Shown here: positions 1-56,725 of the stretch, piece after piece
Position numbering within the stretch: the stretch's first letter is position 1
Layout: the number at the start of each line of letters is the position of its first letter
DNA from: Gammaproteobacteria bacterium
GTDB lineage: Bacteria; Pseudomonadota; Gammaproteobacteria; UWMA-0217
NCBI GenBank assembly: GCA_026981985.1
Contig: JALSHZ010000093.1
Coordinates: 1-56,725, forward strand
Direction of reading: 5' to 3'
DNA: 56,725 nucleotides
Notes under the pieces: model-generated
What the model was told of the DNA's origin: nothing
Databases searched by the model: none
The model's input: only the letters and a program-made list of their open reading frames with translations
Position numbers and translations under genes: made by a program

Positions 1-214
1 CTATAGAATGATGATGCTTCTGAGGCAGGGGTTTGAAGCTAATCCCTGGATTGCCGAAAAAGCAGGAAAAATACGCAAAAACCCTGTCAAGCTTTTTTTA
101 TGGTTTTTTTGCGCTGAGTAGTTACAATTGACTCCGGGTATTCGCGCATCGATTCCGGTTTCATAGTGCTTCCTGTCTGATTAAACAAGGCGGGGCAACC
201 GGAGATAAGAACAA
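1..214. other. intergenic region upstream of the chemoreceptor, with a lone MITE terminus
   Basis: No gene is visible. Bases 113-125 read GCTGAGTAGTTAC, the exact 13-bp right terminus of the MITE described at 15849-15989, but the sequence to its left does not resemble the element interior and no partner terminus is present in the window. It is most simply a remnant or the end of a diverged relative. GGAG at 201-204 is the ribosome binding site for the gene starting at 215. Confidence 0.5.
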
Positions 215-1507
215 ATGAAATTCGACAGGGAGGCGCTCGTCTCACCCAAATTACTTGCTGCTGGCAGTATTCTACTGTTGTGTTTGAGCGTGATTGCTTG
301 GCTCTACTTCAATACACACGCCACGGCGACCGAGATCATCCAGCTACTGCAACAGCCGCCCCTCGGATCGCAAGATGATTTGCGTTTGCACGAATTGATG
401 GCTCAGCGAGATTCGGGGCATTGGGTCTTGATCATTGCCATGGGCATTTTCATGATTCTTATAGCCGTTGTCTCGGTTGCGGTATCCCAAAGTATTATCG
501 GGCCGTTGCGACGCACGATCGAATACGCCGATGGTATTGCAAAAGGACAGCTCGGTGAGCGGGCAAGCTATTGGGCTTCTGGTGAAGTCGCCAATGTCAG
601 AGATGCTGTCAGTGATATGCAGGAACGACTGACAGCTGTTGTTGGGGATGTGTCAGACGCTGCAAGCAAGGTTCATGTTGGGACGGATAGCATTCAGCAA
701 TCATCGCTTGCATTGCATCAGCACCTGGAAGAACAGACAGGGAGTCTTGAACGGGTGACGGGTCAGATGAAGAGTATCGCCGAATCAATGCGTAACAAGG
801 CGGAAGAGTCGCTCAAGATCGACGGTTTGGTCCGGGAAACGCACGTCAGCATCCGAAGCGGTGGAGAGATCGTCAAAAAAACGGTGACTGCGATGGAGGA
901 GATCCGCGATTCCAGTGCTGAGATCAAGGATATCGTCGGCATCATCGATGAGATTGCGTTTCAGACGAACCTTCTTGCGCTCAATGCCGCAGTAGAAGCG
1001 GCGCGTTCCGGAGAGCATGGGCGTGGGTTTGCAGTTGTAGCAAACGAGGTAAGAAATCTGGCGCAACGAAGTGGGCAAGCTGCGAGCCAGATCAAGGCGC
1101 TGATCGAAGACAGCGTCGCCAAAGTTGAGGAAGGGTCCAGGCTGGCGAGTGCCTCGGGTGATACGCTGGCTGAGATATTAGCGCGGTTCGATCAGGTGAC
1201 AGAGTGCGTATCGAAACTGACGCGGCAGACGGAGCTGGATGCGGCGGAGGTCGATACCATTGTCTCGGATGTCAACGATGTCGAAAGGGTAATGGCAGCC
1301 GGACAGTCGTTGGTCAAGCGTGTTGATGCCAGTAGCCGCGGGTTGGAACAGTCGTCTTCAGATCTGAACCACATTGTTGGCTATTTCCAGGTGAGGTCAA
1401 ACAAAGGTCCGGTAACCGATCAGATTGACACCACCGAAAGCCTCTCAGCTGTTGGAAGCCAGGATGCCAGTACGCGCGCCGCCTTACGACGGCAGAGCGC
1501 AGCATAG
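215..1507 (+). CDS. methyl-accepting chemotaxis protein
   Basis: Chemoreceptor of 430 residues that would signal to the CheA/CheW array from the inner membrane. It has a transmembrane segment at about residues 14-33, a periplasmic part of only about 35 residues, a second membrane helix at about 72-92, a HAMP linker to about 145, and a long helical signalling domain. The highly conserved hairpin tip is clear from E246 ([19 protein letters not shown]). The very short periplasmic loop argues against a classical ligand-binding domain; it may sense something in the membrane or through another protein. GGAG ten bases upstream supports the ATG. No che genes lie nearby, so it is an orphan receptor here. 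The family call is firm; the stimulus is unknown. Confidence 0.95.
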
Positions 1508-1625
1508 GGTTATGCCCAGATAACTTGTCCGATCAGCCGTATCAGTGGTGGTTGTTTTGTGGCAGCAACCACTTGAAAAAAATCTGAAACGCACTATAGT
1601 GTCGCACCTGCTTTCGCAGCAGACC

Positions 1626-1701
1626 GCCGGCATAGCTCAGTTGGTAGAGCAACTGATTTGTAATCAGTGGGTCCCGAGTTCGACTCTTGGTGCCGGCACC
1701 A
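1626..1701 (+). tRNA. tRNA-Thr (anticodon TGT)
   Basis: A full cloverleaf can be folded: acceptor GCCGGCA pairs with TGCCGGC, the anticodon stem ACTGA/TCAGT encloses loop TTTGTAA giving anticodon TGT at 1659-1661, and the T arm contains GTTCGACTC. The 3' ACCA is encoded. It is followed within ten bases by a strong terminator. Confidence 0.97.
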
Positions 1702-1708
1702 TACAAAA

Positions 1709-1742
1709 CAAAGGCCCGACGTTTGTCGGGCCTTTTTGTTTT
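1709..1742 (+). terminator. Rho-independent terminator after tRNA-Thr
   Basis: A perfect 10-bp stem AAGGCCCGAC / GTCGGGCCTT with loop GTTT is followed by TTTTTG. An A-run on the other side makes it look bidirectional, so it may also end the convergent glycoside hydrolase gene, whose stop is at 1757. Confidence 0.9.
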
Positions 1743-1756
1743 CCCGTTCTTGGCCG

Positions 1757-3355
1757 TCATTCGGGCAGACGGCAATCGTTTACCGCTGAGCCTGTTGCAA
1801 TCCAGACGGGTTCAGCGCTGACAGAGATTCGACCGTCATCAGTTTCGTATGTATTACCCATTGGATCGCCAGCCCATAGCGTATTGCTGTTGGCGATGCC
1901 GAGACTGGTCAGTTCGATATTGGCGATCCCATCCGAGCGCTTCCAGGCGATGATGACGCGATCTTCGCCTTTCCTGAACGTGTAAGCCAAGACATCTCTG
2001 CCTGGCGCCAGTTGTCCATCCGGTTTGTATCCGTTCAGGCAGGAGAGCATTCTCGCATAGGCGACGCGGACGGGTTTCGAGTATCCCCAGTAGTCGATCA
2101 TGCCGAAGAAGTTTTCGGCGTAGTCATTGCCGACACCTCGATCGCGGTAGTTGTACCAGAAGATTTTCTCGACGCCAGTGTGCAATGCAATGGCGTGCAT
2201 CTTGAGCATATAGGTTACCGACTGGTAGCGTGTCAGCCCGGTCACATAGGCTTGTGTGTCAGGATAACCGAAGAATAGGCCTGGAGCATTGCCATGGTGG
2301 GGCGCACCTACCTCGGTGAACCAGATCGGCATGTCGAGGCCGTGGTTTTGCAGGATACCTCGTACTTGTCGTAAATAGTCGCTAAGCCACTGGTCGGGGG
2401 AGGGGAAATCAGGCCAGGCGTAGGGGTGTAGCGCCAGTATATCAAACAGCCGGGCGGCGTCGCTGGAGGCAAAAGCTTCGATATCTGCCAGGTCGCGATT
2501 CGCGATCTGGTAGGTGAAACGGGTTTCTGGCGCCTTGCGTTTGGCTGCTTTTCTTACAGCCTTCACCTTTGCTGTCAGGTTTTTCCAGTACCACGGTTGT
2601 TCATATTTTCCCTTGATATTTTCTTCCAGCCCCAACTCCCAGTATTTTCCTTGTGGCCAGGCCGCGAAGAAGTTCTCTGCCCGTGCTTCGAGCGCTTCGA
2701 GTTCGGCGCTGGAAACCGGTTTGCTGTCGTCGCTATCCCAGAACTCGCCATTGATCATGGGCAGTTCGATGAAACCGTTGGCGGCGCGGGTTTCCATTTC
2801 GTACTTCCACCACTTTGCGCTGGTGGTATGCCAGGTGAGCGTCTTTGTCCATGGGCCAAGCCATGGGTCTTCGAACCTGGCGTGTACCATGCCAAACGGT
2901 GAGCGCTCACCATTGGCTCGCAGGTTGTGGCGCGGCTCCGGCAAGATGGCAAAGCCCATTTCCCGTCGACCGCCGGCGAATCCTTCTTCGTCGTCGAGGT
3001 CGGGGCAGTCGGTGGTCAGCACCAGGCCAAGATAGCCGCCGACGCCGGAAAATGAGTTGATGGTTTTGTTCCGGTTCAGTGGCAGTGGTACCGGTTCCGT
3101 CAATGCTTCACCACGGAAGTCCTGCCAGTGATATTGCAGGCTACAGTCGTTCACCGAGTCGAATCGGAGGGTGATGGCAAATGGTTTGCCAGGGGATGCT
3201 GTCGCGCGTACTGAACCGCCGGGCAGGTCGTCACCGGTAGAGGATGCGGAACAGCCGCTGACTGCCACAAGCGCCGCGCAACAACAGAGTTGTATGAGCA
3301 GGCGGGAATGTTGGTGAAAACAATCGAGGACGAAAAGAACGCTGCGGTGACGCAT
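1757..3355 (-). CDS. lipoprotein glycoside hydrolase (clan A, GH39-like) of the exopolysaccharide locus
   Basis: Predicted secreted glycosidase of 532 residues. A signal segment ends in a lipobox (VAVSGC), so it is probably a lipoprotein. A TIM-barrel-like body follows, with WELGLEEN (resembling the acid/base WExxNEP motif of GH5/GH39 enzymes) and WFTEVG, whose Glu at about residue 348 would be the nucleophile. A small beta domain closes the protein. The ATG at 3355 is chosen because AGGAG lies ten bases upstream; an in-frame ATG at 3418 has no such site. It is convergent with tRNA-Thr and divergent from the barrel gene at 3597. In polymer loci such enzymes trim or release the polymer; the exact GH family and substrate are inference. 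Confidence 0.75.
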   Translation of the reverse strand: MRHRSVLFVLDCFHQHSRLLIQLCCCAALVAVSGCSASSTGDDLPGGSVRATASPGKPFAITLRFDSVNDCSLQYHWQDFRGEALTEPVPLPLNRNKTINSFSGVGGYLGLVLTTDCPDLDDEEGFAGGRREMGFAILPEPRHNLRANGERSPFGMVHARFEDPWLGPWTKTLTWHTTSAKWWKYEMETRAANGFIELPMINGEFWDSDDSKPVSSAELEALEARAENFFAAWPQGKYWELGLEENIKGKYEQPWYWKNLTAKVKAVRKAAKRKAPETRFTYQIANRDLADIEAFASSDAARLFDILALHPYAWPDFPSPDQWLSDYLRQVRGILQNHGLDMPIWFTEVGAPHHGNAPGLFFGYPDTQAYVTGLTRYQSVTYMLKMHAIALHTGVEKIFWYNYRDRGVGNDYAENFFGMIDYWGYSKPVRVAYARMLSCLNGYKPDGQLAPGRDVLAYTFRKGEDRVIIAWKRSDGIANIELTSLGIANSNTLWAGDPMGNTYETDDGRISVSAEPVWIATGSAVNDCRLPE

Positions 3356-3596
3356 TCGGTGTTGGCTCCTGGGGTACCTTATCCATGATTCGACAATGTT
3401 CTGCGTTGTTGGTTCCATGCTGTTGTTATCTCTGCCGCCTTGGGGGATATGTCACGTTTCTCTGTGCATGGCTGATTTATTTCTTCAGCCGCGACTCTGA
3501 ATACAGCAGAGATGCACCGTAGTTCATGCCGTATGGGTGTCTTCGGGGCTATGCTTTTCAATCGCTTGCAGATGCTAACGGACTCATATTTTCACA

Positions 3597-4796
3597 ATGT
3601 TTAGGGCTTTAAAGAGAACCTGTGGTGCCAGCTTGTTGCTGGGGCTGCTTCCATCCCTCCACGCCGGCCAATTGCCCGGCACGGCTGTGCGTTTTGAGCC
3701 TGCTGTCGGTGTTTCGGTTGTTCAAGATGACAATGTGTTTTTCCGCGAGGAGGATAAGATCGCCGATTCCAGCGTGATCATCAATCCACAGCTCAATATC
3801 AGCAGCGATCTGGGTATCGCCGGGGACTCGCTGGAGGTGGATATGGATTTTCGCAGAGAATCCTATTCTAGCGAGTCGAACCTGGACAATGACGAGTACA
3901 GGGTCGCGTTCGAAGGCGTCAAGATGATCACGAGGGCGCAGTATCTCGAATTGACGGTTGCTGCGGAGGAGAGCGTGCTGACCAGGAATGCTGCTGACAG
4001 TTTCGGCAAGCTGCCGGATACGCTCGAACAACGAGAAATGATGTTGGGGTACCACTATAAGGCAGGCTCGATTCCGCTTGCCTTGACCTTTGGGCGAGCC
4101 TCTTGGCGTTATGTCCGGCTTGGGTCCGAGCTTCATAACCCAACCGATTTGCGCGATCGTGATGAGACGCTGGCGACACTGCGCATTGGCTACGCGCCAA
4201 ATGAGGGGCGTGGTATCTATTTTCAGGTTGAGCGCGGCGAGATCACTGGCAAGGCAGATTCGACTGAGCTGGAAGATCGGGATGGTGAAACTATGGACTG
4301 GCGCCTTGGCTATCGCTTCAAGACGCCCGGTTTCATCGACCTGGAGGCCAATCTCGGCATGCACTCCCTGCAATATGACGATGCGAAGCTGGCCGATGTG
4401 GAGGAGTTCGTTCACTTGCTCCGCGTGGCATTCAGCCTGAGCTCGCTGACCAGGTTGACCTTCAATAGCAGCAATCAGGTCGAAATGACGCGTCTTGCCG
4501 GTAGCCCTGGTTATCAGTCCTTGAACAATACGCTGGCCTTGGAGCATGACTTCGGCAGACGTCTTCGGTTGCGTGTACAGCTGGCAAAGGGTACAGACAC
4601 GTTCCTGGATAGCGAGGTAGAGGACAAGACCTCGGAACAGGGTGTCTCGATCCGTTATTTGCTGGGGCGACGCTTCTCGCTATTTGCGTCGGCGGTGCAG
4701 GAGACGCGCCGAAGAAACAGGGTATCTGTGGATACCTTCGATGAATCCGAGGTTGAACGGGGTGTGATTTCGGCTGGCATTCGTTACGGACTGTGA
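3597..4796 (+). CDS. outer-membrane beta-barrel protein of the exopolysaccharide locus (BBP2-like)
   Basis: A 399-residue protein with an N-terminal signal peptide (hydrophobic stretch then SLHAGQ) and alternating amphipathic strands throughout, rich in short turns with D/N and ending in the aromatic-containing strand ISAGIRYGL. This matches the putative beta-barrel porin 2 type found in polysaccharide gene clusters (for example VpsM-like proteins). It sits directly upstream of the OPX and co-polymerase genes on the same strand, so it probably forms the outer-membrane pore or supports export of the polymer. Family placement is by overall pattern and context. Confidence 0.7.
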   Translation: MFRALKRTCGASLLLGLLPSLHAGQLPGTAVRFEPAVGVSVVQDDNVFFREEDKIADSSVIINPQLNISSDLGIAGDSLEVDMDFRRESYSSESNLDNDEYRVAFEGVKMITRAQYLELTVAAEESVLTRNAADSFGKLPDTLEQREMMLGYHYKAGSIPLALTFGRASWRYVRLGSELHNPTDLRDRDETLATLRIGYAPNEGRGIYFQVERGEITGKADSTELEDRDGETMDWRLGYRFKTPGFIDLEANLGMHSLQYDDAKLADVEEFVHLLRVAFSLSSLTRLTFNSSNQVEMTRLAGSPGYQSLNNTLALEHDFGRRLRLRVQLAKGTDTFLDSEVEDKTSEQGVSIRYLLGRRFSLFASAVQETRRRNRVSVDTFDESEVERGVISAGIRYGL

Positions 4797-4885
4797 GCTT
4801 GTTCGCATTGCAGCCGGGGGTGGGGATCGTTTTCCCCAAGGCGTGGTCTGTATAAGCGCCAGTTCGTGTTCAGGGGGAGTTTCAG

Positions 4886-5428
4886 GTGGTGAAGGTAAAA
4901 TCAGGTTTATTGCTGTTGTTGCTGGTTCCGGTGTTGTTGCTGTCGCAAATTGCCGCTGCGGATGACTATCGAGAATATCGCTTGGGTGTTGGTGACAAGG
5001 TCAAGGTCGATATTTTTGGGCACCCGGAATTGTCGGGTGATCTCGTGGTCAATGGTGGCGGGGATGTGGTGCTGCCCTTGATCAACGCTGTCAGTGCGGT
5101 GGGTCTGACAACCCATGAACTGGCGGAGCGTATTACCTGGAAACTGAAACCTGACTATCTGGTCAATCCCAGGGTCACGGTTGAGTTACTGGGTTATCGT
5201 CCCTACTACATTCTTGGCGAAGTCAATCGTTCGGGGAGCTTTCCCTATGTTGAGGGCATGACCGTACTCAACGCGGTCGCGCTGGCTGGTGGCTTTTCCG
5301 ACAGGGCGAATCGAAAGAAAATGCGTATCGAACGCAAGTTTGGTGAGGGACGGAAAAAGATCAAGGCCACGCCGAATAGCAAGGTACAGCCGGGCGATAT
5401 TATCGTCATCAAGGAGCGGTTTTTCTAA
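4886..5428 (+). CDS. short polysaccharide export (OPX, Wza-like) protein
   Basis: A 180-residue periplasmic export protein with a cleavable signal peptide ending IAAA-D and no lipobox cysteine. It then has a poly_export domain (about residues 28-105, starting YRLGVGDKVKVDIFG) and one SLBB domain (about 107-160, YYILGEVNRSGSFPYVEGMT). E. coli Wza is about twice as long and has a C-terminal helix that crosses the outer membrane; that part is absent here. The GTG at 4886 is preceded six bases upstream by GGGGGAG. Lying between a barrel gene and the co-polymerase gene, it likely bridges the inner-membrane complex to the separate barrel. Confidence 0.88.
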   Translation: MVKVKSGLLLLLLVPVLLLSQIAAADDYREYRLGVGDKVKVDIFGHPELSGDLVVNGGGDVVLPLINAVSAVGLTTHELAERITWKLKPDYLVNPRVTVELLGYRPYYILGEVNRSGSFPYVEGMTVLNAVALAGGFSDRANRKKMRIERKFGEGRKKIKATPNSKVQPGDIIVIKERFF

Positions 5429-5493
5429 ATACTGACAGGCTGAGTGGTAGCGCTTGGGAAAAAATACAAATCGATGTTCTGGGAATAATAACA

Positions 5494-7704
5494 ATGAAAT
5501 CAGAAACAGCCAGACGCCTGGAAGCCGATGAATCGAATACGTCCGGATTGACGATCAGAGAGCCTATTCCTGTGGTCGGACCTGCGCTGGGTTCAGCCGA
5601 TGAATTCAGCCTGCGTGATGTTTTTGCGGTATTCCGCGCGCATTTGCCGCTTTTTCTTGCCACCCTGCTATCCGTTCTCGGTGTTGGCCTCGTACTCGCG
5701 CTCATCACGCCGCCGTCGTATGAATCCACGGCAGTGATCAACCTCGAGGACCGATCCTCTTTCGTCAATACCGAGAAAATGCTTGGTGGTGAGGTGCCTG
5801 GTATCTCGCGTGATACCTCGGTACTTGAGTCGATGCCGCTGGCCATTCGTGTACTCGGGCGGCTGCAGGAGGAAAAAAGGCTGCCGCAGGCAGAGGGAAA
5901 GAAAATAGGCTCGATCCCGGCCGTACAGATCAAGCAATTCCGGCGCAAGCTCAAGGTAGAACACACACCCGGGTCGTCAGTGTATGCGATTTCCTACAAG
6001 GATACGGACCCCGAGTTTGCCGCGCGCGTGGTCAATCTGGTAGTAGAAGAGTTCCGCAACATGAAGAGCGAGCTGCTGGGTAAGCGCTATGCCACGGTGC
6101 GTGGCTCGATCAATCAGGAAGCCGAGCGTCTGCGCGACGAGGTTCGCAAGGCGGAAAAGAAAGTAGCCGACTACAAAAAGGCGCACGGGCTATCCGACAA
6201 TATCGGTATTGCATTGAAAATTCGTCAGGTCAGTGACCTCAACTCAGAGTTGAGGCAGGCCAAAACAGCGTTGCGCCAAATGGAATCCAAATGGAAGCAG
6301 CTTTCGGCATTGACCCAGTCGGGCAATACAGCGGCGATTGCCACCGTTGTCAATTCGGTACTGGTGCAGACGTTACGGGATAGACAGGTCGCCCTGAAAG
6401 CCAGAATTCGGGAGCTGGAGCAGGAGTATGGTGCGCGTCATCCCATCATGGCAGATGCTCGGGCCCAGCTCGAAGAGATCAATGGCAGCATTCGCCGTGA
6501 ACTCGATTTTCTGGTGGAGAATAGCCGCAACGACCTCCAGGCACAGAAGCAGAAGGTTGAGCTGCTGGTAGCTGACATCAAAAGGCTTGAGGAGGAAATT
6601 CTCCGGGCTCAGGAGGCATTGCTGCGCCTTGGGGACATGGAGCGTGATGCCGAGTCGAGTCGCAGAGTTCTGGAGCAATTCCTTGTCGCCGAAAAGCAGC
6701 ATAGTATCAGCGCCCAAAACCAGATAGCGCTGTCCAATCCGATTACCGTTATCTCCCGTGGGTTTGTTCCGGTCGAATCAGCGTTTCCGAATCCCCGTCA
6801 TATTTTGGTTCTGTTCGCACTTGCGGCGCCGATCCTGGCGACGATGATGGTTTTCTTTGCTGAACATTTCAATCCACGGCTTCGTAGCCGACAGCTGCTC
6901 ACGGAGACGCGATCCAATGAGCGCTTGTCTGGGCAACATGAGGTGGCGTCTGAGTCGGTCCCGCAGCCTGAGCCTGATGGCGATGATGATGTCCGTTTCA
7001 TTGGTGATACGGTGGTTCCATTACAGCAGGATGAACTGAGTGTTCCCATTCCCGGCGACGGGTTTACGATTGTTCCGGCGACCGAAATGGTGTCCAAGAT
7101 GCAATCCCGTTTTTCGGCGGCGGTGTCGCGTCTCAATGACGTGTTGATGGCCCGAATAGGGGAGACCGAACCCAAGGTGATTCTTGTGACATCGGTTGGT
7201 CGTAAGGGGGACAAGGTGTCGATTGCTGCTGCACTGGCGGCGCTGAATGCCGGGCGCGGGAAAAAGGTAATCGTCGTCGATATATCCATGGGCGAGGCGG
7301 AGCTGCACCGAGCATTTGCGCTGGAGCCGTCTCCGGGCATGAGCGAAGTGATGCACAAGAAGATGCCGTTGCTCAAGGCCTTTCAGACCGATTTTCGTAC
7401 CCACGTAAGCCTGTTTACGCGTGGGGCGCCGCTCAATAGCAGTGAAATGCCGAAGTTGATCGATGCGGCGCCGGCGTTGTTTACATTGTTGAAACGATAT
7501 TTCGATCAAATCTATGTCGTCGTCAGGGATATCAATGTGGCGGCGCAAGATGAGCTGTTCAGTGATCAGGTCGATCAGATTCTGTTGGTGATGGAACAAA
7601 ACGGAAACCAGCATGTCAAACTCACGTCCATGCTGCTCAAGTCGACTCTTGCGAGCGTCAAGGACAAGGTGGTTCCGGTCTATGTAGCTCGCCAGAACGG
7701 TTGA
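5494..7704 (+). CDS. Wzz-type polysaccharide co-polymerase fused to a degenerate tyrosine-kinase domain
   Basis: A 736-residue inner-membrane protein. The Wzz domain has a first membrane helix at about residues 50-72, a large periplasmic coiled-coil part (about 190-410), and a second helix at about 437-457 preceded by the proline-rich FPNPRH motif. The cytoplasmic part (about 540-736) aligns in layout with BY-kinases such as Wzc, but the Walker A region (residues 561-576, ILVTSVGRKGDKVS) lacks the GKS/T signature, the Walker B equivalent reads IYVVVRD, and there is no C-terminal tyrosine cluster (only one Tyr near the end). It probably controls chain length and export without autophosphorylation. 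It follows the OPX gene by 65 bp in the same direction. Confidence 0.88.
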   Translation: MKSETARRLEADESNTSGLTIREPIPVVGPALGSADEFSLRDVFAVFRAHLPLFLATLLSVLGVGLVLALITPPSYESTAVINLEDRSSFVNTEKMLGGEVPGISRDTSVLESMPLAIRVLGRLQEEKRLPQAEGKKIGSIPAVQIKQFRRKLKVEHTPGSSVYAISYKDTDPEFAARVVNLVVEEFRNMKSELLGKRYATVRGSINQEAERLRDEVRKAEKKVADYKKAHGLSDNIGIALKIRQVSDLNSELRQAKTALRQMESKWKQLSALTQSGNTAAIATVVNSVLVQTLRDRQVALKARIRELEQEYGARHPIMADARAQLEEINGSIRRELDFLVENSRNDLQAQKQKVELLVADIKRLEEEILRAQEALLRLGDMERDAESSRRVLEQFLVAEKQHSISAQNQIALSNPITVISRGFVPVESAFPNPRHILVLFALAAPILATMMVFFAEHFNPRLRSRQLLTETRSNERLSGQHEVASESVPQPEPDGDDDVRFIGDTVVPLQQDELSVPIPGDGFTIVPATEMVSKMQSRFSAAVSRLNDVLMARIGETEPKVILVTSVGRKGDKVSIAAALAALNAGRGKKVIVVDISMGEAELHRAFALEPSPGMSEVMHKKMPLLKAFQTDFRTHVSLFTRGAPLNSSEMPKLIDAAPALFTLLKRYFDQIYVVVRDINVAAQDELFSDQVDQILLVMEQNGNQHVKLTSMLLKSTLASVKDKVVPVYVARQNG

Positions 7705-7778
7705 TATCGATACCTATCAGCGGGTTTTCGTTCAGGCCGATCCCGGGGCATTGAACAGCTGATCTGCTTGGAGTATCG

Positions 7779-8936
7779 ATGAAAATACTGACAGTCATTG
7801 AAACGGGAGGAGGTGGTTCTGGTCGCCATATTCTCGACCTCGTAACGGGATTGGTTGCCAGCGGGCATGAGATCCATATCGTTTATTCGCCACTGCGGGC
7901 CGAAGCAGCTTTTGAGGCGAAGTTGCTGGCACTCAGCGGGGTAACGGTCGTATCGATGGATATCCGCAAGGCGGTTGGGATGCATGATCTCTCCGTGCTG
8001 CTCGAACTCCGGCGCTATATTCGTGACCATGGTCCCTTCGACATCGTGCATGGCCACAGCTCAAAAGGTGGTGCACTGGGGCGTTTGGCCGCCACCGGCA
8101 CCGCAGCAGCGCGGCTGTACACGCCGCACGGCTTGTACACTTTGAATCCGGTGTTGATGCCGGTGAAGAAGAAGGTCTACGGCATGATCGAAGCGCTGCT
8201 GGCGCGTACCATCAGTGATGGTGTCATTGCTGTTTCGGCAGAAGAGTTCGATCATGCGCTGGCGCTGGGAATTCCTGCCCAGAAAATGTACCTCGTTGGT
8301 AACGGGGTGGATCGTAGAGATACCGCTGAATTGGCAACGACCAGACGTGAGGTGAGGGCACGTCTGGGGGTGCCCGATGACCTGCCGGTGGTTGGTTTTG
8401 TCGGACGCTTTTGTACGGCGAAGGCTGCCGAGCGCTTTGTCGAGCTGGCAAGACGGATCCGCGATGCTGGTCAGGATGCCCGCTTCATCCTGTTGGGCTC
8501 AGGACGGACGGCTGGTGATATCAACAGCATGATTTCAGCCTATGGCCTCGATGACTATCTCCAGGTTTTTCCCAATGAGTCCGGGGAAGCGTTCATGCCT
8601 GCCTTTGACATCTATACTCTGACCAGCCGCTATGAGGCTATGCCTTATGTGTTGCTGGAAGCCCTGGCAGCAGGGCGCCCCATCGTGGCGACGGATGTTG
8701 GTGGGAGTCGGACTGCAGTCGATGATGGGGGCAATGGTTTCGTTGTACCACAGCAGGATGATGTGTCGGAGATGGCAGCCAAAGTATCCCTGCTACTGAC
8801 GGATCGCGCTCTGCGGCAAAAAATGGGGCATGCATCCTTCCGTAAGGCGCAGGACTTCAGCCTCGACAGCATGGTTCAGGGTACGACTGGTGTCTATGAA
8901 AGCGTCATTTCCCGGCCTATGGCCTATGCAACCTGA
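7779..8936 (+). CDS. glycosyltransferase family 4 protein
   Basis: A 385-residue GT-B enzyme expected to add a sugar to the lipid-linked repeat unit at the cytoplasmic membrane face. The N-terminal acceptor domain starts MKILTVIETGGGGSGRH and contains DIVHGHSSKGG. The C-terminal donor domain has VGFVGRF and the EX7E motif (EAMPYVLLE) followed by ALAAGRPIVATDVGG, typical of retaining GT4 enzymes. It closes the rightward barrel-OPX-PCP-GT group, 74 bp after the co-polymerase gene. The sugar cannot be told from sequence. Confidence 0.92.
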   Translation: MKILTVIETGGGGSGRHILDLVTGLVASGHEIHIVYSPLRAEAAFEAKLLALSGVTVVSMDIRKAVGMHDLSVLLELRRYIRDHGPFDIVHGHSSKGGALGRLAATGTAAARLYTPHGLYTLNPVLMPVKKKVYGMIEALLARTISDGVIAVSAEEFDHALALGIPAQKMYLVGNGVDRRDTAELATTRREVRARLGVPDDLPVVGFVGRFCTAKAAERFVELARRIRDAGQDARFILLGSGRTAGDINSMISAYGLDDYLQVFPNESGEAFMPAFDIYTLTSRYEAMPYVLLEALAAGRPIVATDVGGSRTAVDDGGNGFVVPQQDDVSEMAAKVSLLLTDRALRQKMGHASFRKAQDFSLDSMVQGTTGVYESVISRPMAYAT

Positions 8937-9120
8937 ATGGTGTCACGATGGTTGTTCGGCGGAGCCGTGCTCGCGCGGCACAAGGAAGTGCCGAGAACGC
9001 CAAACCTTGAGTCAGTTAGTCAGCCTGACTTTTGCATGATCACTGTTATCACCAGCCAGCTTTCGTTTTTTTCAAAGGGGACTGAGCGAGATTTTCGGGA
9101 ACCGGCCCCAGCATTCTGCG

Positions 9121-10353
9121 TCAGTGTTTCCCCGTACTTTTCTTCTGCGCTAGCGTCAGCCCCCAGAGCACGCCATTGAGAATAAACAGATGGCGCCAGT
9201 GAATGGAGTCGATGAGCAGGCTTTGCACTGCGGTAGCAACCGTTACCGCGTAGATGATCAAATATTCATCACTCACATCGTGGCGTTGTCGAATCCAGGA
9301 TGCACCCAGCCTGATGCCGGATAAAATAAAGGCGGTAAAGCCGATAAAGCCAAGCCAGCCGTTTTCCGCGAGAACATATAGGTAGACGTTGTGCGGCTCG
9401 ATGAAATATTCGAGCACTTCTTCACCAGGTCCAAGCCCAAGTGGGTCGGTCAGTCCGTGTATCAGGTTTTTCTTTTGTACCGTGAATCTGCCGCTGGAAG
9501 CGTCCACATCGTAACTTTGTACCAATTTTGCCCGTTCCGAGAGCATGCTCGAAACCTTATCCGTTTGCAGTGCAGCGATTAGCAGGGCTAGCGTCAGCAG
9601 CAAGACGCCAGATCCATAGACGATATAGCGTGTCAGTAGTTCCATGGATGGCTTGAGTGAAAACTTGATGGTGAGGAAAAGTATTGCGGCGACCACGAGG
9701 TTGCCGATGGCCCCGCGGGAGAATCCGACCAGGCTGCCGAGTGCGAGCGTCAGAAAGCCAAGCAAAGCCAGCAGCTTTTTTTTCCCCTGATTTTCAATGA
9801 AGCTTGCAGCGAGGTAGAACATCGGTGCGATCAAGAAGGGGGCATAGACATTCGGATCCTTGAATAGCCCTTTGGCTCTGCCGAACTTGAGGAAGGCATC
9901 GGCGTTTGGGATCAGATCAAAGTAGGCGAGAATGCCGCTCAGCGCGGCCAACAGCGCGGCAAATATATATCCCTTCCAGAATGCCGGCATCACTTTGTTG
10001 GGGTCGTAGTAGACCATACAGGCGATGAGCAGGAAGATGGCGAAGAGAAAAATGGAGACCGCCATATAGCGAAAGGCGGCTGAAAAATTCTCTACATCGG
10101 TAAAAGAAAGGATGTTGCCAAGGATAAACAGGCCGCTGTAGAAAAGAACCAACCCCATGCCAGCGGGAATCCGCAGTCCCATCGGGATCAGCAATGCAAG
10201 AAATAGCAGCGTCAGGAGGTCGAATGGCGCCGGTTCGATGACGACGATCGAACTGCTGGCCAGCAGGATCAGCATCATGGTCGGCACAAACCGGCCGATG
10301 TCGAATACTGTTCCAAGGGGATATGTCTGGCTCATGGATTCTGACTGCTGCAT
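9121..10353 (-). CDS. O-antigen ligase / Wzy-type polymerase family membrane protein
   Basis: A 410-residue polytopic protein with about 10-12 hydrophobic segments and the long periplasmic loop typical of the Wzy_C (O-antigen ligase) family. The conserved segment EPHNVYLYVLAENGWLGF follows that loop, as in family members. In a locus with a WcaJ-type initiator, OPX and Wzz-type proteins, it most likely polymerises lipid-linked repeat units, although the family also includes ligases. It runs leftward, convergent with the GT4 gene and 217 bp downstream of the PGT gene. An internal ATG six codons in is an alternative start; neither has a clear ribosome binding site. Confidence 0.85.
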   Translation of the reverse strand: MQQSESMSQTYPLGTVFDIGRFVPTMMLILLASSSIVVIEPAPFDLLTLLFLALLIPMGLRIPAGMGLVLFYSGLFILGNILSFTDVENFSAAFRYMAVSIFLFAIFLLIACMVYYDPNKVMPAFWKGYIFAALLAALSGILAYFDLIPNADAFLKFGRAKGLFKDPNVYAPFLIAPMFYLAASFIENQGKKKLLALLGFLTLALGSLVGFSRGAIGNLVVAAILFLTIKFSLKPSMELLTRYIVYGSGVLLLTLALLIAALQTDKVSSMLSERAKLVQSYDVDASSGRFTVQKKNLIHGLTDPLGLGPGEEVLEYFIEPHNVYLYVLAENGWLGFIGFTAFILSGIRLGASWIRQRHDVSDEYLIIYAVTVATAVQSLLIDSIHWRHLFILNGVLWGLTLAQKKSTGKH

Positions 10354-10570
10354 GCGGTGATGATTGCCCGGCCCCCAACCTCAATATGCTTGGCGTCAGT
10401 GACACGTTTTCGGCATTGTTTTGGTGTGGCTCAATCGTAAAGTATGCAAGACGCGTTTCGTTTCGGGGAGTAAGTAGGTGGCACATTCACTGTTACGTGG
10501 TGACCATCACCGAGTGTCGCAGTGGGAGGAAGCTTCCCTGCTTCCGGGAACAGTCAGTGTGAACTGACCG

Positions 10571-12022
10571 TCAGTAGGCGTTCTTGCCCAAAAATCCGCC
10601 AAAAATCGTTTTGAAGATAATCTTCAGATCGAATGTCAGCGACCAGTTTTCGATGTATTCCAGGTCGTATTCGACTCGTTTGAGAATCTTTTCTTCGGTA
10701 TCGGTTTCGCCGCGCCAGCCGTTGATCTGTGCCCAGCCGGTAATGCCAGGTTTGACGCGATGGCGTTTTGCATAGTCATCGACGATGTCGTCGTAGAGAC
10801 GCCCGGCGGCACTGGCTTTCAGTGCATGGGGTCGCGGCCCGACGATCGACATTTCGCCCTTCAGCACGTTGATGAACTGTGGCAGCTCATCAAGGCTGGT
10901 GCGTCGCAGAAAGGCGCCAATCTTCGTGATTCTGGAATCATTGCGCGTAACCAATTTTTCGGCATTGGCGTCGGTCTTGTCGCTATACATGGAGCGGAAC
11001 TTGTAGACCTTGATCAGCTTGTTGTTGAAGCCGTAGCGATTCTGGGCGAATAGTACAGGCCCCTTACTGTCGAGCTTGATGAGAATGGCAATGACCGTCA
11101 TGACGGGCAGAATCATTAGGAAGATCAGAGCGGCGATAATACGGTCTTCGAGAAACTTCACGAACTGGCGCCAGCCTTCCATGGGGCGTTTGCGCAGATT
11201 GAGCAAGTGGAGATCGCCATAACTGGTGCGCACCGAATGGCCAAACGTCAGTTCCGAGATGTCGGGGCTGAGGTTGATATTGGTGGGCAGCACATCCAGT
11301 TTGTCAACGATCTGCTGAATGCGTTCGACCCGATTAGACGGTAGTGCAATGACGATGTCGTCGATGTGGCCGTTGCGTGCATCGTTGATCAGCTTGTTCG
11401 TATCACCGCGAATCCCTAGTGAGTCTTTCAGTCTGTCTGACAGACGAGAACGGCGATCGTCGTAGACACCGACAATGTTGATCCAGGGGTAGGCATTGTC
11501 CTGCAGGCGCTCGATGAATGCTTCGCCGTGCCCACCGCCGCCAACGATGGCGACATTGCGAATCAGGTGTCCTTTGCTCACCATTTTCGTGAGTACCGGT
11601 CGCATCATGGCGCGAGTGATGGTGAATGCCGTGACCGACCCGCTGAACCATAGTAGTACCCAGACACGGGAGAATTCATTGGAGATCTTGAAGACAAACC
11701 CCAGGGAGATCGCGACCAGGAAAACCAGGGTGAATATGCCGATGGCGCGTTTCAATTCCCTGCCACGAAAGCGGAGGTTTTCCAGCGTGTAGCAGTGCGT
11801 TACCTTGAGGCTGGTCACGATGACTGCTGCAGTAAATATAATGGCGGAGACATAGAGGTGAGCGGCTTCATTGTTCCAGCCGGGATAGAGACCAAATGTC
11901 AATAGTCCGATAAATGCGATCAGTAGAAAGTCCATAACACCGACGATGCCGGTGACATAGGCTTCCTGAATTCGTAAGGTGCCAGAAAGGTGCCGATTCC
12001 GATCGAGAAATCCGTGTTGCAT
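10571..12022 (-). CDS. undecaprenyl-phosphate sugar phosphotransferase (WcaJ-like PGT)
   Basis: A 483-residue polyisoprenyl-phosphate hexose-1-phosphate transferase that would start repeat-unit synthesis on undecaprenyl phosphate. It has four N-terminal membrane helices, a Rossmann-like CoA-binding domain ([16 protein letters not shown]), a re-entrant membrane helix ([19 protein letters not shown]) and the catalytic domain with [23 protein letters not shown] and SIVGPRPH. It ends with GFLGKNAY as in WcaJ-type enzymes. AGGAG eight bases upstream supports the ATG at 12022. Which sugar is transferred (glucose or galactose) is not settled by the sequence. Confidence 0.93.
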
Positions 12023-12241
12023 TATTACGCTCCTGAGTATTCTTTGACGCTTGTTCCAAGCTGTTCCCAGTCTCTACATCCATTTCTGGGTGTTGCCAGC
12101 AATGGGTGACAACAGGGGACTATGGGCGGTAGACAAGGTTCACTGGCTAGAGTTCAATTTCTCTGCAAGAGAACGTTCCCGGGGGAGAGCCGGGTAGGGC
12201 GGGTCGGATCGTTTGTCAGGAGGTTTCGTGACTGATGTGGG

Positions 12242-13315
12242 TCAGTCCACGACCATGCGGCGAAAGCGGTTGCTCAGTGCGAAAGGCGCGCCGGTAAGAA
12301 ACAGTTTGGTGAAGTGTTCTGATTGATAGTCGCCATTCAGGGAAATGCGTGGCAGAGCGGTCAGATGGTTGGTGTGTTCGGGATACAGCATGGCCTTGCG
12401 GGTCGTCGTGGCAGTGTGGAAGCCGAGGGATTCGACGAGGCGAAATTCACGTGCACCCGCAGAGCCTGCGTCACCGTAGGGATAAGAGAAATGCAGCGGC
12501 TTCTTGCCGGTGTGATCTTCCAGCAATGATTGGGAGCGTATGATTTCATCGATAGCCTGTGTCTCACTGAGTTTCGCCAGCGCATAGTGGTTGATGGTGT
12601 GGGCGCCGATCGTGACGAGGTCGTCATTCGCCAGCTCGCGGATAATGTCCCAGCTCATCGACTGTTCCACGCAGTGTTTGTGTGTATCGACATGGCAGGC
12701 ATCGGCGAGTGCGGCGATCGTGGTGCGCTGGTCTGCCTCTGGCATGCGGCGCAGCTGCCGATAGATGCTATCCCAGGCGGCATACTTTTCGGCTGTGGTG
12801 GCCGTCCGGTATGACTGCATTGCACCGCCGATCCGGATTGCCAGCTGCGCTCTTTCGGCAATGATTTTTTCGAGTATTTCCCACCACAGTAGTGCAGTAC
12901 CGTCAGGAAAAGCGGTGGCCACATAGATGGTGAAAGGGGCGTTGTGCTTGCGGAAGATCGGCCAGGCCAGTTTGTAGTTGTCGAGGTAACCATCGTCGAG
13001 GGTGAAGGCAACGAAACGGCGCGAGAAATCACCGGCCAGCAGTCGGCGGCGGGCCTCGTCGAGGGAAACGATATCGTAGCCAGCATTGCGCACCAGTGTC
13101 AGCGTCGTGTCGAGAAAGTCGGCGCTGATGTTCAGAATCCTGTTGGGACAAAATTCGGGTTTTGGGCCGCTATCACTGATGTGGTGTAGCGTAAAGATGG
13201 CACCGACCCCTCGCCAGTCGCGCTCAAGCAAGCGATAAAGGCCGGAGAAATACAGCGTGTTCAGCGCAGTCTTCATCAGGCGGGGCTTGAAGGTGCTGCT
13301 GTTCAGAAATGCCAT
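12242..13315 (-). CDS. polysaccharide deacetylase family protein
   Basis: A 357-residue protein with a NodB homology domain: FVAFTLDDGYLDN carries the catalytic Asp-Asp pair, and IGAHTINHY supplies the HxxxH metal-binding motif. These point to a metal-dependent de-N-acetylase or related carbohydrate esterase. No signal peptide is evident, so it may act on lipid-linked precursors in the cytoplasm, or export may be non-classical. The ATG at 13315 has AAGG nine bases upstream; an in-frame ATG at 13342 does not. It is the first gene of the leftward arm (deacetylase, PGT, polymerase) of the polysaccharide locus. Confidence 0.88.
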   Translation of the reverse strand: MAFLNSSTFKPRLMKTALNTLYFSGLYRLLERDWRGVGAIFTLHHISDSGPKPEFCPNRILNISADFLDTTLTLVRNAGYDIVSLDEARRRLLAGDFSRRFVAFTLDDGYLDNYKLAWPIFRKHNAPFTIYVATAFPDGTALLWWEILEKIIAERAQLAIRIGGAMQSYRTATTAEKYAAWDSIYRQLRRMPEADQRTTIAALADACHVDTHKHCVEQSMSWDIIRELANDDLVTIGAHTINHYALAKLSETQAIDEIIRSQSLLEDHTGKKPLHFSYPYGDAGSAGAREFRLVESLGFHTATTTRKAMLYPEHTNHLTALPRISLNGDYQSEHFTKLFLTGAPFALSNRFRRMVVD

Positions 13316-13778
13316 GGGCTGAAACCTTGCAAAACGATGCATCGACGCGAATTGTAGCGTTAGTCATTCAATGGGTCTGGAAGTTCAGTACCGTTACGGT
13401 GTAGTTCGTTCGTTTTGTGGCTTTTAGAAACATCTGTTTGCACTGGCGGCTTGATCACAAGTGCATTTCGGCTTAGATTTGACGCTCGAGTGGAGCGGTG
13501 CTACTCGCCCATCCATATCGTAATCAGCGTCAGGGATCTCGCGTATTCACGCAAATCGATGCTTCAGCAACGCAGCTGCCGGTTCGTTGCTGACAGTTCC
13601 AGGGATCAGCCCGGAATCCATTTTCAGGAAAATGTTGACTCGCGATTCGCAAGCCAAAGCAAGGCTTTGTGGTTGCGTGTGGTGGTGTTTCGCACCAGCC
13701 TGGGATGATTGGAACGAATATGGGGTGCCATGGGGCTTCCCGCATCTTGTTGCGAACGATAATTCGTTGAGGATATGC
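13316..13778. other. 463-bp gene-free divergent region with an inverted repeat
   Basis: The deacetylase gene leaves to the left and the OmpA/BON gene to the right, so promoters for both probably lie here. The only clear structure is a perfect 9-bp inverted repeat, TCAGCAACG at 13564-13572 and CGTTGCTGA at 13585-13593, separated by 12 bases; it could be an operator or hairpin. I see no convincing promoter boxes or small gene. Confidence 0.4.
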
Positions 13779-14882
13779 ATGAGACTTTGGATGGTCAGGC
13801 TGGCTGGATTGCTCGCGCTAGCTGCTGTGACGGCGCTATGTGTGATGACCAATGCACCACGCATCGAGGCTGAACTGGAAAAACGGGCGACGGATAGTAT
13901 TGCGTCATTAGGTGCTGGCTGGGCCGATGTCGAAGCCGACGGCCGCGATATCATTATCAGCGGTACGCCCCCGGATGCCGATGCGTCGGCGCAGCTAGGC
14001 GAGGCAGTCGAATCCATCACCGGTGTTCGCACCGTACGCTTTGTCAGTGCTACAGTGACTGAAACCGCAACCACAACCTCTATTCCTACACCCGATCCGG
14101 TCTTCACCGCAGAGCGCCAATCCCCTGAAACACCGATCGTACTCGGCGGCGTTATTCCGCCAATGCCCGATGGCGAATCGTTGGCCAATCTGTTGTCGTC
14201 ACAGCAACTGCAACTGCAACTGGACGTAGATGAGCTGGTGACCGCCGACGTTCATCTCAAAGGTGCGCCGGAAATTCTCGCCGCCGCCATTGGTGTATCT
14301 GCCTTGTTGGACAAGGGCAAGGTGGACATTCGTCCGGGACACATTGTTGTCACCGGTACGCCCCGGGACAAGGAAGGGGCGGCGGCTATTCGAGAGAAAT
14401 TCAGTCCTTTCCTTGGTCTTGGCTATGTGCTTGAAATGGCCGAGCAGGGGGACGAGCAGCCTGCTACTGCCGCCATTGCTGCCGGGTCGTCGGCGGGTGG
14501 TGACAGCGCGCTGAACCTGTGCCAACAACAGATCGACAGCAGCCTGGCCGAGGGCGGAATTCGATTCAGAAACAGCAGCGCGGTGTTACAGCACGACTCC
14601 ATGCCGCTACTGGAACAGCTTGCTGCGATGCTGAAGGCTTGCCCGGGCAGCGTCGTCGTAATCACCGGGCATACCGATTCCCGTGGTGATGCCGCTGCCA
14701 ATCAGCGTTTGAGCGAGGCGCGAGCCAATGCAGTAGGCGATTTCCTGAGAAAACAGGGGCTAGCCCCGTCGAGAATCAAAACCAGGGGTGCCGGAGAGGC
14801 CGAGCCGGTAGCAAGTAATAATACAGCCGACGGCAGAGCCCGCAACCGAAGAATAGAAATGACGCTGGAGGAGATGGAGTAA
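13779..14882 (+). CDS. membrane-anchored BON-BON-OmpA peptidoglycan-binding protein (module 1)
   Basis: A 367-residue protein. One N-terminal hydrophobic helix (about residues 5-22) replaces the usual OmpA barrel, so it should sit in the inner membrane facing the periplasm. Two BON-like repeats follow (about 27-90, with DGRDIIISGTPPDADA, and about 150-228, with GHIVVTGTPRDKEG), then an OmpA C-terminal domain (about 245-360) with ITGHTDSRGD and LSEARANAVGDFL, holding the Asp and Arg that bind diaminopimelate. The ATG at 13779 has TGAGGA five bases upstream; the frame is open further upstream, but that part is unlike a leader. Its stop overlaps the next ATG by one base. Its N-terminal BON half is paralogous to the gene at 20482-20928. 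Cellular role unknown. Confidence 0.85.
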   Translation: MRLWMVRLAGLLALAAVTALCVMTNAPRIEAELEKRATDSIASLGAGWADVEADGRDIIISGTPPDADASAQLGEAVESITGVRTVRFVSATVTETATTTSIPTPDPVFTAERQSPETPIVLGGVIPPMPDGESLANLLSSQQLQLQLDVDELVTADVHLKGAPEILAAAIGVSALLDKGKVDIRPGHIVVTGTPRDKEGAAAIREKFSPFLGLGYVLEMAEQGDEQPATAAIAAGSSAGGDSALNLCQQQIDSSLAEGGIRFRNSSAVLQHDSMPLLEQLAAMLKACPGSVVVITGHTDSRGDAAANQRLSEARANAVGDFLRKQGLAPSRIKTRGAGEAEPVASNNTADGRARNRRIEMTLEEME

Positions 14883-15769
14883 TGAGTTTTCTGATCACGG
14901 AGATCGTGTTGTGCCTGCTGGTTGCTGCACTGATCGGCTGGCTGGTGGCGCGCATCAGCAATAGAATGCGACACAATGCCATCATCGACGAGGTGGCGGC
15001 GTTGCAGGAGAAAAACCGCGAACTCGACGAATATCATCAACGTGCGGAACAGGAGTTCAAGGATCTGCGCGCCGACAAGGCACGGCGCTTGCAAGTGGTC
15101 ACGCGGCAAAAAACGGAGATCTCCCGGCTGGAAGAGGTGCTGCGCGCAGTCGAGAAAGAGCGCAATGGACTCGCAGGTGAGCTGCGAGCTCTGCGAGACA
15201 AAGATGAAGAGGAGCTTGCTACGCTCGAGGCCGAAAAGAAACGATTGCTGGAAGAGAAAGACACGCTCGAACAGGACCGCAAACGGCTTGCGGAACGGCT
15301 CGCGGGTAGTGAGTCGATAGCGCAGATGCTCGAGAATAAGGTCGAAGAACTCGAACATGCACGCAAAGTGCAGCAGGAAAAACTGGATATGCTGCAACAA
15401 CGCAGCGAGAAGCTGGCCGCTGAAAATGAACGTCTACGGCACGAGAACCTGGAAGCCGAGGAGCGCCGAGAAACCTCTATCGACGAGCAGAAAGACCTGC
15501 TGGCGCGCTTTACCTCGCTGGAAAAACTGCATGAAAATGAGGTTGCCGCAAAACATCAGCTGATAGAAGAGCGTACCCGCCTGAACGAGCGTGTGGCGAT
15601 GCTGGAAAAAGAAAACGAACAAGCCCGGCAGCAGATCGAAACGCTCACTGCCGATTTTGAAGACCTGATGACCCAGATCATCGACGTTCGCAACGAACGA
15701 GACGGCTTGTCGGGTACACTCCGTTCGATTGCCTCTATCGCCAGAAAGATCGAGCCGCAGGGAGGCTAA
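14882..15769 (+). CDS. membrane-anchored coiled-coil protein (module 1)
   Basis: A 295-residue protein of unrecognised family. A single N-terminal helix (about residues 4-24) is followed by basic residues (ARISNRMRHN), which places the rest in the cytoplasm by the positive-inside rule. Residues 35-275 are almost entirely heptad-like, charged coiled coil. The last part contains EDLMTQIIDVRNERD, nearly identical to EDLTTQIIDIRTERD in the paralogue at 19640-20482. The start overlaps the stop of the OmpA/BON gene by one base, implying coupled translation and a joint function across the inner membrane. No known domain was recognised. Confidence 0.8.
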   Translation: MSFLITEIVLCLLVAALIGWLVARISNRMRHNAIIDEVAALQEKNRELDEYHQRAEQEFKDLRADKARRLQVVTRQKTEISRLEEVLRAVEKERNGLAGELRALRDKDEEELATLEAEKKRLLEEKDTLEQDRKRLAERLAGSESIAQMLENKVEELEHARKVQQEKLDMLQQRSEKLAAENERLRHENLEAEERRETSIDEQKDLLARFTSLEKLHENEVAAKHQLIEERTRLNERVAMLEKENEQARQQIETLTADFEDLMTQIIDVRNERDGLSGTLRSIASIARKIEPQGG

Positions 15770-15848
15770 GCCGCCGGTTTATAGTCGCGGCGTCACACCC
15801 ATCAGAGATACTTGGCAAAGTGGGGGGGCAAGGTTATATTCGGCCTCA

Positions 15849-15989
15849 GTAACTACTCAGCTTACCCCCTGTGTGCGCCAACTCTGCGTTGGAAGTGCTC
15901 ATTTACACTTGTAAACTGCGCGCTTCCGCCTTGATTTGACGCAAAACGGGGGCAATCTGAGCAGTTACGAGACTGTGCTGAGTAGTTAC
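15849..15989. mobile_element. MITE-like element, copy 1 (141 bp)
   Basis: Perfect 13-bp terminal inverted repeats GTAACTACTCAGC (15849-15861) and GCTGAGTAGTTAC (15977-15989) bound a palindromic interior. An 8-bp direct repeat CGGCCTCA flanks it at 15841-15848 and 15990-15997, as expected for a target-site duplication. The centre (15891-15927) forms an imperfect hairpin with stem GGAAGTGC / GCGCTTCC. No coding capacity, so any movement needs a transposase supplied elsewhere. It ends 69 bp before the leuA start. Confidence 0.88.
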
Positions 15990-16058
15990 CGGCCTCATTG
16001 ACAGGGCGGTATGCGCCCTGCCGTCGCCACTCCAATCAAGCCGCCGCGAGACCTCCCA

Positions 16059-17600
16059 ATGAGCAAGGAACACCTGATTATTTTCGATACGACGCTGCGT
16101 GATGGCGAGCAGAGCCCTGGCGCGTCGATGACGAAAGACGAAAAGGTGCGCATTGCACGGGCACTGGAAAAGATGCAGGTCGACATCATCGAGGCTGGTT
16201 TTCCAATCGCCAGCCCGGGGGACTTCGAGGCCGTGCAAGCGGTTGCCGCTGCGGTGAAAGACAGCACGATCTGCGGGCTGGCGCGCGCGCTGGACAAGGA
16301 TATCGAGCGTGCTGGTGAGGCGCTCAAACCGGCGCAGTCAGCGCGCATTCACACCTTTCTTGCCACCTCGCCAATCCACATGCGCGAGAAGCTGCGGATG
16401 ACGCCCGGCGAGGTGGTCGAAAACGCTGTCAAGGCCGTGAAGAAGGCGCGCCAGTTCACGGATGATGTCGAGTTTTCACCGGAGGACGCCGGGCGCTCCG
16501 AAGTGGATTTTCTCTGCCGGGTGATCGAAAGCGTCATCAATGCCGGCGCCACGACGATCAATATCCCGGATACCGTTGGTTACAATATCCCGCACCAGTT
16601 CGGTCAGCTGATCCGCACCCTGATCGAGCGTATTCCCAATGCCGACAAGGCGGTGTTTTCAGTGCACTGCCATAATGATCTCGGTTTGGCGGTGGCCAAC
16701 TCCCTGGCTGCGGTTCGCAACGGAGCCCGCCAGGTAGAGTGCACCATCAATGGCCTGGGCGAACGCGCCGGTAATGCCGCACTGGAAGAGGTGGTGATGG
16801 CGGTGCGCACCCGTCAGGATGTGTTCGACTGCAATACGCGGCTCGATACCACCCAGATCGTGCCTTGCTCGCGCCTGGTATCGAGCATTACCGGTTTTCC
16901 GGTGCAGCCCAACAAGGCCATTGTCGGCGCCAACGCGTTTGCCCACGAGTCGGGTATCCACCAGGATGGTGTGCTGAAATCGCGCGAGACCTACGAAATC
17001 ATGCGGGCAGAGGACGTCGGCTGGAGCGAGAATCATATTGTTCTCGGCAAGCATTCAGGCCGAAATGCGCTGCGTGCACGTTTTCGCGATTTGGGGATTG
17101 AATTCGATTCTGAGGAAGCCCTCAATGCTGTTTTCGTTCGTTTCAAGGAACTCGCTGATCGCAAGCACGAGATCTATGATGAAGATCTGCAGGCACTGGT
17201 CAGCGCCGCAGCGGACGAGCCCGAGACCTACAAGCTGGTCTATTTGAGTGTTACCTCGGAGACTGGCGAAAAACCGCTCGCGCGGGTCACGCTCAACGTC
17301 AATGGTGAGGAACATTCCAGCGAGGCCATTGGCGGTGGACCGGTCGATGCGGCGCTAAAAGCCATCGAGGAAATTGTCGGCAGCGACAGTCAGCTGAAGC
17401 TTTACTCCGTCAACAACATCACCAGCGGCACCGATGCCCAGGGCGAGGTCACGGTCAGACTGGAAAAGGATGGCCGCATCGTCAATGGCCAGGGTGCTGA
17501 TACCGATATCGTCATTGCGTCGGCCAAAGCCTACCTCAATGCCTTGAACAAACTGCTTTCCCCACGTTTGACGTCGCATCCGCAACACGGGTCGGTATGA
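16059..17600 (+). CDS. leuA: 2-isopropylmalate synthase
   Basis: Catalyses the first committed step of leucine synthesis, condensing acetyl-CoA with 2-oxoisovalerate. The 513-residue protein begins [20 protein letters not shown], as in E. coli LeuA, with the HMGL-like barrel ([48 protein letters not shown]) and the C-terminal allosteric domain that binds leucine (from about residue 390). An in-frame ATG at 16011 would add 16 residues unlike the family, so 16059 is preferred although its ribosome binding site is weak. No leader peptide with a leucine run was seen upstream; a MITE occupies that position. Its stop overlaps the next gene by ATGA. Confidence 0.97.
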
Positions 17601-18316
17601 CGCTGAACCCGTACCAGCAATCTCGCCTGCGGGCGCTGGGTATTGCTCGCTGGGTGCGTAGGGATTTGCCAGAGCCAGCCCAGATGGCGCCTGCGGTGGC
17701 GGCCGAGGTCTCGCCGGCATCCACGACGGTAGCGGTTGAGCAGAATATTGCAGCGATGGCGTGGCCCGAGCTTGAAGTGGCGATTCGTGGCTGTACGGCT
17801 TGCGACCTGCATGCAACGCGCCAGCAGGCCGTTGTTGGTATCGGTAACCGTCAGGCTGACTGGATGATCGTCGGTGAAGCACCCGGTGAGCAGGAAGACC
17901 TGCAAGGTGAACCTTTCGTTGGTCGGGCAGGGGTACTGTTGAACAACATGCTGGCCGCAGTTGGGCTGAACCGGGAAACGGTTTATATCGCCAACGTCAT
18001 CAAATGCCGCCCGCCGGCGAACCGTGATCCGCATATCGAGGAGCTGTCATCCTGTATCGACTATCTTGAACGCCAGATTGCACTCGTTCGCCCCCGGCTC
18101 ATTCTGATTGTCGGGCGCGTTGCGGCGCAAACGTTGTTGCATACCGACACTGCCGTCGGTCGCCTGCGGGGAAAAGTGCATCATTTAGGTGAGCAGAAGG
18201 TTCCAGTCGTGGTGACCTACCATCCCGCCTATTTATTGCGCCGTCCTGCGGAGAAGGCCAAGAGCTGGGATGATCTCAAACTGGCATTGGCCCAGCAGGG
18301 CCACTCTGGCGATTGA
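17597..18316 (+). CDS. family 4 uracil-DNA glycosylase
   Basis: Removes uracil from DNA (239 residues). After a variable N-terminal linker, the glycosylase domain carries [34 protein letters not shown] and the late motif [10 protein letters not shown]. Four cysteines in the family pattern (CTAC near residue 75, IKC, SSC) would bind a 4Fe-4S cluster, which links this enzyme to the isc genes further along. It starts within the leuA stop (ATGA) and overlaps rimI by one base, so the three are probably co-transcribed. Confidence 0.93.
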
Positions 18317-18807
18317 TGGCAACAGACTCGGAGCATCAGTCTCGGCAGATGATGCCGACGAATATCCGGGTAATGCGCCCTGACGATCTTCCCGCTGTCT
18401 ATGATATCGAGACGCGCGCCTACGAGTTTCCGTGGAGCCGCGGTATTTTCAGGGAATGCTTTCGTGCCGGTTATCCTGCCTGGGTCATTGTCGAAGCAGG
18501 GCAGGTGGTGGGTTACGGGATTCTCACCGTGGCAGCGAACGAAGCGCATATTCTGAATCTGTGCATCGATCCCGACTATCAATACCGCGGGCTGGGAAGA
18601 TGCTTGCTGGATGCACTGTTGTTCGCCGCCGAGCAGTTGGGAGCGGAGCGGGTTTTCCTCGAAGTGCGCAAATCGAATCGGCGGGCGCTGAGGATATACC
18701 TCGCGGCCGGATTCAAGCCCATCGGCATACGCAAGCGTTATTATCGAAGTCACGACAGTCGCGAAGACGCCATCGTGCTGTCAATGGAGAACGTTTCCAA
18801 GAACTGA
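18316..18807 (+). CDS. rimI: ribosomal protein S18-alanine N-acetyltransferase
   Basis: A GNAT acetyltransferase of 163 residues expected to acetylate the N-terminal alanine of S18. The core matches RimI: VMRPDDLPAVYDIETRAYEFPWS, LCIDPDYQYRGLGRCLLDAL (acetyl-CoA-binding loop), FLEVRKSNRRALRIYLAAGF and the ending YYRSHDSREDAIVLSME. The ATG at 18316 overlaps the previous stop; internal ATGs at about 18349-18352 are alternatives that would give a more typical length. It is the last gene before MITE copy 2. Confidence 0.9.
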   Translation: MATDSEHQSRQMMPTNIRVMRPDDLPAVYDIETRAYEFPWSRGIFRECFRAGYPAWVIVEAGQVVGYGILTVAANEAHILNLCIDPDYQYRGLGRCLLDALLFAAEQLGAERVFLEVRKSNRRALRIYLAAGFKPIGIRKRYYRSHDSREDAIVLSMENVSKN

Positions 18808-18820
18808 GTTATCGGTGCTT

Positions 18821-18972
18821 GTAACTACTCAGCTCACCACTGAAACACGCCATCTCTGCGTTGGGAAATGGTCATTTACCCGTGTAAACTCACATTTCCC
18901 GCCTTGATCTGACGCGTTTCAGCGGCAATCTGAGCAGTTACGGCTCTATTTCTCTACCTACTGAATAGTTAC
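18821..18972. mobile_element. MITE-like element, copy 2 (152 bp)
   Basis: Begins GTAACTACTCAGC and ends CTGAATAGTTAC, flanked by a perfect 8-bp direct repeat CGGTGCTT (18813-18820 and 18973-18980). The central hairpin (18863-18900) has stem GGGAAATG / CATTTCCC, differing from copy 1 on both sides in a compensating way. The outer arms TGAAACACG / CGCGTTTCA also pair. Non-coding. It occupies most of the 313-bp gap between rimI and the SPOR lipoprotein gene; nothing else is evident in the gap. Confidence 0.88.
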
Positions 18973-19120
18973 CGGTGCTTTACGATAGTTGTCGAAACGT
19001 TGCCACCCGTTCAGGCGACTCTCCCCTTTCCCAAAGGGAAATTGGCTGACTTCTAAATCTGAACTCTGAAACTTGAGTGAAAACCGTTTGGCACGTGCTT
19101 TTCAGTATCGGAGCCGACGA

Positions 19121-19561
19121 CTAACGCCGAATATAGCGAACCTTGGTAAATCCAGAGGAGAGCACTTCCGGCTCGGCGCGGACGGCTTCCTGCAAGTTGG
19201 CAAAGGGACCAACCTGCAGTTTGAAATACTCGGTGCCGTCGTCAGCCTCTGCGAAAATGACGACAGGATGTTTGAGCGTGGCTTTCAGCTTTTTCTGCTG
19301 CTTTTCCGCGTTTTCGCGTGAGGTGTAGGCAGCCAACTGAAGGAAGTAACGCGTGTCGGTTGCTGGTGCTGCTTTCTTTGTGGCGGCAGCATCGCTGCCA
19401 GTGGGTTCCGCCTTTTCGTCATAGGCGCTTTGCCAGGCAGTCGAGCTGGAAGGTTTGCCGAAAAGTTTCTGCTGTCCCGTGCAACCGCTCAGGCTAACGA
19501 GAATCATCGTGATGGCGAAGGGGATGGTGAAGGCGAACAGTCGGGGGGTGGGTGTCGTCAT
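19121..19561 (-). CDS. SPOR-domain lipoprotein
   Basis: A 146-residue envelope protein. The N-terminus has a hydrophobic stretch ending in a lipobox-like LVSLSGC, giving a lipoprotein, then a short linker rich in Ala/Lys, and a SPOR domain (about residues 68-146; YFLQLAAYTSRENAEK, FKLQVGPFANLQEA, KVRYI). SPOR domains bind glycan strands stripped of peptides, mostly at division sites. The ATG at 19561 is chosen over a GTG at 19597 because it places the signal sequence normally. It lies 78 bp downstream of the coiled-coil gene of module 2 and in the same direction, so it probably belongs to that unit. Confidence 0.85.
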   Translation of the reverse strand: MTTPTPRLFAFTIPFAITMILVSLSGCTGQQKLFGKPSSSTAWQSAYDEKAEPTGSDAAATKKAAPATDTRYFLQLAAYTSRENAEKQQKKLKATLKHPVVIFAEADDGTEYFKLQVGPFANLQEAVRAEPEVLSSGFTKVRYIRR

Positions 19562-19639
19562 TTTCGGGATCCATGATGGTCCAAATGGGAGTGTCACAAG
19601 AGCTTACAATATTCGCCGTGGCATGAAAATCGCGGATTG

Positions 19640-20482
19640 TCAGGCCGCGCCTCTACCTTCTTCGGGAATCGCATCGAGCACGCCAGAAATTGTCTTGAGG
19701 CGCTCAAGATAGTCGTCTCGCTCGGTTCTGATGTCGATGATCTGTGTGGTCAGGTCTTCCATGTTGTCGCGCAGTTCGTTGACGCGCCGCTCGTACTCTT
19801 CTTTTTGCTGTTTCAGGTCTGCGACTTTTGACAGGAGCGACTCTTGTTCGTTGAGCAGCAGGTCGACTCTATCCTGATGCTCGTGTTTTTCGCTATCAAG
19901 CATTTCGATTTCACTGGAAAGTGACTCTCGTTCAGAGACGATTTCGAGCAGCTTTTTCTGTGCCTGTTTCGTTTCTGCAGAAAGATCGATCAGCTGGGTA
20001 TTGAGCAGGTTCTTCTCGTCAGAGGTCGCTTCGAGTTCCTGCTCCAGTTCACGCTTGGCGGCGGAGAGTGCAGCAACACGTTCGAGCAGTTGCTTGACCT
20101 TGCTGTTACTTTCGCGCAGCCGTTGCTGATAGGAATGGATCAGTGCGTCACGCTGCTTGATCTCATCATCGAGGTCGGTGAACTGCGCCTTGTTGATGCT
20201 TTTTTCCAGCGTCAGTGTTTGTGCCTTGGCTTCCATGCCGGTCAAGCGGATGCGGAACTCTGCAAGCTGTTTGAGCTGTTTGCGATAGGCATCTGCAAGC
20301 GCATGATTCTCTTTTTTCAGACGGTTTCGGTATTGCTCCAGGGCGTGATATTTTTCCTGCCATTCGGTCAGTTCGCGAATCGCGGCACGTTCGCGGGAGC
20401 GCGCGGTAAAGCGGCCGATGAACCAGCCGATACCTGTGGCAGCGGCAAGAAAGAGAAAGATCTGCGTCATCAGGTATTGCAT
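19640..20482 (-). CDS. membrane-anchored coiled-coil protein (module 2)
   Basis: A 280-residue paralogue of the protein at 14882-15769. The N-terminal helix (about residues 5-23) is followed by GRFTARSRERAAIREL, again basic on the presumed cytoplasmic side, then about 220 residues of coiled coil. The conserved C-terminal signature is EDLTTQIIDIRTERD. The start codon overlaps the stop of the BON gene by one base, the same arrangement as in module 1. No recognised domain; function unknown. Confidence 0.8.
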   Translation of the reverse strand: MQYLMTQIFLFLAAATGIGWFIGRFTARSRERAAIRELTEWQEKYHALEQYRNRLKKENHALADAYRKQLKQLAEFRIRLTGMEAKAQTLTLEKSINKAQFTDLDDEIKQRDALIHSYQQRLRESNSKVKQLLERVAALSAAKRELEQELEATSDEKNLLNTQLIDLSAETKQAQKKLLEIVSERESLSSEIEMLDSEKHEHQDRVDLLLNEQESLLSKVADLKQQKEEYERRVNELRDNMEDLTTQIIDIRTERDDYLERLKTISGVLDAIPEEGRGAA

Positions 20483-20928
20483 CAGTTCTCGAACTCCTGA
20501 TTCGGGGCTTGCTGTGTCGGAAGGGTGAGGGCGGGTGGGTGCTCGATTGCGGTATTTGTAACAATAGAAGCAGAATCGGAGGTGACGCTATGGTCAATGG
20601 TGGCGATGTCGATAGCCACGGGGCGTGATTTCTGGTTGTTGGTGGCGCTTTCCTGACTCCAGCTCGTTTCTACCCGGCGCACACCGGTTGTGTTGCGCAG
20701 CAGACCCACCGCTTTGGCTGCCGCCTCGTCGCTGGGTGGTGTGCCAGACAGGCTGAGGTCGCGCCCGTCGATACTGACCAGTACCCACGCCATGCCGTGG
20801 GATTTCAAGGTTTGTTTAGCATTGGCGAGCACTTCAGACTCGATGGTGGGTGGAATGGTGTAAAGGCATAGCGCGAATACGGCTACCAGTAGAGTGTATC
20901 CGGTGAGCTTGAGAATCCAGCGCATCAT
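20482..20928 (-). CDS. membrane-anchored BON-domain protein (module 2)
   Basis: A 148-residue protein with one N-terminal membrane helix (about residues 8-27) and a single BON-like domain (about 32-95) including SIDGRDLSLSGTPPSDEAA and LLRNTTGVRRVETSW. This matches residues 27-90 of the OmpA/BON protein at 13779, but there is no OmpA domain; after residue 100 the chain is low-complexity. AGGA eight bases upstream supports the ATG. It is the first gene of the leftward group BON, coiled coil, SPOR lipoprotein. TACAAT at about 21027-21032 on this strand could be a -10 box, without a clear -35. Confidence 0.8.
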   Translation of the reverse strand: MMRWILKLTGYTLLVAVFALCLYTIPPTIESEVLANAKQTLKSHGMAWVLVSIDGRDLSLSGTPPSDEAAAKAVGLLRNTTGVRRVETSWSQESATNNQKSRPVAIDIATIDHSVTSDSASIVTNTAIEHPPALTLPTQQAPNQEFEN

Positions 20929-21098
20929 TGCGTAATCCTGATCGTGAAACCCGAAGGTCGAAACATCCTGTCCGCTGTCACGGAACCTTCCTGCAATTCT
21001 AGGACAGAAGAGGCCGTGAATAATGTGGATTGTATCACTTTTCTAGTAATCCGTTACTATAGGTTATTTTCCTAAGTTACTGTTTCATAAATGGTGGG

Positions 21099-22094
21099 CT
21101 AGTGCGCGGGTGCGTTGATGCGGCGCCACAGGGCACGCCCGGCAAATGCCAGAAAGACTGGCCCGCCGATGATGAAGTACCAATAGTAGGTAACGAAACG
21201 CCAGGCGAGCAGGGTGGCGGCGATGGAGCTTGCACCAAGCCAGGGTGCCAGCAGAATGGTAAAACTGATCTCGACGCTGCCGCTGCCGCCAGGTAGTAGC
21301 GTCATCTGTCCAATGCCGAGGCTGAACATCTGAATAAAAAACAGATAGGACCACGGGACGTGAAATCCCAAGGCTTCGATGATGAGGTAGAGGGCTGAGT
21401 AGCGCAGCATCCAGTGACCGGCGGCGAGCACGTAGATTGAGGACAGTCGCCAGCGGGAGAACCCAAGAATCAGTCCCAGTCCGTGACGGAAGCGAATCAC
21501 CCAGCGGGCAATATTCTTGCGCCGCCACGCCGACACCTTGAAACGCGCCAATAGCTTGCCGCTCCACAACAGCACCGGGCGGTAGTGCCGGGCAAAGAAC
21601 CATAACCCGGCGAAACCGCCGACCAGCAACATAGCCATTGTCGCGATCTGGAAACCGAGGTGAAAATCCTCAGGGCCGGTCAGCAGCACCAGCGCCAGTA
21701 CCATCAATGCAGTAACAAAGAAGAACAGATCCAGAATCTGCTCCAGTGCGAATACCGAGGCGGCTTTCGCCGAACTCAAGCCATGCCGGTGCAACAGATA
21801 GGTCTCGGTAATGGCGGCGCCGGTACCAGCAGGCGTTGCAGAACTGGCGAATTCTGACGCAAGTACTGTCGCTAATGCTTTACCCGGTGCGATCGATTCA
21901 CCGACGCCTCGCATGATCAGCTTGAGCTTCAAGGCCTGCGCCACCCAACCCAGCGACACCATTGCCACACCGGCAGCCACGATACTGAGCGGGATCTTGC
22001 GCAGCTCCGCCAAGCCGTCCCAACCACCAATGACGAAGGGTATCAGCAGGCTGAGCGGTAATGCCGCCGCCAGCAACCACCAGGGGCGCTTCAT
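21099..22094 (-). CDS. lysylphosphatidylglycerol synthase TM-region / YbhN-like membrane protein
   Basis: A 331-residue integral membrane protein with about eight hydrophobic helices. The pattern and segments such as LASEFASSATPAGTGAAITETYLL, FALEQILDLFFF and QMTLLPGGSGSVE match the UPF0104 / LPG_synthase_TM family, whose members include the membrane part of MprF flippases and YbhN. Without the soluble synthase domain, a lipid transport or flipping role is likely but the substrate is unknown. It is transcribed alone to the left and is not part of the polysaccharide locus 8 kb away. Confidence 0.85.
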   Translation of the reverse strand: MKRPWWLLAAALPLSLLIPFVIGGWDGLAELRKIPLSIVAAGVAMVSLGWVAQALKLKLIMRGVGESIAPGKALATVLASEFASSATPAGTGAAITETYLLHRHGLSSAKAASVFALEQILDLFFFVTALMVLALVLLTGPEDFHLGFQIATMAMLLVGGFAGLWFFARHYRPVLLWSGKLLARFKVSAWRRKNIARWVIRFRHGLGLILGFSRWRLSSIYVLAAGHWMLRYSALYLIIEALGFHVPWSYLFFIQMFSLGIGQMTLLPGGSGSVEISFTILLAPWLGASSIAATLLAWRFVTYYWYFIIGGPVFLAFAGRALWRRINAPAH

Positions 22095-22379
22095 GGGCGG
22101 GTTTCCACGGGAGCAGGGGCTAGATACATAAAAGTTTAATAAAACAGTGAGTTATGTTCAATATTATAGGTTGTATCTAGTCTCCGCCATAGTTTTTGTC
22201 ACAGTTTGGTTCGAATTACTTGGCGGATTTTGTCACACGATTGTGTGGCGAGCGTAGTGTGTGCCATGCTGGGGCCAGTGGCACGCTGGTGAGAACTGCC
22301 ATTCAGTTTGCCGCCATCTGGTATACGACAAGAGGTGTTGATTTTCCGTTCCGGCAGAATTACGGCATACTGTTGCCCA
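22095..22379. other. divergent intergenic region between the YbhN-like gene and the copper efflux operon
   Basis: An AT-rich stretch at about 22128-22185 could hold promoters for either side, but no pair of boxes is convincing. I did not find a clear CueR- or CusR-type operator palindrome. No gene is visible. Confidence 0.35.
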
Positions 22380-22766
22380 ATGCGAATCACAAGGCAAACA
22401 AGCGGAAAAATCCTGAGCATCGTGCTGACGGCTTGTCTATTGCTGGCGACAATGCCGTCGTCATGGGCGCTGAGTCTCGATGACAGGTCAGCGCAGCTGG
22501 ACGGGCATGAGGTATCGTCCCAGCAGTCGTTGCCCTGTCATTGTGACGACGAGCAGAAAACACGCGGCGGCAGCTGTTGTGATGACAGACAGTCGGCCGA
22601 CTGCTGTGAGGGATGTCAGTTCGGGATCGCCAGTCTCTCGCCTTCTATTGCCGCTGTTTTCTCTTCATCGGCTCCCGTAGTCAGTGGTGACCAACTGCTG
22701 GTGGGTTACGCCTTTGTCATTAAACCTTCCTTTGTCTCAATTCTATTGCGCCCCCCTCGGCACTGA
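22380..22766 (+). CDS. small exported cysteine-rich protein preceding the efflux operon
   Basis: A 128-residue protein, family not recognised. A signal peptide (ILSIVLTACLLLATMPSSWA) precedes a compact Cys/His cluster, CHCDDEQ then SCCDD, DCCEGC, with eight cysteines in about 30 residues, followed by a hydrophobic stretch. Such a cluster suggests binding of copper, silver or another soft metal in the periplasm. It is 97 bp upstream of the cusC-like gene on the same strand, so it may buffer metal for the pump, a place held by CusF in E. coli. The ATG at 22380 lacks a clear ribosome binding site; an upstream in-frame start would spoil the signal peptide. Confidence 0.65.
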   Translation: MRITRQTSGKILSIVLTACLLLATMPSSWALSLDDRSAQLDGHEVSSQQSLPCHCDDEQKTRGGSCCDDRQSADCCEGCQFGIASLSPSIAAVFSSSAPVVSGDQLLVGYAFVIKPSFVSILLRPPRH

Positions 22767-22863
22767 TTTCGATCGCCGGCATCACAGCCTGTTAATACAT
22801 CTTGCAATGGCGTAACGCGTCGTTGTTAACGGCTTGTCACGATTTATTTCCTCGGGGGGATTC

Positions 22864-24150
22864 ATGAACCCATTTTGCTCCTCAAGCGGCGGGCGCATTG
22901 TCGTCGCGTTGATGTTTTTCCTTATTGTCGTTCATCCGCTGCAGGCGGATGACAATTCCGAACCGGTTCTCCACTTGCGGGATGCCGAGTATCTTGCCTT
23001 GGCTGCTGACCAGCGCCTGGTCGCAGCGCAGTTGAGGATGCTAGCGCTGCAGGAAACTGTCCAGGCTAGCGCAGAGCTGGAAGATCCCCAGGGCAGACTT
23101 GTTCTGCAAAGCCTGCCGGTGGACAGTTTCGACTTTGGTCAGGAGCCGATGACGCAACTACTGGTCGGTATCAAGCAGCCGTTTCCGGCGGGTAGCACGC
23201 GGCAGTTGCGCCGTGCCAAAAATGTTGCGCAAGTGTCCGAAGCAAATGCCGAACTGGCGGAACGTCGTGCCATGGTGCTGAGATCCGTGCGGCTGGCGTG
23301 GTTGGTGGTCTATGCTGCGGTGGCCGAGCAGCGGCTGCTGGCCCAGGAGCAGGGGTTGTTACGTCAGACACAGCCATTGCTGGAAGGGGCCTATCGCGCT
23401 GGCAAGAATCGACAACTCGATTTGGCGCGGCTGCGGCTGCGCATTGCACAGACCGAGGCAAATTTGGTGGCATCAGGCAGCCAGGAGCGGGCACAGCGGG
23501 CTGTGCTGGCACAGTGGGTCGAAGATGTTGATGTCAGAACCTGGCCAAAACAACTGCCGGATACGCTGGAACGCGCCCCCGCTGTCTCGCCAGACGCCAA
23601 CCTTCAGTTGGTGCAGCTGGCTGCCCGCGAGGCGGTGGTCGAGCAGGATATCGCGTTGGCAAAGGAACAATTCAAACCGGCCTGGGCGGCAGAATTGAGT
23701 TATGGCGTCAGAGAGTCGCGTAGCGATTTGCTGAGCTTGGGTGTATCGCTGTCGCTACCGGTCGCCAAGGCCAATCGGCAGACCCCTGAGCTGGAGGGTA
23801 AACGCAAAATACTTGCCTCAGTCAAAGCGGAGCGCCACTACCGCCATGATGAGGTCAGTGCTGTGCTACAGCGGTTGCAGCAGGAGGTGGACGCGCTATC
23901 GCGGCAGATCGCTATCTATCAGCAACAGATCATCCCCGAACGTCAGACCATTATGCAGTTGGTCGATTCCGACTACAGCGCCGGGAAGGCGAGCGCCAGC
24001 GACGTGATCGAAGCCGACACGCAGCTGGTCAACAGCCAGCGTCAGCTGTTGCAGCTGGAAATCGGGCGTGCGCGCAAGATTATTGAAATTCGTTATCTGA
24101 GCGGCGAGCAGGAACCACTGGGCGCCAGCAGCCAGGAGACAAATCCATGA
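22864..24150 (+). CDS. TolC-family outer-membrane efflux protein (CusC/CzcC-like)
   Basis: The outer-membrane channel of a tripartite metal pump (428 residues). It has a signal peptide ending near HPLQADD and the two-fold repeated long helical hairpins of the TolC fold, seen as leucine- and glutamine-rich segments (for example about 170-230 and 340-410). The ATG at 22864 follows a GGGGGGA site; an upstream in-frame TTG is disfavoured. It overlaps the next gene by ATGA, so the three pump genes are one operon. Confidence 0.9.
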
Positions 24151-25364
24151 AACTACTCTTCGCCTTTTTTCTGAGCATTGTGTTGTTGTTTGCTGCTGGT
24201 TGTTTGCCAGAGCAGGAAAATACTGCCGAGCAGGTACAGGAATCTGCCTTGGAACACGCCGAAAAACATGCCGACCCTGACTATGTATGTCCAATGCATC
24301 CCCAAATCATTCGTGATGAGCCCGGTAGCTGCCCGATTTGTGGCATGGATCTGGTGCCCAAGTTCAGTGATGGCAAGCAGACGGATGATGACTTTCCCGG
24401 TATTTCGGTCAGCCCCGAGATCCAGCGCTCAATGGGGCTGCGCACCACCACCGTCAGCCGGGAGACGCTGTGGCGCTATATCAAGACGGTTGGGCGGGTC
24501 GAGTATAACGAGGATGATCTGTTGCATCTGCATCCTCGCAGCAGTGGATGGGTTGAAAAACTGTTTGTCCGCAGTCTGGGCGAACGGGTGACGAAAGGTC
24601 AAAAACTGCTGGCGTACTATTCGCCGGAAATCTATTCCGCTCAGGAAGAATACCTTGTGGCACTGCGTTCCGCTCGCAAGGAGTTGACGCGCTCGTCGGA
24701 AAAACGACTGGAGTTGCTGGGTGTGCCCAAGCGTGTAATCCGGCAGATCGAAAAAAGCGGCAAGGCGATGCGCTCGGTGCCGCTGTTGGCGCCTGCCGAT
24801 GGTGTCATCGCAGCTATGGGTTTGCGTGAAGGCATGTATATCCAGCCGACTTCGGAGCTGTTCACGTTTGCGCAGTTGGCTGATGTCTGGGTCAAGGTCG
24901 ATGTTTTCGAACACCAGATCGATTGGGTCGAGCAGGGTAATGCGGTCGAAATCCGGGTGGCTGCATTGCCCGGACGGGTGTGGAAGGGAACGGTGGACTA
25001 TATCTACCCGGAACTCGATCCCGGCACGTTGACGCTGACGCTGCGAATCCGTGTGCAGAATCTTGAAGAGCAGCTGCGGCCAAATATGTTTGCCGATGTC
25101 GTGATCTACGGCGGGCCGAAAAAGGATGTGCTTGCGGTGCCGCGTGAGGCACTGATTCTTGCGCCGCAGAAAAATCGCGTCGTGGTGCAAACCGCTGATG
25201 GTGAATTCAAACCCGTTGAAGTCGAGACGGGCATGTTCAGCGGTGGCCGGGTTGAAATTCTCTCGGGGCTGTCCGAGGGCGATGTGATTGTCGATGCTGG
25301 CCAGTTCCTGATCGATTCCGAGTCCAACCTGGAAGCGAGCTTGCGCCGCTTCGCCGCACAGTAG
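24147..25364 (+). CDS. periplasmic adaptor (CusB-like) with N-terminal heavy-metal-binding domain
   Basis: Membrane fusion protein linking CusA to the outer channel (405 residues). A lipobox (LLFAAGC) follows the signal sequence. Residues 46-72 form a small metal-binding motif, YVCPMHP then [13 protein letters not shown], often fused to copper/silver adaptors. The adaptor body has the lipoyl/barrel-sandwich half-motifs ([36 protein letters not shown]), a beta-barrel and the membrane-proximal ending [21 protein letters not shown] typical of CusB. It overlaps the upstream gene by four bases and precedes cusA by nine. Confidence 0.93.
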
Positions 25365-25373
25365 AGGCGCATC

Positions 25374-28300
25374 ATGCTACGCACCATCATTACGCATTCG
25401 ATCAAAAACCGTTTCCTCATTTTATTACTCACGTTATTGCTGGTCATCTGGGGGGTGGTTTCGGTTTTTCGTACGCCGCTCGATGCGATCCCGGATCTTT
25501 CCGATGTCCAGGTGATCATCAAGACCTCCTTCACTGGGCAGTCGCCGCAGGTGGTTGAGGATCAAGTCACTTACCCCATTACGACGACGATGATGAAGGT
25601 GCCGCGCGCCGAGGTGGTGCGTGGTTACTCGTTTTTTGGTGATTCCTATGTCTATGTGATTTTCGAGGAGGGCACCGATCTGTATTGGGCGCGGGCTCGT
25701 GTGCTCGAATATCTGAACCAGGCGACTGCTGATCTTCCTGCCACCGCGCAGCCCGCACTGGGGCCGGATGCAACCGGTGTTGGCTGGGTCTATGAATATG
25801 CATTGGTGGATCGCAGCGGCCAGTATGATTTATCCGAATTGCGCTCATTGCAGGACTGGTTTTTGAAATTCGAGTTGCAATCGGTGCCGGGCGTGGCGGA
25901 AATCGCCACGGTGGGCGGCATGTTGAAGCAGTACCAGGTCACCGCCAATCCAGATCGTTTGCGGGCCTATGGCATCCCGTTGTCGCGGCTCAAACAGGCA
26001 TTGCAGCGGGCCAACAACGAGGTGGGTGGTTCCGTCATTGATATTGCCGAGGCGGAATACATGCTGCGCGGCAAGGGCTACCTTTCCGGTGTCGAAGACA
26101 TTGAAACCGTACCGGTAGGTATCAACAAGGCGACGGGTGCGCCCATCCTGGTACGCGATCTTGCCCAGGTGAATATCGGCCCGCAAATGCGGCGCGGCAT
26201 TGCCGAGCTGGATGGCGAAAGTGAAGTTGTTGGTGGGATCGTCGTCATGCGCTATGGCGAAAATGCCTTGGAGGTGATAGAGCGTATCAAGGCGCGCATT
26301 GAAGCATTGAAGCAGGGATTGCCCGAGGGCGTCGAGATCGTCGAGACCTATGACCGCTCGCAACTGATCGAGCGCGCGGTCAAGAATCTGGGCGAAAAGC
26401 TGGTCGAGGAGTTTGCCATCGTCGCGCTGGTGTGCATCGTGTTTCTGTTCCATCTGCGTTCGGCGCTGGTTGCAATCGTTGCGCTGCCGGTGGGTATTCT
26501 GGTCGCCTTCATCGTTATGAACACGCAGGGAATCAACGCCAATATCATGTCTTTAGGTGGCATTGCGATCGCCATCGGCGCCATGGTCGATGCCGCGATC
26601 GTGATGATTGAAAATGCGCACAAACAGCTGGAAAAGTGGATGAACAGCTTTGGTCGCAAGCCCGACAAGCATGAGCGCTGGGAGATTATTACCGAGGCCG
26701 CTGCCGAGGTGGGTCCGGCGCTGTTTTTCTCATTGCTGATTATTACCCTGAGTTTCGTCCCTGTGCTGGTGTTGCAGGCTCAGGAAGGGCGCTTGTTTGC
26801 ACCGTTGGCTTACACCAAGACCTATGCCATGGCGGCGGCCGCCGGGCTGTCGGTAACCCTGATACCCGTGCTGATGGGGTATTTCATTCGCGGCAGGATT
26901 CCAGCTGAGGAATCCAATCCACTCAACAAATTGCTGATTGCGATATACCGGCCATTGTTGCGGCTGGTATTGCGCTTTCCCCGCACAACCATACTCCTGG
27001 CGGCACTGAGTCTGCTGTCGGTGATCGTCCCGTTGCAGGATCTGGGGACCGAGTTCATGCCGGAGCTGGAGGAGGGAGATCTGTTGTACATGCCCACCAC
27101 ATTGCCCGGTCTGTCGGTGGGCAAGGCAACAGAAATCCTGCAACAAACGGATCGCATCATCAAAACCTTTCCTGAAGTCAAACGGGTATTCGGAAAAATC
27201 GGCCGGGCAGATACCGCGACCGATCCGGCACCACTGACCATGATCGAAACGACGATTCAGTTGCAGGAAAAATCACGCTGGCGACCCGGTATGACCATCG
27301 ACAAGCTGATCAGGGAAATGGATGCCGCGATCCAGTTCCCCGGCCTGACCAATGCCTGGGTGCAGCCGATTAAGACGCGAATCGACATGTTGGCAACCGG
27401 CATCAAGACGCCAGTGGGCATCAAGGTGGCTGGCCCCGATCTGGCGGTGATCGAAGAGATCGGCAAACAGCTTGAAGCGGTCGTGAGTCAGGTCGAAGGC
27501 ACGGCCTCGGTCTATTCCGAGCGGGTGGCCGGTGGCCGCTATATCGACATCGTGCCGGATCGGGTCAAGGCGGCACGCTTTGGTCTGAACATCGATGACA
27601 TCAATGATGTGATTGCCGGTGCGCTGGGTGGCATGGATGTGACCTGGACTGTTGAAGGGCTGGAGCGTTATCCCGTCAATCTGCGGTACCCACGTGAGAG
27701 CAGGGATGACCTCGACAAATTGCGCAATCTGCCATTGGTGACGCCAACCGGCGCTCATATTCCCCTGTCGCGCATCGCAACCATCAGCGTGGTTGATGGC
27801 CCGCCGATGATCAAGAGCGAGAATGCCCGGCCCAATGGTTGGACATTTGTCGATATTCGTGATGTCGATCTGGGCTCCTACATCGGGCGGGCGCAACAGG
27901 CTGTGCGTGAAGGCGTTGAATTGCCGCCAGGATATTCGATTACCTGGTCCGGTCAGTATGAGTACCTGCTGCGGGCGAAGCAGCGGTTTCAACTGGTGAT
28001 TCCCATCACCCTGCTGATGATTTTCATTCTGCTGTTCATGACGTTCAATCGCATCGGCGAGGCCGTGCTTATCATGGGTACCTTGCCGTTCGCGCTGACC
28101 GGCGGGTTATGGCTGTTGTGGTGGCTCGACTACAACTTTTCCGTTGCCGTTGCGGTAGGGTTCATTGCCTTGGCTGGAGTGGCGGCTGAGTTTGGCGTCG
28201 TCATGCTGCTTTATTTGAACAACAGCCTGGATGAATGGTGCGAACATCAACGCCTCAACAGCATGGATGACCTGAAAGGCGCCATCATGGAAGGGGCTGT

Positions 28301-28517
28301 GCTGAGGGTGCGCCCAAAAGCGATGACGGTGGCGGTGATCATCGCCGGCCTGATCCCGATCATGCTCGGGTCGGGGACAGGCTCAGACGTCATGCAGAAA
28401 ATCGCAGCGCCCATGATCGGCGGCATGATTACCGCACCACTGCTCTCACTGTTCGTGATCCCGGCCATCTACTTGTTGATGAAGAAAAAACTGTGTCGAC
28501 AGGAGAGGCAAGCATAG
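25374..28517 (+). CDS. cusA: copper/silver efflux RND pump (CusA-like)
   Basis: Inner-membrane proton-driven pump of 1047 residues, the same length as E. coli CusA. Twelve membrane helices are expected, with the HME-RND signature GAMVDAAIVMIENAHKQLE typical of the monovalent Cu(I)/Ag(I) group rather than Czc pumps. The three metal-site methionines fall at M573 (YMPTTLPG), M623 (TMIETTIQL) and M672 (RIDMLATGIK), identical in number to E. coli. The end of the protein (LRVRPKAMTVAVIIAGLIPIM, APMIGGMITAPLLSLF) also follows CusA. It completes the cys-rich protein/cusC/cusB/cusA operon; no cusRS regulator is in the window. Confidence 0.96.
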   Translation: MLRTIITHSIKNRFLILLLTLLLVIWGVVSVFRTPLDAIPDLSDVQVIIKTSFTGQSPQVVEDQVTYPITTTMMKVPRAEVVRGYSFFGDSYVYVIFEEGTDLYWARARVLEYLNQATADLPATAQPALGPDATGVGWVYEYALVDRSGQYDLSELRSLQDWFLKFELQSVPGVAEIATVGGMLKQYQVTANPDRLRAYGIPLSRLKQALQRANNEVGGSVIDIAEAEYMLRGKGYLSGVEDIETVPVGINKATGAPILVRDLAQVNIGPQMRRGIAELDGESEVVGGIVVMRYGENALEVIERIKARIEALKQGLPEGVEIVETYDRSQLIERAVKNLGEKLVEEFAIVALVCIVFLFHLRSALVAIVALPVGILVAFIVMNTQGINANIMSLGGIAIAIGAMVDAAIVMIENAHKQLEKWMNSFGRKPDKHERWEIITEAAAEVGPALFFSLLIITLSFVPVLVLQAQEGRLFAPLAYTKTYAMAAAAGLSVTLIPVLMGYFIRGRIPAEESNPLNKLLIAIYRPLLRLVLRFPRTTILLAALSLLSVIVPLQDLGTEFMPELEEGDLLYMPTTLPGLSVGKATEILQQTDRIIKTFPEVKRVFGKIGRADTATDPAPLTMIETTIQLQEKSRWRPGMTIDKLIREMDAAIQFPGLTNAWVQPIKTRIDMLATGIKTPVGIKVAGPDLAVIEEIGKQLEAVVSQVEGTASVYSERVAGGRYIDIVPDRVKAARFGLNIDDINDVIAGALGGMDVTWTVEGLERYPVNLRYPRESRDDLDKLRNLPLVTPTGAHIPLSRIATISVVDGPPMIKSENARPNGWTFVDIRDVDLGSYIGRAQQAVREGVELPPGYSITWSGQYEYLLRAKQRFQLVIPITLLMIFILLFMTFNRIGEAVLIMGTLPFALTGGLWLLWWLDYNFSVAVAVGFIALAGVAAEFGVVMLLYLNNSLDEWCEHQRLNSMDDLKGAIMEGAVLRVRPKAMTVAVIIAGLIPIMLGSGTGSDVMQKIAAPMIGGMITAPLLSLFVIPAIYLLMKKKLCRQERQA

Positions 28518-28554
28518 TAGGAGAGGTGGTGTAGCCCGCATTTCTCACCAGGGG

Positions 28555-29190
28555 TTATGGTGCCAGGCGGGCGATTTCCCAGTGACTTTCTTTGCGGCGG
28601 TATTCGAAGCGGTCGTGGAGGCGGTTGGGTCGGCCTTGCCAGAATTCTACGATGTCGGGTACGACGCGGTAGCCTCCCCAGAAGTCGGGCAGGGGGACTT
28701 TCCCGCTCTTGAATTTGCGCTTCATTTCATCGAGCTTCATGTCGAGGATTTTGCGGCTGGTGATGACGTTGCTCTGATTCGATACCCAGGCACCGAGCTG
28801 GCTGCCGTGGGGGCGGGTGAGAAAATATTTCATTGATTCCGTCGTGGAGATTTTCTCCGCACGTCCGGCGATTTCCACCTGGCGTTCCAGTTCGGTCCAG
28901 GGAAACAGCAGGCAGACGTTGGGGTTTGCTTCGATCTCGCGCGCTTTCTGGCTGCCGTAGTTGGTGAAGAAGACAAAGCCTTTTTGGTCGAAAGTTTTCA
29001 GCAGTACGGTGCGTGCCGAGGGTTTGCAGTCGGCGGATACCGTTGCCAGGGTCATGGCATTGGGGTCGGTAATGCTGGCGCGGGTGGCTTGCTCGAACCA
29101 TTTCTCGAACTGGCTGACGGGGTCGCCGGCGAGATCGGCGCGGTGGAGGCCGCCGCGGGTGTATTCACGGCGGTAATCACTGATGTCCAT
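28555..29190 (-). CDS. pdxH: pyridoxamine 5'-phosphate oxidase
   Basis: FMN enzyme that oxidises pyridoxine or pyridoxamine 5'-phosphate to pyridoxal 5'-phosphate (211 residues). The start [15 protein letters not shown], the FMN-binding [24 protein letters not shown], the [10 protein letters not shown] segment and the C-terminal signature [14 protein letters not shown] are all typical. It lies 10 bp downstream of pgm in the same direction and is convergent with cusA. Its product serves IscS, further along in the window, as cofactor. Confidence 0.97.
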
Positions 29191-29200
29191 GTTGTCGTGC

Positions 29201-31370
<2,170 letters not shown>

Positions 31371-31396
31371 ATTTGTCGGTTTGAAGGGGGGATTCC

Positions 31397-32092
31397 ATGT
31401 CTGCAATTCTGGTAACGGGCGCCAATCGCGGTATCGGGCTGGAGCTGGTGCGCCAGTACAGCGCTGATGGTTGGCAGGTTCACGCCTGCTGTCGAAATCC
31501 CGCTGCTGCCACTGAGCTACAGCGTTTGGCCGAGGGCGGTGCAGGCAACGTGTTGGTTCATCGCCTCGAGGTGACTGACGATGCGCAGATCAGCGATCTG
31601 GCGCGGCAGCTGCAAGGGCAGCCCATCGATATCCTGTTTAACAATGCCGGCGTCTACGGTCAGTCTGATGCCTGGTTCGGCAATGCCAGCAGGGCAGCGT
31701 GGCTCGATGCGCTAAACGTCAATACCATTTCGCCAATGAAGGTGATGGAGGCATTGGTGGACAATGTTGCCGCCAGCGAGCTGCGCATCATGGCGACGCT
31801 GAGCAGCAAGATGGGCAGCATGGCTGACAATCGCTCGGGTGGCAGCTATGTCTATCGCTCCACCAAGGCAGCGTTGAACGCGGTGATGGTCAGTGCGGCC
31901 CACGATCTGAAACCACGCGGCATTACTGCCGTTGTGCTGCATCCCGGCTGGGTGCGTACCGACATGGGCGGCCCCAATGGCGAGATCTCGGTGGCTGAGT
32001 CGGTCACGGCGATGCGCCAGATCCTGTCCCGGGTTGGTCCCGACGATGCCGGTAGTTTCTACGAGATCGATGGCTCCATAATCCCCTGGTAA
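31397..32092 (+). CDS. short-chain dehydrogenase/reductase family oxidoreductase
   Basis: A 231-residue classical SDR. The cofactor motif is TGANRGIG at residues 7-14, NNAG follows near residue 86, and the catalytic triad is given by the Ser in LSSKMGS and YVYRSTK (YxxxK). The ending LHPGWVRTDMGGPN resembles CsgA/C-factor-like SDRs. Substrate unknown. It lies 26 bp after the DUF1249 gene on the same strand and before the iscR promoter. Confidence 0.9.
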   Translation: MSAILVTGANRGIGLELVRQYSADGWQVHACCRNPAAATELQRLAEGGAGNVLVHRLEVTDDAQISDLARQLQGQPIDILFNNAGVYGQSDAWFGNASRAAWLDALNVNTISPMKVMEALVDNVAASELRIMATLSSKMGSMADNRSGGSYVYRSTKAALNAVMVSAAHDLKPRGITAVVLHPGWVRTDMGGPNGEISVAESVTAMRQILSRVGPDDAGSFYEIDGSIIPW

Positions 32093-32196
32093 CCCAGGTT
32101 GCGGTACCATCTGCAAGCGCGGTCGGGGCAGGTGGCGGCATATCGAAGATGAAGCGCCGAGCGGCCTGTGCTATAAATAAGTAAAAGCTGATATTT

Positions 32197-32230
32197 ATTC
32201 TTGACTGTTTTACTTGGTTATTGCTAGACT
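32197..32230 (+). promoter_or_regulatory. iscR promoter with IscR type 1 binding site
   Basis: Bases 32197-32221 match the 25-bp consensus I remember for the E. coli type 1 IscR site at about 21 positions, with the core TTGACTG and GGTTAT. TTGACT (32201-32206) doubles as the -35 box, and TAGACT (32225-32230) is a plausible -10 after 18 bp. The position, overlapping the -35 box as in E. coli, suggests autorepression by [2Fe-2S]-IscR. Confidence 0.75.
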
Positions 32231-32283
32231 GGTTCCAGATAACATTCAGGTCTGGTCTGGATGCGCTACCGAGGAGTAGAATT

Positions 32284-32760
32284 ATGAAGCTTTCAACAAA
32301 GGGTCGTTACGCGGTAACGGCAATGATGGATCTGGCGATCCACGATCGCGAAGGTCCGGTAACACTGGCAGATATTTCACAGACGCAGGGAATCTCCCTG
32401 TCCTATCTCGAACAACTGTTCGCCAAGCTGCGCAAGCGCGGGCTGGTCGAGGGGGTTCGTGGTCCTGGCGGCGGCTATCGTCTGGCACGCATGCCGCACC
32501 AGATCACTGTCGCTGAGATCATCACCGCCGTTGACGAGAATGTCGATGTCATGCGCTGTCATGGTGATGGCAATTGTCAGGACGGCGTGCGCTGTCTCAC
32601 CCACGAGCTGTGGGCGGAGCTCAGCAACCGCTTGTACGAATTTCTGGACGGCATCACGCTGGATCAGTTCGTCGAGCGCCCCGAAATCCGGGAAATCGCC
32701 CGACGCCAGGATGAAGAGGCGAAGCGTATGAATTTCGTCTTCCCGCGTCCAGCAGCCTAG
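32284..32760 (+). CDS. iscR: Fe-S cluster-sensing transcriptional regulator IscR
   Basis: Rrf2-family regulator of 158 residues. The winged helix-turn-helix starts [18 protein letters not shown] and includes [19 protein letters not shown]. Ligands for a [2Fe-2S] cluster, C92, C98, C104 and H107, are at exactly the E. coli positions. The ATG at 32284 has GAGGAG nearby upstream. It is the first gene of the isc operon, 14 bp before iscS, and should repress its own promoter when Fe-S supply is adequate. Confidence 0.98.
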
Positions 32761-32774
32761 CCCAGGAGAATGTC

Positions 32775-33995
32775 ATGTCCGTAAAGCTCCCGATTTATCT
32801 CGATTACAGCGCCACTACGCCGGTGGATGAGCGCGTCGCGGAAAAAATGTCCGAATGCCTCACCATCGACGGTGTCTTTGGCAATCCGGCATCACGCAGC
32901 CATGCGTTCGGCTGGGCAGCAGATGAGAAGGTGGAAAACGCGCGTAAGCAGGTGGCCGAGCTGATCAACGCGAACCCGAAAGAGATCGTGTGGACCAGTG
33001 GTGCCACCGAAAGCGACAACCTTGCGATCAAGGGGGCTGCCCATTTCTATCGCAAGAAAGGACAGCACATCATCACCTGTAAGACCGAACACAAGGCAGT
33101 GCTCGATACCTGTCGCCAGCTCGAACGCGAAGGCTATGAGGTGACTTACCTCGATCCCGAGGAAGATGGTCTCGTCGATCTCGCCCAGCTCGAAGCGGCG
33201 ATGCGTGACGACACCATTCTGGTTTCGATCATGCACGTCAACAACGAAATTGGCGTGATTCAGGATATCGAGGCAATCGGCGAACTGTGCCGTGATCGCG
33301 GTATTGTCTTTCACGTCGATGCAGCTCAGAGCGCCGGCAAGGTGCCGATTGATCTGGACAAGCTCAAGGTGGATCTGATGAGCTTTTCCGCGCACAAGAT
33401 TTACGGTCCCAAAGGCGTTGGTGCCTTATTCGTGCGCCGTCGGCCACGGGTGCGTATCGAAGCGCAAATGCATGGTGGCGGTCATGAGCGCGGCATGCGT
33501 TCCGGCACCTTGGCGACGCATCAGTGTGTTGGCATGGGCGAAGCGTTCCGCATCGCGGGCGAAGAAATGGCGGCTGAAAATGCGCGCATTCTGACGCTGC
33601 GCAAACGTCTTTGGGATGGTTTCAAGGATATGGAAGAGGTCTATCTCAACGGTCATGAGGAGCAGCGTGTTGCGGGCAACCTCAACGTCAGCTTCAACTT
33701 CGTCGAGGGCGAAAGCCTGATCATGGCGCTGAAAGATCTGGCCGTATCCAGTGGCTCGGCCTGCACCTCGGCATCGCTGGAGCCAAGCTACGTCCTGCGG
33801 GCTATTGGCCGTGATGACGAGCTGGCGCATTCCTCGATCCGGTTTACGATCGGTCGTTACACGACGGCTGAAGAAATTGAATACACCATTGCCAAGATGC
33901 GCGATGCCATTACCAAACTCCGTGATCTTTCCCCGCTATGGGAAATGTATCAGGATGGTGTCGACCTGAAGTCCATCCAATGGGCTGCGCACTGA
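32775..33995 (+). CDS. iscS: cysteine desulfurase IscS
   Basis: PLP enzyme that takes sulfur from cysteine and passes it to IscU and tRNA-modifying enzymes (406 residues). It starts [21 protein letters not shown]; the PLP lysine is K208 in [12 protein letters not shown], and the persulfide cysteine is C330 in the mobile loop [14 protein letters not shown]. The C-terminal part that binds IscU ([17 protein letters not shown]) is present. AGGAG six bases upstream supports the start. Second gene of the operon. Confidence 0.98.
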
Positions 33996-34060
33996 AGGTG
34001 ATCCCTGCGTGATCGTCCGGTAGATTTTTCACGCGGAAACAAATACTGAGGTACACGAAA

Positions 34061-34447
34061 ATGTCATATAGCGAAAAGGTAATCGACCACTACGAGAATC
34101 CACGCAACGTCGGCGTACTCGACAAGGACTCCAGTGCTGTCGGCACCGGCATGGTTGGTGCGCCAGCCTGTGGCGATGTGATGCGCCTGCAGATCAAGGT
34201 CGGCGACGACGGCGTCATCGAAGACGCGAAATTCAAGACTTATGGTTGCGGCAGCGCCATTGCTTCCAGTAGCCTGCTGACCGAATGGGTCAAGGGTAAA
34301 ACCCTGGAAGAGGCGTCTCAGATCAAGAATTCCGATATTGCTGAAGAGCTGGCCTTGCCCCCGGTCAAGGTGCACTGTTCAGTCTTGGCGGAAGATGCGA
34401 TCAAAGCCGCGATCGAAGATTATCAAGGCAAGCAAAGCGACGCCTGA
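34061..34447 (+). CDS. iscU: Fe-S cluster assembly scaffold IscU
   Basis: Scaffold on which [2Fe-2S] clusters are built (128 residues). Ligands C37, C63 and C106, with D39 and H105, are at E. coli positions, and the LPPVK motif (residues 99-103) recognised by HscA precedes C106. It lies 65 bp after iscS and 24 bp before iscA. Confidence 0.98.
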   Translation: MSYSEKVIDHYENPRNVGVLDKDSSAVGTGMVGAPACGDVMRLQIKVGDDGVIEDAKFKTYGCGSAIASSSLLTEWVKGKTLEEASQIKNSDIAEELALPPVKVHCSVLAEDAIKAAIEDYQGKQSDA

Positions 34448-34471
34448 TTTCGCACTGGAGAGGCTGGAAGC

Positions 34472-34795
34472 ATGGCGATAACACTGACCGATGCCGCCGC
34501 CGACCGGGTCAAGAACTTCCTTGAAAAAAGGGGTTCTGGTGCTGGCCTGCGGCTGGGGGTGAAAACCACAGGCTGCTCGGGCATGGCCTACGTGATCGAG
34601 TTTGCCGACGAGATCGAAGAGCACGATACGGTGTTTGAAGACAAGGGCGTCAAGATCATCGTCAATCCCAAGAGTCTCACCTATCTCGACGGCACCGAGC
34701 TGGATTTCGCCCGTGAAGGCTTGAACGAGGGGTTCAAGTTCAACAACCCCAATGAAGCCGATCGCTGTGGCTGCGGTGAGAGCTTTACTGTCTGA
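34472..34795 (+). CDS. iscA: A-type Fe-S carrier IscA
   Basis: A-type carrier of 107 residues that passes clusters to target proteins. The three ligand cysteines are C35 (TTGCSGMAY), C99 and C101 ([10 protein letters not shown]), as in E. coli IscA. It is the last gene before a strong terminator and a MITE, which separate it from hscB by 304 bp. Confidence 0.98.
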
Positions 34796-34892
34796 TTTGG
34801 GAGGCAGTGCTTTTCCGATCCAGGTCCTGATGATCGTGCTGGCAAATTTCCGAAAATAATGGTGCCCTGATCTTGCATGACGCATCAAACGT

Positions 34893-34925
34893 CGAAAAGC
34901 CGGCTGACGCCGGCTTTTCGTTTTT
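34893..34925 (+). terminator. Rho-independent terminator inside the isc operon
   Basis: A perfect 12-bp stem, CGAAAAGCCGGC / GCCGGCTTTTCG with loop TGAC, runs into TTTTT. It lies 97 bp after iscA and before the MITE and hscB, so most transcripts from the iscR promoter should stop here unless read-through or processing occurs. Confidence 0.9.
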
Positions 34926-34930
34926 AAACC

Positions 34931-35072
34931 GTAACTACTCAGCACAGGCCCGTAATTGCTCAGATTGCCCCCGTTTTGCGTCAAATCAAGGCGGAAGCGC
35001 GGAGTTTACGAGTGTAAATGAGCACTTCCAACGCAGAGTTGGCGCAAATAAGGGGGTAAGCTGAGCAGTTAC
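34931..35072. mobile_element. MITE-like element, copy 3 (142 bp, inverted)
   Basis: Opposite orientation to copies 1 and 2. Left end GTAACTACTCAGC, then a second internal terminus GTAATTGCTCAG as in the mirror image of copy 1; right end GCTGAGCAGTTAC. The central hairpin lies at 34993-35029 with stem GGAAG / CTTCC. Flanking octamers TTTAAACC (34923-34930) and TTCAAATC (35073-35080) agree at six of eight positions, consistent with a decayed target duplication. It ends 27 bp before the hscB start, so it must supply or replace part of that gene's upstream region. The rest of the 34796-35099 gap holds only the terminator. Confidence 0.87.
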
Positions 35073-35099
35073 TTCAAATCGAGCCTGTTTTTTAATGCT

Positions 35100-35642
35100 A
35101 TGGCGATTGACCTGACCGAAAACTATTTCGATCTCTTTTCACTGCCGCTGGATTTCGATATCGACGTTGATGCGTTGGGCAGAAAATACCGCAGCTTGCA
35201 GCAAGAGGTGCATCCAGACCGATTTGCCGCTTCTGATGCACAGGCGCAGCGAGTATCGGTCCAGAGCACGGCGCATCTGAATGAAGCTTACGAAACGCTG
35301 AAAGATCCCCTGACGCGCGGTTTCTATCTGCTTGAACTCAAGGGTATTGGTTCGGGCGCGCATGAATACACGACGTCGGATGGTGCTTTTCTGATGCAGC
35401 AGCTGGAACGTCGTGAAGAACTGGAGGGTATTGGGCAGGCTGATGATCCTTTCGATGCACTTGATGCGCTGCGTGATGAGACGCATCGGGACGAACAGGC
35501 GCAGATGGAAACGTTTCGCACAGCCTGGGCTGCGGGTGACTACGACACTGCGTATGATGCGCTCACCAAGGTGATGTTCATTCGCCGCATGCTACAGCAG
35601 ATCGATGAAATCGAAGAGCGTCTCGAAGACGAGTTGGACTGA
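35100..35642 (+). CDS. hscB: Fe-S co-chaperone HscB
   Basis: J-domain protein of 180 residues that delivers IscU to HscA. The N-terminal J domain has HPD at residues 38-40 (EVHPDRFA), and the C-terminal three-helix bundle that holds IscU follows (from about residue 85). There is no strong ribosome binding site before the ATG; TTTAAT just upstream could be a -10 box but lies very close to the start. A MITE ends 27 bp upstream. Confidence 0.96.
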   Translation: MAIDLTENYFDLFSLPLDFDIDVDALGRKYRSLQQEVHPDRFAASDAQAQRVSVQSTAHLNEAYETLKDPLTRGFYLLELKGIGSGAHEYTTSDGAFLMQQLERREELEGIGQADDPFDALDALRDETHRDEQAQMETFRTAWAAGDYDTAYDALTKVMFIRRMLQQIDEIEERLEDELD

Positions 35643-35668
35643 GTCACCATCAATGAGGACCGGCTGAA

Positions 35669-37543
35669 ATGGCATTGTTACAAATTTCCGAACCGGGCAT
35701 GTCCGCAGCGCCGCATCAGCGCAGACTGGCGGCCGGCATTGATCTGGGAACAACGAATTCACTGGTCGCGTCGGTGCGCAGTGGCGTGGCTGAAACGCTG
35801 CCGGATGAACAGGGGCGTCATCTGCTGCCTTCGGTGGTCTATTACCGCGAGGATGGCCCGCCGCTGGTGGGCTATGAAGCGCTGGAGAAGGCTGACGAAG
35901 ATCCTTTCAATACCATCGCATCGGTCAAGCGCCTGATGGGGCGTAGCGCCGGTGACCTGAAAAAGCTCGGTGGCCAGCTTTCCTATCGCATCGCCGATGT
36001 CGATAGCAATGTGCCGCGCATCGTCACCGCTGCGGGTGAAAAAACAGCGGTCGAGGTGTCGGCAGATATCCTTGTTGCCCTCAAGCAGCGTGCCGAAGAA
36101 ACACTCGGGGCCGAACTCGAAGGCGTCGTCATCACGGTGCCGGCGTATTTCGATGATGCCCAGCGTCAGGCCACCAAGGACGCGGCGCGTCTGGCGGGTC
36201 TGAATGTACTGCGGCTGCTCAATGAGCCGACGGCTGCTGCTGTGGCCTACGGCTTGGAAAGTGGTGAAGAGGGGGTTATCGCCGTTTACGACCTGGGTGG
36301 CGGCACCTTTGATATTTCGATTCTGCGGCTGCACAAGGGCGTTTTCGAGGTGCTGGCCACCGGCGGTGATTCCGCGTTGGGTGGCGATGATCTGGACCAT
36401 GCGATCGCCGAATGGATGTTGTCATCGGCGGGTATCGAGTCTTCCGACGATCACCATCTGATGCGGCGTTTCATGACCGCTGCGCGCAAGGCGAAGGAGG
36501 CCTTGACCGACGCTGACAGAACGGAAATCGAGGTTGAGCTGGCGGACGGCAAACATTGGCGTGCTGAGCTGACGCGAGCGCGATTTGCCGAACTGATTCG
36601 TCCATTGGTGAAGAAGACGACCGGTGCCTGTCGGCGCGTGCTGCGCGATGCGGGCATCAAGAAGGACGAGGTTCGCGAAGTCGTTATGGTTGGTGGTTCC
36701 ACCCGGGTGCCGCTGGTGCGGGAAATGGTCGGAGAATTCTTTGGACGCGAACCGCTGGTCAGCATCGATCCTGACAAGGTGGTCGCCGTGGGTGCCGCCA
36801 TTCAGGCCGATGTGCTGGTTGGCAACAAACCCGATGGCGATCTGTTGCTGCTTGATGTCATTCCGCTGTCGCTGGGTATCGAGACCATGGGTGGATTGGT
36901 GGAAAAGATCATCAGCCGCAACACCACTATCCCGGTGGCGCGCGCCCAGGAGTTCACCACCTACAAGGATGGTCAGACTGCGATGTCCTTCCATGTGGTG
37001 CAGGGCGAACGCGAGCTGGTGGATGACAATCGCTCGTTGGCCCGCTTCGAGCTGCGTGGCATACCACCAATGGTCGCTGGTGCGGCGCGCATCAAGGTGA
37101 CATTTCAGGTCGACGCGGATGGTCTGCTGAATGTATCAGCGATGGAGGAGACCAGCGGTGCCCAGGCATCGATCACCATTAAGCCCTCCTACGGGCTGGG
37201 CGACAAGGAGATCGAAGCAATGTTGCGCGATTCGATGGAGCATGCGCAGGAGGACATGACGTTGCGTATGCTGCGCGAGCAGCAGGTGGAGGCCGATCGC
37301 GTCGTCGAGGCGCTGGATGCAGCACTGGCAAAGGATGGCGATGAATTGCTGTCAGCAGATGAGAAAGCAGACATCCTTGCAGCGCGCGATGCGCTCATCG
37401 TGGCGCGCCAGGGCGAAGATACGAACGCGATCAAGCATGCGATCAAGCAGGTCGAAGCGGCCGCCGAAAGTTATGTCGAGCGGCGCATGAATTCCAACAT
37501 CCGCCAGGCGATGGCGGGTCATAGTGTAGAAGAGTTTGAGTAA
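35669..37543 (+). CDS. hscA: Fe-S protein assembly chaperone HscA
   Basis: Hsp70-class chaperone specialised for IscU (624 residues). It begins [20 protein letters not shown], almost identical to E. coli HscA, then [17 protein letters not shown]. The ATPase domain contains [16 protein letters not shown] and [14 protein letters not shown]; the substrate-binding domain starts near [18 protein letters not shown]. It follows hscB by 26 bp and precedes fdx by six. Confidence 0.98.
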
Positions 37544-37549
37544 ACTGAT

Positions 37550-37888
37550 ATGCCAAAACTGATTTTCTTGCCCCACGAAGAGCTGTGCCCTGAGGGCAGC
37601 GTGATCGACGTTGAGCCTGGCGTCACCATCTGTGATGCTGCACTGGAGCACGGTATCGAAATCGAACATGCCTGTGAGAAATCCTGTGCCTGCACCACTT
37701 GTCATGTCTATGTGCGTGAGGGGTTCGATTCCTTGAATGAAGCCAGTGATGACGAAGAAGACATGCTGGACAAGGCCTGGGGTGTCGACCCCGACTCCCG
37801 GCTCAGTTGTCAGGCGGTGGTCGATAACGAGGATCTCGTCATCGAGATCCCGAAATACACCATCAATATGGTATCCGAAAGCCACTGA
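37550..37888 (+). CDS. fdx: ISC-type [2Fe-2S] ferredoxin
   Basis: Electron donor for cluster assembly (112 residues). The cluster cysteines C42, C48, C51 and C87 are at E. coli Fdx positions (HACEKSCACTTCHVY and RLSCQAVV). It sits between hscA and iscX with short gaps, as in other gammaproteobacteria. Confidence 0.98.
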   Translation: MPKLIFLPHEELCPEGSVIDVEPGVTICDAALEHGIEIEHACEKSCACTTCHVYVREGFDSLNEASDDEEDMLDKAWGVDPDSRLSCQAVVDNEDLVIEIPKYTINMVSESH

Positions 37889-37902
37889 ACCGGAGGTACA
37901 TC

Positions 37903-38103
37903 ATGGGTCTGAAGTGGACTGATACACTCGATATCGCGATAGAACTGGACGAAAAATATTCGGATGTCGATCCGTTGAAGGTCAATTTTGTCGATCTTCA
38001 CAAATGGATCACCGAGCTGGATGATTTCGACGATGATCCTGAGCGATCCGGTGAACGCATCCTCGAAGCCATACAGATGGCCTGGATCGAAGAGCGAGAA
38101 TAA
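37903..38103 (+). CDS. iscX: Fe-S assembly protein IscX
   Basis: A 66-residue acidic protein that binds IscS and modulates assembly. It starts MGLKWTDTLDIAIELDEKY and ends LEAIQMAWIEERE, standard for the family. GGAGG lies just upstream of the ATG. Last gene of the isc operon. Confidence 0.96.
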   Translation: MGLKWTDTLDIAIELDEKYSDVDPLKVNFVDLHKWITELDDFDDDPERSGERILEAIQMAWIEERE

Positions 38104-38133
38104 GCAGGAAATAACGGCAAGACCGGGAAGAAA

Positions 38134-38207
38134 TGGAGCGGGTGAAGGGAATCGAACCCTCGTTATCTGCTTGGGAAGCAGAAGTTCTACCATTGAACTA
38201 CACCCGC
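38134..38207 (-). tRNA. tRNA-Gly (anticodon CCC)
   Basis: Read on the minus strand, acceptor GCGGGTG pairs with CACCCGC, the anticodon stem TCTGC/GCAGA encloses TTCCCAA giving anticodon CCC, and the T arm is GGGTTCGATTCCC. The 3' CCA is encoded (38134-38136). It is antisense to the flanking iscX and ndk genes and starts 30 bp past the iscX stop. Confidence 0.95.
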
Positions 38208-38314
38208 CGCTGGAACGGGAGTTTACCCGAAATCACCCGCCGGGTCTTCGGGTGCTTGCTTCATCGGCTGAACAAGCCATCTTCCGCAGGTCGAACCTGC
38301 GTTCAACCCGAGCT

Positions 38315-38335
38315 GTAGGGGCGATTTCAATCGCC
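38315..38335 (+). repeat. single GTAG-type REP hairpin
   Basis: GTAGGGGCGA then TTTCAATCGCC: a GTAG head followed by a short hairpin (GGCGATT / AATCGCC type). It is the same element that occurs ten times in the array at 46252-47053, here as a solo copy. GTAG heads are typical of REPs handled by RAYT transposases in other gammaproteobacteria. The remaining sequence between tRNA-Gly and ndk (38208-38503) shows only the hairpin at 38446. Confidence 0.7.
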
Positions 38336-38445
38336 CAACCCAAGCAAGGCAAAAACCTCCGAGCCCCCCGCAGCACAAGAATCACCCCCAGGTTTGCCAC
38401 AACTGCATGCGGCCAGTAGAATCCGCACACTTTTGATTATCCTTG

Positions 38446-38469
38446 CAAACCCGCGATCCGGCGGGTTTG
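38446..38469 (+). terminator. hairpin upstream of ndk, possible terminator
   Basis: Perfect 9-bp stem CAAACCCGC / GCGGGTTTG with a six-base loop, followed by TGTTATTTT. The T-run is interrupted, so terminator strength is doubtful; it could equally lie in the ndk leader, whose start is 35 bp further on. Confidence 0.5.
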
Positions 38470-38503
38470 TGTTATTTTACTCATTGAAAATCTGGAGTTT
38501 CCT

Positions 38504-38935
38504 ATGGCGATCGAACGCACTATTTCCATTATCAAGCCCGACGCAGTAGCCAAGAATGTCATTGGCGATATCTATCGCCGTTTTGAGGAAGGTGGTCTGA
38601 AGATCGTCGCGGCCAAGATGAAGCATCTGAGCAAGCGCGAAGCAGAGGGTTTCTACGCAGTGCACAAGGAGCGTCCCTTCTTCAATGACCTGGTCGAGTT
38701 CATGACTTCCGGGCCGGTGATGATTCAGGTGCTCGAAGGCGAGAATGCCATTGCGAAGAATCGCGAGCTGATGGGGGCGACCAACCCAGCCGAAGCAGCT
38801 CCCGGCACCATCCGCGCCGATCATGCCTCGACCATCGACGAGAACGCGGTTCATGGCTCCGATGCGCCTGAAACTGCCGCTACCGAGATCGCATATTTCT
38901 TTTCCACGATCGAACTCTGCCCACGCACGAGGTAA
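38504..38935 (+). CDS. ndk: nucleoside diphosphate kinase
   Basis: Transfers phosphate from ATP to other nucleoside diphosphates through a phosphohistidine (143 residues). It starts [18 protein letters not shown]; the phosphorylated residue is H117 in [12 protein letters not shown], with the usual Kpn-loop region before it. First gene of the ndk-rlmN-pilW-rodZ-hisS-yfgM-bamB-der block. Its last codons contain the ribosome binding site for rlmN. Confidence 0.98.
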
Positions 38936-38942
38936 GTATTCA

Positions 38943-40046
38943 TTGGAAACCGCCACGAAGGTCAATCTGCTTGATTTCGCCCCCGCGGCGTTGACAGCCT
39001 GGTTCAAGGAACTGGGGGAGCCGGCCTTCCGTGCGCAGCAGGTTTTTAAATGGATTCACCAGCAGGGCGTCAGCGATTTCAGCGCAATGACGAACATCAG
39101 CAAGGCGTTGCGTGCACGTCTGGCTGAGATCGCCGAAGTCCGGGGGCCGGAGATCGTCATGGAGCAGCCCTCCAGTGACGGTACCCGGAAGTGGCTGCTA
39201 CGCCTCGACGACGGCCAGTGCATCGAGGCGGTATTCATTCCGGAATCCAGTCGCGGCACGCTCTGCGTCTCGTCCCAGGTGGGCTGTGCGCTGGATTGCA
39301 CGTTCTGCTCGACGGCACGGCAGGGTTTCAATCGTAACCTGAGCGTGCATGAGATTATTGGTCAGCTGTGGTCGACCGAGCATCGGCTACGGCAGGAAAG
39401 TGGCGGTGAGCGGGTCATCAGCAATGTGGTGATGATGGGCATGGGCGAACCGCTGCTGAACTACGATAACGTGGTGTCGGCATTGAAGATCATGCTCGAT
39501 GACAATGCCTACGGTCTGAGCAAGCGGCGGGTGACGCTGAGTACCTCGGGTGTCGTTCCGGCACTGGACAGGCTCAGTAGCGAAGTCGATGTGGCGCTGG
39601 CGGTGTCCCTGCACGCACCTAATGATGATTTGCGTGATCAGTTGGTGCCGCTGAACCGAAAATACCCGATAGCCGAACTGCTGGCGGCCTGCCAGCGCTT
39701 TCTCGACAGCAAGGCGCAACGGGATCGCATCACCATCGAGTACGTCATGCTCGACGGCGTGAACGATTCGCCGCAGCATGCGCATGAGTTGGCTCGGTTG
39801 CTGCGCGGGTTGCCATCCAAGGTCAACCTGATTCCGTTCAACCCGTTCCCGGAGACACGCTACCGACGCTCGTCACGGCAGGCGATCGATCGCTTTCGCG
39901 ATATTCTCTATCACAAGGGGATCAATACCATCACCCGCAAAACCCGCGGAGATGATATCGATGCCGCCTGTGGCCAGCTTGCCGGCAAGGTGAATGACCG
40001 TAGCCGTCGCGAGATCCACTTCGCGCGTATCGAGAAAGCATCATGA
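38943..40046 (+). CDS. rlmN: 23S rRNA/tRNA adenine-C2 methyltransferase
   Basis: Radical-SAM enzyme that methylates A2503 of 23S rRNA and A37 of some tRNAs (367 residues). The cluster motif is C115-x3-C119-x2-C122 ([15 protein letters not shown]), and the methyl-carrying cysteine is in the C-terminal [11 protein letters not shown]. No ATG fits: the TTG at 38943 is chosen because GAGGTAA lies upstream at 38929-38935, overlapping the ndk stop, and it gives the normal N-terminus [16 protein letters not shown]. It overlaps pilW by ATGA. Confidence 0.95.
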
Positions 40047-40792
40047 CAGTACGTGGCGGATCAGCGTTGGCAGGGATTGTCATGGCCGTGTTGCTGCTCG
40101 GAGCCTGTGTCGGGCCGGGCAAGCCGAAGGTGGACAAGGCGCGTGTCGCCGAACTCAATACCCGGCTGGGTCTGGAGTATTTGCAACAGGATAGGCCTGA
40201 TCTGGCCAAGGTCAAACTGGATCGTGCACTGGAGGCGCGCCCCCGCTCAGCGGCGGTCAACTGGGCCAATGCGCTGCTTTATGAAAAGCTCGGTGATATG
40301 GAAAAGGCCGAAGCTTTCTATCGCAAAGCTGTAAAATATGATCCCGATTCAGCTGAGGCGCACAACAATTTTGGGGCTTTTCTGTGTAAGCGCGGGCGTG
40401 CCAACGAAGGTGTCAAGCACTTCGACAAGGCCGCTGCCAACACGGTGTATCCGACACCCGAATATGCATTGACCAATGCCGGAGTCTGTCTGCTCGAAGC
40501 GGGTGACGACGTCGAAGCCGAAGCCTATTTTCGCAAGGCGCTGGACAGAAATCCCCGTCACGCGTCGGCGTTGTACCAAATGGCGTTGCTCACCTATCGG
40601 CAAAAACGCTACCTTTCGTCACGGGCTTATCGGGAACGTCTGAGTGCGGTGATGAAGGGGCCGCAGCCGAAAGTGCTGTGGCTTTGTGTGGTCACGGAGC
40701 GAGCCATGGATAACTTCAACGAGGCGGATCGCTGCGAAAAAGAGCTGAAAACCAGATTCCCGGCATCGGAGGAAGCTTCGTCGCTGTATTGA
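40043..40792 (+). CDS. pilW: type IV pilus biogenesis/stability protein PilW (PilF)
   Basis: TPR lipoprotein of 249 residues that helps the PilQ secretin form in the outer membrane. The lipobox is LLLGAC, and about six TPR-like helix pairs follow ([58 protein letters not shown]). It overlaps rlmN by four bases, the usual arrangement. Whether other pilus genes exist cannot be seen here. Confidence 0.93.
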
Positions 40793-40796
40793 ACAC

Positions 40797-41798
40797 ATGG
40801 ATGACACTAACCAGAATTTTGGCCATCTCTTTCGCAGCTTGCGTGAGCAGGCCGGGCGCCAGCTCTCCGATGTAGCAGCGGAGCTGCACATCAACGTCGC
40901 GCATTTGCAGGCGCTGGAAGATGAAGCTTTCGATCGACTTCCCAGTCAGTCCTTCGCTCGTGGGTATATCCGCGCCTATGCACGTGCGCTGGAAACCGAT
41001 GCCGAGCCACTGCTGAAAGCCTATTTGCGCAGTGCGCCTCCGACCGAGGCGTGGCACGTCAACCAGCCGCTGGAAGAAGAGACGCAGACATCACGGCTGC
41101 CGTTGCTGCTCGGCACCGCTGCGGTGGCTGCGACCATTGTTGCGCTGTTTGTCATCTGGTTTCTCGGCAGTGGCTACCTGGACAAGGAGTCGACGCTGGC
41201 GGATCGGCCAGTGGAAGCACCGGCATCGTCGGTGGCTCCAGAGTTGCTGCCGATGTCCGAACAACAGCCGCAAGCAGCACCGGTGATCGCGGACGACCAG
41301 GACGACAAAGCTGAGACAGCTGCAACTGGCCAAGGAACTGGCGAAGACGATGCTGGCGCCGATCCCGCGGTGGCCGACGACGCCGATACACAGAAAGAAC
41401 CGACGCCGGAAAAGTCCACGCAAGCCGATGACGATCAGGCCGAGCCAACGCAGCAAGAAGACAAGGCCGGGGGAAATCAGGCGGCGTCCAGCCGGGTTAA
41501 ACCTGACGATGACAATCCAGACCTGATTCGTGCACCCGAGGGCAACGACAAGGTCGTGATCACCCTGAACGATGATTCCTGGGTGGATATCAAGGATGCG
41601 AACGGCCAACGTCTGCTGCGTGGTCTCTATCTCAAAGGCGCCCACAAGACGCTGATCGGTCAGGCACCGTTTCAGGTCTTTCTCGGCAATGCCCCTGCGG
41701 TGACGTTGCAGGCGGCCGGCAAGGCTGTTGACTTGAGTGGCTTTGTCCGCCCCAACAAGACAGCACGTTTCGTTGTCCTGCAAAAAACGGAAAACTGA
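40797..41798 (+). CDS. rodZ: cytoskeletal protein RodZ-like
   Basis: Single-pass protein of 333 residues linking MreB to wall synthesis. The N-terminal helix-turn-helix domain ([23 protein letters not shown], then [16 protein letters not shown]) covers about residues 5-80, a membrane helix lies at about 100-122, a long acidic Gln/Asp-rich linker follows, and the C-terminal DUF4115 domain (about 250-333, [22 protein letters not shown]) is periplasmic. The stop overlaps the hisS ATG by one base. ispG, normally between rodZ and hisS, is missing. Confidence 0.93.
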
Positions 41799-43072
41799 TG
41801 GCTCAACAGATTCAATCGATCCGCGGGATGCACGACATCCTGCCCGACGAGAGCGGCCAATGGCATTGGCTCGAGCGCCATGCGCGCGATGTGCTGGAAC
41901 GTTACGGCTATCGTGAGATTCGCATGCCGATCGTGGAAAAGACCGAACTGTTCAAGCGCTCGATCGGAGAGGTGACCGACATCGTCGAAAAGGAGATGTA
42001 TACCTTCGAGGATCGCAACGGTGACAGCCTCAGCCTGCGGCCCGAAGGCACCGCCAGCTGTGTGCGCGCCGGGATTCAGCATGGCCTGTTCCACAATCAG
42101 CAGCAGCGGCTGTGGTACCAGGGGCCGATGTTTCGCCATGAGCGTCCGCAGAAGGGGCGCTATCGCCAGTTCCAGCAGATCGGTGTTGAAACCTTCGGCT
42201 ATGCCGGCCCCGAGATCGAGGCCGAATTGATCGCGATGACCCAGCGCCTGTGGGATGTGCTGGGCATTGCGGATGTCACGCTGGAGCTGAACACCCTGGG
42301 TACGCCGGAAAGCCGCAAGGCCTATCGTGAGGTATTGGTCGACTTCTACCGTGCCCATCTCGATCAGCTCGACGACGACAGCCGGCGGAGACTCGAAACC
42401 AATCCACTGCGCATTCTCGATAGCAAGAATCCCCAGGTGCAGACCCTCAATGACAACGCGCCGTCGCTGCATGACCATCTGGATGACGCCTCGAAAGCAC
42501 ATTTCGCGACGCTGTGTGCTTTGCTCGACGATGTCGGGATTGCCTATCAGTTGAACAGCCGCCTGGTGCGCGGGCTGGACTACTACTCGCACACGGTTTT
42601 CGAGTGGACGACGACCGCACTCGGCGCGCAAGGCACGGTCTGTGCCGGTGGGCGTTACGATGGCCTGGTGCCGCAGCTCGGTGGCAAACCGACCCCCGCC
42701 GCCGGATTTGCGATGGGGGTCGAACGGCTGCTGGAGCTGGTGCGCGTGCAGGGTGGCGCTGACGCCAGCTACCGCCCCGATGCCTATCTGGTGCTGGCGG
42801 GCGACGCAGCACAGCGTCGCGGATTCGCGCTGGCAGAACGGCTGCGCAGCGATCTGCCGCAGCTAAAACTCCAGGTCAATATTGGCGGCGGCAGCTTCAA
42901 GGCGCAGATCAAGCGCGCCGACAAGAGCGGCGCCGAGGTGGCGCTGATCATTGCTGACGATGAGCTGGCCGCCGGCACGATCACGGTCAAACCGCTGCGT
43001 GACCGCACGGCGCAGCAGGAAACCGTTCCCTACGAAACTGTAATTGAAAAGCTGTCTGCCACTTTGGCATAA
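41798..43072 (+). CDS. hisS: histidyl-tRNA synthetase
   Basis: Class II synthetase of 424 residues. It starts [19 protein letters not shown]; motif 2 is [17 protein letters not shown], the histidine-specific motif is [15 protein letters not shown], motif 3 is [14 protein letters not shown], and a C-terminal anticodon-binding domain is present (from about residue 325). Directly coupled to rodZ. Confidence 0.98.
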
Positions 43073-43087
43073 GCGGAGAAACGACCG

Positions 43088-43738
43088 ATGACTGAATATG
43101 TAACCGATGAACAACAGGTAGAAGCACTGAAAAAATGGTGGGCGGAAAACGGCCGCTACCTGATCGGTGGTGTCGTCCTGGGGCTGGCGATCCTGTTTGG
43201 CTGGAATGGCTGGAAAGACTACAAGGAAAATCGCGGCAAGACGGCATCCGGCCTTTATTCGCAGTTGGAGCAGGCGGTTGCGGCCGGTGATGCGCAGCGG
43301 GCGCAGGCGTTGCAGGGGCAGCTCGTCGATGACTATGCGGCCACGCCTTATGCGGCTGCGGCTGAACTGACCATGGCACGGCTGGCGGTGGAAAAGGACG
43401 ACCTTGCCACGGCCGAGCTGAATTTGCGTTCGGCGATTGAACTGGCGGACCAGCAGGCGGTACGCGAGCTGGCTCAATTGCGTCTTGCCTATGTGCTGAC
43501 GGCTGAGGGTAAGGCAGAGGAGGCACTGAGCATCCTGGATCGTGACTGGGATGCGGCGTGGACATCACTGCGCGAGGAGCTTCGCGGTGATGCCTACCAG
43601 GCGCTGGGCAAGCTAGATGTGGCGCGGCAGGCCTATGACAAGGCATTGTTGACCGCGGGCGGGCCAGCCAGTTATCTCCAGCTCAAGCGTGATGCCCTGG
43701 GTCAGTCCGAACCAGCCAACGAGGAGCGAGCTTCTTGA
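43088..43738 (+). CDS. yfgM: YfgM-family ancillary translocon protein
   Basis: Inner-membrane protein of 216 residues. The N-terminus MTEYVTDEQQVEALKKWWAE and the following helix (YLIGGVVLGLAILFGWNGW, about residues 25-43) match YfgM, which in E. coli joins SecYEG and periplasmic chaperones such as PpiD. The rest is TPR-like helical repeats. GGAG ten bases upstream supports the start; the stop overlaps the bamB TTG. Confidence 0.93.
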   Translation: MTEYVTDEQQVEALKKWWAENGRYLIGGVVLGLAILFGWNGWKDYKENRGKTASGLYSQLEQAVAAGDAQRAQALQGQLVDDYAATPYAAAAELTMARLAVEKDDLATAELNLRSAIELADQQAVRELAQLRLAYVLTAEGKAEEALSILDRDWDAAWTSLREELRGDAYQALGKLDVARQAYDKALLTAGGPASYLQLKRDALGQSEPANEERAS

Positions 43739-44871
43739 AACGATTAGCCATATTGCTGATGACCCTGGTGCTGGCCAGCTGTGCCGGTACCGACAATGTC
43801 GCCCCACCGACCGCGCTTGAGCCCATCGACGAGACGTTGCAGACCAAGCGGTTGTGGGCGCACGACACGGGCAATGGGGAAGGTGGGTTCTTTTTGCGGC
43901 TGCATCCCTACGTCGAGGATGGCAAGATCTTTGTCGTCAGCCGGGCAGGGGAGTTCACCGCCTGGGACAGTGACGGCAAGTCGCTGTGGAAAACCACATT
44001 GCAGCCGGGTATCACTGCCGGTGTCAACGGCGGCGAGGGGATCGTCGCCGTTGGCAACGAAGACCGCGAAGTCATCGCAGTCTCCGCCGACGATGGCAAG
44101 GAGTTGTGGCGACAGTCGGTCAGCAGTCTGGTGACTGCGCTGTCGCGCGTCGAGGATGGTGTGCTGGTCGTCCGCAGTGGTGACGGCAATATCTTTGGTC
44201 TCGATGCGCAGAGCGGCGATGTACGCTGGAAAATCAGCCGTACCGTGCCGGCACTCAGTATCCACGGGCAAAGTGAACCGCTGGTAACGCAAGGTGTTGC
44301 ACTGATCGGTCTCGACAATGGCCGCTTGCTGCTGGCGTCGCTGAAAGATGGCAAGGGCGTCTGGGAAAAGGTGGTCGCCATCGCCGAGGGGCGTAGCGAG
44401 ATCGAGCGCATGGTCGATATCGACGGTGCCTTGGCGCTGCGCGGCGCGGTCGTGTTCGTGGTGACCTATCACGGCAAAGTGGCCGCTATCGATGCACGTA
44501 GTGGCAAGACAGTGTGGATGCACGATGCCTCCAGCGTAACCGGCGTTTCCGAAGCCAATGGCCGTGTCGTGTTCAGTGATGAGAACAGCGTCGTCTGGTC
44601 GCTGGATGCGCGTACCGGTGTACCGATCTGGAAGCAGGAGGCGCTGAAATTTCGTCGCCTGACGCGCCCGGTTGCGGTGGGTGACTATCTCGTCGTCGGT
44701 GATTTTGAAGGCTATCTGCACTGGCTGGATGCAGCGACCGGCAAGCTCGTTGCGCGGGATCGCGCCAGTTCCCATGCGATACTGGCGGCGCCAGTGGTCG
44801 CCGATGGCAAAGTCCATGTGCTGGCCACCGATGGCAAGCTCAGCGTCTGGGAAGTCGATTCAGGCAAATGA
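43735..44871 (+). CDS. bamB: outer membrane assembly lipoprotein BamB
   Basis: Beta-propeller lipoprotein of the BAM complex (378 residues). The signal peptide ends in LVLASC, and repeated PQQ-like blades follow with motifs such as [28 protein letters not shown] and [14 protein letters not shown]. The start is TTG at 43735, overlapping the yfgM stop as TTGA, with GAGGAG upstream; no ATG would give a complete signal peptide. It overlaps der by ATGA. Confidence 0.95.
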
Positions 44872-46247
44872 GCACTGTCATTGCCCTGGTGGGGCGTCCC
44901 AATGTTGGTAAATCCACACTCTTCAATCAGTTGACGCGATCCCGCGACGCGATTGTTGCTGATTTTCCCGGCCTCACACGCGATCGGCAGTATGGTTTTG
45001 GCAAACTGGGGGGCCGCTATCTGGTGATCGACACGGGTGGCTTGGGTGAAGAAACCGAGCAGATCGACGATTTGATGTCGGAACAGACCCGTCAGGGCAT
45101 CGAGGAGGCCGATCGCATTATCTGGCTGCTGGATGCTCGTGCCGGGCTGACGCCTGGTGATGAAGCCATCGCCGATGCATTGCGTCGTGCCGGCAAGCCG
45201 GTTTTTCTTGCGGCCAACAAGACAGACGGCCTCGATGCCGAGCAGGCCATGGCGGAATTTCACGGCCTGGGGTTCTCCTCGCCGGTACCGATTGCCGCAT
45301 CACATGGCCGCGGCTTGCAGAAATTGATGGAGACCGTGCTCGCTGGCACGGACGCAATCGAAACCGAAGAAGCGCCGGCAGAAGATCCCGATGCGGGCAT
45401 CAAGATTGCCTTTGTCGGGCGTCCCAATGTTGGCAAGTCCACCTTGCTGAATCGCATCCTCGGTGAAGACCGGGTCGTCGTCAGCGATGTGCCGGGCACC
45501 ACGCGTGACAGCATCGCCGTGCCCTTCGAGCGTGATGGCCAGAAATACACGCTGATCGATACCGCGGGTGTGCGGCGGCGGGGCAAGGTGACGGAAACGG
45601 TTGAAAAGTTCAGTATCGTCAAGACACTGGCATCGATCGACGTGGCCGATGTCGCCATTCACCTCATCGACGCACAGGAAGGTGTAACCGACCAGGATGT
45701 CAGCCTCATTGGCTTGAGCGTCAATGCCGGCAAGTCCGTTATCGTCTGTCTCAACAAATGGGACGGCTTGAGCAATCAGCGTCGTGAGGAGCTGAAGGAG
45801 GACTACGCCCGCAAGCTGGCATTTCTCGACTTTGCCGAACGCTACACCATCTCGGCGCTGCATGGCACCGGCGTCGGGCTGTTGTTCGATGCAGTGCAAC
45901 GGGCATGGCGATCTGCCACCATCGACATTCCAACCACCAAAATGACCCGGCTGCTGGAAATGGCGGTGGCACGACACCAGCCACCGATGGCGCGAGGGCG
46001 GCGCATCAAATTGCGCTATGCGCACCAGGGTGGCCGGCGGCCGCCAGTAATTGTCATTCATGGTACCCAGACTGATCGTCTGCCAGCCGCCTACAAGCGC
46101 TATCTGGAAAATTTCTTTCGTCAGCAACTCAAACTGGTTGGTACGCCCATCCGCATCGAGCTCAAATCCGCCGCAAACCCCTTCGCCGGGCGCAAGCGCA
46201 AACCATCTGCGAACCCTGGTGATAGGAGCGGAGGGCGCAGGCGCTAG
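44868..46247 (+). CDS. der: ribosome biogenesis GTPase Der (EngA)
   Basis: Double GTPase needed for 50S assembly (459 residues). The two G domains start with [15 protein letters not shown] and [15 protein letters not shown] and have NKTD and NKWD base-recognition motifs respectively; a KH-like domain follows ([37 protein letters not shown]). A basic tail ends just before the repeat array. Last gene of this eight-gene run. Confidence 0.98.
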
Positions 46248-46251
46248 CCCC

Positions 46252-47053
46252 TGCTTATGAATCGACTCGAAACTTCCCGATTCAAGCAGACAGCCTGAAC
46301 CCAACGTAGGGGCGAATTCATTCGCCTTACCCGGGAGCCGAAGATTGTCAGGCCTCCAGCCCGCAGTGGAATGGCGATTGAAATCGCCCCAACACCAGAA
46401 ACTTTTGCTTATGAATCGACTCGAAACTTCCCGATTCAAGCAGACAGCCTGAACCCGGTGTAGGGGCGAATTCATTCGCCTTACCCGGGAGCCGAAGATT
46501 GTCAGGCCGCCAGCCCGCGGTGGAATGGCGATTGAAATCGCCCCAACACCAGAAACTTTTGCTTATGAATCGACTCGAAACTTCCCGATTCAAGCAGACA
46601 GCCTGAACCCGGTGTAGGGGCGAATTCATTCGCCTTACCCCGAGAGCCGAAGATTGTCAGGCCTCCAGCCCATGGCGGAATGGCGATTAAAATCGCCCCA
46701 ACACCAGAAACTTTTGCTTGTGAATCGACTCGAAACTTCCAGATTCAAGCGGATAGCCTGAACCCGGTGTAGGGGCGAATTCATTCGCCTTACCCCGAGA
46801 GCCGGAGACTGTCAGGCCGCCAGCCCGCGGTGGAATGGCGATTGAAATCGCCCCAACGCGAGAAACCCTCCAGGCTACTGCTACTTTTGCTTATGAATCA
46901 ACTCGAAACTTCCCGATTCAAGCAGACAGCCTGAACCCGGTGTAGGGGCGAATTCATTCGCCTTACCCCGAGAGCCGGAGATTGTCAGGCCTCCAGCCCG
47001 CAGTGGAATGGCGATTGAAATCGCCCCAACGTCAGAAACCCTCCAGACTATCG
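46252..47053. repeat. five-unit tandem array: REP pairs plus folE2 3'-end fragments
   Basis: Fills the whole der-folE2 gap. Units start at 46252, 46406, 46560, 46715 and 46888 (periods 154, 154, 155 and 173; unit 4 carries an extra 18 bases). Each has a roughly 45-base segment resembling the folE2 3' end (compare 47091-47133), then a GTAG-headed REP (at 46306, 46460, 46614, 46769 and 46942), a spacer of about 46 bases and an inverted REP (GGCGATT..AATCGCCCC). On the minus strand the fragment would read LESGSFESIHKQ against the FolE2 tail [12 protein letters not shown]. The units are highly similar, differing by scattered substitutions. No gene is supported here. Confidence 0.9.
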
Positions 47054-47845
47054 CTACTTTACCTTCTCGATATAGGCATACGCCGAGTGGTTGTGAATCG
47101 ATTCGAAATTCTCTGATTCGAGTTGATAGGCGGCGATGCGGTCGTCTTCATTGAGTTTTGCGGCGATGTCGCGGATCAAGTCTTCGACGAACTTGGGGTT
47201 GTCATAAGCACGTTCGGTGACGTATTTTTCATCCGGGCGCTTGAGCAGGCTGTAGAGCTCGCAGGAGGCTTGCTGCTCCACCAGATCGATGATGTCCTCG
47301 ACCCAGATGAAGGTCTTCAGCCGGGCGTTGACAGTGATGTGCGAGCGTTGGTTGTGGGCACCGTAGTCGGAGATTTTCTTCGAGCAGGGACAGAGGCTGG
47401 TGACGGGCACGACGACCTTGATCCATGAGGTGACTTCGTCGTCGTGGATTTCGCCGATCAGCGTGACTTCGTAGTCCATCAGGCTTTGCACGCCGGAGAC
47501 GGGGGCGGTCTTGTTGACGAAATAGGGGAAGGTCATTTCGACGTGGCCTGAGCGCGCTTCGAGTTTTTCGCTGATTTCGCGCAGCATGGCGTGGAAGGTA
47601 TCGACGGTGATCTCGCGCTCGTGATTATTCAGAATTTCGACGAAGCGCGACATGTGGGTGCCCTTGAAGTCCTGCGGCAGGTTCACGTACATGTTGAACT
47701 CGGCGACGGTGTGCTGCTCGCCGCCGCTGCGTTCGGCAATTCTGACTGGGTGCTTGATGCCTTTGATGCCGACTTTGTCGATCGGGATCTGGCGGCTGTC
47801 GGCAGCGCCCTGAACGTCGGGGATTTCACATTGGGGAGTGGCCAT
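47054..47845 (-). CDS. folE2: GTP cyclohydrolase I type IB
   Basis: Zinc-independent-type enzyme making dihydroneopterin triphosphate from GTP (263 residues). Family features include [37 protein letters not shown], the conserved cysteine in [21 protein letters not shown] and the ending [19 protein letters not shown]. It is followed on the same strand order by queD upstream (5 bp away), so it probably feeds queuosine. Its last 20 codons are the source of the fragment repeated in the adjoining array. Confidence 0.96.
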
Positions 47846-47850
47846 GATGA

Positions 47851-48237
47851 TTACTCTTGGTCCCGGGTGTAACGAACGCAGGCGCGTTCGGTTTCCCAGA
47901 GTGTAACGGCGCTAACGCGGACATGTGCGGAATTGAGCATGCCGGAGAGTTCGTCGAAGAAGTATTCGGCGATGTGTTCCGCGGTAGGGTTTTTTTTCGT
48001 AAACGGCGGCAGTTCGTTGAGATAGCGATGATCCAGCCTGCCGGCGATTTCCCGCGTTGCTTTCTTGATGTCCTTGAAATCGATGGCCATGCCGATGTCG
48101 TCGAGACGGCTGGCCTGGACCTCGGTTTCCACCTTCCAGTTGTGTCCGTGCATGCGGCTGCAAGCGCCCGGGTAACCTCTGAGCGTGTGTGCGGATGCGA
48201 AATCGGCAATGACTTTGAGTGTGAAGAGCGCGGGCAT
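47851..48237 (-). CDS. queD: 6-carboxy-5,6,7,8-tetrahydropterin synthase (QueD/PTPS family)
   Basis: Second step of queuosine precursor synthesis (128 residues). Zinc histidines are in FASAHTL and MHGHNW, the catalytic cysteine is in GACSRMHGH, and ALHTL-type and [11 protein letters not shown] segments follow. The ending [18 protein letters not shown] is typical. Placed 5 bp before folE2 on the same strand, so both are likely one transcript. A pterin role other than queuosine is possible but less likely. Confidence 0.93.
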
Positions 48238-48258
48238 GAAATGAGGGGTGACAAAAAT

Positions 48259-50154
48259 CTAGCGGGATGCTATCCGAGAGGATAGGGGAATGCAATTTCC
48301 CGCTGCAATGTGAGTGCAAATGCGGCTGTAGATGCCTTCTGCGTCCAGCCCGGCATCGGCGAGCAGCTCTTCGCGGTTGCCATGGGCCAGGAAGCGGTCG
48401 GGTAGACCAAGGTTGAGTAGGGGGGTGGTCATACCAGTCTGATTGAGTTGTTCATTGACGGCACTGCCAGCGCCACCGGCGATGCATCCATCCTCGATGG
48501 TCACGAGATGGTCGTGGTTTGCTGCCAGGTCGAGAATGAGTGCTTCGTCGAGCGGCTTGACGAAGCGCATATTGGCGACCGTCGCATCCAGTTTTTCGGC
48601 GGCTTCCAGGGCTGCTGGCAGTGGTGCGCCAAAGACGAGCAGGGCGATCTTGCTGCCCTTGCGGACGACCTCGCCCTTGCCGATGGGGAGGGTGTCGAGC
48701 GTGTCTCCGGGTTCTGCGCCGATGCCTGCGCCGCGTGGATAGCGCACGGCGGCAGGGCCGTTGTGGCGGAATCCGGTGCTGAGCATCTGGCGGCACTCGG
48801 CTTCGTCGGCCGGTGCCATGATGACCATGTTCGGCACGCAGCGCAGAAAGGCGAGGTCGAAGCTGCCGGCGTGGGTCGGGCCGTCCGGGCCAACGACGCC
48901 ACCACGGTCGATGGCGAGCAATACCGGCAGGTTCTGCAAGGCGATATCATGGATGAGTTGGTCGTAGGCGCGTTGCAGAAAGGTTGAATAGATGGCGACG
49001 ACGGGTTTCGAACCGCGAATGGCCATGCCGGCGGCCAGCGTCAGGGCATGCTGTTCGGCAATGGCGACATCGAAGTAGCGGTCAGGAAATCGTTCTGAAA
49101 AGGCCACCAGGCCAGAGCCTTCGCGCATGGCCGGGGTAATGCCCATCAGGCGTGCGTCGGCGGCCGCCTGGTCGCAGAGCCAGTCGCTGAATACGTCGGT
49201 ATAGGTCTTTTTTGCAGCGGCTTTGCCACTGCTGCTGGGAATGCCGGCATGGCGGTCGAACTGGCCGACGCCGTGGTAGCGCACTGGCTCGCGTTCGGCA
49301 TGATGATAGCCCTTGCCTTTTTTGGTGACGGCATGGAGCAGGATCGGGCCGGGCATGTCGCGGAGGTTTTTCAAGGTCCGCAGCAGGGTTGGCAGGCTGT
49401 GGCCGTCGACAGGCCCGATATAGTTGAAGCCCAGCTCCTCGAACAGCGTGCCAGGCATCACCATGCCTTTCATGTGTTCTTCGGCGCGGCGGGCGAATTC
49501 TTCAATTGGCGGCAGATGCCGCAGCAGCCGTTTGCTTTCCTCGCGCACCGTGCTGTAGAGGTGGCTGGAAAGGACGCGGGTGAAGTAGTTTGACAGGCCG
49601 CCGACATTGGGCGAGATCGACATGTCATTGTCGTTGAGGATGACCAGCAAGTCTTCCTTGAGGCCACCGGCGTGATTCAGCGCCTCGAATGCCATGCCGG
49701 CCGTCATGGCACCGTCGCCGATCACTGCGATGGCTTTCTGTTTCTTGCCCTGCGCCCGGGCGGCAATGGCCATGCCCAGCGCGGCGCTGATCGAGGTGCT
49801 GGAGTGGCCAGCGCCAAAGGCGTCATATTCGCTCTCGTCGATGTTCGGGAAGCCAGCCAAACCACCACGTTGACGAATTGTGGTCAGCTGCTCACGTCGG
49901 CCAGTCAAGACTTTGTGGGGATAGCACTGATGACCGACATCCCAGACCAGCGGGTCATTGGGTGTGTCGAACACATAATGGAGGGCGATGGTCAGCTCGA
50001 TCACACCCAGGCCTGAGGCAAGATGGCCGCCGCTTTGTGACACGGATTCAAGAATGAACTCGCGCAACTCGGAAGCGAGCTGCGGCAGTTGCGACTCGGG
50101 CATTTCGCGCAAATCGGCTGGTGAGTTGATTCTGGAGAGCAAGCTGGAGTTCAC
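48259..50154 (-). CDS. dxs: 1-deoxy-D-xylulose-5-phosphate synthase
   Basis: First enzyme of the MEP isoprenoid pathway (631 residues from GTG at 50154). The start is inferred: [26 protein letters not shown] aligns with the normal N-terminus, and the frame further upstream is not family-like. TPP binding is shown by [19 protein letters not shown] with [11 protein letters not shown]; the transketolase Pyr domain includes [17 protein letters not shown] and [15 protein letters not shown]. It is 21 bp upstream of queD and could be cotranscribed with it. The MEP gene ispG is not at its usual site beside hisS. Confidence 0.95.
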
Positions 50155-50257
50155 AGCGTCGATGGCAGCGTCAAAAGGCACAGTATCGGACGAACCGGGC
50201 CGGAAAACAACCGGGGTGCCGTGATGAGGGGTATTCCTGCAGGAGGAAGGTGTCGCT

Positions 50258-50533
50258 TCAGCAGGCGCGGCAGAACAGGCGCAGTATCGGTCGGCAAAGC
50301 AGCCACACCAGGAGGATATTGAGTAATGGTGTACCGAGAACGGTCGCCATGCGAATCGTCTCCGAACCACCCACGAAAATCGGCGTCAGATTCCAGGGCA
50401 GCCCCAGTGGAGTCAGCACCAGTGCGGTGATCAGATCGAGCGTGGCATTGTGCATGCTCATGTTGGTAAAGAACATCACCACACCGGCAACCCACGCGAG
50501 TACCATCAGCCCAACGAGCCCTTTGCAGAACAT
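50258..50533 (-). CDS. small membrane protein of unknown function
   Basis: A 91-residue protein starting [22 protein letters not shown], with two hydrophobic helices (about residues 5-27 and 63-83) and a hydrophobic middle; cysteines occur at the end ([14 protein letters not shown]). A perfect AGGAG seven bases before the ATG at 50533 supports a real gene. I do not recognise the family. It lies between the broken imuB tail and dxs, transcribed toward dxs. Confidence 0.6.
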
Positions 50534-50685
50534 GGTTATTCTCCTTTTTGTCACCGCAACGGGACGGGTTTTGTGTTTGCCCTGAGCGGTGCTGGGTTAA
50601 TCGAATGGGGATCATCTTTTCATGCTGCGGCGATCGTGTCGATACGGAAGATTTCCCGCGAATGTTGTGTCTTGCCGGCCGGGCA

Positions 50686-50913
50686 TCAACCAAAGTAGCC
50701 ATGCAGATACCAGTTGGTGTTTTTGCCGATTTCCTGAAACACCCATAAGGTCTGCTGTTGCCGGGAGCGGGCGACATAGTAGTCGCGGCGCGTGCCGTGG
50801 CTGTCCCACCAGCCGGATTCGATACGCTCCGGGCCTGCCAGCAGCGTCAGCGGGCAGCCGTGGAGTTGTGGGCCATGGTCGCTGAGACTCAGGGCTTGTG
50901 GCGGGTCGATTAG
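50686..50913 (-). pseudogene. imuB: severed C-terminal tail of imuB
   Basis: Directly in frame after the TGA that ends the imuB reading frame (50914-50916), the frame stays open for 75 codons to a second TGA at 50686-50688. It reads LIDPPQALSLSDHGPQLHGC and later GPERIESGWWDSHGT, RRDYYVARS and WYLHGYFG, the conserved ending of ImuB proteins. The interrupted position corresponds to a tryptophan (RPLWLL-like context), so a TGG to TGA change explains it. Confidence 0.88.
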
Positions 50914-52158
50914 TCAGGGAGGGCGCTGGTGCGGATGACCGGTGCCCTGTAACGGCTTTTGGTTCTGTTGCCAGGGGGTGGTTGTCGTGGCTTTTTCCGG
51001 GCGATGGTCGCCGACAATGTTCAGTTGACGAATGGTATCGGGGCCGAGGCGGTTGCGCAGGCGTTCGAGAAAGCGGGTGACATCGGGTTGCTCATTGCTG
51101 CGTGGCGCGAAGAGATCGAGGTTGTCGGGTGACAGCGGTAGTGGTTTCGTGACGCGCAGTTCAATGCCTTCGACCGGTGCGGCAAGTTGGTGTCGGTCGA
51201 GCTTTTCCTGCCACAGCGATAGCAAATGATCCGGGTTGCTGGTGGGGGCGAGCAGGGTCAGGCACAGCGTTTCGATGGGGCGTTGTGGGGCGATCAGGCC
51301 CAGTTGCAGTTCCTGTGCACCGGCGTTGCGGGCCAGCAAAAAGCCGTGCAGTTCTTGCAACAGACGGCGTAGCAGGAACAGCAGTGCTTCAGTTTCCTGT
51401 ACCGCATCGGGCAGCATGATCTGACTGTGGAAATGCTCGGGCGATTGGTATGGCTCGCGTGGGTCGGGCGCATGGCCCAGTATCCGGTCGAGCTGCAGTG
51501 GCAGTTCAGCGCCGAAGCGCCGCAGCAGTCCGGCGCGAGGCACTTGCAGGCAGGCACCAATGGTTTCGATACCGAGTAGTCGCAATGCCTGCCGGGTGTC
51601 GGCATCGAGCGATAGCAAGTGTACTGGCAGCTCGGCAATCTGCGCGTGCAGGGTGGAGCGTTTCCGTATGACCGTGTCGATTCCCGCCTGGGCCAGCAGC
51701 CAGGCAGCCGCCGGTGTTGGTGCAATGCCTTGTCGACAGCGGTAGCCGAGCCGTTGGGTTGCCTCGTCGATGCGCTGTTGCAGGGCGCGAATGCCGCCAA
51801 ACAGCGACAGGCTGGCTCTCACTTCCAACAACAATCCCGAAGGCGGTTGCAGGCTCACCACGGGTGTGAATTGCTGGGCCCATTGCGCCAGCCGCCGTAG
51901 TGCAGCCTGTTCGCGTTGTGGATTGCGAGCCAGCGCCTGTAAGCCGTCTGCCAATGGCTGCGCGGCTGCCAGCGTCATGCCTGCCTTGATGCCGGCCTGT
52001 CGGGCAGCACGGTTGCAGGCGCTGATGAGCTGGCGCCCACGCTGCATCTCGTAGAGGCATAGCGGCCTGTCAGGCTGTGTCGGATGGAGCGATTGCAGGG
52101 GGAATTGCGGTAGGTATAGCGCCAGCCAGAGCTGTGATGATGGGGTGCCGGATTCCAT
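50914..52158 (-). CDS. imuB: ImuB, Y-family polymerase-like mutagenesis protein (truncated by an in-frame stop)
   Basis: Catalytically inactive Y-family polymerase that scaffolds ImuA/ImuC damage tolerance (414 residues here; about 489 expected). It starts MESGTPSSQLWLALYLPQFPLQ; the palm, little finger and linker follow (CNRAARQAGIKAGMTLAAAQ, RFGAELPLQLDRILGHAPDPREP, RFLERLRNRLGPDTIRQL). The usual catalytic acidic residues are not apparent, as is normal for ImuB. The frame ends early at TGA (50914-50916); the missing ending is still encoded in frame downstream. The lost tail is the region where ImuB binds partners, so function is doubtful unless the codon is read through or the base is an error. 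Confidence 0.9.
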   Translation of the reverse strand: MESGTPSSQLWLALYLPQFPLQSLHPTQPDRPLCLYEMQRGRQLISACNRAARQAGIKAGMTLAAAQPLADGLQALARNPQREQAALRRLAQWAQQFTPVVSLQPPSGLLLEVRASLSLFGGIRALQQRIDEATQRLGYRCRQGIAPTPAAAWLLAQAGIDTVIRKRSTLHAQIAELPVHLLSLDADTRQALRLLGIETIGACLQVPRAGLLRRFGAELPLQLDRILGHAPDPREPYQSPEHFHSQIMLPDAVQETEALLFLLRRLLQELHGFLLARNAGAQELQLGLIAPQRPIETLCLTLLAPTSNPDHLLSLWQEKLDRHQLAAPVEGIELRVTKPLPLSPDNLDLFAPRSNEQPDVTRFLERLRNRLGPDTIRQLNIVGDHRPEKATTTTPWQQNQKPLQGTGHPHQRPP

Positions 52159-52200
52159 GTGCTGCGTCCATTGTTGCTTGCATGGTGGTTATAATTACAC

Positions 52201-52839
52201 CTAATGTGGGGGTGTCGCAAGCTGCTTTAGCGTGACCGCCCCTCCTGCATTGCGCCCCCGGCATTTGATGATCTCGACCCGGTTGGGCGGCGTAAGCAAT
52301 AGCCGTAGTGCGGCGGGGGAGTGTTGCCGACGTGTATTGCTGTGGCGCAACAGGAAGCCACTGGTGCTGCCGGCTTCGGCGGCCAGTTGCAGCCGTCGCA
52401 GCGTTTTGAGTGGGATGTCAGCTGTTGGCCAGGCGAGTACTGCGCGGCAGTGGCCGGCACGCAAGGCTTGTTCCAGTGCCCAGAGATGATCGTCTTGTTT
52501 TTCGGGCGTGATCAGAAACAGCCAGCGCGGATCGATGCCGGCGGAGAACAATGCAGGGGCGTAGGGTATCCATGGCGGTGCGATCATTGCCACATAATGC
52601 TGTTGCCGGGTGATTTCGCGCAGGGCAGGCAGCAACAGGCGGAATTCGCCCTGGCCGGGGTGATCGAAAAGAATTTCCGTCAGCGCGCCGCGAGGCCAGC
52701 CACCATCGGGTAGCTGCCCATCCAGCATCGGGAAGCCGGTCGCCAGGCCGGTGGCTGCCTTGTCACGGGCATGATGGAAACGGTGGTTGCGACCCTGCCA
52801 GATGCCGGGGTGGGCGAGAATCTCCCGCAGGCCGCTCAT
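52201..52839 (-). CDS. imuA: ImuA, RecA-like mutagenesis accessory protein
   Basis: A 212-residue protein of the ImuA (SulA/RecA-like) family, part of the damage-inducible translesion cassette. Recognisable segments are [23 protein letters not shown] near the start, [32 protein letters not shown] and [26 protein letters not shown]. It overlaps lexA by ATGA and lies 42 bp before imuB. No imuC/dnaE2 follows in this window. Confidence 0.9.
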
Positions 52840-53450
52840 GACGGTGTGTTGCGGATGACGCCGACGACAATGCCTTCAATGCAGAAGTCAGTATTGCTGG
52901 CACTGACGATGATGGGTTTGTAGTCGGGGTTTTCCGGCAACAGGCGGATTTGCTTTGGTGTGATACGCAGCCTTTTGACCGTGACCTCACCATCGAGCCG
53001 GGCGACGACGATCTGGCCTTCCTCGGCCTGCGGTGTCTTGTGCACCGCCAGCAGATCGCCTTCGAAGATGCCGGCATCACGCATGCTCATGCCATGAACA
53101 CGCAGCAGGTAGTCCGCTTCGGGTTGGAACAGCAGCGGGTCGATAGCGAAATGATCTTCGATGAATTCCTGTGCCAGAATCGGTGCACCCGCAGCGACCC
53201 GGCCCACCAGTGGAAGCCCGGTTGGCGCCAGTTCGTCGTTTTCCAATAGCCGTATGCCCCGTGAGGTACCGGGCAGCAATTCAATGACGCCTTTGCTGGC
53301 AAGCGCCTGCAAATGTTTTTCAGCTGCAAAGGTGGAACGAAAGCCAAAGTGGTCACAGATTTCCACGCGGGTAGGAGGCATGCCGGTTTCCTGCTGGCGG
53401 TCGCGGATCAGGTTCAGGATTTCAAGCTGACGCTGGGTAAGTTGTTTCAT
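52836..53450 (-). CDS. lexA: LexA repressor
   Basis: SOS repressor of 204 residues. The winged helix-turn-helix spans residues 1-70; the recognition helix STFAAEKHL differs from E. coli SPNAAEEHL at N41 (here F41) and E45 (here K45), both DNA-contacting positions. The autocleavage site is A87-G88 in RVAAGAP, and the Ser-Lys pair is S122 and K159. First gene of lexA-imuA-imuB, translationally coupled to imuA. The altered helix implies an operator other than CTGT-N8-ACAG, and no such box is seen upstream. Confidence 0.96.
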
Positions 53451-53475
53451 CGGGCTGTTCGGTAGTGGGTTGTCC

Positions 53476-53511
53476 CTATTGTTTACACGTTTTTTGAGGT
53501 GTATTCAATAG
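53476..53511 (-). promoter_or_regulatory. candidate lexA promoter and autoregulatory operator
   Basis: A 36-bp inverted repeat: CTATTGTTTACAC (53476-53488) and GTGTATTCAATAG (53499-53511), agreeing at 10 of 13 positions across a 10-bp spacer. On the lexA strand a -35-like TTGAAT sits in one arm and a -10-like TAAACA in the other, 17 bp apart. The placement suits autorepression; that LexA is the binding protein is inference. Confidence 0.45.
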
Positions 53512-53576
53512 CACCACTTGTGTTGGGCAGCTTGAATGGCATGGGTTTGTTGTGTGACCTGTGGTGTAAAGTGGCG

Positions 53577-54265
53577 GTAACTACTCAGCTTACCCCTTTG
53601 TCCGCCCGAGCATCGCAGGCCCAGGAAGCGGCTTTGGCATCCTGCGTCGCTCTAGCTCCTCCATCCCTGGAGTCGACAGCGGGGAATCGGGGCGGCATTG
53701 ATGTACGAATGCCGCGATTGCAGGATGCAAGAGAGCGGCGCTTTGGTACCTTTTTGTTGCTGCTGACAAAAAGGTACTCGGGGCCATGGCACAAGTCTGG
53801 GGTGGAAGCAGCAAAGCTTGATTGGCCACGAAACAATGCCACCGTGCTTTCCAAGTATTGAGGCCAACAAACCTGATCTTCCGCTTGTTGTCCTCAGCAT
53901 TCATATCAAGCGAGGTGGTATGGGTTTCGCGCTCATCAATACTACGATTCTTCCGATCCATTCTCGCACAGCGCGAGTTCCATTTTTTGCTCGTCCAAAA
54001 AACGGAACCCAAAAAAGGACGCCCCAACACACGCTTGATTCCGCTGCCGGGCACGCCTTCCGGGGTCAGCTTGAGCGGCTTCCTGCCGCGCAAGCTTCAA
54101 CCGGCCATCCATGGCCGGTTGCCCCCTCCAGGCGCACCCCGCAGCGGCGCGTGTGAAGGGGAAAGAAAACCAAGTGGCCGGGTGGCTATTGAATGGCTGG
54201 CTCAGTATCATTTCGTTACTTTTCGGTGTGTGCCCGCGCAGCGGGCTGGGGCGCTGAGCAGTTGC
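53577..54265. repeat. 690-bp repeat-like region bounded by MITE-type termini
   Basis: The left end (53577 on) reads GTAACTACTCAGC followed by TTACCCC, like MITE copy 1 for about 35 bases; the right end (54253-54265) reads GCTGAGCAGTTGC. No matching 8-bp flanks. The interior is compositionally uneven with several hairpins, the strongest at 53746-53777. Open frames exist on both strands, but none has ribosome binding sites or a recognisable family, and they look like translated repeat. With the short flanks this accounts for the 855-bp gap between lexA and the substrate-binding protein gene. Confidence 0.5.
53746..53777. repeat. perfect 12-bp inverted repeat
   Basis: GTACCTTTTTGT and ACAAAAAGGTAC separated by eight bases (TGCTGCTG). 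A strong hairpin on either strand; T-rich arms might act in termination, but no gene ends beside it. Confidence 0.6.
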
Positions 54266-54305
54266 TTCGGAAGAAGGGTGGCTCCTGTTGTACATCAGCT
54301 GGACG

Positions 54306-55226
54306 TCAATCAACCGAAACAGGACACTCCGAAGGAAACACTGCCAGATAGTCAAACAGGGCTTCGTTACAGGTAATCACGTACTCATCTGGATAAATCT
54401 GCTCGCCATCCTTGATCTCTTTTTTCTGTAGCCATTGCTGAACCAGCTTGCCGGCAGCCTTGCCCACTTGTTCCGGTGTCGAATAGATGCTGGCGAGCGC
54501 GCCGGCCTTGCTCATGGGGTGCGAGTAACCAATCAACGCCATTCGCTTGTGAAACGAATAGTAGATGAGCTGCTTGATCGATGTTCGCGTAATGAATTTC
54601 GGATCGAAAACGCCGTACACGATTTCCGCATGGATATCGGACGTTCTCAGCTGATCGACGAAGTCCCGTTCTTTTGGAACCTCGATCTGATGAATTTCCA
54701 CGCCCAGGGTCTCACCCGCCTCTTTGTATTCTTTCGCGATCGCGCCCCTGCCTGGCGCAACGGGTATGACGCCGATCTTGGATCGCTTCACCAGGCGTTT
54801 GCCAAGACGAATCTGGCGTTCCGGTGATTGATCAAGAAACACCGCAGCGGTCATACGGCGATACTTCGGGAAGTTCTGCGCATGCTCCTCCATGATGTCT
54901 CTATACACGAGACGTGGAATCAAGGTGGCGATGACTGGCGTTTTATCTTTCCGCTGCAGCAGGTGGCGTGTTGCCTTTGCACCAACAGCTATCGCGATAT
55001 CCGGCTGATAGCCCGGATCCTCCGGGTCATCGTCTATGGTGTGGATAACGATATTCGTTTTATCTGCAGATACCGCATTCTCGATGGTCTCCGCCACTTT
55101 CCTGTAGGGTGCGTCTCCTTTACTGAGGACGATTTCAATTGCTACCGGGGCGGCGAGCACGGCTGAGCTTCCTGCTGCCAATAGCAACAAGAGCACGGCC
55201 ATGCCTATTTCCCGGAGTAATCTCAT
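54306..55226 (-). CDS. ABC-type substrate-binding protein (TrpX-like family)
   Basis: A 306-residue periplasmic binding protein. The signal peptide ends AVLAAP, and two Rossmann-like lobes follow, with IAIAVGAKATRHLLQ, RMTAAVFLDQSPERQIRL and KIGVIPVAPGRG in the first and AEIVYGVFDPKF and MSKAGALASIYSTPEQVGKAAGKL in the second. This is the pattern of the uncharacterised ABC_sub_bind family. No permease or ATPase follows; instead it is 21 bp downstream of a TonB-dependent receptor gene, so the pair may work in uptake or sensing of an unknown ligand. Confidence 0.8.
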   Translation of the reverse strand: MRLLREIGMAVLLLLLAAGSSAVLAAPVAIEIVLSKGDAPYRKVAETIENAVSADKTNIVIHTIDDDPEDPGYQPDIAIAVGAKATRHLLQRKDKTPVIATLIPRLVYRDIMEEHAQNFPKYRRMTAAVFLDQSPERQIRLGKRLVKRSKIGVIPVAPGRGAIAKEYKEAGETLGVEIHQIEVPKERDFVDQLRTSDIHAEIVYGVFDPKFITRTSIKQLIYYSFHKRMALIGYSHPMSKAGALASIYSTPEQVGKAAGKLVQQWLQKKEIKDGEQIYPDEYVITCNEALFDYLAVFPSECPVSVD

Positions 55227-55247
55227 GCGTCAGGTTCTGACTATGGC

Positions 55248-56725
55248 TCAGAACTTGTATCCGACGCGGACATAGTAGCGAGGCTCGAACCGGTTGCGCT
55301 CATGGTATTCCTGGTGGGTGGCGCCGATGTTCTGCCCGATCAGTTCGATGCTCGCATCACCGCGCCCTAATCGCTTTTTCTTGGCGATACGCAGGTCTGC
55401 CCTGGTGTATCCCGGCACTTCTGTCCCATCGCCGATCCAGAAGGTTTTGCTCATGTGATAGATACTCCCCCCGATCGTCAGGCGTCCTGGAAAGTCTTTG
55501 GCCAAGGAGATCATTCCGATCGCTTTCGCTGTCGCATTGTCGATGTGGTAGGGCTCTCCGCCCAGCTCGTTCTGCTGTATTCGGTTGCTGCGGGTCAGCA
55601 TGGCGTGCGCCCACAGGTGATAACCATTGCGGTCATATCCCAGCTGCCCTTCTATCCCGGTGGTGCTGTAGCGATCTTCGTTCGTGGTGGTGTCGACACC
55701 ATTTCGCAGGAACGGTTCAAATACACTCTTATCGTCCGGCCACGAAATCAGATCTTTCGCACGTTCCGCGAACACACTGATATCCGCCGTCACCCCTTTT
55801 TCCGGGTTCATCCACGCATATCCGAACCGGGCTGCTGATAGTTTCTCGCTGATATTGTTAGTCGGTGAATCCACCAAAGGCACGGTCATTGTGCCGTCCT
55901 CGAAGATCGGGCGGAATTCCCAGTATTCATCGAGGATAGAGGGGCTGCGTTCTGTCTTGCTGATGCTGAATCGAATACTTTGTGTTGGACGGATCTTGTA
56001 GTTGGCCGCCAACCTTAGTGAGTGGTGTTCGTAGACGATTTCGTTGTGCTCGATGATGCCACCGGCATGCAGTGACAGCTTGTTCGTGATGGCCCATTCG
56101 TTATTACTGAAGAGCCTGGCGCTGTCATTGGTGAGGTAGTCGGTCGTGCCCAGATGTTCCAGTGACTTCATCCGGTCATGGCGAACACCGCCGCCAACCG
56201 CACCCGCGTACCGCCCATGCGAAAAAAGATACTGCGTTTCAGCATCAAGACGATCAGATACGCCATCCGCGTAGACGAAGGTGACCTTTTGATCCTGCAT
56301 CCCTCCCGTCACCAGTGGGACGGCTGCCGAGGGAACATCAAGTATGGTGGAAAGACGCGGGGTTGCTCTGTCTTTACGGTTGCTATGGTCGTGCGTCAAC
56401 TGCGTTTCGATTTTGTTTCCGGATGCGGTAATACGGGTCCACTTGAGGTGCTGAAACGACGAATCGATATCGCTGCTGGCATTGCTGAACGGTTTGTCCG
56501 GGTTTGGGTGGGACGAGCCCTGGTCGCCGAATGTAGCGCCCAGCGATATGTTGATTTCATCCCTGATGCTGGGGGAGTAGCTTGCCGTGAGACCGACTAC
56601 AGCATAGTCGTAGTCGTCAAAGTCATGACCCCAGCCGTCGTCTGGGCCGTAGCGGTAGCCATCTGACTTATCGGTGCTTGCCGTTAGCCGGTAATCAATC
56701 CCGGCCATTTCTCCGCCATGACGTA
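55248..56725 (-). CDS. TonB-dependent receptor, partial (N-terminus beyond window)
   Basis: The frame stays open to the right edge, so the signal peptide and most of the plug are outside. What is visible (about 490 residues) is beta-barrel, with alternating strands, extracellular loops rich in Asp/Gly, a late segment IRFSISKTERSPSILDEYW typical of receptor barrels, LIGQNIGATHQEYHE near the end and the terminal YYVRVGYKF. It would bring a ligand through the outer membrane using TonB energy; the ligand is unknown. An ATG at 56708 is internal to the protein. Confidence 0.88.
   Translation of the reverse strand, partial: RHGGEMAGIDYRLTASTDKSDGYRYGPDDGWGHDFDDYDYAVVGLTASYSPSIRDEINISLGATFGDQGSSHPNPDKPFSNASSDIDSSFQHLKWTRITASGNKIETQLTHDHSNRKDRATPRLSTILDVPSAAVPLVTGGMQDQKVTFVYADGVSDRLDAETQYLFSHGRYAGAVGGGVRHDRMKSLEHLGTTDYLTNDSARLFSNNEWAITNKLSLHAGGIIEHNEIVYEHHSLRLAANYKIRPTQSIRFSISKTERSPSILDEYWEFRPIFEDGTMTVPLVDSPTNNISEKLSAARFGYAWMNPEKGVTADISVFAERAKDLISWPDDKSVFEPFLRNGVDTTTNEDRYSTTGIEGQLGYDRNGYHLWAHAMLTRSNRIQQNELGGEPYHIDNATAKAIGMISLAKDFPGRLTIGGSIYHMSKTFWIGDGTEVPGYTRADLRIAKKKRLGRGDASIELIGQNIGATHQEYHERNRFEPRYYVRVGYKF

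Follow-up and report, generated by a model that had tools for sequence, protein, structure and literature searches.

The window analysed here, a whole stretch of 56,725 nucleotides from a gammaproteobacterium, carries two gene pairs, each composed of a gene for a BON protein followed by a gene for a coiled-coil protein (Table 1). Module 1 spans positions 13779-15769 on the forward strand, and module 2 positions 20928-19640 on the reverse strand. Our reading of the open reading frames agrees with an earlier note on this DNA with regard to the coordinates, gene order and strands of both modules, and to the one-base stop/start overlap joining the two genes in each of them (TAATG at 14880-14884 on the forward strand, and TGATG at 20484-20480 on the reverse strand).

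Table 1. Features of the two modules and of the neighbouring SPOR gene, with positions in the window.
Feature	Coordinates	Strand	Basis
Module 1 BON-OmpA protein (BON1), 367 aa	13779..14882	+	ORF, Pfam, AlphaFold layout
Module 1 coiled-coil partner CC1, 295 aa	14882..15769	+	ORF, helix signature, charge pattern, AlphaFold
CC1 conserved rod-tip signature EDLMTQIIDVRNERD	15659..15703	+	CC1/CC2 alignment
Module 2 BON protein BON2, 148 aa	20482..20928	-	ORF, Pfam, BON1/BON2 comparison
Module 2 coiled-coil partner CC2, 280 aa	19640..20482	-	ORF, helix signature, charge pattern
CC2 conserved rod-tip signature EDLTTQIIDIRTERD	19715..19759	-	CC1/CC2 alignment
SPOR-domain lipoprotein gene	19121..19561	-	Pfam SPOR; LSGC lipobox read by eye

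The BON proteins of both modules bear an N-terminal membrane helix and share 37% identity (E 3.6e-16). In BON1, the helix is followed by a BON domain (residues ~50-89), a BON-like unit (~163-222) and an OmpA domain (~242-365). The latter is recognised by Pfam with an E value of 4e-23, confirming the peptidoglycan-binding domain that the earlier note had seen fused to this protein. It matches DAP-binding OmpA domains, and its residues D300 and R315, 15 residues apart, are invariant in 10 homologues. The BON matches of the two modules are under the Pfam cut-off (18.9 bits for module 1 and 21.3 bits for module 2, versus 27), and the AlphaFold model of BON1 displays a BON-like alpha/beta layout. 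BON2 consists of the N-terminal membrane helix and one BON match; it is devoid of an OmpA domain according to Pfam, and itself lacks a domain for binding the wall.

The coiled-coil partners CC1 and CC2 have 79 identical residues over 267 aligned positions. Identities are densest in the C-terminal block EDLxTQIIDxRxERD, already singled out as a signature common to both proteins, where 13 fall within a 20-column segment; this figure was reached in 150 of 10,000 column shuffles. The first 20 columns, corresponding to the membrane helix, contain 10 identities. In CC1, this helix covers residues ~4-22 with the N-terminus outside, and the charge pattern places the remainder in the cytoplasm. AlphaFold predicts CC1 as one helix from residue 2 to 290 (mean pLDDT 88.9, with an alignment depth of two sequences), and the helical rod of CC1 and CC2 would measure about 39 nm. 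Matches of both proteins to SMC, crescentin, ZapB and others are compositional and far under the curated cut-offs, and were rejected as evidence of homology. The crescentin rod model gave 13.7 and 22.3 bits for a cut-off of 100, while the ZapG-like Pfam model reached 10 bits with CC1 for a cut-off of 33.5 and is not among the matches listed for CC2 (25 of 26 families).

The two modules form one clade (ultrafast bootstrap 99), so that the duplication noted earlier is real; it appears to be lineage-specific. The genome harbours at least three modules, the third of which, on contig C63, ends in a DUF4332 head (E 6e-23). A search of 72,556 plasmid records with CC1 yielded zero matches, and an alphaproteobacterial partner gave partial matches only, in 8 records.

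The linkage between BON gene and partner was then considered beyond the window. Among 276 genomes of the class, 45 places with a TM-BON match (E <= 1e-7) were read. A partner with an initial membrane helix is encoded at 39 of them and is absent at four (G274:C19, G054:C31, G262:C9 and G003:C233), two places being cut by contig ends. The conserved helix of the partners, with the motif YL..QI..LLxAAxxGxxxGW, was modelled from 26 head-bearing partners, no CC protein being included. Run on 7862 ORFs, this model recovers CC2 (E 2.9e-8) and CC1 (E 3.6e-8), and all its matches with an E value below 0.005 are partner-type proteins or helix-only ORFs; the signature is unmatched in four of the 39 partners (L033, L108, L111 and L121, E 0.05 to 2.7). 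In both modules of the window, the partner gene carries this signature and lies directly downstream of the BON gene on the same strand. For a second linkage set, 80 named loci were retrieved with the helix-hairpin-helix domain that usually forms the head of partners. OmpA is found directly upstream in 24 of the 26 loci with the helix signature, the two others being contig edges, and in none of the 54 head-bearing loci without it.

The pairing expected in the earlier note thus extends beyond the window, but not as a constant rule, since a TM-BON protein may occur without a partner. Homologues scattered singly, which had been named as the refuting case, do occur as a minority, and comprise also, in G047 and G183, helix-DUF4332 proteins with no BON gene in the part of the sequence that was read. 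A wider search, in 255 genomes, retrieved the tip signature combined with the rod in the window's own family and not elsewhere. Chance adjacency of common envelope genes, combined with a compositional likeness of coiled coils, could be invoked, as the coiled coils match each other and SMC models spuriously. However, partner-type proteins can be told apart among the ORFs by their helix signature alone, and this signature predicts the upstream OmpA, so that this explanation is already contradicted and its probability is negligible. The homology and gene linkage of the family are well supported. Its members are present in Gamma- and Alphaproteobacteria, and also in Campylobacterota in metagenome bins, one culturable carrier of the pair being the marine Maritimibacter alkaliphilus HTCC2654 (L171); partners reach 1139 residues, and some modules are wholly without OmpA. 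The pairs of the window are, as judged from these comparisons, an unusual offshoot of a widespread, apparently undescribed two-gene family that seems to act as a tether.

With regard to topology, the sequence preceding the partner helix contains a single Lys or Arg in total for 40 partners, versus 132 in the sequence following it; the corresponding counts around the BON helix are 39 and 34 (21 proteins). According to the positive-inside rule, the N-terminus of the partner should be outside and its C-terminal part, including the rod, in the cytoplasm, which agrees with the cytoplasmic coiled coil proposed previously. A periplasmic coiled coil reaching towards the outer membrane might be envisaged, given that both module products are envelope proteins and that long periplasmic coiled coils exist. 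This appears very improbable in view of the charge distribution, and of the homologues' head domain, which also matches the tails of cytosolic proteins, L21, S2 and NuoE among them.

A helix-hairpin-helix/DUF4332 head ends 27 of the 39 partners and, being common but not universal, is not taken as defining the family. DUF4332 is present in 47 of the 276 genomes, in most cases at places other than a TM-BON match; possession of the head does not by itself identify the system. Proteins of the helix-hairpin-helix/DUF4332 kind, which we take to be of the COG3743 type, carry the head without a partner-type helix at 54 of the 80 named loci, whereas CC1 and CC2 are headless. A search with head models in five CC proteins gave nothing significant (E 5.5 or worse). 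A helix-hairpin-helix remnant at the ends of CC1 and CC2, suggested by an alignment with a homologue possessing both coiled coil and head, was rejected by a shuffle test, its position-specific score being equalled in 94 to 652 of 1000 shuffles for the five proteins.

The head-bearing versions might be nucleoid-to-wall anchors with DNA-binding heads, the copies in the window having lost DNA binding and become scaffolds. The frequency of the head among partners would fit, and certain heads give matches, for the most part weak, to helix-hairpin-helix models, some of which come from DNA enzymes (DNA polymerase IV, E 0.03). However, the same type of domain forms the tail of the alphaproteobacterial L21, S2, NuoE and phasin PhaH models, and that of a photosynthetic complex subunit, whose authors call the function of the domain obscure in the excerpt consulted (PMC12079452), so that DNA binding by the heads is not assured. 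The head type of most partners is the one found in the NuoE tail, the L21 tail and protein-O of RC-LH1. Together with the lack of any head trace in the CC1 and CC2 tails, this makes a nucleoid anchor unlikely.

The gene downstream of module 2, whose ATG lies 78 bp past the CC2 stop, codes for a SPOR protein (Pfam E 3.1e-11, 43.9 bits for a cut-off of 21), as the earlier note had stated. A SPOR gene follows module 2 in the three genomes, out of three, that possess this module; in the two others, the homologues are recognised with E values of 1e-11 and 4.9e-17 and the spacing is about 280 and about 150 bp. Given these gaps, co-transcription of the CC2 and SPOR genes is conceivable but not assured. 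The idea that SPOR might be a general trait of OmpA-less modules was discarded, as no such gene was recognised by eye among the listed neighbours of those of G069, G193 and G281 (the G281 contig being short). The conserved SPOR gene of module 2 is what points to septal targeting and, perhaps, to a role in division or shape.

We infer that BON protein and partner form a complex, that the proteins of the window bind the wall, and that a cytoplasmic client exists. The BON protein would be held in the inner membrane by its N-terminal helix, with its BON domain(s) extending through the periplasm and, in module 1, a terminal OmpA domain gripping peptidoglycan. The conserved helix of the partner would pair with it in the membrane, a pairing that fails if the BON N-terminal helix is cleaved. 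The partner would cross the membrane once, the N-terminus lying on the outer side and the C-terminal part, which bears a head in most members, extending into the cytoplasm; in the headless copies of the window, the rod would dock through its conserved 15-residue tip on the client. In module 2, devoid of the OmpA grip, the SPOR lipoprotein may steer the complex to the septal wall. The homologous pair, its linkage, the rod placed in the cytoplasm by charge and the wall-binding domain of module 1 are all consistent with the trans-envelope device proposed in the earlier note, which had missed the wider head-bearing family.

Alternatively, the BON-OmpA protein could act alone in envelope stress, the partner being an accessory or stability factor whose coiled coil has no tethering role. 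The best match of the BON-OmpA profile among solved structures is Rv0899 (2l26, E 3e-42, profile positions 110-354; Foldseek rank 7), for which an envelope-stress role has reportedly been proposed in mycobacteria. However, partners of up to more than a thousand residues, mostly with conserved heads, and the modules wholly lacking OmpA fit a scaffold better, and we consider an accessory partner quite unlikely. We find it somewhat probable that the modules represent a lineage-specific duplication of a two-gene tether between wall and cytoplasm, the heads of which are interchangeable. A broader proposal, possible but rather speculative, is that of a new class of trans-envelope tether, patchily distributed in Gamma- and Alphaproteobacteria and Campylobacterota, in which a constant wall and membrane part is combined with cytoplasmic arms and heads that can be swapped, such as helix-hairpin-helix or DUF4332 domains, repeats and rods. 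Head-bearing versions would link the wall to the nucleoid or to some other body in the cytoplasm, and the lineage of the window would have swapped the head for a rod of fixed length and duplicated the module, one copy becoming septal via the SPOR lipoprotein. The longest partner rods would exceed 100 nm if fully helical.

To our knowledge, few devices link diderm peptidoglycan directly to cytoplasmic structures. A pair of genes in which the membrane part stays constant and the cytoplasmic heads can be exchanged would provide a modular link of this kind, which gene linkage across several bacterial groups makes testable, and it may offer a job for the orphan helix-hairpin-helix/DUF4332 domain of ribosomal, respiratory and photosynthetic subunits.

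As in the earlier note, no described system of this architecture came to light, in our case within the open literature searched. The pair is not described in the excerpts consulted of BON-protein papers (PMC11747388, PMC8406262). In the same literature, DUF4332 led to heliorhodopsin, COG3743 to PHA production and the BON/OmpA/coiled-coil/peptidoglycan/helix-hairpin-helix combination (at least four of the five) to NlpD, and fused-domain names retrieved nothing. FtsZ-like genes beside OmpA-like genes belong to another system, and PapS is an outer-membrane OmpA-like lipoprotein, according to excerpts of PMC2875224 and PMC11369160, respectively. Rv0899/ArfA/OmpATb of Mycobacterium tuberculosis, with a reported role in acid adaptation, has a membrane-anchoring N-terminus, a BON-type centre and an OmpA C-terminus (PMC6151718, in part), and BON1 likewise unites an anchor helix, a BON region and an OmpA C-domain. 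Rv0899/ArfA is not proteobacterial, however, and excerpts of PMC6151718 and PMC10487802 describe no coiled-coil or helix-hairpin-helix partner for it; module 2 differs further by the absence of OmpA. The dual-BON proteins DolP, BonA and OsmY share a periplasmic BON domain with the proteins of the window, and DolP and BonA localise at the division site (PMC8406262, in part). In the sources as excerpted, these three are outer-membrane lipoproteins or a soluble protein, whereas the window's proteins have a membrane helix and, by eye, no canonical lipobox. BON2, with its one BON match and no canonical N-terminal lipobox by eye, is also unlike the dual-BON lipoproteins DolP and BonA. HubP/FimV and ZapG/YhcB are polar or divisome scaffolds in which one membrane helix connects a cue in the envelope with a scaffold or coiled coil in the cytoplasm, HubP/FimV having a LysM domain within the same polypeptide. 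Unlike HubP/FimV, the modules of the window have no LysM match in Pfam; in their manner of working, they would resemble both HubP/FimV and ZapG/YhcB.

The genes of both modules in the window, each a BON gene followed by a gene for a coiled coil, were re-read as ORFs at the positions claimed in the earlier note, and the one-base stop/start overlap it described is present in both pairs (TAATG in module 1, TGATG in module 2). Genes for LeuA, a family-4 uracil-DNA glycosylase and RimI separate the modules. BON1 and BON2 share 37% identity (E 3.6e-16), and the coiled coils CC1 and CC2 agree at 79 of 267 aligned residues, with the identities concentrated in the N-terminal helix and in EDLxTQIIDxRxERD near the C-terminal end, which bears out the shared end signature. 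The same genome holds at least one further copy, on contig C63, where BON-OmpA is followed by a membrane protein with DUF4332 (E 6e-23). With regard to the surroundings, a lysylphosphatidylglycerol-synthase-type membrane protein, near the NCBIfam glucosaminyl phosphatidylglycerol flippase (303 bits vs a cut-off of 320), is encoded next to module 2 (21099-22094, minus strand). Polysaccharide-type genes lie a few kb upstream of module 1 (3597-8936; by Pfam, a beta-barrel porin, a Wzz-like chain length protein and a glycosyltransferase).

Coordinates of the module genes in the window and of related ORFs at other loci
Feature	Sequence	Coordinates	Strand	Type
BON-OmpA, module 1	window	13779-14882	+	ORF
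CC1 coiled coil, module 1	window	14882-15769	+	ORF
BON2, module 2	window	20928-20482	-	ORF
CC2 coiled coil, module 2	window	20482-19640	-	ORF
SPOR lipoprotein, downstream of CC2	window	19561-19121	-	ORF
Helix-DUF4332 protein beside hisI-like gene	L130	1688-2317	+	partner type
Helix-DUF4332 protein beside hisI-like gene	L134	2710-3339	-	partner type
Helix-only ORF, same membrane signature	L157	49-234	+	
Helix-only ORF, same membrane signature	L158	3773-3958	+	
Helix-only ORF, same membrane signature	G077:C5	27039-27122	-	
Helix-only ORF, same membrane signature	G479:C12	37246-37344	+	

A model of the N-terminal membrane helix plus BON (TM-BON), searched in 276 genomes of the window's class, matched 82 places, 45 of them at E <= 1e-7, a limit chosen once the list had been seen; 8 of the 45 are sequences used to build the model. 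A same-strand partner beginning with a membrane helix is encoded downstream at 39 of the 45, with spacings from a few-base overlap up to a 117-base gap. BON and partner genes are adjacent at most places, but four TM-BON genes stand alone: G274:C19, G262:C9, G003:C233, whose contig ends 300 bases further on, and G054:C31, which has an unrelated membrane-type ORF beginning 300 bases downstream. Contig ends truncate the last two (G002:C95 and G281:C96). Leaving aside the 8 model places, 32 of 37 have a partner, four have none and one is cut. Two of the 37 weaker places were read, and the pair is present in G143 and absent in G279. By hand tally, 22 of the 276 genomes carry at least one pair, and G000, G069 and G193 carry three each.

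Partner length varies between 48 and 1139 residues. Their conserved N-terminal membrane helix (helix signature) is detected at E < 0.001 in 34 of 39, 24 of them by construction as members of that model; L033, L108, L111 and L121 do not match, and the bare helix of G242:C5 was left out of the scoring. C-terminal head models, helix-hairpin-helix or DUF4332, match 27 of the 39 (25 by construction), and DUF4332 exceeds Pfam's own cut-off in 11, a check independent of our models. Of the remaining 12, five are rods, all from the window's family, and two are other coiled coils, which have acidic tails; there are also two proteins made of repeats, two short ones and one bare helix. The presence of DUF4332 does not by itself identify the system, as it occurs in 47 of the 276 genomes, mostly at places without a TM-BON match. 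The partners of L116, L120 and L122 (986, 1026 and 977 residues) have several hundred coiled-coil-like residues between membrane helix and helix-hairpin-helix head, and two others of about 1000 residues (L036:4071-7022, minus; L111:2983-6399, plus) consist of LPKVDV-like and DAKHTLADKAKHLAD-like repeats, not coiled coil. In three related genomes (L032, L103, L106), OmpA-less BON, coiled-coil and head modules adjoin a globin-like gene; next to follow is a CheW-like gene in two of these genomes and a RecQ-like one in the other (all by eye).

The linkage was also approached from the head domain, which as query on 84,980 species genomes matched at least 591 stretches, of which at least 509 encode a relative. 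The 80 best-ranked were retained, in a ranking biased towards relatives sharing the query's helix. Among these 80, an OmpA ORF lies directly upstream on the same strand in 24 of 26 loci whose head protein bears a partner-type helix, and in 0 of 54 whose head protein lacks it. The other two helix-bearing loci (L157, L159) start at a contig edge, and the independent count is 23 of 25, as L139 shares a contig with L127, a member of the helix model. Hosts of the 24 loci, many of which are metagenome bins, include Arenicella, Marinicella, Lysobacterales, Alcanivoracaceae, Thiotrichaceae, Hyphomicrobiales, Maritimibacter, Shimia, Marinovum, Robiginitomaculum, other Rhodobacteraceae and two Campylobacterota bins, one named Sulfurovum. 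The distribution is patchy: out of 397 genomes from the phylum, 30 have the helix signature alone, whatever the neighbouring genes, at E <= 0.001. Lone helix-DUF4332 proteins in G047 and G183 sit beside a hisI-like gene (by eye), and the stretch read around them contains no BON gene. In alphaproteobacterial L157 and L158, and in G077 and G479 as judged from coordinates, a small helix-only ORF just precedes the partner; together with the pair, it would form an operon of three genes, two of them encoding such a helix.

Since coiled coils match one another too readily, the membership of CC1 and CC2 was assessed on the first 40 residues, using a model of 26 head-bearing partners that excluded the CC proteins. 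When the window and loci were searched (7862 ORFs), this model placed CC2 (E 2.9e-8) and CC1 (E 3.6e-8) at rows 45 and 46, and all matches better than E 0.005 were partner-type proteins or helix-only ORFs. Conversely, a model of the five CC proteins, run on 255 genomes, found full-length relatives only in G000, G001 and G003, three genomes of the window's own family, and matched head-bearing partners at their N-termini (E 9.7e-9 to 3.1e-6); the rod form would therefore most simply be a derived variant of one family. In a tree of 47 pairs, built from BON and partner helix, modules 1 and 2 of the window's family form a single clade (ultrafast bootstrap 99) and each its own clade (100); outside it, the copies with DUF4332 in G000 and G003 group together (98). 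This grouping places the duplication noted earlier within the window's family, and it probably came after loss or replacement of the head.

We propose that the system is a wall-to-cytoplasm tether with putative physical pairing of its two proteins. The wall end would be OmpA in module 1 or the SPOR partner in module 2, BON would serve as spacer, the BON and partner helices would meet within the membrane, and the cytoplasmic arm would end in a head or rod tip. Around the partner helix, 40 partners have 1 K/R before vs 132 in the 15 residues after, so that by the positive-inside rule the long part should be cytoplasmic. AlphaFold predicts CC1 as a single helix (residues 2 to 290, mean pLDDT 88.9). 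At 0.15 nm per residue, its roughly 265 post-membrane residues would by arithmetic be about 39 nm long. Around the BON helix, K+R number 39 before and 34 after (21 proteins), and this helix may serve as an anchor or be cleaved off as a signal. Denuded septal glycan is what SPOR domains generally bind, and a SPOR gene lies 3' of module 2 in all three genomes with that module (78, about 280 and about 150 bp away); nothing else hints at a role in division. DNA binding by the head domain is put forward as possible and no more firmly, because the head also matches NuoE, L21, S2, phasin PhaH and protein-O tails; the first four are matches of the helix-hairpin-helix heads of L115, L104, L107 and L110 to the tails of NCBIfam models. 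Protein-O belongs to a photosynthetic complex, and the paper on it describes what these domains do as obscure (PMC12079452).

In the AlphaFold model of BON-OmpA (mean pLDDT 75.2), a helix (2-43) leads into a BON unit, followed by a second BON-like unit (163-222) and the OmpA domain (242-365); residues 92-106, 125-162 and 223-241 are weakly predicted. D300 and R315 are invariant in ten homologues, and their spacing is that of the DAP-binding pair of OmpA. By Foldseek, OmpA C-domains come out on top and Rv0899 ranks seventh; by sequence profile, Rv0899 is the first match to BON-OmpA (E 3e-42).

What the first reader, a model, noticed from the sequence alone, without database searches (positions are those of the whole stretch)
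34796..35102. isc operon cut between iscA and hscB by a terminator and a MITE
Seen: a 12-bp-stem terminator with T-run (34893-34925), then a MITE ending 27 bp before the hscB start. In E. coli iscRSUA-hscBA-fdx is one IscR-controlled transcript. Here hscBA-fdx-iscX would need read-through or its own promoter, possibly inside or created by the MITE, which could free the chaperones from IscR control.
Basis: partly seen in the sequence, partly recalled or inferred. Interest (0 to 1): 0.65.

Follow-up and report, generated by a model that had tools for sequence, protein, structure and literature searches.

The report
Leaky-looking isc terminator plus passenger MITE
In an uncultured gammaproteobacterium, the iron-sulphur assembly operon has a terminator-like hairpin between its scaffold and chaperone genes that is older than the small mobile element beside it, and a similar hairpin sits at the same junction in E. 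coli, so this is a mostly ordinary arrangement in which the mobile element is probably just a passenger.

Summary
Between iscA (stop 34795) and hscB (ATG 35100) lie a perfect 12-bp hairpin followed by T5 (34893-34925) and a 142-bp MITE (34931-35072) ending 27 bp before hscB. The MITE belongs to a family with dozens of copies in this genome. Its ends and 8-bp target duplications match the ISBst12 group of IS66 elements. (1) The sister species has no MITE here but has the same hairpin core, 26 nt before hscB. Taking the MITE and one duplication out of the window leaves 29 nt. The hairpin is therefore older, and there was no room for an ordinary promoter behind it: hscBA-fdx-iscX was probably already read through. 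(2) No promoter above chance lies between the hairpin and hscB. The only good promoter is upstream of iscR and overlaps a conserved IscR type-1-like site. (3) E. coli K-12 itself, and some other gammaproteobacteria, carry terminator-like hairpins in the same gap. Most likely reading: a genus-level attenuator lowers chaperone relative to scaffold expression while IscR control continues by read-through, and the MITE is a later passenger. No transcript data exist, so read-through is inferred. Low interest; the recurrence of hairpins at this junction is the most useful lead.

The parts
32197..32221 (+). IscR type-1-like site (21 of 25 consensus positions) upstream of iscR
   Evidence: best match in the window; 22 of 25 at the same place in the sister; 10 window shuffles gave none at 21 or more
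32201..32230 (+). sigma-70-like promoter of the isc cluster (TTGACT-18-TAGACT with TG before the second hexamer)
   Evidence: score matched by 1 of 200 shuffles; reached in no 180-bp tile of the window
32284..32760 (+). iscR
   Evidence: Pfam Rrf2
32775..33995 (+). iscS
   Evidence: Pfam Aminotran_5
34061..34447 (+). iscU
   Evidence: Pfam NifU_N
34472..34795 (+). iscA
   Evidence: Pfam Fe-S_biosyn
34893..34925 (+). intrinsic-terminator-like hairpin with T-run; core conserved in the sister species
34923..34930 (+). left copy of the imperfect 8-bp target duplication, TTTAAACC
34931..35072 (+). 142-bp MITE of the IS66/ISBst12 type
35073..35080 (+). right copy of the imperfect 8-bp target duplication, TTCAAATC
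35100..35642 (+). hscB
   Evidence: Pfam HSCB_C
35669..37543 (+). hscA
   Evidence: Pfam HSP70
37550..37888 (+). fdx
   Evidence: Pfam Fer2
37903..38103 (+). iscX
   Evidence: Pfam Fe-S_assembly

Best explanation
This is a normal IscR-type isc cluster with one promoter upstream of iscR. A terminator-like hairpin inherited from the ancestor of the genus stands between iscA and hscB. It most likely stops part of the polymerases, so iscRSUA RNA is more abundant than hscBA-fdx-iscX RNA, while the chaperone genes remain under IscR control through read-through. A non-autonomous IS66/ISBst12-group element later inserted between the hairpin and hscB. It lengthened the leader by 150 nt and most likely changed little. 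Shown from sequence: the hairpin, the MITE, their relative age, the promoter with an IscR-like site, and the lack of a better-than-chance promoter between hairpin and hscB. Inferred: partial termination, read-through, and neutrality of the MITE.
For: The sister species (G001, L032/L061) carries the same hairpin core (AAAGCCGGC....GCCGGCTTT + T-run), with no MITE, ending 26 nt before hscB. With the MITE and one duplication left out, the window has 29 nt there. That is too little for an ordinary -35/-10 promoter plus leader behind the hairpin. The only strong promoter is at 32201-32230 over an IscR-like site conserved in the sister. The best site between hairpin and hscB is at shuffle level (86 of 200), and no IscR-like site was listed in the gap. 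E. coli K-12 has a hairpin plus T-rich tail in the same gap, yet genes on both sides rise together about 10-15-fold in PMC6049941. Terminator-like hairpins occur in 13 of 98 iscA-hscB gaps against 1.4 expected from shuffles.
Against: No transcript data exist for this organism. The 12-bp hairpin with T5 looks strong enough to stop most polymerases. Promoters of other sigma factors, or promoters inside iscA, are not covered by the scans. Two family-level relatives (G002, G004) have short gaps of 51 and 4 nt without a hairpin, so the hairpin is not ancient. The hairpin core is short and its conservation rests on two species.
Confidence: 0.6

Rival explanations
1. The MITE, or the junction it made with the host DNA, supplies a promoter that transcribes hscBA-fdx-iscX separately and frees it from IscR.
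For: The MITE end could give a -35-like GTTACT (35068-35073), 17 bp before a host TTTAAT (35091-35096). The MITE lies exactly between terminator and hscB.
Against: The score is no better than in shuffles (86 of 200) and start sites would fall at about 35102-35104, inside or past the hscB ATG. The sister has the hairpin but no MITE and no space for such a promoter, so the genus did without it.
Confidence: 0.1
2. The hairpin and the MITE work on RNA rather than on transcription: the full-length isc transcript is cut or trimmed between iscA and hscB (hairpin as a 3' stabiliser, MITE RNA as an RNase III or endonuclease target), giving the two halves different stability.
For: The read-through RNA of the MITE folds into a long hairpin, -65.2 kcal/mol, z = -7.0. 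Segmental mRNA stability within isc is known for E. coli iscR versus the rest (RyhB, described in PMC6956336).
Against: Strong folding is expected of any MITE with inverted ends. There is no evidence of processing, and the sister lacks this MITE at the site.
Confidence: 0.2
3. hscBA-fdx-iscX has its own promoter upstream of, or overlapping, the hairpin (within iscA or the first 100 bp of the gap), independent of the MITE.
For: Internal promoters are common in long operons (general knowledge), and the gap before the hairpin is about 97 bp.
Against: No sigma-70-like site on the + strand between 32230 and hscB in the scan. Such a transcript would still have to pass the hairpin.
Confidence: 0.08

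Closest known systems
E. coli K-12 isc cluster (iscRSUA-hscBA-fdx-iscX)
   Same: Gene order; IscR-controlled promoter upstream of iscR; a hairpin with a T-rich tail in the iscA-hscB gap; listed as iscRSUA plus hscBA-fdx-iscX in PMC6049941
   Different: The E. coli hairpin is unrelated in sequence, has a 15-nt loop and a weaker tail; the gap is 95 bp with no MITE
ISBst12 group of the IS66 family, such as ISDge4 of Deinococcus geothermalis (PMC12898284)
   Same: Ends GTGACTACTCAGCA and GTAACTGCTCAGCA in ISDge4 against GTAACTACTCAGCA and GTAACTGCTCAGCT here; 8-bp target duplication
   Different: 142 bp without a transposase gene: a non-autonomous derivative (MITE)
iscA-hscB gaps with hairpins in Paraglaciecola, Psychrosphaera and Microbulbifer (L098, L101, L102, L104, L072)
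   Same: Terminator-like hairpin in the same junction
   Different: Different sequence and position, no MITE; the differences suggest separate origins

Membership tests
MITE of the IS66/ISBst12 group | Terminal inverted repeats of the group | tested here: met
   Ends match those printed for ISDge4; 241 genome copies of the 12-bp end motif
MITE of the IS66/ISBst12 group | 8-bp target site duplication | tested here: met
   Met for the family: 23 of 44 parsed copies exact; this copy 6 of 8
MITE of the IS66/ISBst12 group | Short, multi-copy, no transposase gene | tested here: met
   142 bp, dozens of copies; only a chance 63-codon frame crosses it on the + strand
MITE of the IS66/ISBst12 group | Full-length IS66-type partner in the same genome | tested here: inconclusive
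   PF03050 not found in the assembly, but about 49 contig-end copies of two IS ends with the same terminus exist; the peptide in one (FCRIRGYLSTCRKQGLSASDALALVFAGKLPHFDLMG) matches plasmid frames up to 73%, one of them annotated IS66 family transposase. The body is probably collapsed out of the assembly
Intrinsic terminator | GC-rich stem followed by a T-run | tested here: met
Intrinsic terminator | Stops transcription in vivo or in vitro | not testable with these tools
   needs Term-seq or in vitro transcription
IscR-regulated isc operon | iscR first gene, isc genes in order on one strand | tested here: met
IscR-regulated isc operon | IscR type-1 site at the promoter | tested here: met
   21 of 25 positions at 32197-32221, 22 of 25 in the sister; the strict search with at most 3 mismatches found none, so the site is imperfect
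IscR-regulated isc operon | One transcript through to fdx or iscX | not testable with these tools
   no RNA data

The most novel reading that the evidence does not exclude
Several gammaproteobacterial lineages, E. coli included, have independently placed a leaky intrinsic terminator between iscA and hscB to keep the Hsc chaperones and ferredoxin below the scaffold proteins; this species shows it unusually clearly.
Probability: 0.3. Interest if true: 0.45.

Novelty: new member of a known kind. Interest (0 to 1): 0.22.

Why it matters
If the hairpin is a leaky terminator, the isc operon is a two-tier operon whose chaperone output is set by read-through, in E. coli as well. That is easy to test with existing E. 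coli RNA data. The MITE itself would matter only if it altered hscB expression, for which there is no evidence.

Tried and rejected
MITE-borne promoter: no site above chance. IscR-like site in the iscA-hscB gap: none listed. MITE insertion targeted to terminators: 3 of 44 copies lie within 20 bp of a terminator-like hairpin against 1.2% of control positions; too few to claim. Rfam element in the gap: none, only two tRNAs in the window. Matches of the MITE or of an IS end in plasmid records, and of the gap in phage records: none. One IS-end translation was searched in the wrong frame first (no match). The relaxed IscR pattern was written after seeing the site; searches are the fair tests. A paper on RyhB and iscRSUA was not held.

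Full report
What is there. The window holds a complete isc cluster on the + strand: iscR, iscS, iscU, iscA, hscB, hscA, fdx, iscX. The genome is a draft assembly of a gammaproteobacterium (149 contigs, 3.35 Mb). Its only same-genus relative held is G001, whose hscB contig position matches JALWKV010000152.1, a 'Gammaproteobacteria bacterium' MAG. The iscA-hscB gap is 304 bp. It contains a perfect 12-bp hairpin with TTTTT (34893-34925; z = -5.2) and a 142-bp repeat (34931-35072) that ends 27 bp before hscB.

What the repeat is. A search of the genome with the gap returned 67 matches, from dozens of copies, many 90-97% identical and 142-143 bp long. The end motif GTAACTRCTCAG occurs 241 times in the genome, 152 times in G001 and 70 times in G003, against 0 to 3 for the reversed control. 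23 of 44 parsed copies have perfect 8-bp target duplications. Ends and duplication length match ISDge4, an ISBst12-group IS66 element that has been seen to move (PMC12898284). Many contigs of this genome, including the window at its own first bases, break inside IS ends that carry the same terminus. A peptide read from one of those ends matches frames in plasmids, one annotated as IS66 family transposase. No IS66 transposase was found in the assembly itself, most likely because the identical copies collapsed. The element is therefore a MITE of IS66/ISBst12 type. Close copies (90% identity and more) of this subfamily were found only in this genome; the sister has relatives mostly at about 73-78% identity. 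This copy's duplication has decayed to 6 of 8 (TTTAAACC/TTCAAATC).

Order of events. The sister genome has no MITE in the gap but has a hairpin with the same core (AAAGCCGGC....GCCGGCTTT, T-run) ending 26 nt before hscB. Leaving out the MITE and one duplication copy, the window has 29 nt between stem and ATG, and the two junctions align. So the hairpin is older than the MITE. The sister's gap holds another, unrelated short repeat upstream of the hairpin (42 matches in G001, none in G000), so the gap tolerates insertions. Two family-level relatives have gaps of 4 and 51 nt without a hairpin, so the hairpin appears to be a genus-level gain.

Promoters. A sigma-70-like promoter at 32201-32230 upstream of iscR scores well above shuffles (1 of 200) and overlaps an IscR type-1-like site (21 of 25; 22 of 25 in the sister). 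A strict search for that site with at most 3 mismatches found nothing, so it is imperfect. Between the hairpin and hscB the best promoter-like pair (GTTACT from the MITE end, TTTAAT from the host) is at chance level (86 of 200), and start points would fall in or past the start codon. Before the MITE came, only 26-29 nt separated hairpin and hscB, too little for an ordinary promoter with a leader. Hence hscBA-fdx-iscX was most likely transcribed through the hairpin before the insertion, and nothing indicates that this changed.

How ordinary it is. In 98 iscA-hscB gaps, terminator-like hairpins were found in 13 against 1.4 expected from dinucleotide shuffles. The 13 include the window itself and the sister counted twice (L032 and L061 are the same place); leaving out the window and one sister copy it is 11 of 96 against about 1.1. 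Several are weak (L087, L113, L117, L136). Paraglaciecola, Psychrosphaera, Microbulbifer and E. coli K-12 are clear or fair cases. Gene ends and starts were assigned by motif rules, so gap lengths can be off by a few codons. In E. coli K-12 the gap reads AACCCCAC-15 nt-GTGGGGTT-TGTTTT. PMC6049941 lists iscRSUA and hscBA-fdx-iscX as separate operons, yet both rise about 10-15-fold together. Coordinate response across a terminator-like hairpin is what read-through under one promoter would give, though it is not proof.

Conclusion. The finding is real, but its main inference is not supported. The chaperone genes here are probably expressed by read-through of a partial terminator under the IscR-controlled promoter, and the MITE is a later passenger. 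The step from sequence to partial termination is inferred. An RNA-level role of the hairpin or of the MITE's strong RNA fold (-65.2 kcal/mol) cannot be excluded.

Noticed in passing
window 1-125: The contig begins inside an IS end (CTGAGTAGTTAC at 114-125) shared almost identically with about 21 other contig ends; a second IS end type marks about 27 further contig ends. A high-copy IS66-type element probably broke this assembly.
   Followed up: partly
window 15848-15989 (- strand): A second copy of the same MITE in the window, with a perfect target duplication CGGCCTCA, just upstream of a leuA-type gene (16011-17600).
   Followed up: partly
L028, L029, L030, L155: Longer MITE variants carry an internal insert (GACGACTCCA..GGATGGAGGAGGTAGGGCGACGCAGGATGC and similar), suggesting nested growth of the family.
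   Followed up: no
window 22131-22155: A second IscR-type-1-like palindrome (20 of 25 positions) between a lysylphosphatidylglycerol-synthase-like gene and an outer-membrane efflux gene set; about what one expects by chance once in several windows.
   Followed up: partly
L032 gap, 1324-1500: The sister's iscA-hscB gap holds a different short interspersed repeat (GTAGGGTGCAT..CATGCACC type, 42 matches in G001, none in G000).
   Followed up: partly
window 38137-38207 (- strand): A tRNA gene on the - strand lies 34 bp after iscX, convergent with the isc cluster; a strong terminator-like hairpin lies at 38444-38471 (+).
   Followed up: no
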